Below, one piece after another: positions 1 through 64,000 of a DNA stretch of 64,000 bases. The translations under genes were made by a program, and so were the position numbers. The stretch is from NCBI GenBank assembly GCA_030602885.1, contig JAUVYV010000020.1:1-64000 (forward strand), given 5' to 3'. The DNA is from Phycisphaerales bacterium (GTDB taxonomy: Bacteria > Planctomycetota > Phycisphaerae > Sedimentisphaerales > Anaerobacaceae). Positions within the stretch are counted from its first letter, which is position 1; each line of letters starts with the position of its first letter. Below the pieces are notes generated by a model that had not been told where the DNA came from, did no database searches, and was given only the letters and a program-made list of their open reading frames with translations.

Positions 1-10
1 CGAAGAACAT

Positions 11-63
11 GAAGATTCTGAGAATTGGTTTAACCACGGATTGACACGGATTATCACGGATTT
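11..63. repeat. Dispersed degenerate repeat (gaagattctgagaattggtttaaccacggattgacacggattatcacgg)
   Basis: First 23 bp recur at 19214-19236; the 'acacggat/acactgat' units recur near 716-780, 1430-1475 and 18985-19015. Confidence 0.7.
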
Positions 64-1298
64 TTCTTTTTGGGGTTACGGATTTTGGGCTGTTGGGAGC
101 GGTAAAAGACTATGAGATATGGTGAAGGGAGAATTATGTAATGCGAATGGGGGCCTGATGCGGAAGGGTGAGGTCAGAAGTGATCCTCTGTAGCGGGGCA
201 GCCGTGCACCAGACGGTGCTACGGCCAAGTTAGCAATCCCTTCCTCTGTAGCCATGACAAGATAGGGCCGCTCGAGGACAAGCGAGGGTAAACTCCGGCC
301 ACGAAGATTACAGCGGGCAGATTGGCTTTGTGTTCTCGGCATGTACTGCCTGCGTCCACTGAATCGCTACGCGCTTCTCTTTGGGAGCCAATCTTTTGAA
401 TCACCGGCTGAACCAAGTCTGGACGGAGGATTACACGGGGGTCCCGTCGGCCCGCCAGAGAGGGTGGCGGGTGGACGTCAGTAGGTGGCAATGAGACCTA
501 GCGCCAGGAGGAGGGATAGAGTGTCAGTGCCCGCCAGCCCGCCAGTGGCGGGTAAGGTGGATATTTGTTGACGGGGGTGGTGAATGGAGACAGGCGTTCT
601 TCTCAAAGCGAGCTTTTTCAGAACGCTCCGCCTTCGATCACGGAAGCGTGCGCTTCCATTTTTGACCGGCTGAACGAAGTCTGGGGCAGGCACGAAGTAA
701 CAAAAAAAGGTTCAAACCACGGATGGACACGGATACCCCCCCTTGGGGACAAGCTTCGGTAGGCACAAGTTTGCACGGATTTTTTACCGCCGAGGACGCC
801 CTCTGTTGAAAAAACAAGGTAGCAGGCACTCGAGGGTAAACTTCGAGCGCAGAGGGATTCAGTCAGCAGGTGTACTCAGCGCGGGCCTTGCTCCAAACGA
901 GGTTTGTCCGCAGACCCTTTGCCTTCGTCCACATGAGCTACGCTCATAATATGAGCTGACTGAATAATTATTGATTGGCTTTGTGTTCTCGGGATGCACT
1001 GCTTGCCAAGCAAGCTTGTCCGCAGTGCCTTGCCTCGTCCACTGAAACGCTTTGCGTTTCTCCTTTGGAGCCAATCTGTCCTATGGGTGGGTGAATGGAG
1101 ACAGGTGGCAATATCGCTGGAAACAAAGGCCTCATTAAAGAGGCAGCCGTGAGGTGTGCAATTAGAATACAGGGTAAAGGCCATTAATAAGGCGGGCCAA
1201 AGCGAACCCAGTAATACAATATCGCTCGTCTTATGATTACTGGTAAAGTTGGTCGGATATCTTGCCGATTATAGTATTGGAAATTTGGGCATTACTGA

Positions 1299-1328
1299 AA
1301 GGCGCTATATTAAACGGTAGCGCCTTTT
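1299..1328. terminator. Rho-independent terminator-like hairpin AAGGCGCTA-N10-TAGCGCCTTTT
   Basis: 9-bp perfect stem followed by T-run; no convincing ORF immediately upstream. Confidence 0.55.
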
Positions 1329-1499
1329 GGTGTTTTATGGCTTGATGAAGACAACACGAAAAGAATTAGCCACAGAGCACATCGAGGGTCACAGAGATGC
1401 CATTACGAACGAAACGCGGCGAGAACAAGTTTACACTGATTAACACCGATTTTTTAGACACGGACTAACACCACTGATTTTAAAAATGTACCGTTACGC

Positions 1500-2780
1500 C
1501 TATTCTATATGTTTGTACAACGTTTGAATTAATTCGTCTTCTCCCATTATTCTTCTATGATATGCCCCAGATAGCTTGGTTTTTTCTCGACTAATAAAAT
1601 CTTTTTCAATATTCGTTAGTTTTCGATCTTTCGTATTTCTTAAGAATATATCAATAAAAGTCTTTCTTGCTTCATCGAAAATCGACAGAGGGTACATTTC
1701 AAGGAAAGACTCCTTTGATTGCAAGATATCTGCTAACAATATCTCTTTTCTATCATCAGGCAAAGTGTGCCATTTGCTTGGTCGTATGAACCAATGGTCA
1801 CTGCCAAAGATCATAAAGCTTTCAACCATATTTAGAATAGACAGATGGTGTTGGTAATGAAATTTTATGTATTCATCGAATATTTTTTTATTCTTTTTGT
1901 TAGTTGCACATACAATGTAGGTTTCTTTGTTAGTAGGAACAATATTCATAATTAGTAGAAATTCAGTATGAGAACCATTAATTTGTAACTCTGAATTTGC
2001 AAAGCCACACAAAGCTATCGGCAGAATATAATCTATAGTAAGTGCAGAAAAAATTATATCGCTTGATTTGGTATCATTTGTTATTTCGCTAATTATTGTA
2101 TCAGAATATTCTTCTAAGAGGACAAGAGATTTGTTTATATACTTAATCATCTTCTCAAAACTTAGCAATAATTTGTCTCCGCCATTAATTTTTATTCCCT
2201 TGATTTTATCGAGTTCTATATGATTTTTTAATAAACCACTTACATACTTTAAACTTTCTCTTTCAACGACCTTTTCATACTCTCTATATTGTTGATTTAG
2301 AACAAAACTCTCATTTTTCCTAACAACTATTTCACGACAGATTGCTCGATACGATTGCAGCAAAACTTTTTTGTAAGTATCAATTTTTGCATCATTTTCG
2401 TATATCGAAAAAAGCTTTTCATGTTCCTCACAAAATCCCGGAAATACAGAGGCATTATTTATACCGACACTGTTTATCTTTACTTTCAGTTCTTTGCCAT
2501 ATTCATCAACATCTGGTTTTAACACATGTCCATTTTCAGATATTATATTTAATGAAGCGCTCTTGGGAATGGAATGTGACTTTTTTATAGTTCTCTTTGT
2601 GCATGTTGGGTATATACATTGCCTTGACTGTCTGTGGATCTTATTGCTTTTATAAGATATAAATTTGAGAAAGGGGGAATAATATCCGAATTTCTGACAG
2701 TCGAACATATTCTCAGAAATGTTATCTAGTAATGAGTCCAACGCCTTTTCTATTTTTATTTTATTTTCTTCTTTCATCAC
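1500..2780 (-). CDS. Uncharacterised protein with HNH/treble-clef-like Zn motif (CxxxxC...SHSIPK...GFCxxH)
   Basis: 426-aa ORF, AT-rich; motif C-IYPT-C, SHSIPKSASLNIISENGHV, FPGFCEEH. Confidence 0.75.
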   Translation of the reverse strand: MMKEENKIKIEKALDSLLDNISENMFDCQKFGYYSPFLKFISYKSNKIHRQSRQCIYPTCTKRTIKKSHSIPKSASLNIISENGHVLKPDVDEYGKELKVKINSVGINNASVFPGFCEEHEKLFSIYENDAKIDTYKKVLLQSYRAICREIVVRKNESFVLNQQYREYEKVVERESLKYVSGLLKNHIELDKIKGIKINGGDKLLLSFEKMIKYINKSLVLLEEYSDTIISEITNDTKSSDIIFSALTIDYILPIALCGFANSELQINGSHTEFLLIMNIVPTNKETYIVCATNKKNKKIFDEYIKFHYQHHLSILNMVESFMIFGSDHWFIRPSKWHTLPDDRKEILLADILQSKESFLEMYPLSIFDEARKTFIDIFLRNTKDRKLTNIEKDFISREKTKLSGAYHRRIMGEDELIQTLYKHIE

Positions 2781-2922
2781 GTGCAGCTGGTAAAGTAAAG
2801 TTCAACCGAATTGTTGGCTGTTTATTTAAATTTCTACACTCTTTGTGCCCTCGGTAGCTAAACAAACGATTCCGTTTTTTCTTTGCAGATTCTTTCTATT
2901 ATACACAATCATGTGTGCTTCT

Positions 2923-3426
2923 TTATTTTTTTTCGGTGTTATTTGTGCCTTCCGATAGTTTGGCTAAATATGCTTTCAAGTCATCACCCTGAAGTTTTAA
3001 AACTTCTTTCCTCTCTGACGTTACTGATACCCGTACTTTATCTTTAGGCTGGTTACTGGCCTTGGATAGCATTTGAGGAAAAATAGATGGTAGAACATAT
3101 TTTGTACCTTCACCTGGTTGTAGTGGGGACCTCTTGGGCGGATACTCTTTGAAATTCAATGCAAATGTAGTATTTCCAAGTTCTGGCCCTTCATCACCCC
3201 AAGTAAGAGCAACAGATTTTATATAGACGGGGACCTGACCATCATTGTATATTTCGAGTTGGAGAGCTGTCACGTTCTCGCGGGGTTCTATTTGTACAAC
3301 TGTAATTGAAAGGCTCCCTTTTACTCGTTCCTCGTGCTTTTTGCAATAAGTCCATATTTGCCATAAGAGGGATATACCGGCAATTATAAGACCGGTAACC
3401 GCTATTATTGTTGTTATTATTATCAA
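2923..3426 (-). CDS. Membrane-anchored hypothetical protein (single N-terminal TM helix)
   Basis: 167-aa ORF with hydrophobic N-terminus IIITTIIAVTGLIIAGISLLWQIW. Confidence 0.65.
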   Translation of the reverse strand: MIIITTIIAVTGLIIAGISLLWQIWTYCKKHEERVKGSLSITVVQIEPRENVTALQLEIYNDGQVPVYIKSVALTWGDEGPELGNTTFALNFKEYPPKRSPLQPGEGTKYVLPSIFPQMLSKASNQPKDKVRVSVTSERKEVLKLQGDDLKAYLAKLSEGTNNTEKK

Positions 3427-3538
3427 AGCACTATCTACGCAACGATGATCTGTGGTTAAACAAAACTATTGATTTTTGCTACGCAACTGGTTTGTAATTA
3501 TATCTATTGCCGCAAAAACTGCAAGATTTACTTTTTGC

Positions 3539-3585
3539 TCTATTCACTATTCACGAATCCTTTAACGGCAACTCTCTCGCACTAA
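3539..3585. repeat. Dispersed ~47-bp repeat (attcactattcacgaat..ttaacggcaactctctcgc.ctaa)
   Basis: Inverted near-copy at 26641-26685; partial copy 28949-28968. Confidence 0.7.
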
Positions 3586-3743
3586 GCTCCTCAAGTCGGC
3601 TTATCCACCAGCATGCTGGCGAGGCAACAACAGTTTATTTTTCCCCCGCACTACGCTGAGTGCGGGGTCTGCGCTAGTGCTACGACTTTGGACAAGTTCA
3701 TCCGGGAAATTCGGGCTATTATAGGGTGCAAGGTGCAGGTTCT

Positions 3744-3790
3744 GGATTCCCGCTCCCCGCCTGCGCGGGGACAAGCTTCGCGGGAATGAC
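3744..3790. repeat. Nested palindrome: GGATTCCCGC...GCGGGAATGAC enclosing TCCCCGC-ctgc-GCGGGGA
   Basis: Outer and inner inverted repeats read directly; outer arms match the dRS3-like ATTCCC...GGGAAT element also seen at 59030-59051. Confidence 0.75.
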
Positions 3791-3851
3791 AAAAGGGCAT
3801 TCCTTGCGCATGCAACCCCGCAACGCCCTTCGGGGTTGAGGGGGCGAAATA

Positions 3852-4280
3852 GTCGCCTGTGGGACAGGCGAAGTAGGGAAAGCATACCTCCGCCTGCAAC
3901 CCCCGGTGAAACCGGGGGCTAAGGTCGCCTGCGGGGCAGGCGAAGTAGGGAAAGCATACCTCACGCCTGCAACCCCCGGTGAAACCGGGGGCTAAGGTCG
4001 CCTGTGGGACAGGCGAAGTAGGGAAAGCATACCTCCGCCTGCAACCCCCGGTGACCCTCCGTTTGTAGTGTCTGCGGAGCTCACCTCGAGGGCAAGCAAC
4101 CGGGGGCTAAGGTCGCCTGCGGGGCAGGCGAAGTAGGGAAAGCATACCTCCGCCTGCAACCCCCGGTGAAACCGGGGGCTAAGGTCGCCTGCGGGGCAGG
4201 CGATGAGGGTAAGTGGACCTCACGATTGCGCCCCACCGGTGAAACCGGGGGTTATATACGTCGCCTGCAAGGCAGGCGAG
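3852..4280. repeat. Tandem array of ~72-bp units (gtcgcctgcggggcaggcgaagtagggaaagcatacctccgcctgcaacccccggtgaaaccgggggctaag), about 6 copies
   Basis: Unit starts at 3852, 3924, 3997, 4112, 4184, 4260; each complete unit has two hairpins (gcctgcggggcaggc and cccccggtgaaaccggggg). Confidence 0.9.
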
Positions 4281-4549
4281 CGGAATGATCCCCGAAGTCA
4301 AGGACTTCGGTAAAAGGGTAAGCGATCCTCACGCCGGCAACCCCCTTACACCTTCGGCGCTGCCTCAGGCATGAGGGGGCGAAACAAAAGTTGCATAGTA
4401 TCGAAGAGGGGGTATAATAATGGGGATTTTATGATTTTCGATTTTCGCTTACTACCTGCGGGGACAGGTTTGCGATCCCCGCTTAGGGCATGCGAGGACA
4501 AGTTTACGATTGAGAAGGGGAAGAGGAGAGTGCCAGGGTATTCGAAGGT

Positions 4550-4577
4550 GCCCCCGGCCAAAGGCCGGGGCTAAATA
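4550..4577. repeat. Palindromic element gcccccggccaaaggccggggctaaata
   Basis: Same architecture as the hairpin of the 72-bp array and the palindrome inside aroA, including the 'ctaaata' flank. Confidence 0.75.
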
Positions 4578-4591
4578 TGGGTGGTAGAGAG

Positions 4592-5677
4592 ATGCGAGTA
4601 TCTGCGATAGTGGCATTGGTGGTGCTGTTGACGGGAGCGTTTTGCGTTGCGGCGGAGAGCAAGCCGGGGCAGTCGGAGCAGGAGAAGGCGAAGGTACTGC
4701 GTGAGGTTGCGCTTAACTGGGTCAGGGTCGGGACGGCACAGGAGAAGCGAGGGCTTCATTCGGCGGCAGAGAGGTCTTTTCTTGTGGCCAAGGGATATCA
4801 GGAGTATCTGACGGACGCCGAGCACAGGCAGCTCAACGAACGGCTGCAGAAGACGCACAAGCTCGCGGTTGAGCGTGAGGCGGTGCTGGAGCACGTGCGG
4901 ACGGCGAGGGAATTGGTCAGGATGGGTCAGCCCATCAAGGCAAGGGCGCATTTCGAGAAGATTCGTGACAGCGGTTACCTGACGAAGCAGGAGCGGGAGC
5001 TGATAACCGGAGAGCTGAAGAATATCGATGAACATTTCGACGAGCAGCGGGGAGAGGTTACGGAGCTATACAATCGGAGCATAGAATACTACCGAGCAGG
5101 TGAGCTCGAGAAGGCGCGTGAGGGATTTCTGGCGGTGTCGCGGTACGGTCTGCTGGTAGCTCCGGAAGGGCACCGTCCTGAAGATTACCTTGTTCAGATA
5201 GATAATATTCTGATGGAGCGGCTGAGTAATCTTTTACCTTCGGAGACGCGGCCTGCGAATCGTTTTTTGCAGCTTGTGCCTTCGGAGCCGGCGCAAGCTG
5301 TCGGGGACAGTGGTACGGAGGGTGTCGAGGCCGGTCCAGCGCGGAGCGATGAGGCAGAAGGTCAGGAAGAGGTGGTGGATGTTGCCGAGCCGGCGGTGCA
5401 GGAGGGCAGGGCGGCCGAAGAAGAGGTGGGGGAGAAGAGGGCGAGCATTATACGCAGCTACACGAGAGCGGTGCTTACGGATACGGCATCGAAGGTGGCG
5501 GGTTACATAACGAAGGGCGAGTACAATCGGGCGATGGAGGTGGTGAGGAAGGCAGAGGCGGTAGTAAGAGAGAACCGGCAGTTACTCGGCGAGGCGCTTT
5601 ATGAGCAATACACGGGGTGGCTTGGGCAGTTGACGGACAGGATTTTGTCCGACCAAACGGGTGCTCGGGCCAAGTGA
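4592..5677 (+). CDS. Secreted TPR/coiled-coil protein, paralogue of the N-terminal half of the downstream secretin
   Basis: Signal peptide MRVSAIVALVVLLTGAFCVAAES; collinear similarity to residues ~50-400 of the next gene (NW..GT...KRG..SAAE.S...AK.Y..YLT, ELYNRS...GELEKAREGFL, DYLV.IDNIL). Confidence 0.8.
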   Translation: MRVSAIVALVVLLTGAFCVAAESKPGQSEQEKAKVLREVALNWVRVGTAQEKRGLHSAAERSFLVAKGYQEYLTDAEHRQLNERLQKTHKLAVEREAVLEHVRTARELVRMGQPIKARAHFEKIRDSGYLTKQERELITGELKNIDEHFDEQRGEVTELYNRSIEYYRAGELEKAREGFLAVSRYGLLVAPEGHRPEDYLVQIDNILMERLSNLLPSETRPANRFLQLVPSEPAQAVGDSGTEGVEAGPARSDEAEGQEEVVDVAEPAVQEGRAAEEEVGEKRASIIRSYTRAVLTDTASKVAGYITKGEYNRAMEVVRKAEAVVRENRQLLGEALYEQYTGWLGQLTDRILSDQTGARAK

Positions 5678-6122
5678 GGGCGTAATCGTCGCAGGGGCGG
5701 CTGTTTGTCGTGCGTTTTTGGGGGATGTTATTCGGGCGTTTTTGGGCTTTGAAGATGCGCGGGGGGGTCGGGTTTGTCCGGGTGGGGTGGCGTGGAGGTG
5801 CGTTGTCGAAATCACCCTATTTTAACTTTCCGGGGAGGTCGAATTTTTTCTAAATTAACACAGGTATTTTACGTAGATTTTGTGTTTCGTGCTTGATTGC
5901 AGTGCTGTAATGGTTAATAATATAGGACTTAGGTCGTTGTGGGGTGGCTTGTACGGCGTGCAGGGTCGGTGCAAGGATTTTTTGCTTGCAAAAAAGGCCA
6001 TTTCTTTATAGACTGAGGTATCAGAGGTATAACCTTACCTAAAAGTGGCGGGTGTATTACTGATATTGTGTTTTTTTTGAAAAGTTCCTTTGAAAGGTAG
6101 TTTCATTTGGAGGAGGTCGGTT

Positions 6123-9100
6123 TTGGACAGGCGCATATTTTCTAAAAGGCACTTCGGCAGAAAACCCCTATTTGTGCTATTGACGTCACTGGTGCTGGTG
6201 ACGGTCTCTATGAGCGGAGTTGCACGGTCTGAGGACGACAAGGAGAAGGTTGTCCGCCAGGTGGCTCAGAACTGGATTCAGATAGGGACAGAACAGTACA
6301 AGCGAGGGTTCTATTCTGCTGCGGAGAAGTCATTGCTTCGGGCGAAGGATTACGAGGGGTACCTGACGGCATCTGAGCGTGCGATGGTGCAGGAAATCCT
6401 TGCGAAGATTCAGGAGGCGGCGCTCGAGCGCAAGGCAGCAATGGAGGTGATAAAGTCTGCGGACGGATTAGCTGAGCAGCAGAAGCTTGCTCAGGCGCGG
6501 GCGCACCTTGAGACGCTTGCTGCGAGCGAGTTTTTGACCGACGAGGAGCGTCAGGTAATCAAGGCCCGGCTTGAGAAGATCGATTTGCAACTTCGTGAGC
6601 AGAGGCAGGAGATATCGGAGCTTTACAATCGCAGCGTCAAGCATTTCGAGTCGGGTGAGCTGGAGAAGGCGCGTGAAGGATTTTTGAAGACAGCGCGTAG
6701 CGACCTTTTGGTGACGCCTGCGGGTGAATCGCCACAGGACTACCTTGTGAAGATAGACAACATACTTGCCGGCAGGGCAGGTGTAAGTGCGCCGAGCAGT
6801 TCGGTGCTGGCACCGGCAGCGGAGCGCAGGGTCGAGGTGGTTGTGGAGGAGCTGCCGTCTATTGCAATTGAGCCGGAGCGCAGGGTCGAGGTGGTTGTGG
6901 AGGAGCTGCCGTCTATTGCGATTGAGCCGGAGCCGGTGGTATCGGCGGTGCCGATTGAGCCGGCGGCGGTTGCTGCAGAGCGGGCGCCTGGTGCGGGCGT
7001 GGGCGGTGACGGCGGTTATATAAACGAAATCAACCGCAGGAGAGATGTGATACGAGGCAGGGTCAAGGCGGTTGTCACGGATGCCCTGGCGAAGGGGCAG
7101 AACTATATGGGTCTGGCGGAGTATGACAAGGCCAAGGAGGTGGTGGAGCAGGCACAACGTGTTGTGTACGAGAACAATCTACACCTTGGTGATTATCTTT
7201 TCAATCAGTACAGCGGTTTGCTGAGGCAGATGTCGGAGAGGATAAGCGAGGGTGAGGCGGCACAGGCGGAGTGGATGGAGCAAGAGAAGCGGACGCGAGC
7301 GGCTGTGTCGCAGCAGGAGCATAAGGAGCGGATGGCGGCTGAGCGGGCGAAAAGGATAACGGACCTTCTGGAGAATGCACGTAATTTCCAAAAGGAGCGG
7401 CGTTATGAGGAAGCGCTGGGGCAGTTAGGGATATTGCTTACGCTGGATCCTCTGCACGACGAGGCGTTGCTGCAGAAGCAGCTTCTGGAGACGACGGTCA
7501 GCTTTCGCAAGCAGCTTGAGCTGAAACAGGAGAAGGGCAAAGAGCGTGCCAGTATACTTCTTAAGACTGAAGAGGCGGGGATTCCGTATGCCGAGGAGAT
7601 GACGCATCCGAAGGACTGGAGGGAGATAGTAGCGAGTCAGTGGCGTCAGCCGGAAGAGGCGATAGGTGAGGATCCGCTTGATGCGGCAGTTGAGAAGCAG
7701 CTTGATGAGATAGTGGATCTTTCGGATTTGTCACCGGAGATGCCACTTAGTGAGGCAATAGAGGTATTGGAGAGCTCGGTTGCGCCGCCTTTGGAGATAC
7801 AGGTGAACTGGGGTGATTTGTATAACAATGCGGACATAGACCAAACTACGGCGATTAACATGGACCCGGTGCGGGGCAGGCCTCTCAGGGTAGCATTGGA
7901 CCTTCTTCTTGATGCGGTCTCAGGTGGAATAGTTGAGCTTGACTATGTCATCAGAGGTGGTGTGATAGTTGTGGCGACGAAAGATTCACTTCCGAGTGAC
8001 TACGAGCTTCGCGTTTATGATGTGACAATTCTTGTCGGTCGTCCGGCCGACTACTATGTCAGCGCCAGCGGTGGCGGCGGTGGTGGCGGCGGCATGGGTG
8101 GCGGCGGCATGGGCGGCGGCGGTGGCGGCGGTGGCGGCGGCGGTGGCGGCGGCATGGGCGGCGGCGGTAGCGGCGGCGGCCAGCAGGGGGGAATTGCAAT
8201 GGAGTGGTTCTACGAGCAGGAGCAGGAGCTTGACAGGGATACGCTTCGGCAGGAGGCGCAGGAGCGGATGGATAGTCTGCTCGATATTATTCAGGAAAAC
8301 GTTGACCGAAACAGCTGGGATGTTTATGGAGGCGAGGCAACGATAACGCCCTATCAGATCAAAAAGCTTGTTGTCTATCAGACGCCGGACAACCATCGTC
8401 AGATAGTCAAGCTTCTTCGGGACATGCGTAAATCGCTCGGCGACCAGGTGGCCATTGAGGCGAGGTTCCTGTTGGTGGGTGAGAATTTCATCGAGGAGAT
8501 CGGGATTGATGTGGATGCTCGTGTGTGGTTTGGCAACGAGATGGAATGGTCGAATTGGCGGATGGGTTCGTTTGAAGCGGTAGCTCCGCAGCCGTCCGGT
8601 CTTCCGGGCAGCTGGGATTTCGGAGAGGTTGAGTGGCCGACCGGTTTGGGAGAGACAATTCGCGGCGGAGCGATGTTAGGGAGCTTTGGCGGCTCGATTC
8701 TTGATACATTGCAGGCGAACTTTCTTATCCGAGCGACGCAGGCGCACCGTGATGCTGAGTCGTTAGTGGCTCCGAAGGTTACGGTGTTGAGCGGAGAATC
8801 TGCGACGCTGCAGGTACGCAGGACGATTCGCTATGCGATTCCGCCGGACATTTCCACCATGGGCGGCACAACTGGCGGCATCGCTGGTGGCGTCGCTGGC
8901 GGCATCGGTGGCGGCTCACAGGGTCTGACTCAGAATATCTGGTATATACCGACGGGCCCGACGCTCAATATAACACCGACAATAACACATGATAAGAAGC
9001 ACGTTGTGCTGAACATAGTGGCTGAACTGTGGGATTTTCTTGGCTTTGACAAGCAGACGATTGAGGCGCCGATACCGGCAGGTGTTGGCGTTGCGCCGCA

Positions 9101-9392
9101 GGTCCTCGAATACGACATATCTCTTCCTCAGACGGAGAGGTCGAGGGTGAAGACAAGGGTAAGCGTTCCAGACAGAGGGACGCTGCTTTTGGGCGGTCTT
9201 AAGACGACGTCGAAAGAGGACAAGGAAGCGGGCGTACCGATACTGAGCAAGATCCCGGGTATTGGTCGGTTGTTCACGAACCGCAGCAAGGTGAGCGACC
9301 AGAAGGTTCTGTTAATACTGGTCAAGCCGACGATTATATTGCAGGAGGAGGCCGATGCGGAGGCCATAGCCGCTATGGAGGGCATGTTTTGA
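6123..9392 (+). CDS. Secretin-domain protein (GspD/PilQ-like) with N-terminal TPR region and Gly-rich tract
   Basis: C-terminal VAPKVTVLSGESATLQV, PTGPTLNITPTI, VSVPDRGTLLLGGL, GVPILSKIPGIGRLFTNR, LLILVKPTII are secretin signatures; TTG start with GGAGGAGG SD at 6109-6116. Confidence 0.9.
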   Translation: MDRRIFSKRHFGRKPLFVLLTSLVLVTVSMSGVARSEDDKEKVVRQVAQNWIQIGTEQYKRGFYSAAEKSLLRAKDYEGYLTASERAMVQEILAKIQEAALERKAAMEVIKSADGLAEQQKLAQARAHLETLAASEFLTDEERQVIKARLEKIDLQLREQRQEISELYNRSVKHFESGELEKAREGFLKTARSDLLVTPAGESPQDYLVKIDNILAGRAGVSAPSSSVLAPAAERRVEVVVEELPSIAIEPERRVEVVVEELPSIAIEPEPVVSAVPIEPAAVAAERAPGAGVGGDGGYINEINRRRDVIRGRVKAVVTDALAKGQNYMGLAEYDKAKEVVEQAQRVVYENNLHLGDYLFNQYSGLLRQMSERISEGEAAQAEWMEQEKRTRAAVSQQEHKERMAAERAKRITDLLENARNFQKERRYEEALGQLGILLTLDPLHDEALLQKQLLETTVSFRKQLELKQEKGKERASILLKTEEAGIPYAEEMTHPKDWREIVASQWRQPEEAIGEDPLDAAVEKQLDEIVDLSDLSPEMPLSEAIEVLESSVAPPLEIQVNWGDLYNNADIDQTTAINMDPVRGRPLRVALDLLLDAVSGGIVELDYVIRGGVIVVATKDSLPSDYELRVYDVTILVGRPADYYVSASGGGGGGGGMGGGGMGGGGGGGGGGGGGGMGGGGSGGGQQGGIAMEWFYEQEQELDRDTLRQEAQERMDSLLDIIQENVDRNSWDVYGGEATITPYQIKKLVVYQTPDNHRQIVKLLRDMRKSLGDQVAIEARFLLVGENFIEEIGIDVDARVWFGNEMEWSNWRMGSFEAVAPQPSGLPGSWDFGEVEWPTGLGETIRGGAMLGSFGGSILDTLQANFLIRATQAHRDAESLVAPKVTVLSGESATLQVRRTIRYAIPPDISTMGGTTGGIAGGVAGGIGGGSQGLTQNIWYIPTGPTLNITPTITHDKKHVVLNIVAELWDFLGFDKQTIEAPIPAGVGVAPQVLEYDISLPQTERSRVKTRVSVPDRGTLLLGGLKTTSKEDKEAGVPILSKIPGIGRLFTNRSKVSDQKVLLILVKPTIILQEEADAEAIAAMEGMF
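6822..6929 (+). repeat. 54-bp direct tandem duplication within the secretin CDS (2 copies)
   Basis: Encodes ERRVEVVVEELPSIAIEP twice; units start 6822 and 6876. Confidence 0.9.
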
Positions 9393-9418
9393 TAGTAAAG
9401 CAATTTTCCGGGGGAAGC

Positions 9419-12400
9419 ATGAAAAGCCGTTTGGAGTTATCAAGAGGTATGAAACTGAAAGTTGTAGTCAGTCTGGTGGCCGTATTGGCTTTTGAGGGTG
9501 TTGCAGGTGCGAAGACGATTTACGTACCGTCGAGGACATACCCGACCATTCAGGACGGGATAGACGCGGCATCGAACGGCGACGTGGTGGAGGTTGCTCC
9601 GGTTCCGAACCCGTATTACCCAGTGGCGTACACGGGGGAGGGGAACTGGGATCTTGACTTCGGGGGTCTGGCGATCACGGTAAGGAGCCAGATCAACCCG
9701 GATAATCCGAACTGGGACATAATAGCTTCGACGATTATCGACTGTAACGAAATAGCAAATCCTTTGACGGGCGAGCGTGTGCCTCACCGTGCCGTTCAAT
9801 TTCACAGCGGGGAAGGCCCCGACAGCAGACTGATGGGTTTTACAATCAGAAACGGCTATGCGCAAGGCGATCGAGGCGCCGACGGAGGGTCGTACGCTAT
9901 TGAGAATGCGGGTGACCCGTTTGGTAACTTTGATCGGATACCACCTCCCTGGTGTACAGATGTTAATACCTGTCCGCCGATAGGCCTTCCGGGTGCGGAC
10001 GAAACGGACCACGGCTACGGGGGTGCGATACTTTGTAAAGGCGGGGCTTCACCGACAATAAAGTATTGCGTTATTACGGATTGTGTGGTTACCGGTGCGC
10101 GTGGAGGCGATGGGGCGCCGGGTGTGTTCGGGCCGTGGTCTTACTGGACTTTAGGTGATGCGGACCCGTGCTATCTCGACCGGATAGACGCGAATGCGAC
10201 GCCTACCGTTACCTCTGACGGCCAGTGGGGTGGTCACGGCGGCGACGGTGAAGGGAACGGCTATGGCGGTGGCATCGCGTGTAGGAGTGGAAGCAGCCCG
10301 ATAATCAGTGATTGCATATTTACGAACAATGAAGCGAGAGGAGGCGAAGGCGGCCGAGGTGGAAGTGGTGGTTGGGCCGAGGGTGCGCCCGACGACATTC
10401 AGGGCAACGAAAGCGGCGGCGGCGACGCCGGAGACAGTATAGGCGACGGCATGGGAGGCGCTATTTACGCCGAGAGCGGGTGTGCGCCGGTGGTGGTCAA
10501 CTGTACGTTAAGTGAGAACATCGCAACGGCGGGTCCCCGCGCGAGAGGCGGTATGAGGGGTTTAGGCGATCCCACCGACCCTCGTGCTCCCATAGGTGCG
10601 TGGGGGCAGGTGTACACGTTGGGGGACATCGCCGGTGGTGCGGCCTATTACGGTTCGGGCTCGGATGCGGACTTTAACAATTGCAGTTTTACGAGCAACA
10701 GCGCCTACGACGTTTTTCCGTTCCGCTCGATTACCCAGTTGGAGGACCCTATTGTCATGGGATATACCGTGGGTGGCGCTTTGTATTGCGGCAATAATAC
10801 GAGTGTTCTAATCAATACGTGCGATTTTACAGACAATTTGGGCGGTGCTATCTGGTGCGGCACCGGGTCGGCTTTGACCATCAACAACGACTATGCAGTG
10901 TCTGTTGGCAGTCCCGAGCGTAAATGCCTGTTCGAGGGCAACTCCGACGCGAGCGATTGGACTGAACTGCAGAGCTTTTCCAGAGACCTGGGTTCTGGCG
11001 GTGCAATCTTTGTTGACACGAGTAGCATCGTTGACATCCAAAACTGCCGGTTTGCGGTCAATTCGACAAAGAACGACGGCGGTGCGTTGAAGTTAATGAG
11101 TAACGCTACGATTTCGAACTGTTCGTTTGGCGGCAACGTGGCAGAAGGCGGCAGCGGCGCGTTCAGTGGTTTTGGCGGTGCAGTTGACGTCTATTCCGGC
11201 AGTATGCTGACCTATACTTTCACCGACTGCAGTTTCACCGGTAATCAGGCCTGGTCAGGCGGCGGTATATCATCCGAGACTTTTGTCGGCACGTTTACCC
11301 GCTGTTATTTTGTGAATAATACAGCCGTAGTCGGTGGGGGGATGGACCTTGCATACGGAGATGCATCTCTTAAAGAAGTCCTTCTCAGTGGAAACCAGGC
11401 TGTTTTCGGGTCCGGCGGCGGGCTGAATGGTCTTTTGATGGAGATATCGGTAGGGAACAGCACTGTCCGCGACAATTCGGCGGCGGATTCCGGTGGCGGT
11501 ATCAATCTGTACCTCGGGACGGCATCGCAGACGATAAGGAACTGCCTGATAGTCGGCAACGAGGCCGGCACCGACGGCGGCGGCGTATCGTGCAGTGTGT
11601 TTGCGACGCCGGCGATAAGCAACTGTACATTCAGCGAGAATACGGCGGGCGATTTCGGCGGCGGCGTTTTCAGCGACTGGAGCTCAAGGCCGACCATAAC
11701 CGACTGTATATTCAATAACTGCGACAGCGGTGCCATACACGAAGAGGATTACGGCGGGGATGCGGAGGCAAGGTTCTGTTTGTTCTATAACAATCCCGAC
11801 GGCGACTACTATGACTCGCAGACAGGTACTTTGTTTGACGGGCCCGGCGAGGTCGGGGGCATTCCTGGCGGCGGGACGAACCTTTACGGTGAGCCGTTGT
11901 TTGCCAGCGGCGACCTCGGCGAGTACTACCTAAGTCAGGTTTCTGCCGGTCAGGGTATGGACAGTCCGGCGGTGGATGCGGGAAGCGCGGCGGCAGCGAG
12001 CGTGGGGATGGATGAGTTCACGACGCGTACCGACAATGTTCTCGACAGCGGGCAGGTGGATATAGGGTATCACTATTTAGACAGCGGGATGGTTGCGACT
12101 TTCCAGTTGACGACGGGTGTAGCGGGCGGGCAGGGCACTATTGAGCCGCCGAGCGGGACGTACTTTGCAGGTACGGTGGTTACTCTTACGGCGACGCCGC
12201 GGAGCGGCTGGCGGATTAAGGCGTGGATGGGAACCGACGACGATTCTCTAAAGACCCAGAGCAATACTGTTGTGATGAGCTTCGACATAATTGTCTCTGT
12301 TGAGTTCGGGCAGCCGAGGACGCTTTTGGTATCCGTTGGCGGCGGTGCTGGTTATTACCCGACTATCCAGGAGGCAATCAACGACGCCGAAGACGGCGAT

Positions 12401-15400
12401 ACGATAGTGGTTTATCCGGGGACGTATTACAGCGGTTATCAGAATATAGTGGTGACAGTGAACAAATCGATTGAGATAAGGTCGCTGGACCCGGATGACC
12501 CATGCACTGTTGCGGCGACGGTTATCGACGGGCGTGCCGGCTTGCCTGGGGAGAACCTGATGGGTGTGTGGTTTCTGCCCGGTGCAGGTGTCGGGACGGT
12601 GCTGAACGGCTTTACGATTACCAACTGCGGTGGGCAGCTGCTCTCGGGTTTGCCTGGTGACAGAAACCAAGGCCATCCGGACGGATACGATGGTGGAAGC
12701 GGTAGTGGAACGGGGATAAGGATATCATCGGGAGCTTCGCCTTTGATCAAGAACTGCATAATAAGTAATAACCAGAGTATGGGTGGTAACGGTGGCGATG
12801 GAGTTAACGCCACTACGGATGAGAACGCCGGTCGGGGCGGCTGGGGCGGCTATATTCACGGCGGGGGCGTGTATTGCGGTGTGGGCAGCAGCCCGCAGTT
12901 TCTCAACTGCCGGATTATCAACAACATTGCCCAGGGCGGCAGCGGCGGGGCCGGTGGCAACGACACGGACCCGGGTGGAGAGGAGAACTACGGAGGAAAC
13001 TGGAGCGCATCACAGGCGTTGCACTATGATCCGTTCAGTTTGGATATTTTGTTTGTAGAGGGCGACCTTTGGGCATACTGGGGTTATCTCGGTGATTACT
13101 ACACTTACACCGGGATGGGAGGCGGTGTATATTGTGACCAAGGCAGCGAAGTCACTTTCACGAATTGTGAAATCAGCGACAACATGTCGTTAGGCGGGAT
13201 GAGCGGTATTGGCGGGGCAGCGACACCGTCCGGTTTTCTGTTAGAGCCGGAGATTGCATACCGGATACCGAGTTTTGGCGGTGGTGTTTACTGTGCGGCA
13301 GGTTCGCGGGTGGAATTCAGCCGGTGTACGATAGCCAGCAATGTCTGTTCGGATCCGAATGACGGGGCTCATCGTTTGGACCCGTACATTGGTCACGGCG
13401 GCGGGGTGTGTGCGGAGGACACGGCGGAGATGATATTCGATGATTGTAATGTCGCCGGAAATATTGCCCCTGTGGGCGGTGGTCTTCACCTTGCCAATGC
13501 CAACCCGACAGTGAAGAACAGCCGGATAACGGGCAACGTAGCATTTGACGGCGGTGGTGTGTTCGGAGAGCACGGGCAGATGAGCTTCATTGAGACAGAT
13601 ATTGCCGGCAATTCGGCGCTTAGTTTCATTGGCGATGTTAATGTAGTAGATGTGCTCGGCAAGGGCGGCGGTGTTCATTTCTGGGCGGCAGATGTTGACA
13701 TGACCGACTGTAAAGTGAGCAATAACCAGGCGCAGACTTCCGGCGGGGGTGCGTTCTTCGGGGGCGAGGGTATATCGTCGCTGTTCAACTGCCTGATAAC
13801 AGACAACTCAGCGGGTCGCAACGGCGGCGGTATCACAAATACAACTTTCTCGCAGCTGAGTGTTGCCAGCAGCACGCTCGCCCGCAACGCAGCGTCCGGA
13901 CGGAGCCATGGCGGCGGGATATCGACGAGTCACGAAGCATATACGGATATCATTGACAGCATTATCTGGGGCAACTGGGGTGAGAACGGCGCGCAGTTGT
14001 CAGTGGGTACGGGTTTCGAATACGACTACGGGCCTTCGACTGTGAGCATCTGGTTTAGCGACATCGGGCCTTTAGCCGGTGAGGTTGCGATAGTGCCGGA
14101 TGAGGATTCGAATGACACCGGGGCCGGTAGCAGCGCGACGCTGATAGAAGCAGGAACCATCTACGATCAGCTTGATTCTGGAGATGGGCGAGCCGAGGTG
14201 ATTGTCAGCTTGTTCGAGGCGCTTGATCTGAGGGCTGAGACGGACTGGACCGACGCGGCATCGATTGCGATTCTTAAGGCGGAAGTGGCGAATCGCCAGG
14301 CGGCGGTTCTGGGGACGTTTACGGGTGATGAATTTACGCTGAGGTATCAATATGAGAATCAAGCGGGCTTTTCCGGTACGGTGAATGAAGCAGGTCTGAA
14401 CAAGCTGCTTGGTAATTCATTGGTTCAGTATATCGAACCGGTACGCTACTTCAATGTTAAGATGTCTCAGTCGCTTGATTTAGCGAATGCTATGGCGATC
14501 CGTACCATGTTCGACGGGACCGGGGTATCGATAGCAATCGTTGACAGCGGTATAGATACAACTCATGTGATGCTTGGCGGCGGCGGTTTTCCGAATTCCA
14601 AGGTAATTGGTGGATATGATACGGGAGAAGATGACGCGGATCCGAGGCCGAGTATCCAACCACACGGAACAGCGTGTGCAGGTATAGCGGCAGGGGACGA
14701 ACCCGATACACCTGTGGGTGACTATATCGGAGGCGTGGCACCAGGCGCGAAGCTATATGCTCTGAAGATATCGACGGATGATGACCTTTTCCCCACCGAT
14801 TCTGATATTGCCGCATGGGAATGGTGTGTGGATCACAAGAATGATGACCCGGCTAATCCGATTCTTGTAATGAGCAATAGTTGGGGCGGCTTCGTTCCAT
14901 ATAACGACACTGCTATCGCTGATGCTGCTTCGCCAGCTATGGCGCTGGCCGCAGAAAACGCAGTTGCGGCAGGTATTACTATTCTGGCTGCGGCGGGTAA
15001 CGAATTTTACACGGATGGTATTATCCTTCCAGCTGCGCTTTCGAATGTGATATCTGTGGGTGCGGTTTACGATACGACTGATCAGGTGACACCGTACTCG
15101 AACACCGCCGATATACTTGATATTCTTGCGCCGGCGGACCCGATTCACACAACGGATATGGTGGGTTCAGCGGGTTACACACCGGGAGACTACACGCCAA
15201 ACTTCAACGGGACGAGTGCGGCGTGTCCGTTTGCGGCGGGAGCGGTGGCTGTTCTTCAGTCAGCAGCGAAAGCGGAGCTTGGCATTTATCTTTCACCTGC
15301 CCAGGTCAGGGCTATACTTGTGGCCACGGGTGAGCTGGTTACGGATACGAAGGTTGCGATAACCAAGCCGAGGGTGAATTTGGGTACGCTGATTGGGGCT

Positions 15401-16978
15401 CTTGCGAGCGGGCCGATCTTTGTCGAGGCGGGCTGCACGGATTGCGAGGTAATCGGCTGGGATATCAATGCTGTGAGCAACCAGTGGGAGCCGGACTTCG
15501 AGAACTACGGCAATATCAGTGAGGATCCGCTTTTTGTGGACGGCTATCATCTGAGCCAGGTTTCGGCTGGGCAGAGCGAGCAGAGTCCGGCGGTGGACGC
15601 GGGAAGTGACTTTGCGGTTAATCTTGGGCTGGACAAGTACACGACTCGGACGGACAACCTGTTCGACCGCGGCGTTGTTGATATGGGCTACCACTATCCG
15701 TTCTCTGTCGGGGCGGCTAAGGCGTGCAGTGTTGTGGATCTGCTTTTGGACGGCATTATTGGGTTCAGCGATTTCGCGGTCTTTGCGAGTCGTTGGCTGG
15801 ATGAGGACTGCTCCGCTGCAAACGGTCTTTGTGGGGGTACGGACCTGACGTTCGACGGCGTTGTGGACCATAACGACTTGTTCTTCTTAGTGAACTGCTG
15901 GCTTGTGGAGGATACGGAAGCGCCTATACCGAATCCGAGCTTATGGGACTGGCCGCCGTATGCGACGACATCACACTCTATTGCGATGACGGCGAGGAGG
16001 GCGGTGGACGAGTGGGGTCTTGGTGTGGAGTATCTGTTCCAGAACGTGGATTACAATGATGTCAACAGCGGATGGATAGCGAGTGAGTTCTGGGAGGCGA
16101 ACGACCTTTCTGCAGAGACGGAATACGGTTTCAAGGTGCGGACGCGTGATACTCGGGGCAATACCGGTAGCTGGTCTGATGTTCGCTGTGCGACGACGAC
16201 GAGCGAGCCGGATGCGAACGACCTGACGCCTCCGAGCCCCGACCCGATGACGTGGGAGAGTCCACCGACTGCGACATCCTCGACGTCGATATCAATGACT
16301 GCTACAACCGCCATCGATCCGAGCGGGGTGGAATACTACTTTGATGAGACGATGGGCACCCCGGGCGGGACCGACAGTGGCTGGCAGAGCCAGGCGACCT
16401 ATACTGACGACGGACTTCTGTCGGACACCGAGTACTGCTACAGGGTGCAGGCACGGGACCTGTCGATAAATAACAATATGACAGGGTGGTCGGCGACGCT
16501 TTGTGCGACGACGCTTTCGGATTCGAATGACACGAATGCACCGGATCCGCCGCCGGATATGGTCATAACCGATGTCAATACCATTATGGATCCGTACGAC
16601 AATACATTTTCGGGGCAGTTCCAGTGGCCTCCGGGGGACCAGCCCTGGTGGCACAAGGTGGTGGCAGATGTCAGTATGGTAAACGACGACAGCGGAGGCC
16701 CTATCGAGATTCGGTTTATCTGTGTCTCTCACGGTGAGTTCAGCAGTGAGAGCGTGATACCGGCTTTGTACAGGCCGATTCTTATCGGCGGTACCGGGAC
16801 GTATGGAAGTTTTGCCGAAGGATGGCGGCTGACTTACGAGGGCGGCAACATAATCTATGATGTTGACGTTGACAAATATGGTGGATCAGGCGCAGAGCGG
16901 ACCTGGAAGGTCTGTGCGTATGATCCGTCGATGAATGAGGCGTGTTCGACCACACACCTGATCGGTTCCACGTTTTAA
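9419..16978 (+). CDS. Giant secreted right-handed beta-helix protein with internal S8 subtilisin domain, dockerin-like repeats and Fn3-like C-terminus
   Basis: Signal peptide; many GG(G)-rich beta-helix repeats; IVDSGID / PHGTACAGIAAG / NGTSAACPFAAG triad; dockerin-like LDGIIGFSDFAVFASRWL...FDGVVDHNDLFFLVNCWL. Confidence 0.9.
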   Translation: MKSRLELSRGMKLKVVVSLVAVLAFEGVAGAKTIYVPSRTYPTIQDGIDAASNGDVVEVAPVPNPYYPVAYTGEGNWDLDFGGLAITVRSQINPDNPNWDIIASTIIDCNEIANPLTGERVPHRAVQFHSGEGPDSRLMGFTIRNGYAQGDRGADGGSYAIENAGDPFGNFDRIPPPWCTDVNTCPPIGLPGADETDHGYGGAILCKGGASPTIKYCVITDCVVTGARGGDGAPGVFGPWSYWTLGDADPCYLDRIDANATPTVTSDGQWGGHGGDGEGNGYGGGIACRSGSSPIISDCIFTNNEARGGEGGRGGSGGWAEGAPDDIQGNESGGGDAGDSIGDGMGGAIYAESGCAPVVVNCTLSENIATAGPRARGGMRGLGDPTDPRAPIGAWGQVYTLGDIAGGAAYYGSGSDADFNNCSFTSNSAYDVFPFRSITQLEDPIVMGYTVGGALYCGNNTSVLINTCDFTDNLGGAIWCGTGSALTINNDYAVSVGSPERKCLFEGNSDASDWTELQSFSRDLGSGGAIFVDTSSIVDIQNCRFAVNSTKNDGGALKLMSNATISNCSFGGNVAEGGSGAFSGFGGAVDVYSGSMLTYTFTDCSFTGNQAWSGGGISSETFVGTFTRCYFVNNTAVVGGGMDLAYGDASLKEVLLSGNQAVFGSGGGLNGLLMEISVGNSTVRDNSAADSGGGINLYLGTASQTIRNCLIVGNEAGTDGGGVSCSVFATPAISNCTFSENTAGDFGGGVFSDWSSRPTITDCIFNNCDSGAIHEEDYGGDAEARFCLFYNNPDGDYYDSQTGTLFDGPGEVGGIPGGGTNLYGEPLFASGDLGEYYLSQVSAGQGMDSPAVDAGSAAAASVGMDEFTTRTDNVLDSGQVDIGYHYLDSGMVATFQLTTGVAGGQGTIEPPSGTYFAGTVVTLTATPRSGWRIKAWMGTDDDSLKTQSNTVVMSFDIIVSVEFGQPRTLLVSVGGGAGYYPTIQEAINDAEDGDTIVVYPGTYYSGYQNIVVTVNKSIEIRSLDPDDPCTVAATVIDGRAGLPGENLMGVWFLPGAGVGTVLNGFTITNCGGQLLSGLPGDRNQGHPDGYDGGSGSGTGIRISSGASPLIKNCIISNNQSMGGNGGDGVNATTDENAGRGGWGGYIHGGGVYCGVGSSPQFLNCRIINNIAQGGSGGAGGNDTDPGGEENYGGNWSASQALHYDPFSLDILFVEGDLWAYWGYLGDYYTYTGMGGGVYCDQGSEVTFTNCEISDNMSLGGMSGIGGAATPSGFLLEPEIAYRIPSFGGGVYCAAGSRVEFSRCTIASNVCSDPNDGAHRLDPYIGHGGGVCAEDTAEMIFDDCNVAGNIAPVGGGLHLANANPTVKNSRITGNVAFDGGGVFGEHGQMSFIETDIAGNSALSFIGDVNVVDVLGKGGGVHFWAADVDMTDCKVSNNQAQTSGGGAFFGGEGISSLFNCLITDNSAGRNGGGITNTTFSQLSVASSTLARNAASGRSHGGGISTSHEAYTDIIDSIIWGNWGENGAQLSVGTGFEYDYGPSTVSIWFSDIGPLAGEVAIVPDEDSNDTGAGSSATLIEAGTIYDQLDSGDGRAEVIVSLFEALDLRAETDWTDAASIAILKAEVANRQAAVLGTFTGDEFTLRYQYENQAGFSGTVNEAGLNKLLGNSLVQYIEPVRYFNVKMSQSLDLANAMAIRTMFDGTGVSIAIVDSGIDTTHVMLGGGGFPNSKVIGGYDTGEDDADPRPSIQPHGTACAGIAAGDEPDTPVGDYIGGVAPGAKLYALKISTDDDLFPTDSDIAAWEWCVDHKNDDPANPILVMSNSWGGFVPYNDTAIADAASPAMALAAENAVAAGITILAAAGNEFYTDGIILPAALSNVISVGAVYDTTDQVTPYSNTADILDILAPADPIHTTDMVGSAGYTPGDYTPNFNGTSAACPFAAGAVAVLQSAAKAELGIYLSPAQVRAILVATGELVTDTKVAITKPRVNLGTLIGALASGPIFVEAGCTDCEVIGWDINAVSNQWEPDFENYGNISEDPLFVDGYHLSQVSAGQSEQSPAVDAGSDFAVNLGLDKYTTRTDNLFDRGVVDMGYHYPFSVGAAKACSVVDLLLDGIIGFSDFAVFASRWLDEDCSAANGLCGGTDLTFDGVVDHNDLFFLVNCWLVEDTEAPIPNPSLWDWPPYATTSHSIAMTARRAVDEWGLGVEYLFQNVDYNDVNSGWIASEFWEANDLSAETEYGFKVRTRDTRGNTGSWSDVRCATTTSEPDANDLTPPSPDPMTWESPPTATSSTSISMTATTAIDPSGVEYYFDETMGTPGGTDSGWQSQATYTDDGLLSDTEYCYRVQARDLSINNNMTGWSATLCATTLSDSNDTNAPDPPPDMVITDVNTIMDPYDNTFSGQFQWPPGDQPWWHKVVADVSMVNDDSGGPIEIRFICVSHGEFSSESVIPALYRPILIGGTGTYGSFAEGWRLTYEGGNIIYDVDVDKYGGSGAERTWKVCAYDPSMNEACSTTHLIGSTF

Positions 16979-16988
16979 AGCAGACAGT

Positions 16989-17020
16989 CATTTCGGCTGG
17001 TGCGAGGAGGAGCCGAAATG
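16989..17020. other. Perfect 10-bp inverted repeat CATTTCGGCT-N12-AGCCGAAATG
   Basis: Read directly, just after the stop codon of the giant gene. Confidence 0.6.
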
Positions 17021-17030
17021 TCCATAATAA

Positions 17031-17056
17031 AGGCCCCGGTTTGGCCGGGGCTTTTT
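17031..17056. terminator. Rho-independent terminator between convergent genes
   Basis: aaaggccccggtttggccggggcttttt. Confidence 0.85.
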
Positions 17057-17067
17057 CTTGCGCGGTA

Positions 17068-18399
17068 TTAGCTGCGGACCTTATCCTTCAGGAGCTGGTA
17101 TCCGAAGTGTGCGAGGAGGTAGTCGAGGATGACGATGGCGGTGTAGTTTTCGGCTACGGGCCAGATTCGGGCGGTGATGGTGGCGTCGCGTCTGGTGATT
17201 GCGGCGAGCTGTTTGTTTTCGAGAGTGTATTTGTCGATGGTTGTTTGCTTTTTGTCGATTGTTGGTGTTGGTTTTACGGCGAGGCGGACGATGATGGGCT
17301 GGCCTGTAGCAAGGCCTCCTGTGATGCCGCCTGCGTTGTTTGAATCGAAGACTACCTTGCCGTCTTCGGCGTGCATCTGGTCGTTGTTTTGGCTTCCTGT
17401 CATGTCTTTTACCGCCAGGCCTGCCCCGACCTCGACGGCCTTTACGGCGCCGATGCCTAACATTTTGCCAAGTTCTGCGTCGAGCTTGCAAAAGACGGGC
17501 TCACCGAGGCCTGTGGGGACACCTGTGACAACAACTTCGACCATACCGCCGGCGGAATCGCCTGTTGCGGAGATTTTGTTGCAGGCCTTTGTCATTTCCT
17601 CGGCGGCGTCGATGTCGGGACAGTTGACGATGTGGTGGACGCCGTATTTGTCTCTTATTTGCTCGGCGGACATCTTCGGGGCCTTGTCGCGGATGGGGTC
17701 AATCTCTTTCTCTATCTCGGCCAGGACCCTGGTCTTTTCGAGGAATCTCATATCCATGTTGATACGGCCCTTGACGTAGATTTCCTGATAGAAGGGGTCG
17801 AAGTCGCATCGCATCAGCTTGTATTTTTCGGTGTATTCGAAGGCCTTTTCGTGGTCGATGTCGGGGCATCTGACGGATGCGATTTCCCTGACGTAGCTGA
17901 AGACGTTGATGCCGCATTTTCTGAGGATTTTCTTGGCGATGGCACCGGCGGCGACGATGGTTGAGGTATATCGGCCGCTAAAGATTCCGGCGCCTATGGC
18001 GTCGTCGGCGGGGCCGTACTTGATGAAAGATGCGTAGGATGCGTGGCCCGGCCTGGGTGTTCGGTTGGTGTCCTGGTATTGCTTGATGTGGATGAAGTGG
18101 CGGTCGAGGTTGGGAATCAGTATTGTCAGGGGAGTGCCGTTGGTGTGGTTCTTGTTGCCCGCACCTTCGATAGTATCGGCAGAATTCAGACCTGAGTAGA
18201 TTATGGGCAGATCCGGTTCTTTTCGGGGACTGCTCAATTCATCAGCGCCGGGCTTTCGCAGCAGCAAATCGGCGTAGATTTCCTGTTCGCTAAGCAGCAT
18301 TCCCGGCGGGTGTCCCTGAACGACTGCGGTGAGGCCCTCCTGATACGAGCCGCCGGCAACGGTTACCTGAAAGATTCTTCCTATGTGACAGCCAATCAT
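17068..18399 (-). CDS. aroC: Chorismate synthase
   Basis: IGRIFQVTVAGGSYQEGLTAVVQGHPPGM, RPGHASYASFIKYG, RYTSTIVAAGAIAKKIL; conserved AroC motifs. Confidence 0.93.
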   Translation of the reverse strand: MIGCHIGRIFQVTVAGGSYQEGLTAVVQGHPPGMLLSEQEIYADLLLRKPGADELSSPRKEPDLPIIYSGLNSADTIEGAGNKNHTNGTPLTILIPNLDRHFIHIKQYQDTNRTPRPGHASYASFIKYGPADDAIGAGIFSGRYTSTIVAAGAIAKKILRKCGINVFSYVREIASVRCPDIDHEKAFEYTEKYKLMRCDFDPFYQEIYVKGRINMDMRFLEKTRVLAEIEKEIDPIRDKAPKMSAEQIRDKYGVHHIVNCPDIDAAEEMTKACNKISATGDSAGGMVEVVVTGVPTGLGEPVFCKLDAELGKMLGIGAVKAVEVGAGLAVKDMTGSQNNDQMHAEDGKVVFDSNNAGGITGGLATGQPIIVRLAVKPTPTIDKKQTTIDKYTLENKQLAAITRRDATITARIWPVAENYTAIVILDYLLAHFGYQLLKDKVRS

Positions 18400-18735
18400 T
18401 TTTCTGCGTTCTCCTTAAAATAACGGGTCGCAACTGTTAATGCCGGAGCCGAACCATCGCCCGGCCCACGGAAACGGGCATTGTAAAGAATTTCGCCATT
18501 TTTGCAATGGCCAAATCGCCCCAGGGCGGGCCGGACGGGTCTGCGCGGCTCCGGCGAGTCGGGTGAACTGGGCCCGGCACCACGATGGGTGCGGGGTTCT
18601 GCGCGACCTTGGCGTTGGGTCCCCTGCTGCTGGGCCATTGGAGGAGCAGTTCCTCTGCTGCAGGACCAAAGTAGCAATCCCTCGAGAACAAGCGGGGATC
18701 TGCGCTGCCCTCGACAGGCTCCGGCAGCTTGAAAA

Positions 18736-18829
18736 TTGGGTTCGTTTTGGGTTTGATTGGGTTTGCTTTGGGTTTGTTTGGGCTGAAATTGGGTTTGAAT
18801 TGGGTTTGAATTGGGTTTGTTTGGGTTTG
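18736..18829. repeat. Imperfect hexameric array (TTGGGT/GGTTTG)n
   Basis: Repeated ttgggttt[c/g]/attgggtttg units; all three minus-strand frames stay open through it. Confidence 0.8.
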
Positions 18830-19842
18830 CTTTTTTGCGGCATTTTCCAAGAAATTTTCTGTAAGTCCTTTTGATACATAGATTTAAGGGATGTCTAATA
18901 ATTTTGACATTGGGTTTGTTTTGCATAAAAAGGTTGTAAATTGCCAGCAAGTTAAGTTGGGCAGGATAGGCGGTTTGGTTTTTAGACACTGATTCACACT
19001 GATTGACACTGATTCTTGAAAAAGTTCAAAGGCTGAGAAACAAAATATAACATCTTGTAAATGCGTGGGCATTGTTGAACCCTCCGTGTTTAGAATTTAG
19101 TATACCCGCCTTCGCGGGCACAAGTTTAGTTTTTAGTATTTAGATGTTAGGTGGGTATTATACTATATGGGAAGTTAGATGTCAAGTGAAATTTTGGTTC
19201 ACCACGAAGTCTCGAAGATTCTGAGAATTGGTTTAATCGCGGATTACACTGAGAGAGGTGATTGTTTTTTGTTTTTGGTTTGGGTGGACGAATGTTGGTT
19301 TGAGTCAGGGAAGTGATTGCGTAGTCGAGGGGGATAGCGGTGGAGGATTACACGGGCTTGGGCCCAGGGGCGGGTCGGGAGCGGGGAAATGGATGGGTAT
19401 TCGGTGACGGTGCGATGGGGGATTACACAGGCTTGGGGCCAGGAGATCGCTGAGAGGGGTGCGCCGCAGGGGCTTGAAACCGCTAAATATTAACGACGGA
19501 AAAGGCTTGCTTTCTCGGGCTATTTAGATATTATTTGGGCACGGAAAGTGGTGGAGGTCCTTATGCTGATTAGGAGGAAAACAAAAAGGTACCGCATAGG
19601 GGGTTGGCGGATACCGTTATTTCGCCCCTAATGACGAAAAGATATGCCAACAAAAAGCCAGAAAATGTCCCCTCTTTTACGCACTTGACTAATTACGGCT
19701 ACTATGATAAAGACGTCATCCGATAGGATATAAGGACAAACATTGCTCGTGAGGTAAAGGATGGCCAAAGTGCCAGCCGCGAGTGGTTCTGCAAAAAACG
19801 TGAACTAATTGTTTATGAAATCTATAACCTGAGGATATACAG

Positions 19843-20985
19843 ATGGCTTATCCCTCTGTGGACCAGTTACAGAAAGTGCTGACGGAATCAGTTTTTAGTT
19901 ATGCGAAAGACTCTAAGAAAGCAGCGGGGCGTGCTCTTGGCATGCTTGTCGAGGTGGTGACATTTTACCTATTGACGGCGTGGGGACTGGAAAAGTACAT
20001 TGCTATTGAACGGAGGTTGCCGGAATATAGCAATGAGGATATAACCCATAATGTTGAGTACTCCCTTCACCCGAGCACTTTAGTTGCTCGTCTCAAATTC
20101 GGGATAACAGAACTTCCTATTTCCGTTGCCAAAATAGCAAAGGCGTTGCTCGGTGCAGGTAAGATTAAGGACATGGAGACCCGTAAGAGCCACCAGTTGC
20201 TCTCATCTCAGCTTATTTTGCGAAATGCTTGTACGATTGCTGAAACCGGAGATAGCTTATTGGTGGCATCACTTGAGGATTTCACAGGGACTGCAATGAC
20301 TGTGGCTGTACATCGGCTTCACTGTCATCCATACGCAATTGCCGAGTGTAAGCGTGTAGGGGTTGAAGAAGGCACAAAAAAGGGGCCTCAGACAATTGAG
20401 AAGGCGAAGCAAGGAGCGTATGTTGCTCGTACGATATCGTCATTGCAGAGGATTCGCCTCGCAACAGGAGAGATTGGTGGCGTAATTCACCGCGCCGATG
20501 GTACGTTGCAGTTTAAGATGTACGGAGAGTTCTTGGAGGAGGTAATTGCATCGGATGATAAAGACCTCTTAGAACATTTTATCCTCACGGTAGGTGTTGT
20601 GAGCAATCACGGCAACTGGTTCACATCCGATGACCACAATAAGGAACTGAAGGTTCTCGCTCAATCATATGACTGGTTGCTTTTCTTGACAGATAAGGGA
20701 CTTGGCGACTTTGTTACAGACTTAATCACCGCGCCATCGAAAGAATTTGAGCCAGTGCGTGATGCATTTCTTGTAAGTTATACGGGCAAGAGTGGCTCAA
20801 ATCAGTTCACAAAGGTTCAGATGAACCTGAAAGCAGACTTGCTTTTGCAGAAGTACTTCCAAGATAATTTTGATAGGATACAGTCTTGGTTCAATATAAT
20901 ATCACCGGAAGGTAAAGACCTAAAATCTTTGCACGATGAACTTCATAATCTCACGCAAAAGGACTGGAGCAAAATTCACGAATGA
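19843..20985 (+). CDS. Putative type II restriction endonuclease (PD-(D/E)XK-like)
   Basis: 380-aa ORF with D-x(21)-E-C-K (EDFTG...YAIAECKRVGVEEG); overlaps the methyltransferase gene by 4 bp (ATGA). Confidence 0.6.
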   Translation: MAYPSVDQLQKVLTESVFSYAKDSKKAAGRALGMLVEVVTFYLLTAWGLEKYIAIERRLPEYSNEDITHNVEYSLHPSTLVARLKFGITELPISVAKIAKALLGAGKIKDMETRKSHQLLSSQLILRNACTIAETGDSLLVASLEDFTGTAMTVAVHRLHCHPYAIAECKRVGVEEGTKKGPQTIEKAKQGAYVARTISSLQRIRLATGEIGGVIHRADGTLQFKMYGEFLEEVIASDDKDLLEHFILTVGVVSNHGNWFTSDDHNKELKVLAQSYDWLLFLTDKGLGDFVTDLITAPSKEFEPVRDAFLVSYTGKSGSNQFTKVQMNLKADLLLQKYFQDNFDRIQSWFNIISPEGKDLKSLHDELHNLTQKDWSKIHE

Positions 20986-21584
20986 CAGCGGGCAGAACAA
21001 TTAATTCGAAGAGCTGGGATTGGGGAACACCTAAGAAATATGTGAATGCAGTTCGTAGGGTTTTCGGTGGTAATATCGACTTGGATCCGTGCTCAAATGA
21101 GTACTCAATTGTCGGTGCAAAGACAGAGTATCGCTTGCCGGAGCATGATGGCTTAGCGGAATCATGGGATTACCGCACAATCTATGTCAATCCTCCGTAC
21201 GGTTCAGACAAAGAACACGGGACAAACATAAGACGCTGGCTGTACCGGTGTGCAGAGGCTCATATGAAATACGGTTCCGAGGTACTTGCTCTTGTCCCGG
21301 TCGCCACCAATACAGGGCATTGGAAGAACTATGTATGGACACAAGCCACGGCTGTATGCTTCCTTTACGATACGCGACTACGTTTCTTAGTGAACGGAGA
21401 GGACGAAGGGAAGGGGGCTCCAATGTCTTGTGCTATGATCTACTGGGGTGAGAACTATGATAAGTTCTTCAGTGTATTCCTAGAATTTGGTGCGGTTACT
21501 GACCTCCGTCCACTTCGTGGTCACCGGATTGGGAAACACAGTAAGTTAGTGACGCTGTCGCTCTTTGGGCAAGGCCACGAATAG
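20982..21584 (+). CDS. DNA N6-adenine methyltransferase, phage Dam-like family
   Basis: SWDWGTPKKYVNAVRRVFGGNIDLDPCSN ... IYVNPPYG (NPPY motif IV). Confidence 0.85.
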   Translation: MTAGRTINSKSWDWGTPKKYVNAVRRVFGGNIDLDPCSNEYSIVGAKTEYRLPEHDGLAESWDYRTIYVNPPYGSDKEHGTNIRRWLYRCAEAHMKYGSEVLALVPVATNTGHWKNYVWTQATAVCFLYDTRLRFLVNGEDEGKGAPMSCAMIYWGENYDKFFSVFLEFGAVTDLRPLRGHRIGKHSKLVTLSLFGQGHE

Positions 21585-21942
21585 ACTGCGTTCACGTACA
21601 TCATTGTTAGTGTATATGGCATTTACTTTGCATCGTCATCAAACAGGCAATGTTGAGGGGCGAAGGTGTGATTCTCTCAAAAAGCCGCTTTCGGCCTTTA
21701 AGCTGCAATATACCGTCAAACAGCAAAATAAGGCAAGGGTTTTATTGCCAAATCGGCAATCGGCCATCATTAGAACTATGTAGTACAAGCTTCGGAGGAG
21801 GGGGATGAGATTTAATATTTTCGATTTACGATTTGATATTGAGAGATTGAGGCGTGCCAGGGCACGCACTTATTCTGCGGACCCCTCGACAGGCTCGGGG
21901 TGACAACGAAGCGTCGCGGGGATGATCCTCTGTAGGGCGGGG

Positions 21943-23247
21943 TTATTTTGTTGTTTTCATGTTGGCGCCGAGGGTGGTCATCAGCTCGACGAAGTCGGGG
22001 AAGGTGACGTTCATTGCCTCGGCGGTGTCGATGGTGCAGTCGCCGATGGCCAAGCCTGCCAGAGAAAGGGCCATTACTATACGGTGGTCGGAACGGCCAT
22101 CCAGAAGGAAACCCCCAGTGAAACTGGGGGCTAAATATTCAGGGGCACGGGCGCCTTGTATGATGAGGCCGTCGGGGAGTTCTTCGGAATCGATATTCAT
22201 CTTTTTGAGTTCGGCGGCCATGCAGGCGATACGGTCGGTCTCTTTGGTTCTGGCCTGGGGGACGTTTACCAATCGAGTCTCGCCTTCGGCGAAGGCGGCG
22301 GTGACGGCCATGGCGGGCAGGGCGTCGGGGGTGGCGTTCATATCGATTTCGACACCGGTAAGCTGGGCGGCCTTGATGACGACCGAATCGGGGTTGACGG
22401 TGATGTCGGCGCCCATTTTGCGGAGGTAATCGACAACGGCCTTGTCGGGCTGGCTGTCGGCGAAGTCGAGGCCGGTAAGTATCACCTCGTCGGCGATAAG
22501 GGCTGCTGCGCAGAGAAAGAAGGTTGCGCTGGAAAAGTCGGCGGGGATGGCGGCATCAAAGGCGCCGTAGTGCTGGGCGCCTTTGATTTTGAAATTTCTG
22601 AAATCGTTGTTTTCGTATTGGATGTTCTGTTTGTCGAGCCAGTCGAGTGTCATTTGCACGTAGCCGGGCTCGTTGAGCAAGGTGACATCGATTTCGGTAT
22701 CGTCCTGTGCAAGCGGAGTGCAGAGCAGCAGGGATGAGAGGTACTGGCTGGTGGAGGCGGCGATGGTGGTCTTTCCGCCTTTGATTTGGCCTGTGACGGT
22801 AACAGGGGGTTTGCCGTTGTTTTTGATGCTGGTGCACTTTGCGCCGAGGTCCTGGAGCGAGCTCATGAGTGGGCCGACGGAGCGGGTCTGTATTTGCTCG
22901 TCGCCTATGAAGGCGGTGCTTTGGCCCGGGGATGCGAGGGCAGCCGAGCCCATTGCGATGCGAAGGGTGGTTCCTGAGTTGCCGACGTCGATGGTTTCCG
23001 CCGGCGGCTTTATCTTTCCGCCTGTGCCTGTGACCAGCCATGCCTTTGGAACGGAGGTATCGATTTCTGCACCGAGGGCTTTGTAGCAGCGAACGGCCGA
23101 GAGGGTATCGCTGGAAGCGAGTGGGACACGGATGGTGCTTTGGCCTTCGGCAAGCGAGGCGATAGCAATGGCGCGGATGGTGTGGGACTTCGAGCCGGGG
23201 ATGGCGACTTTGCCTTTCAAACGTGATTTTGCGACAACGAGCTTCAT
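21943..23247 (-). CDS. aroA: 3-phosphoshikimate 1-carboxyvinyltransferase (EPSP synthase)
   Basis: KLVVAKSRLKGKVAIPGSKSHTIRAIAIASLAEG, VGNSGTTLRI, DHRIVMALSLAGL; start placed at MKLVVAK rather than the longer ORF. Confidence 0.93.
   Translation of the reverse strand: MKLVVAKSRLKGKVAIPGSKSHTIRAIAIASLAEGQSTIRVPLASSDTLSAVRCYKALGAEIDTSVPKAWLVTGTGGKIKPPAETIDVGNSGTTLRIAMGSAALASPGQSTAFIGDEQIQTRSVGPLMSSLQDLGAKCTSIKNNGKPPVTVTGQIKGGKTTIAASTSQYLSSLLLCTPLAQDDTEIDVTLLNEPGYVQMTLDWLDKQNIQYENNDFRNFKIKGAQHYGAFDAAIPADFSSATFFLCAAALIADEVILTGLDFADSQPDKAVVDYLRKMGADITVNPDSVVIKAAQLTGVEIDMNATPDALPAMAVTAAFAEGETRLVNVPQARTKETDRIACMAAELKKMNIDSEELPDGLIIQGARAPEYLAPSFTGGFLLDGRSDHRIVMALSLAGLAIGDCTIDTAEAMNVTFPDFVELMTTLGANMKTTK
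22108..22139. repeat. Palindromic element located in frame inside aroA (gaaacccccagtgaaactgggggctaaatatt)
   Basis: Same hairpin consensus as the 3852-4280 array and 4550-4577; encodes about 10 residues (YLAPSFTGGF) on the minus strand. Confidence 0.85.
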
Positions 23248-23367
23248 AGCGGGCGGTATTTTAAGGGGAAATGGTCGTTTTGTCGTGATAAAAATGTGGC
23301 TGTGTACATGGGGCCGTGCGCGGGCGGTGATTGGCATCTGACGTGCGTGGTCTGTGGAAATACAAAC

Positions 23368-23396
23368 CCGCCGGCCGATTTGGAATCGGCCGGCGG
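23368..23396 (-). terminator. Terminator-like hairpin downstream of lipoprotein gene
   Basis: CCGCCGGCCGATT-TGG-AATCGGCCGGCGG followed on the minus strand by GTTTGT. Confidence 0.6.
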
Positions 23397-23417
23397 TTCG
23401 GTTCACCGTCTTAAAAT

Positions 23418-24116
23418 TTAGTTCCAGACCTTGACGCCGGGTGCGGCCTTGCCGTCGCTTGTTACTGCGCGAAGCATGAACTCGTACTCGCCCCAGTCCT
23501 GGTCAACCTTGAGCAGGATAAGGTTCTTGCCCTTGTTGAGCTTGACGGGGTAGATTTCCTGGTCGATTTCAGCGCCGCGATAGACATGCTCAGTGCCGAT
23601 GAGCTTGCCGTTGAGCCAGAGCTTGTATCCGTCGTCGGAACCGATACGGATTTCGACGTCCTTGTCGGCGTTGGCCTCGAGCCAGCAGGCACAGTAGCAG
23701 AGGACGTCTTCCTGGTCATAATCGAGTCCGAGGTGCTCGACGGCAAAAAAGCTAATTTCCGTATAAGTTGACAGGTACTGCTGCCATTTAACGGTGGTGC
23801 CGTCGGGCTTGCTGACCTCCATTTCGTTGGTGGGCGTATAGCCAGCTTCGCCGCCGAGATAATCGACGTTGAAGCCCTTGTTGTCGGGTCTCTCACCGGG
23901 ATTGGGGAACGGGCCGACTATAAGCCAGTGTGTGATGAATCCCTCTTCGTCCATCCAGTTTGAGCTGAACTCGTAAGGGCCCGCTGTGGTGCCTGCCGCC
24001 TTTTCCATCGTGGGTTTTGCATCTGTCCTGGCCTGTTCTTCGCAGCCGGCGATGAAGGCACACATGGCCACGAGTGCCAATACAGAGATACAGATGCGGA
24101 ATTGACTTTTGCTCAT
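23418..24116 (-). CDS. Lipoprotein with PA14/jelly-roll-like domain
   Basis: Lipobox ...MCAFIAGCEE; DDGYKLWLNGKLIGT ... LNKGKNLILLKVDQ. Confidence 0.7.
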   Translation of the reverse strand: MSKSQFRICISVLALVAMCAFIAGCEEQARTDAKPTMEKAAGTTAGPYEFSSNWMDEEGFITHWLIVGPFPNPGERPDNKGFNVDYLGGEAGYTPTNEMEVSKPDGTTVKWQQYLSTYTEISFFAVEHLGLDYDQEDVLCYCACWLEANADKDVEIRIGSDDGYKLWLNGKLIGTEHVYRGAEIDQEIYPVKLNKGKNLILLKVDQDWGEYEFMLRAVTSDGKAAPGVKVWN

Positions 24117-24504
24117 AACACAACTCCTTTCAAAAAATTTGGACTACTATTTTTTTCGGCTCCGAACCGAAGGTTCCAAAAAGCCGGGAACATACCGGTC
24201 GCAGATTCTTCGGCCGGCCCTGGTCGGGTCTGGTTTAGCATAACCGCGGGCCTGCGACAAGGGTTTTTCTTTAGCGGTAAATTAACAGCCAAGCGGGGTT
24301 CGTGCAAGATTATTTCAGTGGTGGCGACAGTTTTTTGTGGAGCCGCGAGGGCCTGTGTGTAAAGTAGCGAACTTAGTGAAGAGGGGGAAGTTACAGCGTG
24401 GGTGAAGCGAGAGGGGGTTATTGGGCGGATTGTCGCCAGTTTGAGGCGAGGATTTTGAACAGTGTGGAGGTGTGCGGGGTCATAGTCGCATTTGCGGGTG
24501 AAAA

Positions 24505-26430
24505 TCACAGGTTGTTGGCATCGGTTTGAGGTTTGAACCAGTCGGTGGTCATTGTGAGGTGCTGCAGGAGAAGCTGCATGTCCGTTGCGTCGATATTGCC
24601 GTCGGCGTTGATGTCGCCGAGCAGATAGTCGTCCGGTTTTTCAATGTTGGTAAGAATGTTTTGGAGCATGACTTCTAAGTCTGTTGTATCAACGGTACCG
24701 TCGGCATTGAGGTCATACCATAGAATGTTTTCTCTGTCGTCTGCCGGGCCGACGTTCCAGGCGAGGGCGTAGGGTGGTGTCGGATTCGGCTGGGTCGCGT
24801 CGAAGATGTTATTGTATAAGATGACTATTTCGTATTCGGTGTAGTTCGGGTCGGCTGGGCGCCATATATGCTCGACGTTATCGACGGCGCTGTCACTGTA
24901 GTCGAGCAGATAATCTTTGTCGGGGTTGTTGGGGTCGATGGCCCAGCATTCGAGGCGGAGGTTTGCATTCATTTCAGGCAGCGGCTCAAAGGGGAAGGTG
25001 TGGGCGTAGTGTTTGTTCCAGCAGACGGTAGCAGTTATCATTTTGTCGGCAGGAACATCAATGGTTATTCTGTAAACGGCTTCGGGTTTTTCGTTTTTCT
25101 GTAACTGGTTAAGGTCCCAGCCGGTATTCGGGCAGACGCCGGGTTCGATTCGGCCCGCAATTAGCTGATTGTAAGCGCGTGCGGCATTTACCATACCGGC
25201 TCCCTGGACGTAGTCGAGCGGGACATCGTGGTCATCGTCTTTTGTGAGCAGTCCTTTGCGCCAGAAAGGCAGTTTCGCGGCTGAATTCAGGAGGATGGTT
25301 TTTATTACGGCGTTGCCGGCGCTTGGCGAGGCGGCGAGATTGAGGTTCGGGTCCTGGTTTGCCTTTTGGATGAGCAGTGCAGCGGTTCCTGCGACAACGG
25401 GCGTTGCGAAGCTCGACCAGTTTCCTGCCGGGACGTAGTTGTTTGGGTCGTTGTAGTCGGCGACGATGCAATTGCCCGGCGCTACGATATCGGGTTTGCA
25501 TCGTCCGTCTGCGGTGGGGCCCGCACTGGAGCGGTCGGGATAGGCCAGCGAGAAATGTGACAGGGTTGCAGCAAGGTCGGCGGCGTTTACAGAATCGACG
25601 ACTCCGACACCGATGACGTTTGCACCTGCGCCCGGGTACAGGACCGGGTCACAGGCCCTGCAGCCGTTGCCGATGCCTGCGACCACGGTAAGGGCGTATC
25701 GTTCGGCGAGGGACTCGATTCCCCTCGTCCACCAGTCGTCAAACGGGTTGCCTATTCCGGCGACAATTATGTCGGCGTCGGGTGGTGAGCCGGTGGAAAC
25801 ATTGTTTACGAGGAAGTGCCAGAACTCGTAAACGTCTATACGGGCCTGGGGTGCTGCGCCCTGGTAATAGAAACTGCCGAGCAGCTCATCGAATGCGTTT
25901 TTGTCGCTGCCTGCGAGAATAGAGCAGATGGCGGTAGAATGCGGTGATACGCCGGGCACGGTAAAGTTGTGGTCGTGAAAGTTGAGCAGTGCATCGGCGA
26001 AGCAGTTGTGGTAGGCGGCGGGGCGGTAGTCGTTTAGCGGTCGGCCATCGGCGTATGTCATGCTCCTGGCGATGACGGCAAAAGTGATACCGGTACCTGT
26101 AAGGTTGGGGTCGAGCTGCCTGAGCTGATATATGCCAGCGTAGTTGAGTGCTTGCGGCTGGAGCGGGTCTGCATCGGGCTGCCGGGCCATGGCGGCGCTG
26201 CTTAGCAGTACCGAAGCCACCGCGAGGCATGCCATAAAGCAAAAGCCAAGATTTTTGTCAGCAGTATGAACCAATCCCTTCCTCCGACAAAAAAGGACGA
26301 ATGCGTGCACCAGTCTTGTTTTGCATCGCCACAGCCTGCCATGTGGGCTCGACTTGCCCACTGAGTTTAGTTGTTCTACACTCATATGATACCATGAAAT
26401 GCACCCGTTTTCAAGCGAATTAGCGGCCAA
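24505..26430 (-). CDS. Secreted subtilase-like protein with C-terminal dockerin repeats; catalytic Asp apparently missing
   Basis: HSTAICSILAG, VVAGIGNGC, WSSFATPVVAGTAALL; dockerin DLNADGTVDTTDLEVMLQ and DINADGNIDATDMQLLLQ; expected D[ST]G replaced by ARS in FAVIARSMTY. Start codon uncertain. Confidence 0.8.
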   Translation of the reverse strand: MAANSLENGCISWYHMSVEQLNSVGKSSPHGRLWRCKTRLVHAFVLFCRRKGLVHTADKNLGFCFMACLAVASVLLSSAAMARQPDADPLQPQALNYAGIYQLRQLDPNLTGTGITFAVIARSMTYADGRPLNDYRPAAYHNCFADALLNFHDHNFTVPGVSPHSTAICSILAGSDKNAFDELLGSFYYQGAAPQARIDVYEFWHFLVNNVSTGSPPDADIIVAGIGNPFDDWWTRGIESLAERYALTVVAGIGNGCRACDPVLYPGAGANVIGVGVVDSVNAADLAATLSHFSLAYPDRSSAGPTADGRCKPDIVAPGNCIVADYNDPNNYVPAGNWSSFATPVVAGTAALLIQKANQDPNLNLAASPSAGNAVIKTILLNSAAKLPFWRKGLLTKDDDHDVPLDYVQGAGMVNAARAYNQLIAGRIEPGVCPNTGWDLNQLQKNEKPEAVYRITIDVPADKMITATVCWNKHYAHTFPFEPLPEMNANLRLECWAIDPNNPDKDYLLDYSDSAVDNVEHIWRPADPNYTEYEIVILYNNIFDATQPNPTPPYALAWNVGPADDRENILWYDLNADGTVDTTDLEVMLQNILTNIEKPDDYLLGDINADGNIDATDMQLLLQHLTMTTDWFKPQTDANNL

Positions 26431-26640
26431 GCGGCGTCTATTTAATTTATAGGCAATATTTCGGCAGTATCAAGGCCCTCGGTAAGCAAAATGAGCGAAA
26501 ATGGCCCGTTTGGGCGGAAAAATCCGGTGTGGGTCATCGGTTTAGCCCTGCCGGAGGTTATGGCTATCGGGACGCTGCTACTTCGTGTCTGCTTCAGGCC
26601 CGCCAGTGGCGGGTAAACATCGCCAGAACGCTTTGAAGAA

Positions 26641-26685
26641 TTAGGGCGAGAGAGTTGTCGTTAAATTCGTGAATAGTGAATTGAG
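26641..26685. repeat. Inverted copy of the dispersed repeat at 3539-3585
   Basis: ttagggcgagagagttgtcgttaaattcgtgaatagtgaattgag. Confidence 0.7.
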
Positions 26686-26694
26686 CCGTGAATT

Positions 26695-26722
26695 AAATGT
26701 TGTAGTTTTTGACCGGAAGGGT
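26695..26722 (+). repeat. 28-bp direct repeat, copy 1 (aaatgttgtagtttttgaccggaagggt)
   Basis: Identical to 26911-26938. Confidence 0.9.
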
Positions 26723-26910
26723 GCCTCGCCGGCAGGCGTAGTATTTAGTATGTAGTATTTAGTATTAGCGATCAGCGACTAAAGACTAGCGACTAATCGC
26801 GAGAGAGTCGCCATTGAAGTCGTTAATGGAGAAAAATCGGCATTTCTGAGTCAACATCGCCGTTGGGATAGACGCTCTATTCTTATAAAGGACTTTCTTT
26901 TCGCGAAATA

Positions 26911-26938
26911 AATGTTGTAGTTTTTGACCGGAAGGGTA
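26911..26938 (+). repeat. 28-bp direct repeat, copy 2
   Basis: Identical to 26695-26722. Confidence 0.9.
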
Positions 26939-27071
26939 TAATTTCAAATCAGCTAACAACGAGGGCTTGAAACTGGGCGGACAGTTAATTGATTATTTAC
27001 GATTTACTATTGATTATTGGTATTTTGCCGAAAGCGCTGGCAGTGATGAAAATTCGAAAGGAGATTGTGTC

Positions 27072-27374
27072 GTGGCAAAGGAAAAACAAGAGATAATTGA
27101 CGAGATCACAACTCATATACAAAAATGTGGCGGAAACTACAGTACTTGGTATGTGGGTATTAGTAAAGATGCAAAAGATAGACTGTTCAATGAACATGAT
27201 ATCAGAGAAAAGAAAGATGCATGGATTTTTAGGACAGCTGGCTCATCTCGAGTTGCTAGAGACATTGAAGAATATTTTGTAAATACACTAGGCACAGATG
27301 GCGGTACAGGTGGTGGAGATAATACTACAGATATGGTTTATGCTTATAAGAAGGCTGCACATACCAATCCTTAG
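27072..27374 (+). CDS. Small GIY-YIG-like hypothetical protein
   Basis: GTG start; STWYVGISKDAKDRLFNEH ... ARDIEEYFVNTLGTDGGTGGGDNTTDMVYAYK. Confidence 0.6.
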   Translation: MAKEKQEIIDEITTHIQKCGGNYSTWYVGISKDAKDRLFNEHDIREKKDAWIFRTAGSSRVARDIEEYFVNTLGTDGGTGGGDNTTDMVYAYKKAAHTNP

Positions 27375-27424
27375 CAGATTTAATCTGGAGTGGTTATGCT
27401 CTATAAAAAACCGTTAATAGTAAT

Positions 27425-28882
27425 ATGGAAACAAATTTATTAAAACATATCCCTAATTTCTCTTCAACTAGCTTTTGGATTAGCCCAAAAGGTGCTATAG
27501 GGGCATTGGTAATTGGTGTTACAGTTGCTGGGGGCCTCATTACACTAGGTTGCATACCATCAGTACCTTTATGGAATATAATTACGATTATCAGCCTTAT
27601 AAGTCTTTCTGTTCTAACATGGCTACTTATAACACAAATCTATCTTCGGACTGGAAAAGGGACCAAAATCGGTCTTGCTTATGATGGCTTTTCTATTGAA
27701 CGTAAGGATTGGAACCGAACCCGTGATACATTACGTGATTTGTTTAACAATGGAAAAATTGGAAATCAAGTGTGTCTTCGGTTTGTTCCCGTCAGAACAA
27801 CAAAGATAGATCAATGTGCCAAGAATTACATGAAACGCTACGGTTTAACGATTCTCGTGGGCATACAGGAATCACCTCAAATAAATAAAAAGAATCCTAA
27901 ACATGACCAGCATCCTTTTTTCCCTGAGATTTGTGTTAGACTTACAAAGAAGGTAGAAAAACAATTTGTTGAAACTAACTTAAAACATACCATTCAAATC
28001 ATTATGCAACGCACGAAAACGATCAAAACTCTTTCCAATGTTGTAGAAGCTCGTGCACATAATCTACATGATATGATGCTCCTTTTGATAGCAGCATTAT
28101 GTTATCGTGAGGGAAAATATGAGGATTGTGCCGCAATTTCGCGATATCTCGAACAATCACTTTCTTTAATAATGAGGCCGGATCAGGAACCTCGAAACCG
28201 AATAAGATTATTGGCTATGGAAAGCTACTTGCGACCAGCAGAGGTTCCTATTCTCAATCTCCCACCATATGATAAACTTATGGAGATACGTAATTTTGCA
28301 GAAACCGCCTTAGATTATTTTCAAGATTCATATCTTGTCCCTCTTAGTTTGGCCAGAATCCGATTTTTAACGGGTGATACTGATGGAGCCATTGAACTAA
28401 CAGATCAGTACAAGGCTAAAATTGAGAAACTTCAGAATGCTGGGCGAGAGATTACCGATAGAGCTTTGGTGGTTTGTTTCCTTAATTCAGGCTTTCTTGA
28501 GTTTATCCAGGGTCATTGGGTAAATGCTTACAATGACTATTGTGACATGTTAGCCGTTGATGAGTATCGCAATGAAAATTGGGAAGGAATTATCGAATTT
28601 ATTGACTATGTTGAAACATTGGATCGCTATGAAGGTATCTGCTATCTTCAAACACTTTATAGATTAATTGCAGACCAATCTGTCCCAGCTGAACTTCGGG
28701 CAGCGGCGCAAAATTGGGTTAATCAAGACGATTCACGCGAGGAACTCAGGACTTTAATATCACACAATTATCCTTCATTAGCTAAAAAATCTGAAGAGAG
28801 AGTCGGAACACGCGAACAACAGAGAAAAACGAAACAAAGAAGCAAACGAAAAAACAAGGGGCGAAAGAAGAAGAGAAGATAG
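27425..28882 (+). CDS. Two-TM membrane protein with TPR-like cytosolic domain and highly basic C-terminal tail
   Basis: Two N-terminal TM segments; helical repeats; tail REQQRKTKQRSKRKNKGRKKKRR. Confidence 0.65.
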   Translation: METNLLKHIPNFSSTSFWISPKGAIGALVIGVTVAGGLITLGCIPSVPLWNIITIISLISLSVLTWLLITQIYLRTGKGTKIGLAYDGFSIERKDWNRTRDTLRDLFNNGKIGNQVCLRFVPVRTTKIDQCAKNYMKRYGLTILVGIQESPQINKKNPKHDQHPFFPEICVRLTKKVEKQFVETNLKHTIQIIMQRTKTIKTLSNVVEARAHNLHDMMLLLIAALCYREGKYEDCAAISRYLEQSLSLIMRPDQEPRNRIRLLAMESYLRPAEVPILNLPPYDKLMEIRNFAETALDYFQDSYLVPLSLARIRFLTGDTDGAIELTDQYKAKIEKLQNAGREITDRALVVCFLNSGFLEFIQGHWVNAYNDYCDMLAVDEYRNENWEGIIEFIDYVETLDRYEGICYLQTLYRLIADQSVPAELRAAAQNWVNQDDSREELRTLISHNYPSLAKKSEERVGTREQQRKTKQRSKRKNKGRKKKRR

Positions 28883-29453
28883 AACCCGTCAGCGATGGCT
28901 CTTTGGGCATATTTCCTGCTTTTTTCCCCTCAAAATCAGTTGACATTGTGGCAACTCTCTCGCCCTAAGTTTCTTCTGAGAATTCAGGCCAAAGCGGGCT
29001 GGCGAGGCACGCCCACGAGACGCCAAATTCAAGCCACGAACGACGAATTGCCCCCTATTTCTTTTTCAGGCCCAGGTCGTGGGCCTTTCGGTGGGTGGCG
29101 GACAAGGAAGTGAGAAGTGATCCTCTGTAGCGGGCCAAGTGAGCAGCACTATAGGACAAGGAAGTGAGAAGTAAGGAGGGCGGGCAAGGTGGATATTTGT
29201 TGACGGGCGGGAAGTTTTTGGGTAGTATTATACTCTTCCTTCTAATAGTGATGCCGTTTTCATTATAGCCCAATACGATGCAGCTATGAAACAATACAGG
29301 GATAAACATTATGGCTATGATGATATGGAAGAAGAAGATCGGTGGTTTACAAGTAACTGATCAACACAAGGGTAATTAAAGATGTTCGGCCATATTCGTT
29401 TTTCGTGGACAGGTTAAGAAATACAAGTCATTTTCAAGCAAGGAGAAACAGCT

Positions 29454-29561
29454 ATGGGTGATAAGGGGAAAAAAGATAAAGGCAAAAGAGAAAAGCAGAA
29501 AAAGGCCCAGTTTACTCCAAAGGAAAAACGAAGATTAAAAAAAGAAAACAAGAATAAATAA
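29454..29561 (+). CDS. 35-aa Lys-rich microprotein MGDKGKKDKGKREKQKKAQFTPKEKRRLKKENKNK
   Basis: ATG preceded by AAGGAG SD; too short for the ORF track. Confidence 0.6.
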   Translation: MGDKGKKDKGKREKQKKAQFTPKEKRRLKKENKNK

Positions 29562-29656
29562 TTGCCCCGTGCAGTGTATTGTCGTTGATGAGTTTTTTGC
29601 TTTGATAAAGGTGCGGGGTTGGGTAGTATGTGGTTGGGGACAGAAATTTGATTTAG

Positions 29657-30817
29657 ATGGATATAAACGAGCGGAAAAACGTATTAGTGACCTGTGGGCC
29701 CGGGCTGGAAGGTTATCTAAATACTGAGCTTGGAGGCCTGGGCTTTGAAATAGTCAGCAGTCATACCGGCGGTATTATCACTCGCGGTTCATTTACCGAT
29801 TGCATGAAACTGAACCTGTATCTGCGAACCGCTTATAACGTTCTCTATCTTCTTAAAGAATTCCGATGCGGCAGCAGCGAATCGCTCTACAAACAAGTCA
29901 GCAATCTGCCGTGGGAAAATATTATCTCACCAGAGGAATATCTATGCGTACTTTCACGGGTCGATACCTTCTCGATTAACAACAGCATGTACCCGAGTCT
30001 GAAAGTCAAAGACGCAATCGTCGATCGAATATACAAAAAGGCCGGTTCGAGGCCCGATAGCGGGCCGGATAGAAGCAAAGTCGTCGTCAACCTTTTCTGG
30101 AAGAACGACAGGGCGTGGATATACCTCAATACTTCCGGATTAAAACTCTCCGACAGAAACTATCGCAAGATGCCCCACAAAGCCCCGCTGCGAGAATCGT
30201 TGGCCGCGGGAATCATCATGGCTACCGGCTACGACGGTTCGCAGGATATTGTCCTGCCTATGTGCGGCAGCGGTACGCTCGCAATAGAATCGGCTCTTAT
30301 AGCGATGAACAAACCGCCAACCGGCCTGCGAAGCAATTTTGGATTTACACACACCAAGATTTTTGATGAGCAGATATGGAAGCAAATGCGAAATGATGCC
30401 CGCAAAGCTGTGCGCAAAGGCCCGCTGCAAAAACGTATAGTTGCAACAGATATAGATGGGGAAGCTATCACCGCAGCCAGACAAAACGCGAAAACCGCAG
30501 GGGTCGAACATCTAATAGAATTTAAGGTATGCGATTTCGCTGATACCAATGTTCCGAAGGGCAAAGGCATTGTAATAGTCAATCCCGAATACGGTTTGCG
30601 ATTAGGGGAACTCGAAAAGCTCGAAAAAGAATATAAACGCATCGGAGACTTCTTCAAACAAAACTGCGCCGGCTATACCGGCTATATATTTACCGGCAAC
30701 AGGAAACTCGCCGGGAAAGTCGGCCTGAAAACCTCGGCTCGCATGATATTCTTCAACGGAAAAATCGAATGCCGCTTGCTGAAATATGAAATGTACGAAG
30801 GGACAAAACAATCCTGA
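29657..30817 (+). CDS. THUMP-domain class I SAM-dependent rRNA methyltransferase (RlmL/YpsC-like)
   Basis: LVTCGPGLEGYLNTELGGLG; LPMCGSGTLAIESALIAMN; ATDIDGEAITAARQNAKTAGV. Confidence 0.85.
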   Translation: MDINERKNVLVTCGPGLEGYLNTELGGLGFEIVSSHTGGIITRGSFTDCMKLNLYLRTAYNVLYLLKEFRCGSSESLYKQVSNLPWENIISPEEYLCVLSRVDTFSINNSMYPSLKVKDAIVDRIYKKAGSRPDSGPDRSKVVVNLFWKNDRAWIYLNTSGLKLSDRNYRKMPHKAPLRESLAAGIIMATGYDGSQDIVLPMCGSGTLAIESALIAMNKPPTGLRSNFGFTHTKIFDEQIWKQMRNDARKAVRKGPLQKRIVATDIDGEAITAARQNAKTAGVEHLIEFKVCDFADTNVPKGKGIVIVNPEYGLRLGELEKLEKEYKRIGDFFKQNCAGYTGYIFTGNRKLAGKVGLKTSARMIFFNGKIECRLLKYEMYEGTKQS

Positions 30818-30945
30818 AAACGAACCTGGCCAAGCGAATGGCGTGCAAGCGGCGGGTAAACTGCGCCCGCCCCACCAAGGTCGGGCAGGGAGGTTGTGGT
30901 ATTGGGGGTTGACGGGGGTGAGTGGGGGGTGTAAGCTTTTGGGTT

Positions 30946-31797
30946 ATGGAGAAGCGCTTGGTAATAAATGCCGATGACTTCGGGCTCTGCGAAGGGGTCA
31001 ACAAAGGGATTGTGCAGGCGTATAAGAAAGGTGTGCTGACGAGTGCGAGCATAATGGTGAATATGCCTGCGTCGGAGCAGGCGGCGGGGCTGGCGAGGAA
31101 GACAGCCGGGTTCGGTATAGGTGTGCATCTGAATCTTACGGAGGGTCGGCCTATATCGGAGGCGGCGTGTGTGGGTTGTCTGGTTGACGGGGCGGGGTAT
31201 TTTGCGTATTCGCCGGGCAAGTTAGCGTTTCGTTCGTTGGTGAGCAGTGATGTGAGGGTGGCTGTCGAGGCGGAATTGACTGAACAGGTAAAGTGGGTCG
31301 TTCAGCGGGGGACCAATCCGACGCATTTGGATTCGCACAAGCACGTTCACAGCTTTCCGGCGATTTTTTCGATAGTGTGCAGGATAGCGAGGCGATTCAA
31401 CATTGGTGCGATTCGGTATAGTTATGAGCCGAAGTACGTCTGCCAGGTTCCGTTTCCGCTGACGGATGCGGACGGCAGGGCGAGGGCGCGGAGAGTCAGG
31501 CTGATGACGAAGGTGAACCGTATGCAAAACGCGGACTTTTTCAAGGCGGATGCTCTTTTCGGTGTGGCGCATACGGGCAAGATAGGCGTGAATTTCCTGA
31601 AGGCGGTGTCGTTGTACGGTACGGCGGCGACGGCGGAGCTTATGACCCATCCGGGTCTGATGTACGACATAGACGGCGAGAAGACGAGGTTGGTGAGGCA
31701 GCGGGAGGCGGAGTTGGCAGCTCTTTGCAATCAGAAGGTGAAACAGTATTTCGAGGATGCAGGTGTGAAACTTGTGCATTATGGAGAGCTTCGATAG
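30946..31797 (+). CDS. YdjC/ChbG/HpnK-family carbohydrate deacetylase
   Basis: RLVINADDFGLCEGVNKGIVQAYKKGVLTSASIMVNMP; GIGVHLNLTEGRP; THLDSHKHVH. Confidence 0.9.
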   Translation: MEKRLVINADDFGLCEGVNKGIVQAYKKGVLTSASIMVNMPASEQAAGLARKTAGFGIGVHLNLTEGRPISEAACVGCLVDGAGYFAYSPGKLAFRSLVSSDVRVAVEAELTEQVKWVVQRGTNPTHLDSHKHVHSFPAIFSIVCRIARRFNIGAIRYSYEPKYVCQVPFPLTDADGRARARRVRLMTKVNRMQNADFFKADALFGVAHTGKIGVNFLKAVSLYGTAATAELMTHPGLMYDIDGEKTRLVRQREAELAALCNQKVKQYFEDAGVKLVHYGELR

Positions 31798-32770
31798 GGT
31801 ACATATTGATTGTTCGGTGGTGGTGCCGTTGTACAACGAGTCGGCGGTCGTCGGTGAGCTTTATGAGCGGCTGAGCAGGACGATGACGGGGACGGGGCTG
31901 TATTACGAGCTGGTCTTTGTAGATGACGGGAGCGAGGACGATACGTTAGAGCTGGTGAAGGGGATTGCCGCAAAGGACAGTAAGGTTGTAGTAGTTGAGC
32001 TTCGGCGCAACTTCGGGCAGACGCCTGCGCTGGCGGCGGGGTTTGACAACGCAAGAGGACAGATAATAATTTCAATGGACGGGGACCTGCAGCATGCGCC
32101 AGAGGAGATACCGAGTTTTATCGAGAAGATAAACGAAGGTTACGATGTGGTGAGCGGGTGGCGGAAACGGCGGGTCGATAATCTTGTGATGCGCAAGATA
32201 CCGAGCAGGGCTGCGAACCGGCTCGCGTCGAAGATAAGCGGTGTTGATATCCATGATTTCGGAACGACGTTCAAGGCGTATCGGCGTGAGGTCATCGAGC
32301 AGCTTCGGCTTTACGGTGAGATGCATCGATTTATTCCGGCGTTGCTGTCGCAGAGCGGTGTGAAGATAGTCGAGATACCGATAACGAATATAGTGAGGCC
32401 TTCGGGGGCGAGCAATTACGGGATAGGCAGGACACTGAGGGTAGCGTTTGATTTGATAACGCTTCGTTTTCTTTTGGGGTACGTGACGAGGCCTTTGCAC
32501 TTTTTCGGAAGGGCGGCTTTGTTTTGCATAGTGGTAAGTCTGTTGCTGGGTTTGTACATACTGTTCGACAAGCTCTATTACCACGTGCCGATTTTTGCAG
32601 CTCACGGTCCTTTGGCGGGGCTGAGCGCGCTGCTTCTGTTGGTCGGGGCAATCTTCATAGCAACGGGGCTGATTGGCGAGATGATAAGCAGAGTTTATTT
32701 CGAGTCGACGGACAAGAAGATATATTCGGTGCGTAAGATACACCGCAGAGAGACGTTGTCGGCGGATTAG
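31781..32770 (+). CDS. Polyprenyl-phosphate glycosyltransferase (GT2, ArnC/DPM-like) with two C-terminal TMs
   Basis: VVVPLYNESAVVGELYERL; FVDDGSEDDT; SMDGDLQHAPEEIP; C-terminal TM pair. Confidence 0.9.
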   Translation: MESFDRVHIDCSVVVPLYNESAVVGELYERLSRTMTGTGLYYELVFVDDGSEDDTLELVKGIAAKDSKVVVVELRRNFGQTPALAAGFDNARGQIIISMDGDLQHAPEEIPSFIEKINEGYDVVSGWRKRRVDNLVMRKIPSRAANRLASKISGVDIHDFGTTFKAYRREVIEQLRLYGEMHRFIPALLSQSGVKIVEIPITNIVRPSGASNYGIGRTLRVAFDLITLRFLLGYVTRPLHFFGRAALFCIVVSLLLGLYILFDKLYYHVPIFAAHGPLAGLSALLLLVGAIFIATGLIGEMISRVYFESTDKKIYSVRKIHRRETLSAD

Positions 32771-32774
32771 TAAA

Positions 32775-33329
32775 GTGAAGAGGAAAAGAAGATCGCTATC
32801 GGGTGTAGTTGTTGCTGTGCTGATCGCGGCAGCGGTGGTTCTATTGGTGCAGCATTTTCATATCAGGAATTTTCATATTGTCCAGGCGGATGCGCTTTAT
32901 ACGAGCGGCCAGCCGAGGGGGATGGACTATACGCGTCTTTTGTACAAGTATCATATCGGGACGATTGTAAATGTTCGCTCGGCGGCTGAGCACCGCGAGA
33001 GAAACTGGTACCACGAGGAGATAACGTGGGTGAGGGGCAACGGGGTGAGATACTTCGAGTTTCCGCTGGAGAGGGACGTCGGCAATGCCGGGTATTTCCC
33101 GGACGCTGAGATGCAGCGAGAGTTCTTAGAGATAATGGCCGATAAGGAGAATCTTCCCATTTTGGTACACGGCAGCAGCGGCAGGGGCAGGGTAGCAATG
33201 CTTACCGCAGTCTGGCTTGTTAAAGCTGAGGGGCAGTCTGTTAAGCAGGCCATCAAGACGGCAGAGGAGGTCAAGGCGGAGCCGCTGGTCGAAGGGGAAT
33301 TGGCGTTTGTCAGGGGGCTTGCGAATTAG
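32775..33329 (+). CDS. Membrane-anchored dual-specificity-phosphatase-like protein lacking the catalytic Cys
   Basis: N-terminal TM; TSGQP...NVRSAAEH...; P-loop reads HGSSGRGRV instead of HCxxGxxR[ST]. Confidence 0.75.
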   Translation: MKRKRRSLSGVVVAVLIAAAVVLLVQHFHIRNFHIVQADALYTSGQPRGMDYTRLLYKYHIGTIVNVRSAAEHRERNWYHEEITWVRGNGVRYFEFPLERDVGNAGYFPDAEMQREFLEIMADKENLPILVHGSSGRGRVAMLTAVWLVKAEGQSVKQAIKTAEEVKAEPLVEGELAFVRGLAN

Positions 33330-35007
33330 AGGCGCCGTCGAGGATGTCGGTGTCGGGGTCGTTATCGTGGTCGGATGATTTGTGAAAGAGGGCACCGGCT
33401 ACTATATTGCTTTTATGCCGTTCAGCATTCGACTGCTCATAGACAGTGTCAAACCGGTTGTTTTGACGAAGTTCATCAATGTCCTTTGCGAATGCGACAA
33501 TCCAGCAGTTTTGGCGGTACAGTTTTTCGAGTTTTTCCTGTGACTGTATCTCGCGTACAGGTCTTCCGAAGTAGTTGATAAATCTGGCAGAAGCGACATT
33601 GTAAACCACCAGGTCATCTGAGGCAGGCACTTTTTCAGCAACTTTGAGGGTGAATTGCCTTGATGGCTCATTATAGTCGAACGGGTTCAGTAAACCGACG
33701 TAGCTGACCATTACGACGGCTGTGACACCGACGAAGACGGTTACAGTACCCAAAGCCGGTTTTTTTCGTGCAAAGAACATCGCGACAGCAATGGCAAATA
33801 GCATCACTGTCAGGGCAATTGCCACCGCAGGGGTGAGCAGCCGGCGATCGGCACAGGCCGCATAAACAGGCAGTGCCACTGCCGCTGCAATCGCAAAGAA
33901 GATGTGACCTCGAAGAACGTTTCTTGCGTATCGGGGTGTATATGCTTTTCTAAGGAAGGTCATATCTTCTATGAGTATTCCTATAAGGATAGCCATTGCC
34001 GGTATGAAAGGTAGTATGTAGTGCTGGCGTTTTCCGGCGTTTATGGTGAGAAACGCAATACCGACAACGAACCAGAGCCAGAGGAACATCATAACCGGCC
34101 TCTTATTTTGCCAGCATTTGTAGAAGGGTGCAGCGAGGGCCATTGGCAGGAAGGCGGCCCAGGGTGCAATGAACATGAACATTCGAGGCAGATAGTAGTA
34201 GATTGGCTTGTTGCCGGATGCATAGTCCCCGAAGAAGCGGTCAACGAATTCGTGCTTCCAGAGTGTGAGGTCCCAGTTGACCCTGTGGGCGATAGCGAGC
34301 GGCCAGGGCAGCACTATGGCCAGGAAGATAAGTGTACCCAGCACGGGCAGCAGCCGGGGAATTTTTTTCCAGTGTCGGAATATCGCCACGTAAAAGAACA
34401 GAGGGACAAGAAGAATCGGTATTGGCGCGGGTCCTTTTGTGAGATTTGCGAGGGCGAAGCTTATCCAGAATATGAGCATGTAACTGATTTGCGCCCGGCG
34501 GTTTTCTTCAGTAATGGCGGAATAGAAGCTCAAAAAGCACAGGATGACGAAGAATGTCATAGCCATTTCGGGTCGTGCGCTGTGTGCGTAACGGATGTAA
34601 GACAGAGATGTGGCCCAGACGGCGGCGGAAAGCAAAGCGATTCTAAGTGAGAGCCAGCGGTTTACGAAGTAGAGGATTGCGGCGACGGAGAGGACTGCGA
34701 ATACGGCGTTTGGCAGGCGGGCGCTGAACTCATCAACTCGGCCTGTGAGCTTTGCCACCGAGGCGACAAGCCAGTAGGCAAGAGGGGTTTTCTGGAGCCG
34801 CGGCTGGGCATTGAAGGTGGGCATAACCCAGTCGTCGCTTTGGAGCATTTCGCGTGCGGTGACGGCGACGAGGCATTCGTGATTGTTCAGGGGTTGTGAA
34901 GCAAGCGTCCAGGCGGCGTTTACGGCTGAGAGAGTCAGCAGTCCGCAGAGCAGCAGTGTTTTTATTGCGCTGTTGTTTTGGTTTTCTGCCATCTGGCCGG
35001 TGTTCAT
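33310..35007 (-). CDS. ArnT/PMT-like glycosyltransferase (GT39/GT83), integral membrane
   Basis: NHECLVAVTAREMLQSDDWVMPTFNAQPRLQKTPLAYWLVA...RLPNAVFAVLSV; ~12 TM. Confidence 0.85.
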   Translation of the reverse strand: MNTGQMAENQNNSAIKTLLLCGLLTLSAVNAAWTLASQPLNNHECLVAVTAREMLQSDDWVMPTFNAQPRLQKTPLAYWLVASVAKLTGRVDEFSARLPNAVFAVLSVAAILYFVNRWLSLRIALLSAAVWATSLSYIRYAHSARPEMAMTFFVILCFLSFYSAITEENRRAQISYMLIFWISFALANLTKGPAPIPILLVPLFFYVAIFRHWKKIPRLLPVLGTLIFLAIVLPWPLAIAHRVNWDLTLWKHEFVDRFFGDYASGNKPIYYYLPRMFMFIAPWAAFLPMALAAPFYKCWQNKRPVMMFLWLWFVVGIAFLTINAGKRQHYILPFIPAMAILIGILIEDMTFLRKAYTPRYARNVLRGHIFFAIAAAVALPVYAACADRRLLTPAVAIALTVMLFAIAVAMFFARKKPALGTVTVFVGVTAVVMVSYVGLLNPFDYNEPSRQFTLKVAEKVPASDDLVVYNVASARFINYFGRPVREIQSQEKLEKLYRQNCWIVAFAKDIDELRQNNRFDTVYEQSNAERHKSNIVAGALFHKSSDHDNDPDTDILDGASNSQAP

Positions 35008-35023
35008 AAGAAAATGTTTGGAA

Positions 35024-36373
35024 TTAGCTTATCAGTTTGACGATTTCGTCGAAATCGTTAGGTGCTTCGGTCGGCGGGTTGCTGAATTGGCCCTGCTTTT
35101 TGTTGTGGTAGTTGACGGTGACGTTTGGGTCTTTGAGGGCATGTCCTGTGAGGACGCAGGCGATTCGCTCGTCAGGGTCGATTATGCCTTGTTCTCTGAG
35201 GAGCTTTAGTCCGGCGATTGATGCTGCGGAGGCGGGCTCGCAACCGAGGCCGAACTTTCCGACGACTGCCTTTGCGTCGCAGATTTGCTCATCGGTTACG
35301 GCCCGGACTACGCCGTTACATATATCGATTGCTCGGAGGCATTTTTTGAGGTTGACGGGTCTTGAGATTTCGATTGCGGAAGCGCAGGTATGCGGTGAGA
35401 AGCTGCGGTCGGTAAGGTCGGCATAGTAGTCGTCGATGATTTTTCGGTTTACGCTGCCGTTGTTCCAGAGCAGTTTTTTGTTGTTGACGAGGTCGTTGAG
35501 TGTATCGGCGCCGGTAGCGTTAATAATTGCCATACGCGGCACGCGGTCGATGAGGCCGAGCAGTTTGAGCTCAAAAAAGGCCTTGCCGAAGGCGCTGGAG
35601 TTTCCGAGGTTGCCACCGGGTACGATTATCCAGTCTGGGACTTCCCATCCGAGCGTTTCGATGATTCTGTACATTATAGTCTTTTGGCCTTCGAGTCGGA
35701 AGGGGTTGAGGGAGTTGAGCAGGTATAGGCCGAGCTCGGAGCAGACGTGCTGGACCTGTCGCATGCAGTCGTCGAAGTCGCCTCGGATTTGGATTGTCTG
35801 TGCGCCGTAATCCATTGCCTGGCTGAGTTTTCCGAATGCGATTCTGCCGGAACCGACAAAGGCGGTGCATTTGAGTCCGCAACTGTGCGCATAGAGCGCT
35901 ACCGATGCGGAGGTATTGCCTGTTGAGGCACAGGCGCTTGCTTTTGCGCCGACCATCTTTGCGTGGCTGAAGGCAGCGGCCATACCGTTGTCCTTGAATG
36001 AGCCGGAGGGGTTAAGTCCCTCATACTGAAGGTATAGTCTGCCCGGCTTGATTTTGACGTAGTCGGCGACCAAATCGTTTTGCTGGAGGATGGTCTGGCC
36101 TTCGCCTATGGTGACCTTGTAAGTGTCGTGGCAGAATCCGAGCAGCTCGCGGAATCGCCAGACGCCGGAGAAGTCCAGAGGGTTATCTCTGTTTGCCCAG
36201 CGTCTGCCAAAGTCACTGAGTTTTGCGGGGACTTCGAGCATGTCCCAGTCATACAGTGCGTCGAGCAGCTCACCGCATTGCGGACATTTGAAGATGGCCT
36301 GGCCACAATCAAATTCTGCTCCGCATTCGGGGTTGATGCACTTTTGGAAAGCAGCATCAGTGTGTTTTGGCAT
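35024..36373 (-). CDS. thrC: Threonine synthase
   Basis: [43 protein letters not shown]. Confidence 0.9.
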
Positions 36374-36378
36374 AGCAG

Positions 36379-37185
36379 TCAGACGCTCCTTGTATATGTA
36401 TTCACTGCCGCTGTTTCGTCCGCCGGTTCGGCGGAGTCGCTTTGGGCGTTGATGCTGCGGATCAAGCCGGGCAGCTCACAGAGCTTATCTATTTCCCAGA
36501 TACCTTGCGGTATTTCCCTGCCGATGTTGGTGTGGGCCTTTTTGAGGGTGGCCTGCATACCTGCCTTTATAGCGGGTTTGGCATCATTGTCAATTCTGTC
36601 TCCGACGAACATAATGTTTTTGAGCGGCTCTGCGATTTTCTCGGCTGCCGCCGTAAAAATTCGAAGGTCGGGCTTTCGGAATGGGAACTGGTATGAATAA
36701 AGGTGAACAGAGAAGAACCGGAGGATATCGAATTTCTCAAGATGTTTTTCGAGCGAGGTTCGGCTGATAAATGTGTTGGAGACGATGCCAAGTTTTAGTC
36801 CGAGCGCCTTGAGGGCGTTTAAGGTTTCGACGATATCGGGTTCGACGGTAGCGCGTTCACTGAGCGGCTCGTACCAGAGCCAAGCGAGGTGCTGCCACTG
36901 GTCATCGTCGAGCTTATAGCCGGCTTTGATCCCTATTTTTCTGAGCAGCTCGAGGGAGTCGAAGTCCCTTTTGGTGGCACTGGAGAGGAAGTAATGTAGT
37001 CGAACCGAAATCAGGTTGCGGTAGCAATACTGCCTGAAGCCGGAGACGGGCTGGCCGGCGGACTTGAGGAATTCATAGGAGCGTTCGGCGCCCCTTCGGA
37101 ACAGCTCGGCAGTTTTGACTTTCCCGAAGTTCAGCACGGTATCACCGAGGTCGAACAATACGGCTTTGACTTTTGTGTTTGCCAA
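36379..37185 (-). CDS. HAD-superfamily hydrolase
   Basis: [42 protein letters not shown]; probable TTG start at 37185. Confidence 0.85.
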
Positions 37186-37190
37186 TGGTT

Positions 37191-38519
37191 CTACCTCAAA
37201 GGGGGCAGGTCGTCGGCGAAGACGTCCCTGACCCAATCGAACATTTCCTCATCGGATATGGCGGAGACCCTGTCGGAGGCGTACTCGGCAGTAATTTTGT
37301 CTCTTATTTTAGTTACGCGTGGGTCGTGTTTTGCGATTGTAATTTTGAATCTTGCTTCGAGCCAGTGCTTAATGCCCGCGGCGCCGGTTTTGTCGGTCAT
37401 CGCGACGTTAACGGGGCGGCGGAGCAGTTTTTCCGTGTCGAAACAGTTGTAGATTTCCTCATTTTTGAGCAGTCCGTCGGCGTGGATGCCGGCACGGGTA
37501 ACGTTGAAGTCTTTTCCGACAAGCGGATAGTTGTGTGGGATTTCAAAGCGCAGCTCCTTTTTTACGTATTCGGCCAGCTCTGTGATTGCGGTGTAATTGA
37601 CACCTTCGGACATTCCCTTTATTTGTGCGTGCTCAACGACCATTGCCTCGAGGGGCGGGTTTCCTGTTCTTTCTCCGAATCCAAAGATGGAGCTGTTTGC
37701 TGCGGAGCAGCCGTAGAGCCAGGCGGTTGCAGCGTTGATCTGTACCTTGTGGAGGTCGTTGTGTCCGTGCCATTCGAGGCGTTCGGAGGGGACGGGGATT
37801 TCGCGCAGGCCTGCTATGAGCTTCGGAATTCCTCGCGGCAGTGCAGCCTGGGCCCAGGGCAGGCCGAAGCCGAGGGTATCGCACAGGCGTATCTTGACGG
37901 GCTTGCCATATTGTTCAGAGAGTTTCATCAGCTCGGATGCGAACGGGAGGACGAATCCGGCGTAATCGGCTCGGGTTATGTCTTCAAAGTGACATCTCGG
38001 TATTACGCCGTTATCGAGAGCCGCCCTGGCGATGTCGAGATATGCTTCCATCGCCTGAGCTCTGGTTTTTCTGAGCTTCAGGAAGATATGGTAGTCGCTG
38101 GCTGAAGTGAGAATACCTGTTTCATCAAGCCCCATTTGTGTAACGAGCTTGAAGTCGGCGGGTACGGCTCTTATCCAGCCGGTTATCTGGGGGAATTTGT
38201 AGCCGCGTTCTTTACAGAGCTCGACGGCCTTTCTGTCTCTTTCGGAGTAGAGAAAGAACTCGCATTGCCGAATGAGTCCTGTGTCGCCGTCAATCTCATG
38301 CAGGAGGTCGTATATTTTGAGTATCTGCCGGGGTGTGTACGGCGGCCGGGCCTGCTGGCCGTCCCGGAACGTCGTATCTGTTATCCAGATGTCATCGGGG
38401 ATGTCGAAGTCAACTCCTTCGTTATCAAACAGTGCCTGCGGAAATTCGGTATATGGAAAAACCTCTCTGTAGAGATTGGGCTGCTTGACATCTTCAAGTT
38501 TTGGTCGTTTTTTCGCCAT
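37191..38519 (-). CDS. HMGL-like/LeuA-superfamily condensing enzyme: Re-citrate synthase-type or 2-isopropylmalate synthase-like
   Basis: WITDTTFRDGQQARPPYT; LEWHGHNDLHKV; FGFGERTGNPPLEAMV. Confidence 0.8.
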   Translation of the reverse strand: MAKKRPKLEDVKQPNLYREVFPYTEFPQALFDNEGVDFDIPDDIWITDTTFRDGQQARPPYTPRQILKIYDLLHEIDGDTGLIRQCEFFLYSERDRKAVELCKERGYKFPQITGWIRAVPADFKLVTQMGLDETGILTSASDYHIFLKLRKTRAQAMEAYLDIARAALDNGVIPRCHFEDITRADYAGFVLPFASELMKLSEQYGKPVKIRLCDTLGFGLPWAQAALPRGIPKLIAGLREIPVPSERLEWHGHNDLHKVQINAATAWLYGCSAANSSIFGFGERTGNPPLEAMVVEHAQIKGMSEGVNYTAITELAEYVKKELRFEIPHNYPLVGKDFNVTRAGIHADGLLKNEEIYNCFDTEKLLRRPVNVAMTDKTGAAGIKHWLEARFKITIAKHDPRVTKIRDKITAEYASDRVSAISDEEMFDWVRDVFADDLPPLR

Positions 38520-38642
38520 TTCTGTCTCCTAATTCATTTAGCGGCAAATCAGCAATAAGGATTATTGTACTTTAGTCCGGGGTGGATGTAAACAGGCGTT
38601 TGGTTCTGTGGCGATTGGGCCGAAGCAGAGGGTTTTGGCGAA

Positions 38643-38726
38643 TAGCCGAGGTGGGATTCGAACCCACACGCCCTTAACGGGCAGGGGATTTTAAGTCCCC
38701 AGCGTCTGCCATTCCGCCACTCGGCC
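38643..38726 (-). tRNA. tRNA-Leu(UAA)
   Basis: Reverse complement GGCCGAGTGGCGGAATGGCAGACGC...GGGGACTTAAAATCCCC...GTGGGTTCGAATCCCAC-CTCGGCT-A; anticodon TAA, long variable arm; CCA not encoded. Confidence 0.93.
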
Positions 38727-38869
38727 GGCGAGGGCAAGCTAACTTATTCCTGGACAATATGCAAATCGATTCTGCGTCCGGGACGGGCCTGGTTACGTTC
38801 GCAGCCTGGTGCGAAATCAGGAGTTCCTGCAAATCGGGCCTTGTTTTTGAAAAGCAGATTCGCTTGGCG

Positions 38870-40255
38870 CTATGTTTTGAAGCGGGACACAAAACCGCGG
38901 ATTTTTTCGGCGGTTTTTTTCCGGCGGGTATCTCGAAATATTGCCTTGAGCTGGGGGTTGTTCGGGTAGGCCTCTATTGCTCTTTTGATTCTCTTTGTGG
39001 CGTCCTGTGCCCTGTGCATTGCTAAATAGACAACGGCCGAGTCGCGCAAGGCACCGACATGGTCTGCGTCTATATCGAGGGCGTGGGCAAAGAGCTCGGC
39101 GGCATCTTCGAGGCGGCCTTTTATGGCGTTGACAACGCCGAGATAGTAGTATGCATCGGCGTTGGCGGAGTCGGTGTCGATGGCTCTGAGCAGGCAGTGC
39201 ATTGCATAATCGAGCTCGGGGTCATCGAAGGACTTTTGGCTTTTGCCGTCGTGAGCGATTTTGAGGAACATCGAAGCGATTGAAACGAGAACATTTGCAT
39301 CGGCCGGCGCCAGTTTTACCTCCGAAACGAGGAAGCTTGCTGCCTTGTCCTTTTGGCCCTGCATCAGTGCGTATTGAGCCATTCGGTAACGAGGCCCTGT
39401 GAGTGAGCCGTCTTTTTCGATTGCCTGGTCGAAGAGCTTCAGTGCCCGCTCATAGTCGTTGTTTTGAAAGTCGATTTCACCGAGATAGAAAAGTGCCGTT
39501 GCGGTGTCGGGCTTTAGTTCGAGTGCCCTGTGAAACTTTTCTTTGGCAGATTCGATGTCACCGGTCTCAAGCAGGAAGAGCCCGAAATCGACGATTACAT
39601 CGGGATCGCCGGGGTTGATGCGCAGCTCTCTGAGGAAGTGCTCTCTGCTTCGTTCGAGCTCGCCCTCGGCCCAAAGTGCCTGTGCGATTCGATAGTTTAT
39701 TTGTGGGTGAGTCGATTCGAGCTCAGCGGTTTTGACCCAGCAGTGGATGGCTTTTTTGTACAGGCCTCGACTGAACAGACTGTTTCCGATGTTGTAATAG
39801 CATAGTGCGCAGTCGGGCTCAATCTGCTGGGCGAGATAGAACATCTGTTCTGCGAGGTCGTGCTGGCCCATTTCGGTATAGGTAATTATTCGATTGCAGT
39901 AGCAGGGCTCGAAAGAGGGGTCGAGCTGCTGAATGTGCTCGAATGTCTGGATGGCCAGGTCGTAGTGGCCTGTTCGAGTGTAATCGACGGCGAGGGAATT
40001 TAGTATCTCCATATCGACGGGATTGAGCGCGAGAGCGATTTCATATTCGCTTATGGCCTCGTCGAATTCGCTGATGGAATCGAGTGCGAGTGCCTTGTTG
40101 AAGTGCAGGGAGCAGCTGGAAGGATTTATCTCGATGGCGTCGCTGAGCTCGGCAAGGGCCTGTGGTATCTTGCCGTCCTCGTATAGCTCGTAGGCCTTTT
40201 GTGCCTTGCGTTCGCTGTTGTCATACGGGCCGAATGGGGTGTCCTCGAAGAGCAT
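38870..40255 (-). CDS. TPR-repeat protein
   Basis: Many 34-aa TPR units, e.g. FDEAISEYEIALALNPVDMEILNSLAVDYTRTGHYDLAIQTFEHIQQLDP. Confidence 0.85.
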   Translation of the reverse strand: MLFEDTPFGPYDNSERKAQKAYELYEDGKIPQALAELSDAIEINPSSCSLHFNKALALDSISEFDEAISEYEIALALNPVDMEILNSLAVDYTRTGHYDLAIQTFEHIQQLDPSFEPCYCNRIITYTEMGQHDLAEQMFYLAQQIEPDCALCYYNIGNSLFSRGLYKKAIHCWVKTAELESTHPQINYRIAQALWAEGELERSREHFLRELRINPGDPDVIVDFGLFLLETGDIESAKEKFHRALELKPDTATALFYLGEIDFQNNDYERALKLFDQAIEKDGSLTGPRYRMAQYALMQGQKDKAASFLVSEVKLAPADANVLVSIASMFLKIAHDGKSQKSFDDPELDYAMHCLLRAIDTDSANADAYYYLGVVNAIKGRLEDAAELFAHALDIDADHVGALRDSAVVYLAMHRAQDATKRIKRAIEAYPNNPQLKAIFRDTRRKKTAEKIRGFVSRFKT

Positions 40256-40606
40256 ATAACTGCACCGCCTCACACAGAACTTCAGATTTTTCCGGATACA
40301 CCGACAGTATATTCACCTGGTTATCGCCATGTGGCGGCGGCCGGGTTAGCGGTTTTTTGCGGGCTGGGAAGGGTTTTTGCAGGGGGGCAAAATTTTGCTG
40401 GCTGTATGTGCTGTAAGTTCTTATAATAGGAGAGGTTAAACAGGTGTCGTACTGTGTGCCGTCAGGTTTGAGCAGGGTGCGGAGTCTGTTTTTCTGGAAA
40501 GCCGGGGCCGATAGTCTTATAATGTCCTGCGGGACTGAAACCGGTGATAAGCCGATTACATTGTGTTGGTGCCTGACAGGTAAAGATTTTTGGGAGCATT
40601 ATACCT

Positions 40607-41071
40607 ATGGTGAAAGAGATAAAAGGACAATTGAAAGCGAGCAAAGGCAGCTATGCGATTGTGGTGAGCCGGTTTAACGAATTCGTTACGGCGCGTCTGC
40701 TGGACGGTGCGATAGATTGTCTCAAACGTCACGGTGCAGGCGAAGAGCAGATAAAGGTGGTGTGGGTACCGGGCTCCTGTGAGATAACGATAGCGGCGAA
40801 GAAGCTGGCCGAGAGCGGCGAGTATGCTGCCGTGATTTGTCTCGGGGCGGTGATAAGGGGCCAGACACAGCACTACGATTATGTCTGCCAGCAGGTGGTA
40901 CGGGGTATAGGGCAAATCAACTATGACTCGAAGGTGCCGGCGGTGTTCGGTGTGCTGACGTGCGAGACACTGGAAGAGGCGGTTGACAGGGCCGGTACAA
41001 AGAGAGGCAATGCCGGTGCGGATGCTGCGCTTACGGCGATGGAAATATCAAGTGTGCTCGAGCAGATCTGA
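40607..41071 (+). CDS. ribH: 6,7-dimethyl-8-ribityllumazine synthase
   Basis: IVVSRFNEFVTARLLDGAIDCL; VPGSCEITIAAKKLA; CLGAVIRGQTQHYDYVC. Confidence 0.93.
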   Translation: MVKEIKGQLKASKGSYAIVVSRFNEFVTARLLDGAIDCLKRHGAGEEQIKVVWVPGSCEITIAAKKLAESGEYAAVICLGAVIRGQTQHYDYVCQQVVRGIGQINYDSKVPAVFGVLTCETLEEAVDRAGTKRGNAGADAALTAMEISSVLEQI

Positions 41072-41104
41072 GTCGATCATTGATAATTCAAGAGCAGTCG
41101 TTAG

Positions 41105-41581
41105 TTGCGTTATGTGAAGGGCCTGGGCGTGGATGTAAGAACGAAGGCGCGTGAGCTGTCGATGCAGGCGTTGTTTCAGCTTGATGTTCAGGGGTCCGGG
41201 TTGATGGCGCAAATCGAGGATTTTTTTATTGAGAGCGAGGACAATGATTTTGTTCGGCGTCTCGCGGCGGAGTGGACGAAAGGGACGTGGGAAAACCTTT
41301 CTGCGTGCGACGGGCTGATAGAGGGTTCGGTGATAAAATGGAAGATGTCACGTCTTTCGCTCGTTGATAAGAGTATTTTGCGATTAGCGGTTTACCAGTT
41401 GAAGTTTTGTTCCGATATTCCGCCTAAGGTTGTGATAAACGAGGCGATTGAGCTTGCAAAGAAGTTCGGCGCTGACAAGTCGTCTGCGTTTGTGAACGGT
41501 GTGCTGGATGCGGTGTTGAAAAACATTGTGTCGCAGAGGCAGGGCAGGTCGGCAGGAGAGGGCGGTACGAGCCAGGGATGA
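41105..41581 (+). CDS. nusB: Transcription antitermination factor NusB
   Basis: RTKARELSMQALFQLDVQG ... RLSLVDKSILRLAVYQL...PPKVVINEAIELAKKFGADKSSAFVNGVLDAV. Confidence 0.9.
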   Translation: MRYVKGLGVDVRTKARELSMQALFQLDVQGSGLMAQIEDFFIESEDNDFVRRLAAEWTKGTWENLSACDGLIEGSVIKWKMSRLSLVDKSILRLAVYQLKFCSDIPPKVVINEAIELAKKFGADKSSAFVNGVLDAVLKNIVSQRQGRSAGEGGTSQG

Positions 41582-42513
41582 GGAAAATCGCGGTATTAAA
41601 CCAGAAGGGGGGAGTGGGCAAGACCACAACGGTGGTCAATATTGCGGCGGCCCTTGCAAATATGGGCCAGCGGGTCTTGGTTATCGACCTCGACCCGCAG
41701 GGACATCTGACGACCCATTTCGGGGTCGATCCCGAAACGATAGAGGCGGGGGCCTACAAGGTCCTCATGCAGTCGGCCAATATCGAACAGGAGATGCTGC
41801 TTGTTCGGGCGAATCTCTGGCTGCTGCCTGCCAATATAGATTTGGTCGGGGCGGAGAGCGAACTGGTGAGCGTTGTAGGCAGGGAGACGATTCTACGCGA
41901 GGCACTTGCAGGTCTGGAAGATAAGCTTGATTACCTTTTAGTGGATTGTGCGCCGTCACTTGGACTGCTGACGCTAAACTCGCTTGCGGCCGCCGAAGAG
42001 GTGCTGATACCGCTTCAGCCGCACTTCCTGGCGTTACAGGGATTAGGTAAACTGCTGCAGACGGTCGAGCTTGTCAACAAGCGGATTAACCCGAAGCTAC
42101 GGGTCAAGGGGGTTTTGCTTTGCATGTTCGACAGCAGGGCGTCACTGCCGAAGGAGGTCAAGGCCGACATCGAGCAATTTCTCGATAATGCCCGCGGCAC
42201 CGACAGCGCGTGGTCGCAGGCGCAGATTATGCCCGTCTATGTTCGCAGGAACATCAAATTGGCCGAGGCGCCGAGCTACGGCCAGACGATTTTCGAGTAC
42301 GAACCGAACTGCCACGGCGCGGAGGATTACAGGAAAGTCGCTGAATTCATCCACAACCCGATTGCATTTTCGGTCGAGCCGTTTGAGGTTGCAGGCAATG
42401 AGCCACCGCCTGTAGAGATAAAGGAAGTGCCCCTGTCCAATTCGCAAGAGCCGGTATCCGAATTTACGCCGGCGGCAGACGATACGCCGCTCGAATCCGA
42501 ACAGCAGGTATAG
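41578..42513 (+). CDS. parA: ParA/Soj-family ATPase
   Basis: MRKIAVLNQKGGVGKTTTVVNIAAAL; VIDLDPQGHLT; LLVDCAPSLGLLTLN. Confidence 0.9.
   Translation: MRKIAVLNQKGGVGKTTTVVNIAAALANMGQRVLVIDLDPQGHLTTHFGVDPETIEAGAYKVLMQSANIEQEMLLVRANLWLLPANIDLVGAESELVSVVGRETILREALAGLEDKLDYLLVDCAPSLGLLTLNSLAAAEEVLIPLQPHFLALQGLGKLLQTVELVNKRINPKLRVKGVLLCMFDSRASLPKEVKADIEQFLDNARGTDSAWSQAQIMPVYVRRNIKLAEAPSYGQTIFEYEPNCHGAEDYRKVAEFIHNPIAFSVEPFEVAGNEPPPVEIKEVPLSNSQEPVSEFTPAADDTPLESEQQV
42477..42502 (+). repeat. 26-bp direct repeat, copy 1 (inside 3' end of parA): agacgatacgccgctcgaatccgaac
   Basis: Identical to 45539-45564. Confidence 0.95.
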
Positions 42514-42638
42514 ATTTGAATGCACCAAAGACGACCGGTCAAGCGTGATATGCGAAGGGATTTTGATTTGACAGGAATTGCGGTTGTGGATATTATATAA
42601 ATATGTCACAATGGATGAACATAATGGAGGTCAAGTAA

Positions 42639-43223
42639 ATGATGATACTCACGGGGAAAAAATTTATATTATTGCTTTTATACACGCCGACTAGTGATGA
42701 TAAAGTTAATATTCCGATTTCCGGAAGAACAAGGTTAATGAAAATGGGCTTCCTATTTAAGGAAGAACTCAAAAGCGATTTCGAGAAAGACAAAACTTTT
42801 GAAGAGTTAGCATTGCCGGAATACTTTGCATGGAAATATGGTCCTTTTTCGGGCGAACTGCTAAATGACCTTGAGTTTCTGGTAAATCAAAGCTACATTA
42901 AATCCACAAGCGGAGGCATGCCCATAGATGCTACGATAGCTGAAGCCGAATTCGGTGAATATGATTATTGGGTAGAGGACATAGATGAATTTCGCTCCAG
43001 AGAATATGAGGAAGAGTCTTTCGAGCTTACTGAAGAAAAAGGTGTTCCAGAAGCACAAAAAATTTGGAAAATCCTTTCTGAGAACCAGAAAAAAATAATA
43101 AGCGAATTCAAAAAGGTATTAAATCAGGCATCCTTAAATCGGATACTGGAATATGTTTACAAGAAATACCGGAAAGATGGTTATATTGACAGGTCGTTAA
43201 TCAGAGAAAGGTATCTAGCATGA
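42639..43223 (+). CDS. YwgA/Panacea-like domain protein
   Basis: SGRTRLMKMGFLFKEEL ... FAWKYGPFSGELLNDLEFLVN resembles the GRTRLQK..FLLE/..YGPFS.EL pattern. Confidence 0.55.
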   Translation: MMILTGKKFILLLLYTPTSDDKVNIPISGRTRLMKMGFLFKEELKSDFEKDKTFEELALPEYFAWKYGPFSGELLNDLEFLVNQSYIKSTSGGMPIDATIAEAEFGEYDYWVEDIDEFRSREYEEESFELTEEKGVPEAQKIWKILSENQKKIISEFKKVLNQASLNRILEYVYKKYRKDGYIDRSLIRERYLA

Positions 43224-43723
43224 TAGAATCTCTGCTTGGTTATATAATCGGAGGCTTCAGCTTGCTTGCAGGTTTATCTGTCATGCTTATTCGCAATGTT
43301 GATAGCGAATTGTTGGATAGTAGGCGAACTATAAAAGACCAATTTATTGCTGCCTATAAGGAATTTGCTGAAAACACAATTGGAGAAGCAATTGACACAG
43401 ACAAATTGAATATGTCCATAAGGCGCTTAAAAGATTTGCATTGCGCAAGCCATTGGGATTTGATAAAACTTAGAATAATTGAGTGGTTGATAAGCAAGTC
43501 ATTTTTATTGATGATACTGGTGTGGGGCTTTGTGGCAACCTTTTTGTTTATTGGACATTTAGGTTTTGACGAGAATCGTACTGTCTGTAGAGTTATTTTT
43601 CTTAATGTCTTTCCCTTCTTATTACTTGTGATTCAAATTCTCTATGTCGCTTGGATGGTAAATAGAGAGCAATATCTTAAAAGGATTAAAGAGGCATACA
43701 AGAATTTAGAGTATCCGTCATGA
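43220..43723 (+). CDS. Hypothetical membrane protein (three predicted TMs)
   Basis: 4-bp overlap with neighbours on both sides; hydrophobic segments. Confidence 0.65.
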   Translation: MIESLLGYIIGGFSLLAGLSVMLIRNVDSELLDSRRTIKDQFIAAYKEFAENTIGEAIDTDKLNMSIRRLKDLHCASHWDLIKLRIIEWLISKSFLLMILVWGFVATFLFIGHLGFDENRTVCRVIFLNVFPFLLLVIQILYVAWMVNREQYLKRIKEAYKNLEYPS

Positions 43724-44127
43724 CCGAACAGGCAATTGTAAATGCAGTCGTTGAAACACTCATGGTAGATGGATTTACCGTCGCAACTGAGGTTGCAAAC
43801 TTTTATCGCAGTGCTGATATTGGAGCCCTATCCAGAAATGGTGATGTGTGGGTAGTCGAATGTAAGGTCTCGAATATTGGTCAGGCGATAAAACAGGCAA
43901 AGACACATAAATTGTCTGCGGATAAGGTTTTTATTGCGACGTTCTATAAAAAGACACGAGAAATAACTCTTAGAAGGATTAGGGAGGCAGGTTTGGGATT
44001 GTTTTATGTTATGCCGGATGGTTCTGTAAGCAAACCGGTTGAGCGGCCTAAGCGAAATAGGCCATGGGGATTGGCAAGGAAGAAGCTTTCAAAAAGAATA
44101 CTTGAGTTGAGGGAGATTTATGGCTAA
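43720..44127 (+). CDS. Small PD-(D/E)XK nuclease-like protein
   Basis: SADIGALSRNGDVWVVECKVSNIGQAIKQA (D...ECK). Confidence 0.6.
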   Translation: MTEQAIVNAVVETLMVDGFTVATEVANFYRSADIGALSRNGDVWVVECKVSNIGQAIKQAKTHKLSADKVFIATFYKKTREITLRRIREAGLGLFYVMPDGSVSKPVERPKRNRPWGLARKKLSKRILELREIYG

Positions 44128-45481
44128 ACATATATATCATTACAACACTCATGCGGAAAAAAGATATTTTCTGGGGCCGGAGCATCACGATTTGTATGAC
44201 ATTATTGCTCTAAATGGAAACATTGTATCCCATACGCCACCAGCGATAGCAGCTTTTCTTGCTACTGCTGCGAAAGATTTTTATATTGATCCGCAGACTC
44301 ATGCCTTTCAACATGCAACTATTCATCTCAAAAGGGATGTCAGTGACAAGAAAAAGAAAGAAAAGCCACTATATAAATTTAAGCCATCAATCAAAAAATT
44401 GGCAAAGGAACGATTAGGAACGCCTTTTTCTGATGTAATTACAAAAGATAGACCAATAAATCCGACGCTTTTTTTAGATAATGGTAAAATTAAGAATGAT
44501 GTCATAGATATTGTATGCCAAAGTGTTAAGAGGTTTCAACTGGATATGATTGAAAGCGAACTGGATGATGAGGCCAAAGAGCTAATGGGAGAGCCTTCCA
44601 CCTTCCTACCCAAGTTTGTAATTGCACCATATTTTTATCTGTCAAAACACCATTGGAAAGAATGGCTTAAGATTAATATATCCTGTTACCAAAGAATGAA
44701 AGCACTTGTCAAAGAAGTGCCGACGTATTTAAGTCTGGTTGTTTCAAAAGAGGCCTTGGATAACGATGGTGCTATTGTTAGTGCATTATCGACTGTGAAA
44801 CCTGATGGATTGCTATTGTGGATTGACAGCCATGTTGAAGAAGAATTAAGAAAGTCTGAGGTGGAAAGATATATCCATTTTCTCCAGGGGCTCAAGGGCA
44901 CTACCGAGACTTTATATAACTCCCATGGTGGGTATTTGTCTATTTTGTTATGCCATTCTGAAAAAGGATGTTTAGACGGTGTAGCACATTCGGTAAATTA
45001 TGGCGAACATCGAAATGTTATTCCAATAGGCGGTGGGTTGCCAATGGCACGCTTTTATTTGCACTCGCTACACTCACGATTAAGATGGGGTGATGTGGTA
45101 GAAATAGTTCAACATAGGGGCTGGCTTGATTCTGTTGGTAGTTATAGGGAGAAAATCTGTAAGTGCCATCAATGTCAGGAGTTGTTTGAAGAAAAAGGTT
45201 CAGCAGAGAAAGCCTTTGATTTATATGGAAAGAGTAACCCTGTTACTATTACCCGGCGCAATGGGACAATAGTTAGATTGGAATATCCAACAAAAGAAGC
45301 TAAGCAGGCAGCAACTCGCCATTATCTTTATAATAAAGCAAAAGAATTTGATGATATTCGAGAAAAGACTTTTAGCGAACTTTTGCAAGAACTAAATTCA
45401 ACATACAACGAAATTTCTGTGGATTCTGGAGAAGATGCTGTAGCACATTTGCTAACGTGGCATAAGGTTCTTGAAACCTGA
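44120..45481 (+). CDS. Putative tRNA-guanine transglycosylase (TGT/DpdA)-like protein
   Basis: FYIDPQTHAF; DGLLLWID; HGGYLSILL; C-terminal CxCxxC (CKCHQC) and TRHYLYNKAKEFDDIRE resembling the TGT Zn site and C-terminal helix. Confidence 0.45.
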   Translation: MAKHIYHYNTHAEKRYFLGPEHHDLYDIIALNGNIVSHTPPAIAAFLATAAKDFYIDPQTHAFQHATIHLKRDVSDKKKKEKPLYKFKPSIKKLAKERLGTPFSDVITKDRPINPTLFLDNGKIKNDVIDIVCQSVKRFQLDMIESELDDEAKELMGEPSTFLPKFVIAPYFYLSKHHWKEWLKINISCYQRMKALVKEVPTYLSLVVSKEALDNDGAIVSALSTVKPDGLLLWIDSHVEEELRKSEVERYIHFLQGLKGTTETLYNSHGGYLSILLCHSEKGCLDGVAHSVNYGEHRNVIPIGGGLPMARFYLHSLHSRLRWGDVVEIVQHRGWLDSVGSYREKICKCHQCQELFEEKGSAEKAFDLYGKSNPVTITRRNGTIVRLEYPTKEAKQAATRHYLYNKAKEFDDIREKTFSELLQELNSTYNEISVDSGEDAVAHLLTWHKVLET

Positions 45482-45538
45482 TATAAGTAATCATCGCAAA
45501 ATTATTGGCTCAAATTCAGTTGAATTTGCGACGTTGGT

Positions 45539-45564
45539 AGACGATACGCCGCTCGAATCCGAAC
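45539..45564 (+). repeat. 26-bp direct repeat, copy 2
   Basis: Identical to 42477-42502; also in a frame reading VDDTPLESEPQL*. Confidence 0.95.
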
Positions 45565-45712
45565 CACAGCTATAACCAAATCATACGGTCTGCAAACCGA
45601 ATTCGCGTGCTGCTAATATGTGATTTTGACGGTGAGTATCGAGTCGGTTTCCGGAAGAATAGGTCGGTCGCAAGCCGATTCTTCGGCTAATATGTCGGAC
45701 TATGTAGGGACA

Positions 45713-45856
45713 ATGAATAGGCCGGAATCGGCGGAACTCAGAGCGGCTAAGGTTCTTGCGGAAGGATATCGGCTGGATTATAATCACCATCGGCCGCACA
45801 GCTCGCCGGACTATATGACGCCGGCGGCATTTGCGGCGAGATATATTCGGTACAGT
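45713..45856 (+). pseudogene. IS3-family transposase C-terminal remnant
   Basis: NRPESAELRAAKVLAEGYRLDYNHHRPHSSPDYMTPAAFAARY. Confidence 0.75.
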
Positions 45857-45873
45857 TGCAGAAAGGACTTGTT

Positions 45874-48537
45874 ATGCCGCCCGCAAGATTCAGTGTAGTT
45901 CTCCTTTTGGTTTTGCTTGCCGCCTCTATTGGACAAGGCAGGGTCTTGTTCGTTTCGGACAGCGGCAGGGACGATAATCCGGGGACACATTTCTATCCGT
46001 ATGCAACCTTGCAGAAGGCGGCCGACGCTGCAGAACCGGGCGATTCGGTTTATGTACTGGCCGGTTATTATAAGGAGAAGGTTCTTATACGGAATATCAA
46101 AGGCAGCAAGGATAAGCCCGTTGTCTTCAAGGCGCTTGGCGAGGTCGTGCTCGAAGGGCCCGATGATATCTCGCTTAAAGGATATGATTTGAAAATCGGC
46201 GATTACGATATGCCGCTTTCGTCACAGGAGCATCCTTATTATCCGTATTATCCTGGCGCGGTGGTGCGGATAGAGAATTGCAGCAACGTGAGATTCGACA
46301 ATTTTATTGTGCGCGATTCGAAGTGGCTCGGGATCGCGGCGTATAATTGCGAGGGGCTGACAATCTTCGGGTGTACGGTGACGGACACTATGGCGTCGGG
46401 TATCTATGTGCTGGATTCGAAAAAGGTGCTTGTCGCTCACAACGAGGTGATGCGCGCTTGCGGATATCTGCATCGCCAGAGGGTGCACGGGTCGCAGGAG
46501 TTCGTCTCGATGGTGAACTGTGTTGATTTTGAGGTTGCGTATAACCGGGTGCACGAGAGCGGGACATGGGAGCGCGTCGAAGGCAAGCACAGCGGCGTGG
46601 GGGGCGAGGGTATCGATGCGAAGGAGCACTCACAGAACGGCAAGATTCATCACAACTATGTCTATAACCTCAGCCGATTGGGTATCTATATTGACGCATG
46701 GGATGCGCAGGATTTGAGGAACGTCGAGGTATATAACAACGTAGTTCACGATTGTCTCAACGGCATAGCTATCGGAGCGGAGCAAGGGGGGACGGTTGCG
46801 GGACTGAAGATTTACAATAATGTCCTGTACCGCAATCGTGGTGCGGCGCTGGAGCTGTTTTCGTGGGGCAAGAACGGCAGAAAGAGGGACATCAAGATTT
46901 ATAACAACACGATTTGCAACAATCAGGGGACAGGTATCACCCTGGGGACAGAGTTGAGTGAGAATATTGAGGTCTTCAACAATATAGCTGTCAAGAACGG
47001 CAAGAGGGACTTCAGTGCGGGTACGGCCGTGAACGTCACCGAGGGCGGGAACATCTTCGGCAGGAATCCCAGGTTTGTGGATATGGACAGGGGGGACTTT
47101 CGGCTTACGGCTGAGAGTCCGGCAATTGATACCGGCGAGGGCCAAGCTTTAGGTGACAGGGACATGGGTGACGGGCCTCGCGTGGTGGGTGAGAAGGTTG
47201 ATGCGGGGGCGTATGAGCTCGGGAGCAAGCCGGAAAGCCCGCGGGCGATATTTGTATCGAAGAAGGGTAGCGACGACAACACGGGAACAATATTCAGTCC
47301 GGTCGCGACGCTGCAGAAGGCGGCGGACACGGCCGGAGCCGGGGACAGCGTTTATGTCATGCCCGGCTATTACGAACAGAAAGCCGTCTTAAAGAACAAG
47401 GCGACAAAGGAAAAGCCGATTCTTTACAAGGCCGTTGGCCGGGTAATTATAGATGGGCCAGGTGATATTATGCTCACCGGGTCTTTGCCAGAGATACGCG
47501 ATGCGAATGTGTCTATCTCTTCGCCGAAGCATCTTTACTATCCTTATTACCGTGGTGCTGTCATAAGAGTTGAGGATTCGAGCCATGTCACTATAGACGG
47601 CTTTGATATCCGCGACTCCGAGTGGTTCGGGATCTCGGGGCTTTACAGCAATAACATATCGGTGCTGCACTGCAATATTCAGGATACGATGTCTTCGGGC
47701 ATTTACATTCTTGAGTCCAAGAACATTACGGTTGGCTATAACGAGGTGATGCGTGCGTGCGGGTTCAACAGGCGGATTGAGAGCCACGGCTCGCAGGAGT
47801 GCATTTCAATCGTCAACTGCGACGGCTTCGAGGTGATGTACAACAGAGTTCACGAGCCGGCGATTTACAGTTGGACCGAGGGCGGGGGCACGGGTGTGGG
47901 CGGCGAGGGCATCGATGCGAAAGAACATTCCAAGAACGGAAGTATTCATCACAACTACGTCTATAACCTCGAACGTGGTGCGATTTACTGCGATGCCTGG
48001 AATTCGCACGACTTCGGCAATATCGATGTCTATAACAACGTGGTCCACAACTGTACGGGCGGTATGGGTGTCGGCGCAGAGGACGGCGGAACGGCAAGCA
48101 ACATACGGTTTTACAACAATGTGATATACAACATCAAATGGGGAGGTTTCGGGATTGCATCGTGGGGGCCGAACGGGGACAAAAAGGAGGTCAAGGTTTA
48201 TAACAATATCATTTACAACTGCGGTCTCGGCGGGATAAGTCTCGGCGACGAGCGAAACAGCGGTATCGAGGTGTTCAACAACATATCGTTCAAGAACGGC
48301 CCGAAAGGAGAAGACAACTATGATCCGGGTACGGCCACGAATGTAAAAGCGGGCGGCAATCTGTTCGGGATTGACCCCAGGTTTGTGAATATAAGTTTTA
48401 ACAACTTCAGGTTGTCGGCAGGCAGTGCCGCGATTGATTCCGCTGTTGAGTACACCGTGCCGCCTCTTGATATGGACGACCGGCCGAGGACCACAGGTGC
48501 GGCGATGGATGTCGGGCCCTTTGAGTATCAAAAATAA
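45874..48537 (+). CDS. Secreted right-handed beta-helix (polysaccharide lyase/Pel-like) protein, internally duplicated
   Basis: Signal peptide; two ~440-aa halves each starting [VI]LF/IFVS..G.DDN.GT...P.ATLQKAAD. Confidence 0.85.
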   Translation: MPPARFSVVLLLVLLAASIGQGRVLFVSDSGRDDNPGTHFYPYATLQKAADAAEPGDSVYVLAGYYKEKVLIRNIKGSKDKPVVFKALGEVVLEGPDDISLKGYDLKIGDYDMPLSSQEHPYYPYYPGAVVRIENCSNVRFDNFIVRDSKWLGIAAYNCEGLTIFGCTVTDTMASGIYVLDSKKVLVAHNEVMRACGYLHRQRVHGSQEFVSMVNCVDFEVAYNRVHESGTWERVEGKHSGVGGEGIDAKEHSQNGKIHHNYVYNLSRLGIYIDAWDAQDLRNVEVYNNVVHDCLNGIAIGAEQGGTVAGLKIYNNVLYRNRGAALELFSWGKNGRKRDIKIYNNTICNNQGTGITLGTELSENIEVFNNIAVKNGKRDFSAGTAVNVTEGGNIFGRNPRFVDMDRGDFRLTAESPAIDTGEGQALGDRDMGDGPRVVGEKVDAGAYELGSKPESPRAIFVSKKGSDDNTGTIFSPVATLQKAADTAGAGDSVYVMPGYYEQKAVLKNKATKEKPILYKAVGRVIIDGPGDIMLTGSLPEIRDANVSISSPKHLYYPYYRGAVIRVEDSSHVTIDGFDIRDSEWFGISGLYSNNISVLHCNIQDTMSSGIYILESKNITVGYNEVMRACGFNRRIESHGSQECISIVNCDGFEVMYNRVHEPAIYSWTEGGGTGVGGEGIDAKEHSKNGSIHHNYVYNLERGAIYCDAWNSHDFGNIDVYNNVVHNCTGGMGVGAEDGGTASNIRFYNNVIYNIKWGGFGIASWGPNGDKKEVKVYNNIIYNCGLGGISLGDERNSGIEVFNNISFKNGPKGEDNYDPGTATNVKAGGNLFGIDPRFVNISFNNFRLSAGSAAIDSAVEYTVPPLDMDDRPRTTGAAMDVGPFEYQK

Positions 48538-48548
48538 AGGCAGGTAGT

Positions 48549-50552
48549 ATGAAAAAAAGCAGACGCAGGTTCTTAAAGGGCGGCATATCGGCGCTCGCAG
48601 CCGGCTCTGCGATTGTCACCGGCAATGCCGGTAATGCAAAGGCGGAACAGTTGCCGCGCCAGACCGACAGTGTCCCCGTCACACCTGGCGCGGATAAGAA
48701 GTTCAGAACCGTGCTTACAAATATCGCAGCGACACGTGACAGCAACACGATTGTCTTTAGCCGGGCGAAGATTTCACCGAACCGGGTGACTGCCGGTGAC
48801 AGCGATGAGTTTGTTGTCAAGCTCACCGTCGGGCCCGGCTATGCCAAAGATGCTTCGCGGCTTATTGTGGATTTTCCCGGCGTTATGGGCCAGTCGAGGG
48901 TTTCGTTGTGGCATAACGAGGACCACGGCTGGGCTGAGGTCTATGTCAGCAACGCGGATGTTACCTATGATAAGAAGCTGTGGGATATCGAGATAATAGA
49001 TATACCCACCAAGGACAAGACTTCCTGGCGCGGGATGGCGCAGCGGATGCTTGTGTTAAATCTCGGTAAGGGCCTGAAGGAAGGTGACACAATCGAGATA
49101 CACTGGGGCGATTCGCAGACGCAGCGGGGATTTGCGGTCGGCTGTAAGAATTGCACAGTCGTGCCGGTCAAGAATTACAGGCAGACGATACACGTCAGGT
49201 ATTTCGACGACCCCGAGGCGGGTCTGCCGGATTTGGGCAGGTCTTTTAAGGGCTACGAGCGGCCTGAGCCGATCTGCGATGTGCCGCTAAGTTTTATTGT
49301 AGAGCCGAGGCCCCTGCATCATCTGCGATTGATTCGCAAAGTCGATAAGGCAATGCTGATACCGCAGGATGTGTTCTGGAATGTGGTGTCACTCGACAAT
49401 GTGAATGATTTTATAGAGGCAAACGAAAAGCCGGCCGGAGAAGACTCGGATGTATTTACCTTTAAGGACAAGAATGTTCAGGTCAGGCCCAGGAAGGTGC
49501 CGATGATTGACTCACCGCCGATGAACGATGTCTTCGAGGGGATGAATATCTATTGGGGTGATTTGCATCATCACACGGTTTTCTCGAACGATGTGATTGA
49601 AAGAGAGCGGATGGAGCTTAGTCCGGATGAGACTTTCTGGTATGCGCGGCAGCGGGGCGGACTTGATTTTGTGGGAGTAAGTGACCATCATCAACCCTGG
49701 GATATCGAACGAAACAAGATAGGCAAAGAAAACTGGGAGAGGACCGCCGAATTTGCAGATAAGCACACGGTTGAGGGCCGATTCCTTGCTTTTGCCGGAT
49801 TTGAATTCAGAGGGCCACGAGGGGACACAGTGCTGGTATTCAGGAACGCCCCGGCCTACAGCGGGATTGACAGAGCCGAATGGAAAGATATACGCGGAGC
49901 ATGGCAAGGGCTTGAAGGGAAGGATTACATATCGATTCCACACTATCATAATCCCGGTTCATTACCCAAGGGACAGTGGTGGGATAATATCGACAGCGGG
50001 GTCGAGACGACGATAGAGATATTCTCCTGCCATGGCAGTTATGAGAGGCCGGATGTGCTCGAACAGAATCCGGCAATGATTAAGAGCACACGATTTGACA
50101 GAACAGCGCAGTTTTTCCTGGGCACAGGGAGGAAGTACGGCCTTGTGTGTAATTCGGACAGCCACAAGGGACATCCCGGCATCAACGGAATTACCGCCGT
50201 ATTCGCAAAGTCGCTCGATAAGGATTCGATATTCGAGGCTTATCGCAAAAGACACGTGTACGGCACTACAAATGCGAGGATTCGGCTTGTGTTCACGGGC
50301 AACGGCAAGCTGATGGGCTCGGTCGTGCCGAACACTAATGAGAAGGCATTTCTTATTGATGTGGTCGGCGAAAACAGGCTCAAAAAAGTTGACCTTTTCA
50401 GGAACGGTAAGCATCATAAAAGGTTCTACCCGGACGGGACAGCATTTAAGAAGGATTATGTGGTAAAAGAAGATGGGCCGTCGAGCTGGTACTGCAGGGC
50501 GACGCAGATTGATAACCAGATAGCCTGGTCAAGCCCGGTTTGGTATGAATAG
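48549..50552 (+). CDS. Tat-exported PHP/DUF3604-like metal-dependent hydrolase
   Basis: MKKSRRRFLKGG Tat motif; YWGDLHHHTVFSND; GVSDHHQPWD; SDSHKGHPG. Confidence 0.8.
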   Translation: MKKSRRRFLKGGISALAAGSAIVTGNAGNAKAEQLPRQTDSVPVTPGADKKFRTVLTNIAATRDSNTIVFSRAKISPNRVTAGDSDEFVVKLTVGPGYAKDASRLIVDFPGVMGQSRVSLWHNEDHGWAEVYVSNADVTYDKKLWDIEIIDIPTKDKTSWRGMAQRMLVLNLGKGLKEGDTIEIHWGDSQTQRGFAVGCKNCTVVPVKNYRQTIHVRYFDDPEAGLPDLGRSFKGYERPEPICDVPLSFIVEPRPLHHLRLIRKVDKAMLIPQDVFWNVVSLDNVNDFIEANEKPAGEDSDVFTFKDKNVQVRPRKVPMIDSPPMNDVFEGMNIYWGDLHHHTVFSNDVIERERMELSPDETFWYARQRGGLDFVGVSDHHQPWDIERNKIGKENWERTAEFADKHTVEGRFLAFAGFEFRGPRGDTVLVFRNAPAYSGIDRAEWKDIRGAWQGLEGKDYISIPHYHNPGSLPKGQWWDNIDSGVETTIEIFSCHGSYERPDVLEQNPAMIKSTRFDRTAQFFLGTGRKYGLVCNSDSHKGHPGINGITAVFAKSLDKDSIFEAYRKRHVYGTTNARIRLVFTGNGKLMGSVVPNTNEKAFLIDVVGENRLKKVDLFRNGKHHKRFYPDGTAFKKDYVVKEDGPSSWYCRATQIDNQIAWSSPVWYE

Positions 50553-50610
50553 TCTCCGGCGGGATATCAGAGTTTGAGGGTTAGGAAGGTTATCATTTAA
50601 GGACAAGTAC

Positions 50611-52236
50611 ATGAAGGAGAACATAGATAAGATCATCGTGGTGGCGTATTTGGTCATCGTCACCTTAGCGGGATTGCTCTACAGTCGGCGGTTGAAGAAC
50701 AAGGAGACCGACGAGGAATTCCTTACCGGCGGGCGGCACATGAACTGGTGGCAAACGGGTATGACGCTTATCGCGCAGATGTTCGACCCCGGCATTGTAG
50801 GAAATACCGCTCTGGCGTTTACATGGGGTTTCTATGTTGTCCAGTGGAACGGTGTTAATATCTGGATCACGTCCTGGTTCGCGGGGATGTTCTTTATCGC
50901 TATCTACTGGCGTACAAAGATTGTCACTACGCCCGAGTACCTCGAGAAACGGTTCAACCCGATGACACGAGGTGTATTTTCGGCAGTGATGGTTGTGATG
51001 CTGGTGAGCTTTATGTGCTGGGGGGTGTATGTGGGCGGTGTCCTGCTCAACGATTTCTTCGGCTGGAATTATTATGTAAGCTGGATTGTGCTGGCCTCGG
51101 TGGCGGGATTCTATGTGCTTGTCGGCGGAGTCAGGACGATGCTGTTTCTGGATGTCTTCCAGGGGATATTGCTGCTGCTAACTTTATTCGCGGTCGGCAT
51201 TATGGGCTTTGTAATGGTGGGAGGTTTTCCCGGCATAAAAGAGTTCACATTGCTTAACGAGGCAGGGACACCTCTTAACAGTCTTATCCCGCCGATGGAT
51301 TTCAGTCTTACATCAAAGACCATGTATCCTTTGCCCACGATTCCGACATATTGTGTATTCGCGGGGATGAGCTGGATAATCTGCAACTTCAGCATGGCCC
51401 AGCGGCTTCTGGCATCGAAAGATGAATCCCACGCACAGAAGGCGCTGATTGTTGCAGGTGTATTCAATGTCTTTACTTTGTTCTTAGCATACACCGCGGG
51501 TATTGCGATGCGAAAATTAGTATTTCAGGACCCAACAGTTATGATTGAACCGGACAAGGCATTCATCTTTTTGATGAATAAATTCCCTGTCGGTGTTCGG
51601 GGCCTGTTGGTTGTCGGGATGATAGCGGCATTGCTGTCGACGGTTGACGGACTTTTGGCAGGTTCGAGTTCCTTGCTGAATCAGGATATTTACAAACGGT
51701 TCATCAGGCCGAAAGCTTCGGACAGACATCTTAAGATAGTCACCCGGATCATCCAGTTCGTGATCATCCTGATTGTTCTCTTAATCGTTCCGCAGTTTAT
51801 GCAAGAAGGCGAGATCAGTCAGGAACGCTCAGGGTATGAAATGCTGCTGGAGTTCCTCGGCTCTATCATGGGTGTTATAATCGCCATCTATATTCTTGGG
51901 ATGTTCTTCAAACGAACCACGCCCAGAGCGTGCTTCACTGCGATGATAGTAGGCATAGCGATGGGGTTTATTCTGGACCAAAAAACAGATTTGAATTTCG
52001 CCCATATAGGAACCTTCCAGTTCCTGACGGTGTTGATACTGGGTTACTTAGGCAGTTTCCTTGAGAAGCCGAAATCCGATGCCGAGTTGACCAACCTTAC
52101 CGTCTGGACGATCGAAGATGTCAAAGGTCCTTTCATCGGGCTAAAAGCCTGGCCCGGGTTGAAGTGGTGGGCTATCGGGCTGCCGATATTCTGGTTCTTG
52201 CTTACGACTGTTTGGGAAATATACATGAGAAAGTAA
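50611..52236 (+). CDS. Sodium:solute symporter (SSS family)
   Basis: Polytopic; TDEEFLTGGRHMNWWQTG ... AALLSTVDGLLAGSSSLLNQDIYKRF. Confidence 0.88.
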   Translation: MKENIDKIIVVAYLVIVTLAGLLYSRRLKNKETDEEFLTGGRHMNWWQTGMTLIAQMFDPGIVGNTALAFTWGFYVVQWNGVNIWITSWFAGMFFIAIYWRTKIVTTPEYLEKRFNPMTRGVFSAVMVVMLVSFMCWGVYVGGVLLNDFFGWNYYVSWIVLASVAGFYVLVGGVRTMLFLDVFQGILLLLTLFAVGIMGFVMVGGFPGIKEFTLLNEAGTPLNSLIPPMDFSLTSKTMYPLPTIPTYCVFAGMSWIICNFSMAQRLLASKDESHAQKALIVAGVFNVFTLFLAYTAGIAMRKLVFQDPTVMIEPDKAFIFLMNKFPVGVRGLLVVGMIAALLSTVDGLLAGSSSLLNQDIYKRFIRPKASDRHLKIVTRIIQFVIILIVLLIVPQFMQEGEISQERSGYEMLLEFLGSIMGVIIAIYILGMFFKRTTPRACFTAMIVGIAMGFILDQKTDLNFAHIGTFQFLTVLILGYLGSFLEKPKSDAELTNLTVWTIEDVKGPFIGLKAWPGLKWWAIGLPIFWFLLTTVWEIYMRK

Positions 52237-52255
52237 CACGGCCTTCCAGGCCGTG
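52237..52255. other. Intra-operon palindrome CACGGCCT-TCC-AGGCCGTG immediately after stop codon
   Basis: Perfect 8-bp arms, starts on the base after TAA. Confidence 0.7.
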
Positions 52256-52281
52256 CTACTAATTAAACGAATGGTGAGAAT

Positions 52282-54036
52282 ATGCAGGTAAATATTTTAC
52301 ATCGTCCCGAACCGGATCCGCACAAGAAGAAGGTCTTTCCAATGCAGCAGCAGATGGTGCATGAGCAGGGACTGAAAACTACAATATTGGCTACGGCGCC
52401 GGCTCTGGAAGACGCAGATATGATCGAACTGATGAAGGCCGACAGTGAGAAGTATGGCGATGAGCTTGGTTTGTCCTTCCATGCGCTTGGTACGCCGGAT
52501 ATTGTCGATCTGGTCGGCTTTGCGGAGGAGGCGTTCTGGCTTTATGATGAAGCCGACAAGCGCAAAGTTATCCGGTATCTTATCGATAAGTTCAAGGATG
52601 TATTCGGGTTTGAGCCGTTTAGCGCCGCTTCGTACCATTTCGATGCTTCGTCTCTGCGGATACTGCTTGAGGAGTGCCCGTCGATCAAGACAGTCGTGGG
52701 CGGGTGCTTCGAGGAAGGTGTTCGTGTTTACCACGGGTGTAACAATTCATGGTATCTGTTTAATGAGGGTATGCCGTGGGGCGCGTGGTATCCGTCGAAG
52801 TCGCATTCGCTTCGGCCTGCCCAGAGCGCCGATGATGCGTTCGATGTCGTGGCAGTGCCCCACCTGAGCCGGGACCTGGTTCTGGCGTATGAGGGCAGGA
52901 ACGATTTCTGGGCTTCGCATCCGCCCAACGTTCAGCGGGGGATGGGCAATCTCGGAGATAACTGCCCGTACGATAAGAACCTGATAGACCAGTGGCGATA
53001 CCAGGAGCGATTCAACAGCGGCTATTCTTATCTCAATGTCTTTGTAAGCGCGCAGTGGCTGATACCGAGCCATAACAGTGAAGAGCCGCCCGAAGTGTCT
53101 GTATCACTGTATAGACAACAGCTTGAGTATATCAAATCTTTGGCCGATAAAGGTGAAGCTGAAGTGATGACCATGACCGAGTTTGGCCAGTGGTATCGAA
53201 AAAAATTCCCCATCAACCATCGCGAAGTCAGCTTAGCTAAAGAAGTGCTGTATGGCAGCGGCAAACACTACTTTTGGTATATTGACCCTTACATGCGAGT
53301 GCTGGTGGATATGTTCCAGGGCTGTTCGATCGGCGACCTTCGGCCTTATATAGCCAAAGTGCCTGTGACCACAGGCTCGGATACGCCGCACAAGATGTTA
53401 GGCAGCTATCCTTACCTGATCCACTCGCAGTACCGCACCGGTTACCTTAATCACTGCTTTGATGGCTCGCGAACAACAGCGATCCTCAAGCACGGCGACT
53501 CGCAGGTCGACCTGGCTGATTATATCTTCAAATGTGACGAAGTTTTTGACGACCGGAAGGGTTTTGTTACTAAGCCTTCTGTGGTAAAGTTCGATGACGG
53601 AGTCGAAGTGACATTAAAGATACGCTTTTTATTTGAAGAAGACGGGCAAGTCATCATCGAGCGCGAGCTGGTCTCAGTCGAGGGCGGTGACAAAAAGCAG
53701 ATCGAGCTCACCGAATACTTCAAGGGCTGCTACGGAATCACCGAGTATCCTGAAGATATGAGTGATATTAAGTTGGCGATAAATGCCGCCGAGGCTAAGA
53801 GCCTGTCATTTAGATATAAACGTCAACAGTTGTCTTCGAGTTCGGTTGACAGCGTCGAAGCGATTATTCCGCCGATTAAAACTATTGCAGGGCTCAAACC
53901 CGCCGATGGCAAGAAATGGGATGGTACCGTTGCCGAGGGGATACTCTTTAGTCCTTATTATACACTTAAGCTGACCCGCGTCCTTAAAGCGGGAGAGACG
54001 AGTCGAATATGCCTATACCTAAAAGCCATGAATTGA
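52282..54036 (+). CDS. Uncharacterised carbohydrate-active/polysaccharide-deacetylase-like protein
   Basis: 584-aa ORF in the carbohydrate operon; family uncertain. Confidence 0.6.
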   Translation: MQVNILHRPEPDPHKKKVFPMQQQMVHEQGLKTTILATAPALEDADMIELMKADSEKYGDELGLSFHALGTPDIVDLVGFAEEAFWLYDEADKRKVIRYLIDKFKDVFGFEPFSAASYHFDASSLRILLEECPSIKTVVGGCFEEGVRVYHGCNNSWYLFNEGMPWGAWYPSKSHSLRPAQSADDAFDVVAVPHLSRDLVLAYEGRNDFWASHPPNVQRGMGNLGDNCPYDKNLIDQWRYQERFNSGYSYLNVFVSAQWLIPSHNSEEPPEVSVSLYRQQLEYIKSLADKGEAEVMTMTEFGQWYRKKFPINHREVSLAKEVLYGSGKHYFWYIDPYMRVLVDMFQGCSIGDLRPYIAKVPVTTGSDTPHKMLGSYPYLIHSQYRTGYLNHCFDGSRTTAILKHGDSQVDLADYIFKCDEVFDDRKGFVTKPSVVKFDDGVEVTLKIRFLFEEDGQVIIERELVSVEGGDKKQIELTEYFKGCYGITEYPEDMSDIKLAINAAEAKSLSFRYKRQQLSSSSVDSVEAIIPPIKTIAGLKPADGKKWDGTVAEGILFSPYYTLKLTRVLKAGETSRICLYLKAMN

Positions 54037-54227
54037 CAATGCGATGCCCGGTCTGTTTCAATCGCGAAATAGACGTGCTGATGAGCCTGGTTGACGGACG
54101 TTACTGCTGTCTGAAGTGCAGCTACAACGGCACCGAAGCCGACGTCAGAGATATGTACAAGGACATTCAGAAAAAATTCAAATGGATTGGTAAACGGGTG
54201 ACCATCGAGGACTACGACCGTTTATAA
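54009..54227 (+). CDS. Small zinc-ribbon protein
   Basis: MRCPVCFNREIDVLMSLVDGRYCCLKCSYNG; overlaps previous gene. Confidence 0.55.
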   Translation: MPIPKSHELTMRCPVCFNREIDVLMSLVDGRYCCLKCSYNGTEADVRDMYKDIQKKFKWIGKRVTIEDYDRL

Positions 54228-56618
54228 TCCCATCTCAACGACGACTTCGTTCGTCTCGTTCATCTTATCGACTGGAATAAGGTTGCCGTCGATGTCGGCT
54301 CTGTTGATGGTGAGTTTCTTGACGCCCTTTTGGACACCGTCGGGGTTCCGGACCTTGATGTTAAGGGTTTTACCGCGGAACTTGCGAGTGACTGAGAATT
54401 CCTTCCAGTCGGAAGGAATGCAGGGGTCTATGTGCAGGCCGTTGTAGTCCGGGTGGACACCGAGGATGTACTGTGTGGCGGCGTAGTAGGACCAGGAGGC
54501 GGTGCCGCTTAGCCAGGGGATTCGGCTGGCGCCGTAGTGTGGGCTGTACCTGCTGTGGGTAGATTGGGCGTAAACATAAGGTTCGATTTCACGGATTTCA
54601 GCTCGGTCGTTGTAAGCGGCGGGCATGTAGGCACGGAAGTATTCGAAGGCGCGGTTGCCGTGGCCGAGCATGGCTTCTGCCATGACGGCCCAGCCCTGAG
54701 TATGTTGGAAGATGCCGCCGTTCTCCTTCATGCCTTTGTTCATTAAGGCAGCCCTTACTACCGTGTAGTCGGTTTTGTCGAAGGGTGGATCGCAGACCTG
54801 GATACCGTGCTCGCAGGCGAGATTCCCTTTAACGGCATTCATTGCCTTTTCGGCTTGTTTGTCGCTGGCAAAGCCGCTGATGATTGACCATGTCTGGGGG
54901 TTGAGGAAGACCGATGCTTCGTCGTTTTGCCTGGAGCCGAGCGGCGTGCCGTCTGCGCGGTATGCTCTGACGAACCAGTCGCCGTCCCAGGTATGTTTGC
55001 TGAGGTTGTCGTCGAGCGTGGCGAGGTGGGGTTTGGCCCACTCGACTTCTTTGGGCCTATCGAGCATTTCGCAGATTTCCATGTAGGTGATAAGCGCGTA
55101 GCGAAGCTGGAACGCGACGAAGACCGATTCACCCCTTGGGCCGAGCCTCAGGCAGTCATTCCAGTCGGCATAGAGGCCGGAGGGAAGCCCGTGCGCTCCG
55201 CAGCGAGCGAAGTTGAATTCGATCGCGCGCTTCATATGGCCAAGCACTGTGTCCTCGCCCCTGTCAGCGTATGGCAGCACCTTGTCATAAAACGAAATGC
55301 TCCCTGTCTCTTTCACATAGGCAGGGATTGCGTTGAACAACCACATGCAGTCGTCTGCCCGGTATTCTTCCTCTTCAGGTAGTTTTTCGCTTCCCGGCTT
55401 GTGTGCCCAGGGCTGGACTAAGGGCATTGCGCCGCCGGTCGAGCACTGGCCTGTTATCATCAGCTCGAGACGTTTGATGGCTTCATCGGGGATGTTGTGC
55501 CATATTCCGAGGAAGTCCTGAACGGTGTCACGATAGCCGAGGCCGTCACGGCGGGCCATGTAAATGAGACTCGCTGCTCTGGACCACGCGTAGGTCAGCA
55601 GACAATTGTATGGACTCCACATGTTCATCATGCTGTTGAATTCGGCGTCGGGGGTTTTGGCTGTCATGCCGCTGATTTTGGAGTGCCAGTGGTCACGCAG
55701 CTTTTCGAATTCGTCCTTGACCGTCTGCAGGTCGGAAAATTCTTTGACTGCCTGCTTTCCCTCTACCTGGCCCCGGCCGATACCGAGCAGGACTACGAAC
55801 TCTTTTGATTCACCGGGGTCGAGGTCGAGGTCGATCTGGAAGGTGCCGCAGGCGTTGTCGCCGGACTGGATAAAGTTAGTACACCGGCCTTTTTCGACGA
55901 CGACTGGGTTTGCATAGGTGCGGTACGGGCCGATGAAAATTTCGCGGTCGGTATCGAAGCCGCCGGTCTCTGCGCCGACGACGGCGAGGAACGAGTGACG
56001 AGACTGGTCCTCCCAGTTGGGGTCGTCTGGTTTTGGGGGAACATGGATGTTAGTACCGTGGTCCATGATGTTACCGATGACGTTCATCTTGACGGTGTAC
56101 TGGGAGTACTGGATGTTGACAAGGTCGTGTTCGGTTGACCAGAGGCCTGCGTATTCGACGTATGTGAACAGGCGCAAGCGTCTTTTCCTCGAGTCTTTGT
56201 TGGTGACTTTTGTCAGCCAGCACTCGAGGTCTTTGCCGAGCGGCACGAAATATGTGGTTTCGGTTTCGATATTGGAGTATTCGGAGGTGATGATAGTGTA
56301 TGCGGTGCCATGGCGGCAGATGGATTTGTACTGGTCCAGTGGTTTGCCGACCGGCTGCCAGGATGCGGACCAGTAATCTTTGTTATCACGGTCGTGGATA
56401 TAGATGTATCGGCCGGGCTGATCCATCGGGATTGCATTGAATCGCAGCCGCAAAAAACGTCCCTGAGCGGCCGAGTGAAAGAAGCCGTACCCTCCTGCGT
56501 TGTTGGTTATTATTGCGCCGTATTGGGTGGAGCCAAGGTAATTACTCCATGACTTCGGCGTATCGGGTTTGTCGATTACATATTCTTTTCTCTCGTCGTC
56601 AAAATATCCGAACTGCAT
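54222..56618 (-). CDS. GH94-family glycoside phosphorylase (cellobiose/chitobiose phosphorylase-like)
   Basis: GGYGFFHSAAQGRFLRLRFNAIPMDQPGRYIYIHD; SAASLIYMARRDGLGYRDTVQDFLG; GLPSGLYADWNDCL. Confidence 0.9.
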   Translation of the reverse strand: MQFGYFDDERKEYVIDKPDTPKSWSNYLGSTQYGAIITNNAGGYGFFHSAAQGRFLRLRFNAIPMDQPGRYIYIHDRDNKDYWSASWQPVGKPLDQYKSICRHGTAYTIITSEYSNIETETTYFVPLGKDLECWLTKVTNKDSRKRRLRLFTYVEYAGLWSTEHDLVNIQYSQYTVKMNVIGNIMDHGTNIHVPPKPDDPNWEDQSRHSFLAVVGAETGGFDTDREIFIGPYRTYANPVVVEKGRCTNFIQSGDNACGTFQIDLDLDPGESKEFVVLLGIGRGQVEGKQAVKEFSDLQTVKDEFEKLRDHWHSKISGMTAKTPDAEFNSMMNMWSPYNCLLTYAWSRAASLIYMARRDGLGYRDTVQDFLGIWHNIPDEAIKRLELMITGQCSTGGAMPLVQPWAHKPGSEKLPEEEEYRADDCMWLFNAIPAYVKETGSISFYDKVLPYADRGEDTVLGHMKRAIEFNFARCGAHGLPSGLYADWNDCLRLGPRGESVFVAFQLRYALITYMEICEMLDRPKEVEWAKPHLATLDDNLSKHTWDGDWFVRAYRADGTPLGSRQNDEASVFLNPQTWSIISGFASDKQAEKAMNAVKGNLACEHGIQVCDPPFDKTDYTVVRAALMNKGMKENGGIFQHTQGWAVMAEAMLGHGNRAFEYFRAYMPAAYNDRAEIREIEPYVYAQSTHSRYSPHYGASRIPWLSGTASWSYYAATQYILGVHPDYNGLHIDPCIPSDWKEFSVTRKFRGKTLNIKVRNPDGVQKGVKKLTINRADIDGNLIPVDKMNETNEVVVEMGL

Positions 56619-56746
56619 TTAAGCACAACTCCTTTCCAAAATGAGTGCGAGCTTTAGAAAATGTGGTTTCGTTACTGAATATTAACAACAAATTGGCCTA
56701 ATTGCAACGCTGTTGCCGCGGTGAGGTGGTAAGGGGTGTCCACTTC

Positions 56747-58603
56747 TCAGGCAATTCTCTCTAAGGCGATTTTTGTCAACCTGAGATTTGCTGTTTCTAA
56801 GCCATTTGTATTTATTAATTGAATTCGAAGCAATTTCCTGCCCTTCTCCAGCGACAACAGACCGAGTGTTGTGCTTCGCTCATCATTCAATATGCCCGCT
56901 GTTGTCGCATTGTCGACGGCGGCCTGTAGTATTACATTGGGAACAGATGATGCTTCATAATCTACTTCGAGCCGGTATTGGCCGGCTACGGTGACATCAA
57001 TTCTGTATTCAGCGAAGTCGCCTTGCTGCTTGAAGCCCCGGATAAACAGAGCGGCGTTTTTCAGATTGTCGCTGATTCGGACAGCCCCGCAGGCATAGAC
57101 CGTGTTGGTCGTACCGGGGCCAATTTTGAAGATCGGTGCGCCGAATGAAGACGGCTCATCGAGGACCTGCTGCCAGAAGCTCTGCAGTTCTTTTCTGAGT
57201 AGATTGGCGACATCGGGCTTTTCGCTGACGATGTTCTTTGTTTCGAGCGGGTCGTTTTGGATATCGATGAGCACCCAGCCGTCCACCGGCTTGGCGGCGT
57301 CCGTCGCCGGGCCGGGGTTGAGCATCAGCTTGTAGTTGTCGTTTCTGACCGTCAGCAGCTGGTCTTCGAATCTAAGGTTATGTTTTTCTTCGGGCGGGAC
57401 CGGTTTATACTCGTCTTTAATGCCTTCAGGAGTCCATGCCCGGTCGGTGGGTGGCCAGCCGGGACTTGCATAGTTGAAGTAGTTCTTCAATAGAAGCTGT
57501 TCGGCCTGGCTGAGGATGTATGGCTTTACGCTTCTGCCGTCGAGAGGTTTGCTGTCGGCGGGCAATTTGACGCCGGCAAGGTCGAGTATTGTCGGGAAGA
57601 TGTCGGTGACATCGACGAGCCGGTTGACGATGGCCGGTTTGGTTTTACCCTTCCATCGGACGAACATGGGGACACGAACGCCGTTTTCCCACATATTCCC
57701 CTTATGTCCCCTGAAGTTATTCACGTACCGGATTTTGCGGTCTTCGTCGGTCAGGAGGTCGTTGACAACTGCAGGACCGTTGTCACTGGTAAATATGACA
57801 ACGGTGTTTTCAGCAAGGCCGAGTTCGTCCACGGCCTCGAACAGCCGTCCAAGCTGACTGTCGAGATTTCCTATCATTCCGTACAGTGTTGAGAGGTTCT
57901 TCGACAGCCCTTTTGCCTGGTATTTATCAACGTAATCTTCCGGGGCATCCAGCGGTGCGTGACAGGTGAGGTAAGGCAGATAAGCGAAGAACGGTTTGTC
58001 TTTGCAGCTTTTCATGAAGTCGATAGCATAGTCAGTTAGTACCTTAACTGTCCAGCCGGTGTGCGTGACCTCTTTGCCGTTGAACAGCCCAACGTTGTCT
58101 TTGTGTTTGTACAACCGGGCCATATACGCCTCGTCAAAGCCACGTTCCCACGGAAAATAGCCGCTTGTTTTTCCGCTGTGCCACTTGCCCCACATCCCGG
58201 TGACATAGCCGGCTTGTTTGAGAACCTGTGAGATAAGCGTTTCGTTGGTATTGATAAAGTCCTTGCCGCCGTGGACGTGCGAGACGCCGGTGCGCAGGAA
58301 CTGCCTTCCGGTCAGAAGTGACGCACGTGTCGGAGCGCAAACGGGCGAGACAATGAACCGGCGGAACTGAACGGACCGGGCGGCGAAGGCATCGAGGTTC
58401 GGCGTCTCCAGGAGCTTGTTGCCATGAACACCCAAATCGTCATATCCGAGATCATCAGCGAGTATAAGTATGATGTTGGGTCTGGAGGTCGCGTCGTGCG
58501 AGCCAAGTGAGATGTCAGGCAGAATCGCACTCAGGGTCAGTCCGCCGACACCGACGGCCGACCGCGCGATAAACTGTCTTCTACTGAGGTCTTGTCTCTT
58601 CAT
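56747..58603 (-). CDS. Secreted S1-family sulfatase
   Basis: RPNIILILADDLGYDDLG; formylglycine motif CAPTRASLLTGR. Confidence 0.92.
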   Translation of the reverse strand: MKRQDLSRRQFIARSAVGVGGLTLSAILPDISLGSHDATSRPNIILILADDLGYDDLGVHGNKLLETPNLDAFAARSVQFRRFIVSPVCAPTRASLLTGRQFLRTGVSHVHGGKDFINTNETLISQVLKQAGYVTGMWGKWHSGKTSGYFPWERGFDEAYMARLYKHKDNVGLFNGKEVTHTGWTVKVLTDYAIDFMKSCKDKPFFAYLPYLTCHAPLDAPEDYVDKYQAKGLSKNLSTLYGMIGNLDSQLGRLFEAVDELGLAENTVVIFTSDNGPAVVNDLLTDEDRKIRYVNNFRGHKGNMWENGVRVPMFVRWKGKTKPAIVNRLVDVTDIFPTILDLAGVKLPADSKPLDGRSVKPYILSQAEQLLLKNYFNYASPGWPPTDRAWTPEGIKDEYKPVPPEEKHNLRFEDQLLTVRNDNYKLMLNPGPATDAAKPVDGWVLIDIQNDPLETKNIVSEKPDVANLLRKELQSFWQQVLDEPSSFGAPIFKIGPGTTNTVYACGAVRISDNLKNAALFIRGFKQQGDFAEYRIDVTVAGQYRLEVDYEASSVPNVILQAAVDNATTAGILNDERSTTLGLLSLEKGRKLLRIQLINTNGLETANLRLTKIALERIA

Positions 58604-58627
58604 GCGTTTTGTTGCCTCATTAAGAGC

Positions 58628-58912
58628 CTATCCGAAAACCTGCTCTATTGCGGCCGGCTGCCACGAGGCCGACCAGTAGTCACCGCTTATCTTGTCACGA
58701 AGGTAGATATATCGGCCGGGCTGGTCCATCGGGACAGTGTTCAGCATGAACCTGCCCTGAGCCGCCGACTGAAAAAAGCTATACCCGCCCGCGTTGTTGG
58801 AAATAACCGCACCATACTGCGTCGTGCCAAGGTAGTTCGTCCAGGACCTCGGCGTATTGGGCCTGTCGATTACATATTCTTTTTTCACATCGTCGAAATG
58901 TCCGAATTGCAT
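58628..58912 (-). pseudogene. 5' remnant of a second GH94 phosphorylase gene
   Basis: 94 aa closely matching the N-terminus of the 54222-56618 product, with a 4-aa deletion (RLRF) and abrupt divergence after SASWQP. Confidence 0.85.
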
Positions 58913-59000
58913 TTGTGAGCCTTTCTGACAATACTATCCGATTTCAGGATTATCTTAGTTGTCGGTTATTTGTTAATGTTTCGTTCTAAGCTACCTTGAA

Positions 59001-59104
59001 TAAGTTTTTAGACAATAACACCCCCTTGTCATTCCCGCGAAAGCGGGAATCCAGTAGTAAAACAGCTTGAGACAAAGCTTCAATCAATCTATTGTCTAAA
59101 AACT
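59001..59104. mobile_element. MITE-like 104-bp element with 16-bp perfect terminal inverted repeats enclosing a dRS3-like palindrome
   Basis: AAGTTTTTAGACAATA ... TATTGTCTAAAAACTT; interior TTGTCATTCCCGCGAAAGCGGGAATCCAG. Confidence 0.75.
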
Positions 59105-59135
59105 TTGTAACAGTACCTTAGTTGTTCTCGGCGGC

Positions 59136-60494
59136 CTAGGCCGGGATTTTTCGCTGGGCCAGCTCGGTCTCGATGGTATTCATCGTCTTCTCATCGAGTT
59201 TGTAAAGGAGCACGAAGATTGCGCCGGCGAAGCTGACGACTGCCGGTATGAAACTCATCATCAGGCGGATTCCAGTGAGGGTACCCGGCGTCTGTTCGAC
59301 ATTTGCCACAAAGCCGAAGTACGCCAGCATCCAGCCGGCCAGTGTTCCGCCGACCGTCCAGCCGAACTTCTGGGCAAAAGTTGCCGCCGAAAAGACAAGC
59401 CCCGTCGCTCTTCTTCCTGTCCTCCATTCGGAATAATCGGCCGAATCCGCGTACATCGCCCAGACCAGCGGCGAGGTCGGACCAAGCACAAAGCAGATAA
59501 TAATCTGCAGGATAAACATCAGCACTATGTCATCTTTTCCTGGAAAATAGAACAGGACAATAAAGACGCTGGCAAGGGCCATGCAGGCCATATAGAGTAT
59601 GCGCTTGCCGAAAATCTTAGCGAGAGGTTTGGTAAGTATAACACCGACAATCGTAGCTACCGTGCCGGAAACCATAAAGGCCGCTGCAAGGGCCGTGTTG
59701 CCGACGTAGTACTTGAAGTAGTACATGATGGAGCCGTTTCTGATTGATACAAACGTAAGCGTAAAGATGCCTAAGAAAAAGAGTACGATCCACGGGCCGT
59801 TGTTGGCAAGGTCCTTCAAGTCCTTTGCTATAGAAGTCTTCTGTTTTGCATCCGGCTGAACCCGTTCTTTCGTCGTGAAAAAGGTTATAAGAAACATTAT
59901 TACAGCCAGCGCCGCGAACAGCCCTATAGTAAGCTGGTATCCCCTGGCATCATTGCCCCGGCCAAAAATCTCAATCAGATGTATCGTCAGTCCCTGAACG
60001 ATGAGACCGCCTACGAAGGCGCCTATGAAGCGGTACGACGAAAGCGAGGTCCTCTCGATTGAATTCGGAGTAATCACTCCCATAAGAGCCGAATAGGGAA
60101 TATTAATTGCCGTGTACACCATCCCCATAAGAGTATATGTGATATACGCATAGACTATCTTGCCGGTCATACCAAGATTGGGTGTTGTGAATGTCAGAAC
60201 CCCGATAATGCCGAATGGCAGGACCATCCACAGAATCCACGGCCGGAACTTGCCCCATTTGGTGTTTGTTCGGTCGGCGATGACGCCCATGATAGGGTCG
60301 TTGACCGTGTCCCATATCCTCGTTATAAGAAACATTGTCCCCGCTACCGCAGCGGGAATACCGAAGATGTCGGTATAGAAGTAAAGCAGAAACAGCATGA
60401 ATGTCTGAAAGAACAGGTTCGACGCCGTATCGCCCAGACCGTAACCGATCTTCTCCTTTACTGTTAACCTCTCCATTTCGCTGCTCATGATCAT
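59136..60494 (-). CDS. GPH-family (MelB-like) sugar:cation symporter
   Basis: KIGYGLGDTASNLFFQTFMLFLLYFYTDIFGI; NDPIMGVIADRTNTKWGKFRPWILW. Confidence 0.9.
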   Translation of the reverse strand: MIMSSEMERLTVKEKIGYGLGDTASNLFFQTFMLFLLYFYTDIFGIPAAVAGTMFLITRIWDTVNDPIMGVIADRTNTKWGKFRPWILWMVLPFGIIGVLTFTTPNLGMTGKIVYAYITYTLMGMVYTAINIPYSALMGVITPNSIERTSLSSYRFIGAFVGGLIVQGLTIHLIEIFGRGNDARGYQLTIGLFAALAVIMFLITFFTTKERVQPDAKQKTSIAKDLKDLANNGPWIVLFFLGIFTLTFVSIRNGSIMYYFKYYVGNTALAAAFMVSGTVATIVGVILTKPLAKIFGKRILYMACMALASVFIVLFYFPGKDDIVLMFILQIIICFVLGPTSPLVWAMYADSADYSEWRTGRRATGLVFSAATFAQKFGWTVGGTLAGWMLAYFGFVANVEQTPGTLTGIRLMMSFIPAVVSFAGAIFVLLYKLDEKTMNTIETELAQRKIPA

Positions 60495-60722
60495 CTTCCT
60501 TAATGGGTCGCCATAGCGATTAATAAGACTTCTCGCCGCGTTCACCGGAGCAACAAGCCGTTATGCGATGGAGCAATGATACAGGTGCGTCGCTCGCACT
60601 GCAACCCTTTTCGCCGATTGCGGTGCATGGCCTGGGCGCGGCTGTTTTCACAATCGGGGCTTGACGCGGGTGGTGGAAAACGGTAGTCTTCAGCCCTAAT
60701 CGCAGGATAATTGCCTGCGTGA

Positions 60723-62039
<1,317 letters not shown>

Positions 62040-62068
62040 GAAACCAAAATGCAAAACTTGGACTTAGA

Positions 62069-62124
62069 ACGGCAGGTGCAGAACCCCACCGAAGGGAAGA
62101 AAACTGTACCTGCCGTCGCTTTTT
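62069..62124 (+). terminator. Rho-independent terminator downstream of eno
   Basis: ACGGCAGGTGCAG ... CTGTACCTGCCGT followed by cgcTTTTT. Confidence 0.75.
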
Positions 62125-62130
62125 GACATT

Positions 62131-62640
62131 ATGCAAGCACAGAATATCATCCGAACGCTTCTGTTCATCATCTTCTTTGCCATCGGCGCAACTGCCCTGG
62201 CAGGAGCAATACTCTGCGATGACCTCATCGAGCACTATCACAACAAGCATCTCTTGAAAGAGCTCCAAACCTCAATACAAAAGCTCGACTCCCTCAATAC
62301 CGACTACGATGTCCTGCTCACCCAGCTCGAGCAGGACCCCAATCTAATCAAGCGAATCGCGCCGGCTACTCTCGGCACCGAGCCCAACGAGCCAAACACT
62401 GCCTACCCCAGAGCAACTGCACAAAAACTCGCCGCCGCCAGGCAGGCCCTGACCGAAGACACACAGCAAATCAACAACCAGACCGCTTCACCTCAATGGC
62501 TCAGCCGCTGCTGCCGGCCCCGGCGCCGCGCGATACTGCTCGCTTGCGGCGCCTGCCTCGTCCTCATCTCATTCATCTTCTTCGGCCCTGCAAAACCGGA
62601 CGACCGTAAAAAAAACAGCAAACCACGCACACAATTCTAA
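62131..62640 (+). CDS. Small membrane protein (two TMs, coiled-coil between)
   Basis: 169-aa ORF with N- and C-terminal hydrophobic segments. Confidence 0.6.
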   Translation: MQAQNIIRTLLFIIFFAIGATALAGAILCDDLIEHYHNKHLLKELQTSIQKLDSLNTDYDVLLTQLEQDPNLIKRIAPATLGTEPNEPNTAYPRATAQKLAAARQALTEDTQQINNQTASPQWLSRCCRPRRRAILLACGACLVLISFIFFGPAKPDDRKKNSKPRTQF

Positions 62641-62702
62641 CCCAAAGGAGAGGTGAGCAGATTGGTGGGAAAAAAGATGTGCGACCACAAGGACAGGGAC
62701 AA

Positions 62703-64000
62703 ATGAAGCCCTTTTGCAGAAGCACAATTATACTTGCTGTATTATTAAGTGCATTACCTCTTGTCGCTTCTGAGCCGGCCGGCCGGCTGCAACTATCGGT
62801 CAAAGGTGTAAGTTTTGAATTTGTGCGCATACCAGCCGGTGAATTTCTGATGGGTTCGGAGAACGGCGACGGTGATGAAAGGCCCGTTCATCGGGTCAAC
62901 ATCGACTACGGCTTTGAAGTCGGCAAAACCGAAGTCACCATCGGTCAGTTCAAAGTTTTTGTTGCCACCACCGGATACGAGACCGACGCCGAAAGACACG
63001 GCTGGGCGTGGCATTGCCCAAACGTCGAACTCATGGGCCCGGATAAAAATCGCAACTGGCAAAGAATCGGCTTTGAGCAGACTGACGACCATCCCATCAC
63101 ATGTATCAGCTTTAATGACGCTGTCGCCTTCTGCGATTGGCTTTGCGAACAGACAGGACAACACTTCCGCCTTCCGACCGAAGCCGAATGGGAGTATGCC
63201 TGCAGGGCGGGTACCACCGGCGACTATACCGGCGATTTGCACGAGATGGCATGGTTCGACCAGACGGGCATCGGCGGTACCTCACCGGTTGCCGTGAGAA
63301 AAGCGAATGCATGGGGACTTTACGACATGCACGGCAATGTCTGGGAATGGTGTGAAGACATCTATCACTCCAACTACAACAATGCGCCAATCGATGGAAG
63401 CGCCAACACGAATCCCGATGTCCCCGCAGAGATAGCATCGCGCCGTGTACTGCGAGGAGGCGCCTGGTGCAAACCGAGAGAATGCTGCAGGTCCGCATTT
63501 CGATACGCCGCCCATCGGGCCTTCAGAGACTGCGGCACGGGATTTCGGATCGTCCGCGCTCGACCTCCGGGCGAACCGAAACGCTGGCCATGTCAATCGC
63601 AAACGAAATCAAAGGCCGAGCAGGGTTCATCGTCTGAATCCGAATACCCTGCTCGGGTAAAGCTCGCCGTCGATGGTCTCAATTTCGACTTCGTCCGCAT
63701 CGAGCCCGGTGAATTCACGATGGGTACGGTGCTCGGCGATGAGGAAATGCCGGCGCACAAAGTGAGTATCGGCTATAACTACTACATGGCCGCGACAGAA
63801 GTCACTCTCGAACAGTTCGAGCTTTTTGTTGAACAGACCAGCTATGTTACCGACGCCGAGAAGCAGGGCTGGGCCTTCAAACGCTCGGGCCAAAGCGACT
63901 GGTATCCGGAAATTCTCATCAGTTGGCGATTACCGGGTTTCGTCCAGACCGAAAATGAGCCGGCCACGTGCATAAGCTGGTACGACGCCGTCGTCTTCTG
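62703..64000 (+). CDS. Secreted protein with tandem formylglycine-generating-enzyme/SUMF1-like domains (partial, runs off window)
   Basis: Open frame from ATG 62703 to window end, absent from the ORF track; signal peptide; FVRIPAGEFLMGSENGDGDERPVHRV ... LPTEAEWEYACRAG ... GLYDMHGNVWEWCED ... RVLRGGAW; second copy begins FVRIEPGEFTMGTVLGDEEMPAHKV. Confidence 0.88.
   Translation, partial: MKPFCRSTIILAVLLSALPLVASEPAGRLQLSVKGVSFEFVRIPAGEFLMGSENGDGDERPVHRVNIDYGFEVGKTEVTIGQFKVFVATTGYETDAERHGWAWHCPNVELMGPDKNRNWQRIGFEQTDDHPITCISFNDAVAFCDWLCEQTGQHFRLPTEAEWEYACRAGTTGDYTGDLHEMAWFDQTGIGGTSPVAVRKANAWGLYDMHGNVWEWCEDIYHSNYNNAPIDGSANTNPDVPAEIASRRVLRGGAWCKPRECCRSAFRYAAHRAFRDCGTGFRIVRARPPGEPKRWPCQSQTKSKAEQGSSSESEYPARVKLAVDGLNFDFVRIEPGEFTMGTVLGDEEMPAHKVSIGYNYYMAATEVTLEQFELFVEQTSYVTDAEKQGWAFKRSGQSDWYPEILISWRLPGFVQTENEPATCISWYDAVVF

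Follow-up and report, generated by a model that had tools for sequence, protein, structure and literature searches.

The aroA gene of this Phycisphaerales genome carries a TTAG-tagged REP-like palindrome, most likely mobile, that is inserted in frame. We hold with considerable confidence that this palindrome was mobilised by a transposase, entered the gene ahead of the DHR motif without breaking the reading frame and has been tolerated in a permissive loop of the AroA enzyme. In what follows, the window is the whole stretch of 64,000 nucleotides that was analysed, and the features of the locus itself are these:

21943 to 23247, minus strand: aroA (EPSP synthase), 434 residues, intact open frame, Pfam PF00275 at 327 bits
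22110 to 22137, minus strand: TTAG-tagged REP-like hairpin, TATTTAG CCCCCAGT TTC ACTGGGGG TT, of a repeat family with compensatory stem changes
22108 to 22137, minus strand: element-written peptide YLAPSFTGGF, codons 371-380, a net nine residues more than orthologues in the alignments
22081 to 22089, minus strand: DHR motif, six residues past codon 380, retained

The aroA product matches PF00275 with an E-value of 1.7e-97, has 3-phosphoshikimate 1-carboxyvinyltransferases as its best PDB matches and is 53-76% identical to its aligned orthologues (n=27). Its loop between LIIxG and DHR comprises 21 residues (ARAPEYLAPSFTGGFLLDGRS), against 12 in nearly all the family and order orthologues seen (for example GRPKPAELHGRS), and the extra codons, TAT TTA GCC CCC AGT TTC ACT GGG GGT, are those of the palindrome read from its TTAG end. 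The element is 28 bases long (TATTTAGCCCCCAGTTTCACTGGGGGTT on the minus strand), is built of TATTTAG, an 8-bp stem, a TTC triloop and a closing TT, and is read in frame as YLAPSFTGG(F). The first-pass annotation, made from the letters of the window, had proposed an in-frame palindromic repeat that lengthens a loop of aroA and adds approximately this peptide on the coding strand, and both proposals are confirmed. Its loop length of 21 was correct and its normal length of about 10 was close, the gain being nine residues rather than about 11; the alignment with relatives that it recommended for defining an insertion of about 10 residues gave this net figure. The objection that it had itself raised, that orthologues might have an equally long loop with unrelated codons, fails because their loop is of 12 residues.

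The residues beyond the insert, D387, H388 and R389, are invariant in the AroA alignment (A1) and form the DHR active-site motif of EPSP synthases. An AlphaFold2 model made from 28 aligned sequences (pLDDT 93.5, pTM 0.91) places the insert in a loop that connects two strands directly before the helix starting at DHR. Residues 368-376, which overlap the insert, are the sole stretch of this model with pLDDT below 50, and the insert is predicted to be a disordered surface loop of an otherwise confidently modelled enzyme.

The palindrome belongs to a dispersed family, with 24 places in the genome lying within three mismatches of the aroA 25-mer (none for the reversed control) and 15 places of the narrower hairpin class. 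The intergenic relatives that had been claimed for an array at 3852-4280 and for 4550-4577 are real and lie at the following positions:

3898 to 3922, minus strand: intergenic hairpin copy in the array, from the search allowing up to three mismatches
3971 to 3995, minus strand: intergenic hairpin copy in the array, from the same search
4158 to 4182, minus strand: intergenic hairpin copy in the array, from the same search
4552 to 4575, minus strand: intergenic copy with a different stem, TTTAG CCCCGGCC TTT GGCCGGGG

A census based on pattern searches and fetched stretches found the class pattern in 53 of the order's 163 genomes and in 34 of its 84 genera, the reversed pattern occurring in no genome; the hairpin family was found in 37 of 89 family genomes, and the highest class count was 85 places (in G016). 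In the family consensus, TATTTAG is followed by an 8-bp stem (for the class to which the aroA copy belongs, CCCCNNGT/ACNNGGGG) around a loop of three bases, mostly TTC or TTT, and then by TT; nearly all copies have the TTAG tag, which the search patterns themselves required. C-G, G-C and A-T pairs interchange at stem positions 4-6 across copies, so that base pairing is kept while the sequence changes, and at position 6 the aroA copy has an A-T pair against G-C in most other copies of its class. The family therefore has the character of a short palindrome present in many copies that is expected of REPs. Since the exact 19-mer stem-loop of aroA has no second copy in the genome, a direct source copy of the element was not found, and an Rfam scan of the window returned one tRNA and nothing relevant to the hairpin. 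REP/BIME arrays are known from enterobacteria, and the array at 3852-4280 resembles them in its alternating palindromes but differs in tag and sequences; it is BIME-like in having a unit of about 73 bp in which a TCGCC...GGCGA palindrome alternates with the TTAG hairpin. In one hairpin of this array, at about 4045-4108, roughly 45 bp of foreign sequence interrupt the loop.

The source genome has six Y1_Tnp genes that meet the Pfam cut-off, and TTTAG hairpins lie near five of the six, each gene with its own stem type: CCTCGGCC at the C7 gene, CCCCCCAAT on both sides of the C125 gene, CCGGGGTC on both sides of the C69 gene, CCCCCGGT at the C19 gene and CCCCACCT at the C54 gene. The C19 hairpin, TTTAG CCCCCGGT TCC ACCGGGGG, lies 7 bp from the start of the Y1_Tnp open frame and falls into the class to which the aroA element belongs, and a C19-type transposase is presumably what mobilises that class. 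In the 108 kb around 36 Y1_Tnp matches from ten genomes, perfect hairpins number 21. The background, 224 kb drawn from aroA loci, has none; it is unmatched for repeat content and includes repeat-poor genomes. The hairpins thus show the repeat-specific association with Y1 transposase genes by which REPs are recognised, and such repeat-specific REP-RAYT pairing is a known pattern of GTAG REPs (PMC3733652). All five hairpin-flanked Y1 proteins have the HxH motif and four have the tyrosine at the expected place; against the NCBIfam RAYT model NF047646 the Y1 proteins score at most 65 bits, with a cut-off of 80, and one is without a match. In the RAYT-like protein at G000:C7:18664-18984 (L132:1147-1608), Cys replaces the putative catalytic Tyr, giving VARCK where its four relatives have VARYK, VAHYK or VSYYK.

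We therefore assign the element to a REP/RAYT-like system of Planctomycetota and not to the Rickettsia palindromic elements (RPEs), because it is about 28 bp long, is TTAG-tagged and has copies adjoining Y1 transposase genes. The likeness to RPEs drawn in the first-pass annotation stands for the effect, a palindromic repeat in frame within conserved protein genes (aroA here; guaA, pepA and others in the relatives G009 and G070), but not for membership, as RPEs are described as 105-146 bp long (Ogata et al. 2000, as reviewed in PMC2229807) and the element, from a different phylum, is set apart by that length and by the tags described. RPE-4/6 are CGTC-tagged REPs, and CGTC REPs have been reported without transposase association (PMC3733652). 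The features shared with GTAG REPs and REPtrons are a palindrome of 20-40 bp, one end of which is an unpaired tetranucleotide, its occurrence beside Y1 genes, stem subfamilies with paired changes, and a mostly intergenic distribution as singletons, tail-to-tail dimers and arrays (PMC3733652). The aroA element lacks the unpaired GTAG tag of that superfamily, and so is filed as REP-like; it differs further in that one loop of a biosynthetic enzyme appears to have been re-entered across genera. Intragenic REPs are already known, GTAG REPs having been found even at about the same recB site in two Xanthomonas species (Di Nocera et al. 2013, PMC3733652), and what is new here is the TTAG class, along with the transposases that are candidates for moving it, and the recurrent use of the AroA loop. 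The TTAG class has no occurrence in the main text of PMC3733652, and no earlier description of TTAG with RAYT, or of palindromic repeats in Phycisphaerae, was found in the open-licence papers searched.

Occurrence of the palindrome in other coding sequences, also suggested at first pass, was seen in relatives rather than in the source genome, whose examined copies include no clear insertion inside a coding sequence other than that in aroA. One copy there, at C17:28455, contributes the final residues of an rmuC-like gene together with its stop codon, and long frames across hairpins at C49, C17 and C124, which matched no family, were regarded as spurious. Among 120 stretches from relatives, mostly taken around repeat copies, G009 has in-frame copies in guaA (14 residues that lack a counterpart in solved GMP synthases and most other family members), in pepA (16 residues) and in the gene for a 4Fe-4S/cysteine-rich-domain protein, and G070 has one in a type IIG restriction-modification gene. 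The guaA and pepA copies are tail-to-tail dimers joined by CTAAATATTTAG, with one open frame throughout that is read as PAVKPQAKYLAPRFTRG in guaA and PPVELGAKYLGLRLTRG in pepA. The element can be read through without a stop in three of its six frames, and all three are used in other proteins. The GuaA site of the G009 dimer is a second recurrent insertion loop; the GuaA proteins of G086 and G083 (L323 and L337) have 23-residue insertions there that consist of different long palindromes. The GuaA sequences L308 (G013:C358) and L309 (G009:C273) are 100% identical over their match and G013 also has a different guaA, and the two bins are probably cross-contaminated; G013 was rejected as a carrier, its own guaA being without the copy and the C358 protein being that of G009, and the insertion was counted for G009 only.

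In two other genera, represented by G009 and G070, this AroA loop again holds a hairpin of the family, with orientation and frame (YLAPxFTGG) unchanged; G009 (g10) has TKYLAPRFTGGLF, with a second hairpin ahead of it, and G070 (g33) has NNYLAPRFTGGFL. The stems of the three carriers differ (CCCCCAGT, CCCCCCGT and GCCCCGT), no target-site signature of insertion was found in them, and the insertions amount to a net 27, 45 and 21 bp, which points to trimming or divergence of element and loop. The loop region was matched in 137 genomes across the order and is clearly longer only in these three and in G067 and G053, where other hairpins occupy it; hairpins also occur in further AroA loops of other genomes. 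The claim that every AroA insertion is palindromic proved too strong, the stem being longer than the same-gene background in 8 of 15 (p<=0.04, six of these at p<=0.01). In the AroA proteins of G034, G079 and G023 (L079, L083 and L068), 22-23 residues are inserted near position 212-214 of the alignment, and these insertions consist of long inverted repeats of other families.

A common site, orientation and frame in all three carriers is what a single old insertion in an ancestral aroA would leave, as would one that spread through local gene conversion or through transfer, and we regard either as rather unlikely. On an AroA tree built with the insert loop masked, a single clade of the three carriers is rejected (AU test, p_AU 0.0067), and G070 groups with G056 (FastTree 0.998; SH-aLRT 97), which has an ordinary, insert-free loop despite 18 repeat-class places in its genome; the differing stems and the extra hairpin ahead of the G009 copy also speak against one origin. 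Because the single clade is rejected and supported branches require at least two changes of insert state, separate entry of hairpins into the same loop in related genera is the better reading, although one gain with multiple later losses, or gene conversion confined to the loop, is conceivable.

The same recurrence at one site of one gene in one frame, with hairpin complementarity preserved within coding sequence, might instead indicate that the insert is kept for a function, the peptide tuning AroA or the mRNA hairpin tuning aroA translation or stability. We judge this quite improbable, given a loop that is predicted to be disordered, the unrelated hairpins in the same loop (G067, G053) and in other AroA loops, the lack of any insert in most relatives and the use of all three open frames by other proteins. 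Chance resemblance or an assembly error is hardly credible: the assembly consists of 128 contigs, and assemblers can be misled by repeats, but the 28-bp family match has an intact frame, similar inserts occur in three separate assemblies from different genera, and the reversed control gave no match.

If, as we favour, the palindrome is transposase-mobilised and tolerated, the hairpin with its tag would be recognised in single-stranded form, and mobilised, by small Y1 transposases of the HUH/tyrosine, RAYT-like kind, its open frames would let some insertions extend a protein rather than break a gene, and those in a flexible surface loop would survive because the enzyme still works, leaving the element in AroA as tolerated mobile DNA. 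We infer both the mobilisation by Y1 transposases and the functional neutrality; tolerance in a flexible loop is the simplest account, and has been proposed for an RPE-bearing guanylate kinase, which is active (both as reviewed in PMC2229807). That the loop before DHR is instead a preferred landing site of TTAG REPs throughout the family, through transposase target choice or through selection that favours the added peptide or hairpin, seems doubtful; were it so, a mobile repeat would be remodelling a core enzyme repeatedly and non-neutrally.

These observations extend protein-coding palindromes, best known in Rickettsia and from intragenic GTAG and CGTC REPs, to Sedimentisphaerales-type Planctomycetota, where candidate transposases are present in the same genomes as the TTAG class. 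The recurrent entry of hairpins into AroA and GuaA loops provides replicate natural experiments on mobile DNA adding peptide segments to proteins, and these bear on the neutrality of such additions to core enzymes. Close to aroA, the window encodes a Dam-type DNA N-6-adenine methyltransferase at 20982-21584 (PF05869; an orphan methyltransferase in PADLOC), directly preceded by a 380-residue open frame at 19843-20985 that has no Pfam or PADLOC match and is possibly its restriction partner.

Follow-up and report, generated by a model that had tools for sequence, protein, structure and literature searches.

Immune systems such as CBASS, Thoeris and the short Argonautes combine a constant core with an effector that is swapped. 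Among known anti-phage effectors are the SIR2 NADases, for instance that of DSR2 (PMC10973363). Panacea proteins neutralise many toxins and are tied to phage defence (PMC8832971, PMC10440598), and the published PanA antitoxins neutralise toxins that depolarise membranes (PMC8832971). Proteins of the TGT family have likewise entered immune operons: Cap10 of type IV CBASS is a TGT-family protein that has been remodelled to bind a deazaguanine-linked partner and does not exchange tRNA bases (PMC11996544), and TGT homologues have recently been proposed to belong to a defence operon in the BRC systems with GNAT/TGT modules (PMC12839542). Here we describe an operon in which a fixed core, consisting of a Panacea/SocA-like protein (PAN), a PD-(D/E)XK nuclease-fold protein (NUC) and a TGT-like protein (TGTL), is coupled to one exchangeable effector with either three transmembrane segments (TM), a SIR2-like domain or a PIN domain. 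We consider it probable that this is an undescribed, horizontally spread defence operon of the abortive type.

The operon is present in the window, the whole 64,000-nt stretch of DNA from a Phycisphaerales bacterium that was analysed (contig JAUVYV010000020.1). The ORF listing of the window contains four ORFs of 194, 167, 135 and 453 aa on the same strand at 42639-45481 (+) (Table 1), just as an earlier sequence-only reading of this DNA had claimed, and the tight coupling that it described is borne out by their overlaps: 4 nt (ATGA) where the first gene meets the second at 43220, another 4 nt at 43720, and 8 nt between the third and fourth genes (44120-44127). The four-gene block has a G+C content of 37-38%, compared with about 53% in the surrounding region, and a repeat search of the window revealed that it is flanked by a 53-nt direct repeat whose copies are 85% identical and share a perfect core. 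The peptide encoded in the downstream copy resembles the C-terminus of the parA product, EFTPAADDTPLESEQQV followed by the stop codon, and this copy is probably an integration scar. Low G+C content and the flanking repeat are together consistent with a horizontally acquired cassette that was inserted at the end of a gene; no clean empty insertion site was present in the parA loci of relatives, where the parA tails diverge. The 92-aa ORF beyond the repeat resembles the typical C-terminus of an IS transposase and is probably a transposase remnant. Other known defence genes were not identified beside the cassette within the window. Two further stretches of low G+C content are found at positions 1000-3500 (32-38%) and 27000-29500 (37-44%) of the window; within the first of these lie genes for a 426-aa protein that has a CIYPTCTKRTIKKSHSIPKS motif and for a small protein with one transmembrane segment, possibly another acquired defence-like gene pair.

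Table 1. Features of the four-gene cassette and its flanks in the window.
Feature	Position	Strand	Description	Basis
PAN	42639..43223	+	194-aa Panacea/SocA-like protein of antitoxin type; first gene; core	Pfam and PADLOC matches
TM	43220..43723	+	167-aa proposed toxic membrane effector	Three hydrophobic segments (hydropathy scan)
NUC	43720..44127	+	135-aa PD-(D/E)XK nuclease-fold protein; core	AF2, Foldseek, conserved residues
TGTL	44120..45481	+	453-aa TIM barrel with C-terminal zinc site; core	AF2, match to 1iq8, zinc ligands
Upstream repeat copy	42460..42512	+	3' end of the parA-like gene 41578-42513	
Downstream repeat copy	45522..45574	+	Duplicated parA 3' end; encodes EFATLVDDTPLESEPQL and a stop codon	
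92-aa ORF	45620..45898	+	Directly follows the cassette and its repeat	Ends in YNHHRPHSSPDYMTPAAFAARY motif

When 99 related genomes were searched with TGTL, five relatives of 22-29% identity were recovered, each of them at its own genomic place. In four of the five, TGTL is preceded by genes for a Panacea-like protein, a membrane protein and the nuclease, and in the fifth (L007) a transposase is found where the upstream part would be. A single scan of the GTDB species genomes gave 37 loci, distributed over Planctomycetota, Bacillota, Bacteroidota, Acidobacteriota, Chloroflexota, Patescibacteria-type lineages, Thermoplasmatota, Heimdall- and Thorarchaeota and others; viral contigs added four more. 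The spread is patchy, as ten of 392 genomes across the phylum, the window's own included, contained a match, and no close relative was found in the phage and plasmid collections searched. The loci were collected with TGTL as the query, and the neighbouring genes were not queried. The recurrence of the gene order in about 45 other loci goes far beyond chance. The core genes PAN, NUC and TGTL keep the same order in about 45 independent loci, which come from archaea, viral contigs and many bacterial phyla, and this order holds in nearly every locus whose contig is long enough. The gene set is conserved across other genomes and horizontally spread; a lack of conserved co-occurrence, which the sequence-only reading had named as a refutation, was not what these searches returned.

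The exceptions to this order are an IS-interrupted copy (L007/L031), two loci at contig edges (L018, L035), L073 and L048. At L007 (5888-7234), PAN and the greater part of the TM gene have given way to the transposase, but NUC and TGTL are intact. The Spiroplasma locus L048 (5300-7314) has an intact PAN, but its remnants of TGTL and SIR2 are broken even when read with code 4 (TGA = Trp). L073 (2051-3496 and 1399-2061, minus strand) holds a divergent NUC-TGTL pair without PAN, in which NUC has an insertion; the pair lies near a type III restriction-like helicase (identified by eye) and may represent a second, more distant system built on the same two proteins. Some relatives come from isolates, among them Moorella mulderi DSM 14980, which has the SIR2 form, Merdimonas faecis BR31 and Caproicibacter fermentans EA1. 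Their neighbours include genes for type I restriction-modification systems or subunits (L017, L076), an MmeI-like type IIG enzyme together with a C5 methyltransferase (L015), and also resolvases, integrases and MobA; this tally of defence and mobile genes is no more than supportive of a defence function.

The product of the first gene had been labelled YwgA-like; it is better named Panacea/SocA-like. The window protein alone matches the Pfam SocA_Panacea model below the cut-off (E 0.0059), but 18 of its 36 homologues match this model (PF13274; best value 8e-8), which places the family among the Panacea/SocA-domain proteins. The window protein also matches PADLOC PDC-M19A (1.9e-6), which has just the Panacea region in common with our gene set. 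PAN is encoded upstream of NUC in nearly all complete loci.

The gene between PAN and NUC is the variable element. In 25 loci, the window included, this slot encodes a protein with two to four hydrophobic segments; the three segments of the window protein fit the putative membrane effector of the sequence-only reading. Another 18 loci, of which two are truncated by contig ends, have no gene in this slot; here PAN directly adjoins or overlaps NUC, and a gene for a SIR2-like protein is found 3' of TGTL. The identity of the latter was established at L023 (Pfam SIR2_2, 5.6e-9; PADLOC SIR2, 3e-14), and most members have a GAGFS-type motif. In two archaeal loci, a PIN-domain protein (8e-13 and 1.7e-12) fills the middle slot. 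The three types exclude each other: no locus carries two of them together, and one (L080) shows none. On the TGTL tree, the effector state switches at least five times; the TM form of the window clusters with copies from Electryoneota, Bacteroidota and viral contigs (support 100), and this cluster sits within a larger group that otherwise mostly has SIR2. One would expect a constant core with interchangeable effectors in an immune system and not in a metabolic operon. An in-frame TGTL-SIR2 fusion at L034 (4067-5908) was rejected as a functional fusion as it has neither the zinc domain nor the GAGFS motif of SIR2, and it is probably a decayed internal deletion; it does illustrate how close the TGTL and SIR2 genes lie.

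A Panacea gene that neighbours a toxin-like gene of the TM or PIN type, in a mobile-element context, is also what one would see in a toxin-antitoxin addiction module of the PanAT type that maintains mobile elements, confers no immunity and has picked up two accessory genes. We regard this explanation as unlikely. NUC and TGTL are conserved to the same degree as PAN and fall outside any known toxin-antitoxin pair, and in the SIR2 form the effector gene comes last in the operon, away from PAN. A plain PanAT module leaves the two additional invariant genes unexplained.

The D...ECK motif noticed earlier in the third gene corresponds to D33...E47-C-K49 of NUC, and these three positions are, along with E3 and Q59, invariant in 38 sequences. 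The AF2 model (pLDDT 94.8) displays the alpha-beta-beta-beta-alpha-beta core of the PD-(D/E)XK fold with its D..ExK signature. Foldseek placed PDB entry 3dnx first (E 1.6e-8; TMq 0.75), followed by a Pyrococcus repair endonuclease, EndoMS, Card1 and Can2, so that the assignment as a PD-(D/E)XK nuclease is upheld; the protein matches the Pfam MmcB-like model at 0.0075.

The 453-aa TGTL protein is predicted by AF2 (pLDDT 93.6, pTM 0.92) to form a TIM barrel. Its strand order agrees with that of an eight-stranded barrel, which is followed by a C-terminal subdomain with C347, C349 and C352 of the CKCHQC motif and by H401, which lies within TRHYLYNKAKEF on the last long helix; this barrel-Cys3-His order is that of TGT. 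Across 36 homologues, conservation of the Cys columns amounts to 94-97%, and H401 does not vary. The residues and the spacing of 48 residues between C352 and H401 are as the sequence-only reading had described them, and the structure prediction that it called for returned the TGT-like barrel with a Cys3-His zinc subdomain. Among the PDB matches listed, the archaeosine TGT 1iq8 gave the highest query TM score (0.45, over the full length), compared with about 0.2-0.35 for other TIM barrels. In a Foldseek comparison with viral models nothing was significant, the highest query TM score (0.36) being that of a phage TGT.

Sequence profiles gave a fainter signal. None of six TGTL members matched Pfam TGT (PF01702) at E 0.1, the window protein matched no TGT, DpdA or CBASS-TGT model of Pfam, PADLOC or NCBIfam, a PDB sequence search with it yielded nothing useful, and the PADLOC TGT model PDLC00913 had no match in 199 genomes of the phylum. 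In hhalign comparisons with canonical and archaeal TGTs, the zinc motif alone was aligned (probability 3-7%), with a score of 30 against 17 in the reversed control. Because the profiles align at the zinc motif only, homology between TGTL and TGT is probable but not proven; as a description of the predicted fold, the term TGT-like is supported. A Heimdallarchaeota genome encodes a separate 374-aa TGT-like protein (L087, 1450-2571) with a weak match to the PADLOC TGT models.

In TGTs, one catalytic Asp resides in the DSGGFQ motif after strand 3 and the nucleophile in MFDC after strand 8; the DpdA counterpart of the latter is FDS. D57 of TGTL, at the end of strand 3 and thus in the place of the DSGGFQ Asp, is invariant. 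The nucleophile position (289), mapped by strand order and not by superposition, is mostly occupied by A/S/C and followed by H/Q/N. By this mapping, the nucleophilic Asp seems to have been lost, and TGTL would then, if the mapping holds, not be a classical transglycosylase.

These findings bear on the proposal that the operon is a minimal Dpd-like modification-restriction system, in which TGTL would put 7-deazaguanine into host DNA and NUC would cut DNA that lacks the mark. A TGT-like fold does adjoin a PD-(D/E)XK nuclease, and the host encodes QueC as well as a canonical TGT of its own, so that deazaguanines, including preQ0, should be available. We nevertheless hold this to be very improbable. 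TGTL has no DpdA match in PADLOC, and the DpdA model found none in the window's own genome either; the conserved cassette consists of PAN, the effector, NUC and TGTL only, without DpdB, DpdC or Que partners, and the nucleophile position is taken by A/S/C as mapped. Nor would such a system give a role to the Panacea protein and to toxins that are exchanged for SIR2 or PIN proteins. Of the earlier TGT/DpdA-like label, the TIM barrel with its zinc site thus stands, while the kinship to DpdA and the writing of 7-deazaguanine into DNA are not supported; the earlier remark that the module is unlike a complete Dpd cluster holds.

The fold of TGTL also invites a reading in terms of RNA, since the TGT fold recognises tRNA anticodon loops. 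TGTL would then bind tRNA or another guanine-containing RNA which NUC would cleave, or the two would sense phage damage to host tRNA, with the TM, SIR2 or PIN protein as the final effector. The conservation of the zinc site and the presence of D57 where TGT has the DSGGFQ Asp are in keeping with this. However, PD-(D/E)XK proteins act mostly on DNA, and the set of TGT catalytic residues is incomplete in TGTL; taken with its damage-sensing variant, we rate this explanation as quite unlikely.

The missing DpdA match and Dpd/Que partners, the apparent loss of the nucleophile and the swapping of effectors favour abortive-type immunity over modification and restriction. We infer from the gene set a function in defence, and the following roles and complexes are proposals in that sense. 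TGTL may be a reader of bases or nucleic acids and not a classical base-exchange enzyme, with guanine, 7-deazaguanine or a tRNA-like hairpin as possible ligands, and it could act jointly with NUC as a sensor or processor of infection. In the resting cell, PAN would keep the effector silent, much as PanA does with membrane toxins. Infection would perturb the TGTL/NUC complex or provide its ligand, and the effector would be freed: TM would depolarise the membrane, SIR2 would deplete NAD+ and PIN would cut RNA, so that the infected cell stops. We tentatively suggest, as a possibility that falls somewhat short of even chances, that bacteria and archaea possess a categorically new immune system, in which a TGT-fold zinc protein with remodelled catalysis and a PD-(D/E)XK nuclease would jointly read a nucleobase or nucleic-acid sign of infection and license one of several interchangeable, Panacea-held killers (membrane protein, SIR2 NADase or PIN RNase).

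Neither Pfam, PADLOC (2023) and NCBIfam nor the open-access literature that we searched contained a system of this composition, although a description that we have not seen is possible; a search of that literature for defence systems combining TGT with either Panacea or SIR2 likewise yielded none that had been described. With its order kept in some 45 loci, the cassette thus answers to the conserved, undescribed and probably defensive module that the sequence-only reading had envisaged. If this is true, a widespread and undocumented family is added to the known defence systems, a second case after Cap10 emerges in which queuosine/TGT machinery has been turned into an immune component, and Panacea antitoxins become linked to a larger system of several genes that includes SIR2 effectors.

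Each of the described systems shares a part of this design. PanA-PanT also pairs a Panacea/SocA-like protein with interchangeable toxins, membrane and nuclease toxins included (PMC8832971, PMC10440598), but our set has NUC and TGTL as an extra invariant core and a SIR2 effector after TGTL. Thoeris, DSR2 and the SIR2-APAZ short Argonautes place an exchangeable SIR2-like effector on a sensing module, yet the proposed PAN-NUC-TGTL sensing module is found in none of them. The BRC systems, too, are proposed to include TGT homologues, but they are built on HerA/FtsK, PglZ, BrxC-like ATPase and STAND proteins (PMC12839542), none of which is present in the cassette. Dpd systems resemble it in combining a TGT-like protein with nuclease genes in a putative defence cluster; in contrast, DpdA retains the FDS Asp after strand 8, which seems to be missing from TGTL, and the cassette has no DpdA sequence match, DpdB, DpdC or Que genes. 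Type IV CBASS has likewise recruited a TGT-family protein to an immune operon, whereas the present cassette lacks a CD-NTase, a QueC-like protein (Cap9) and other CBASS genes, and a PADLOC search with the four window proteins gave no match to the CBASS TGT models (PDLC00912/913) or to other CBASS models. Judged by analogy, Cap10 is the nearest working precedent for TGTL.
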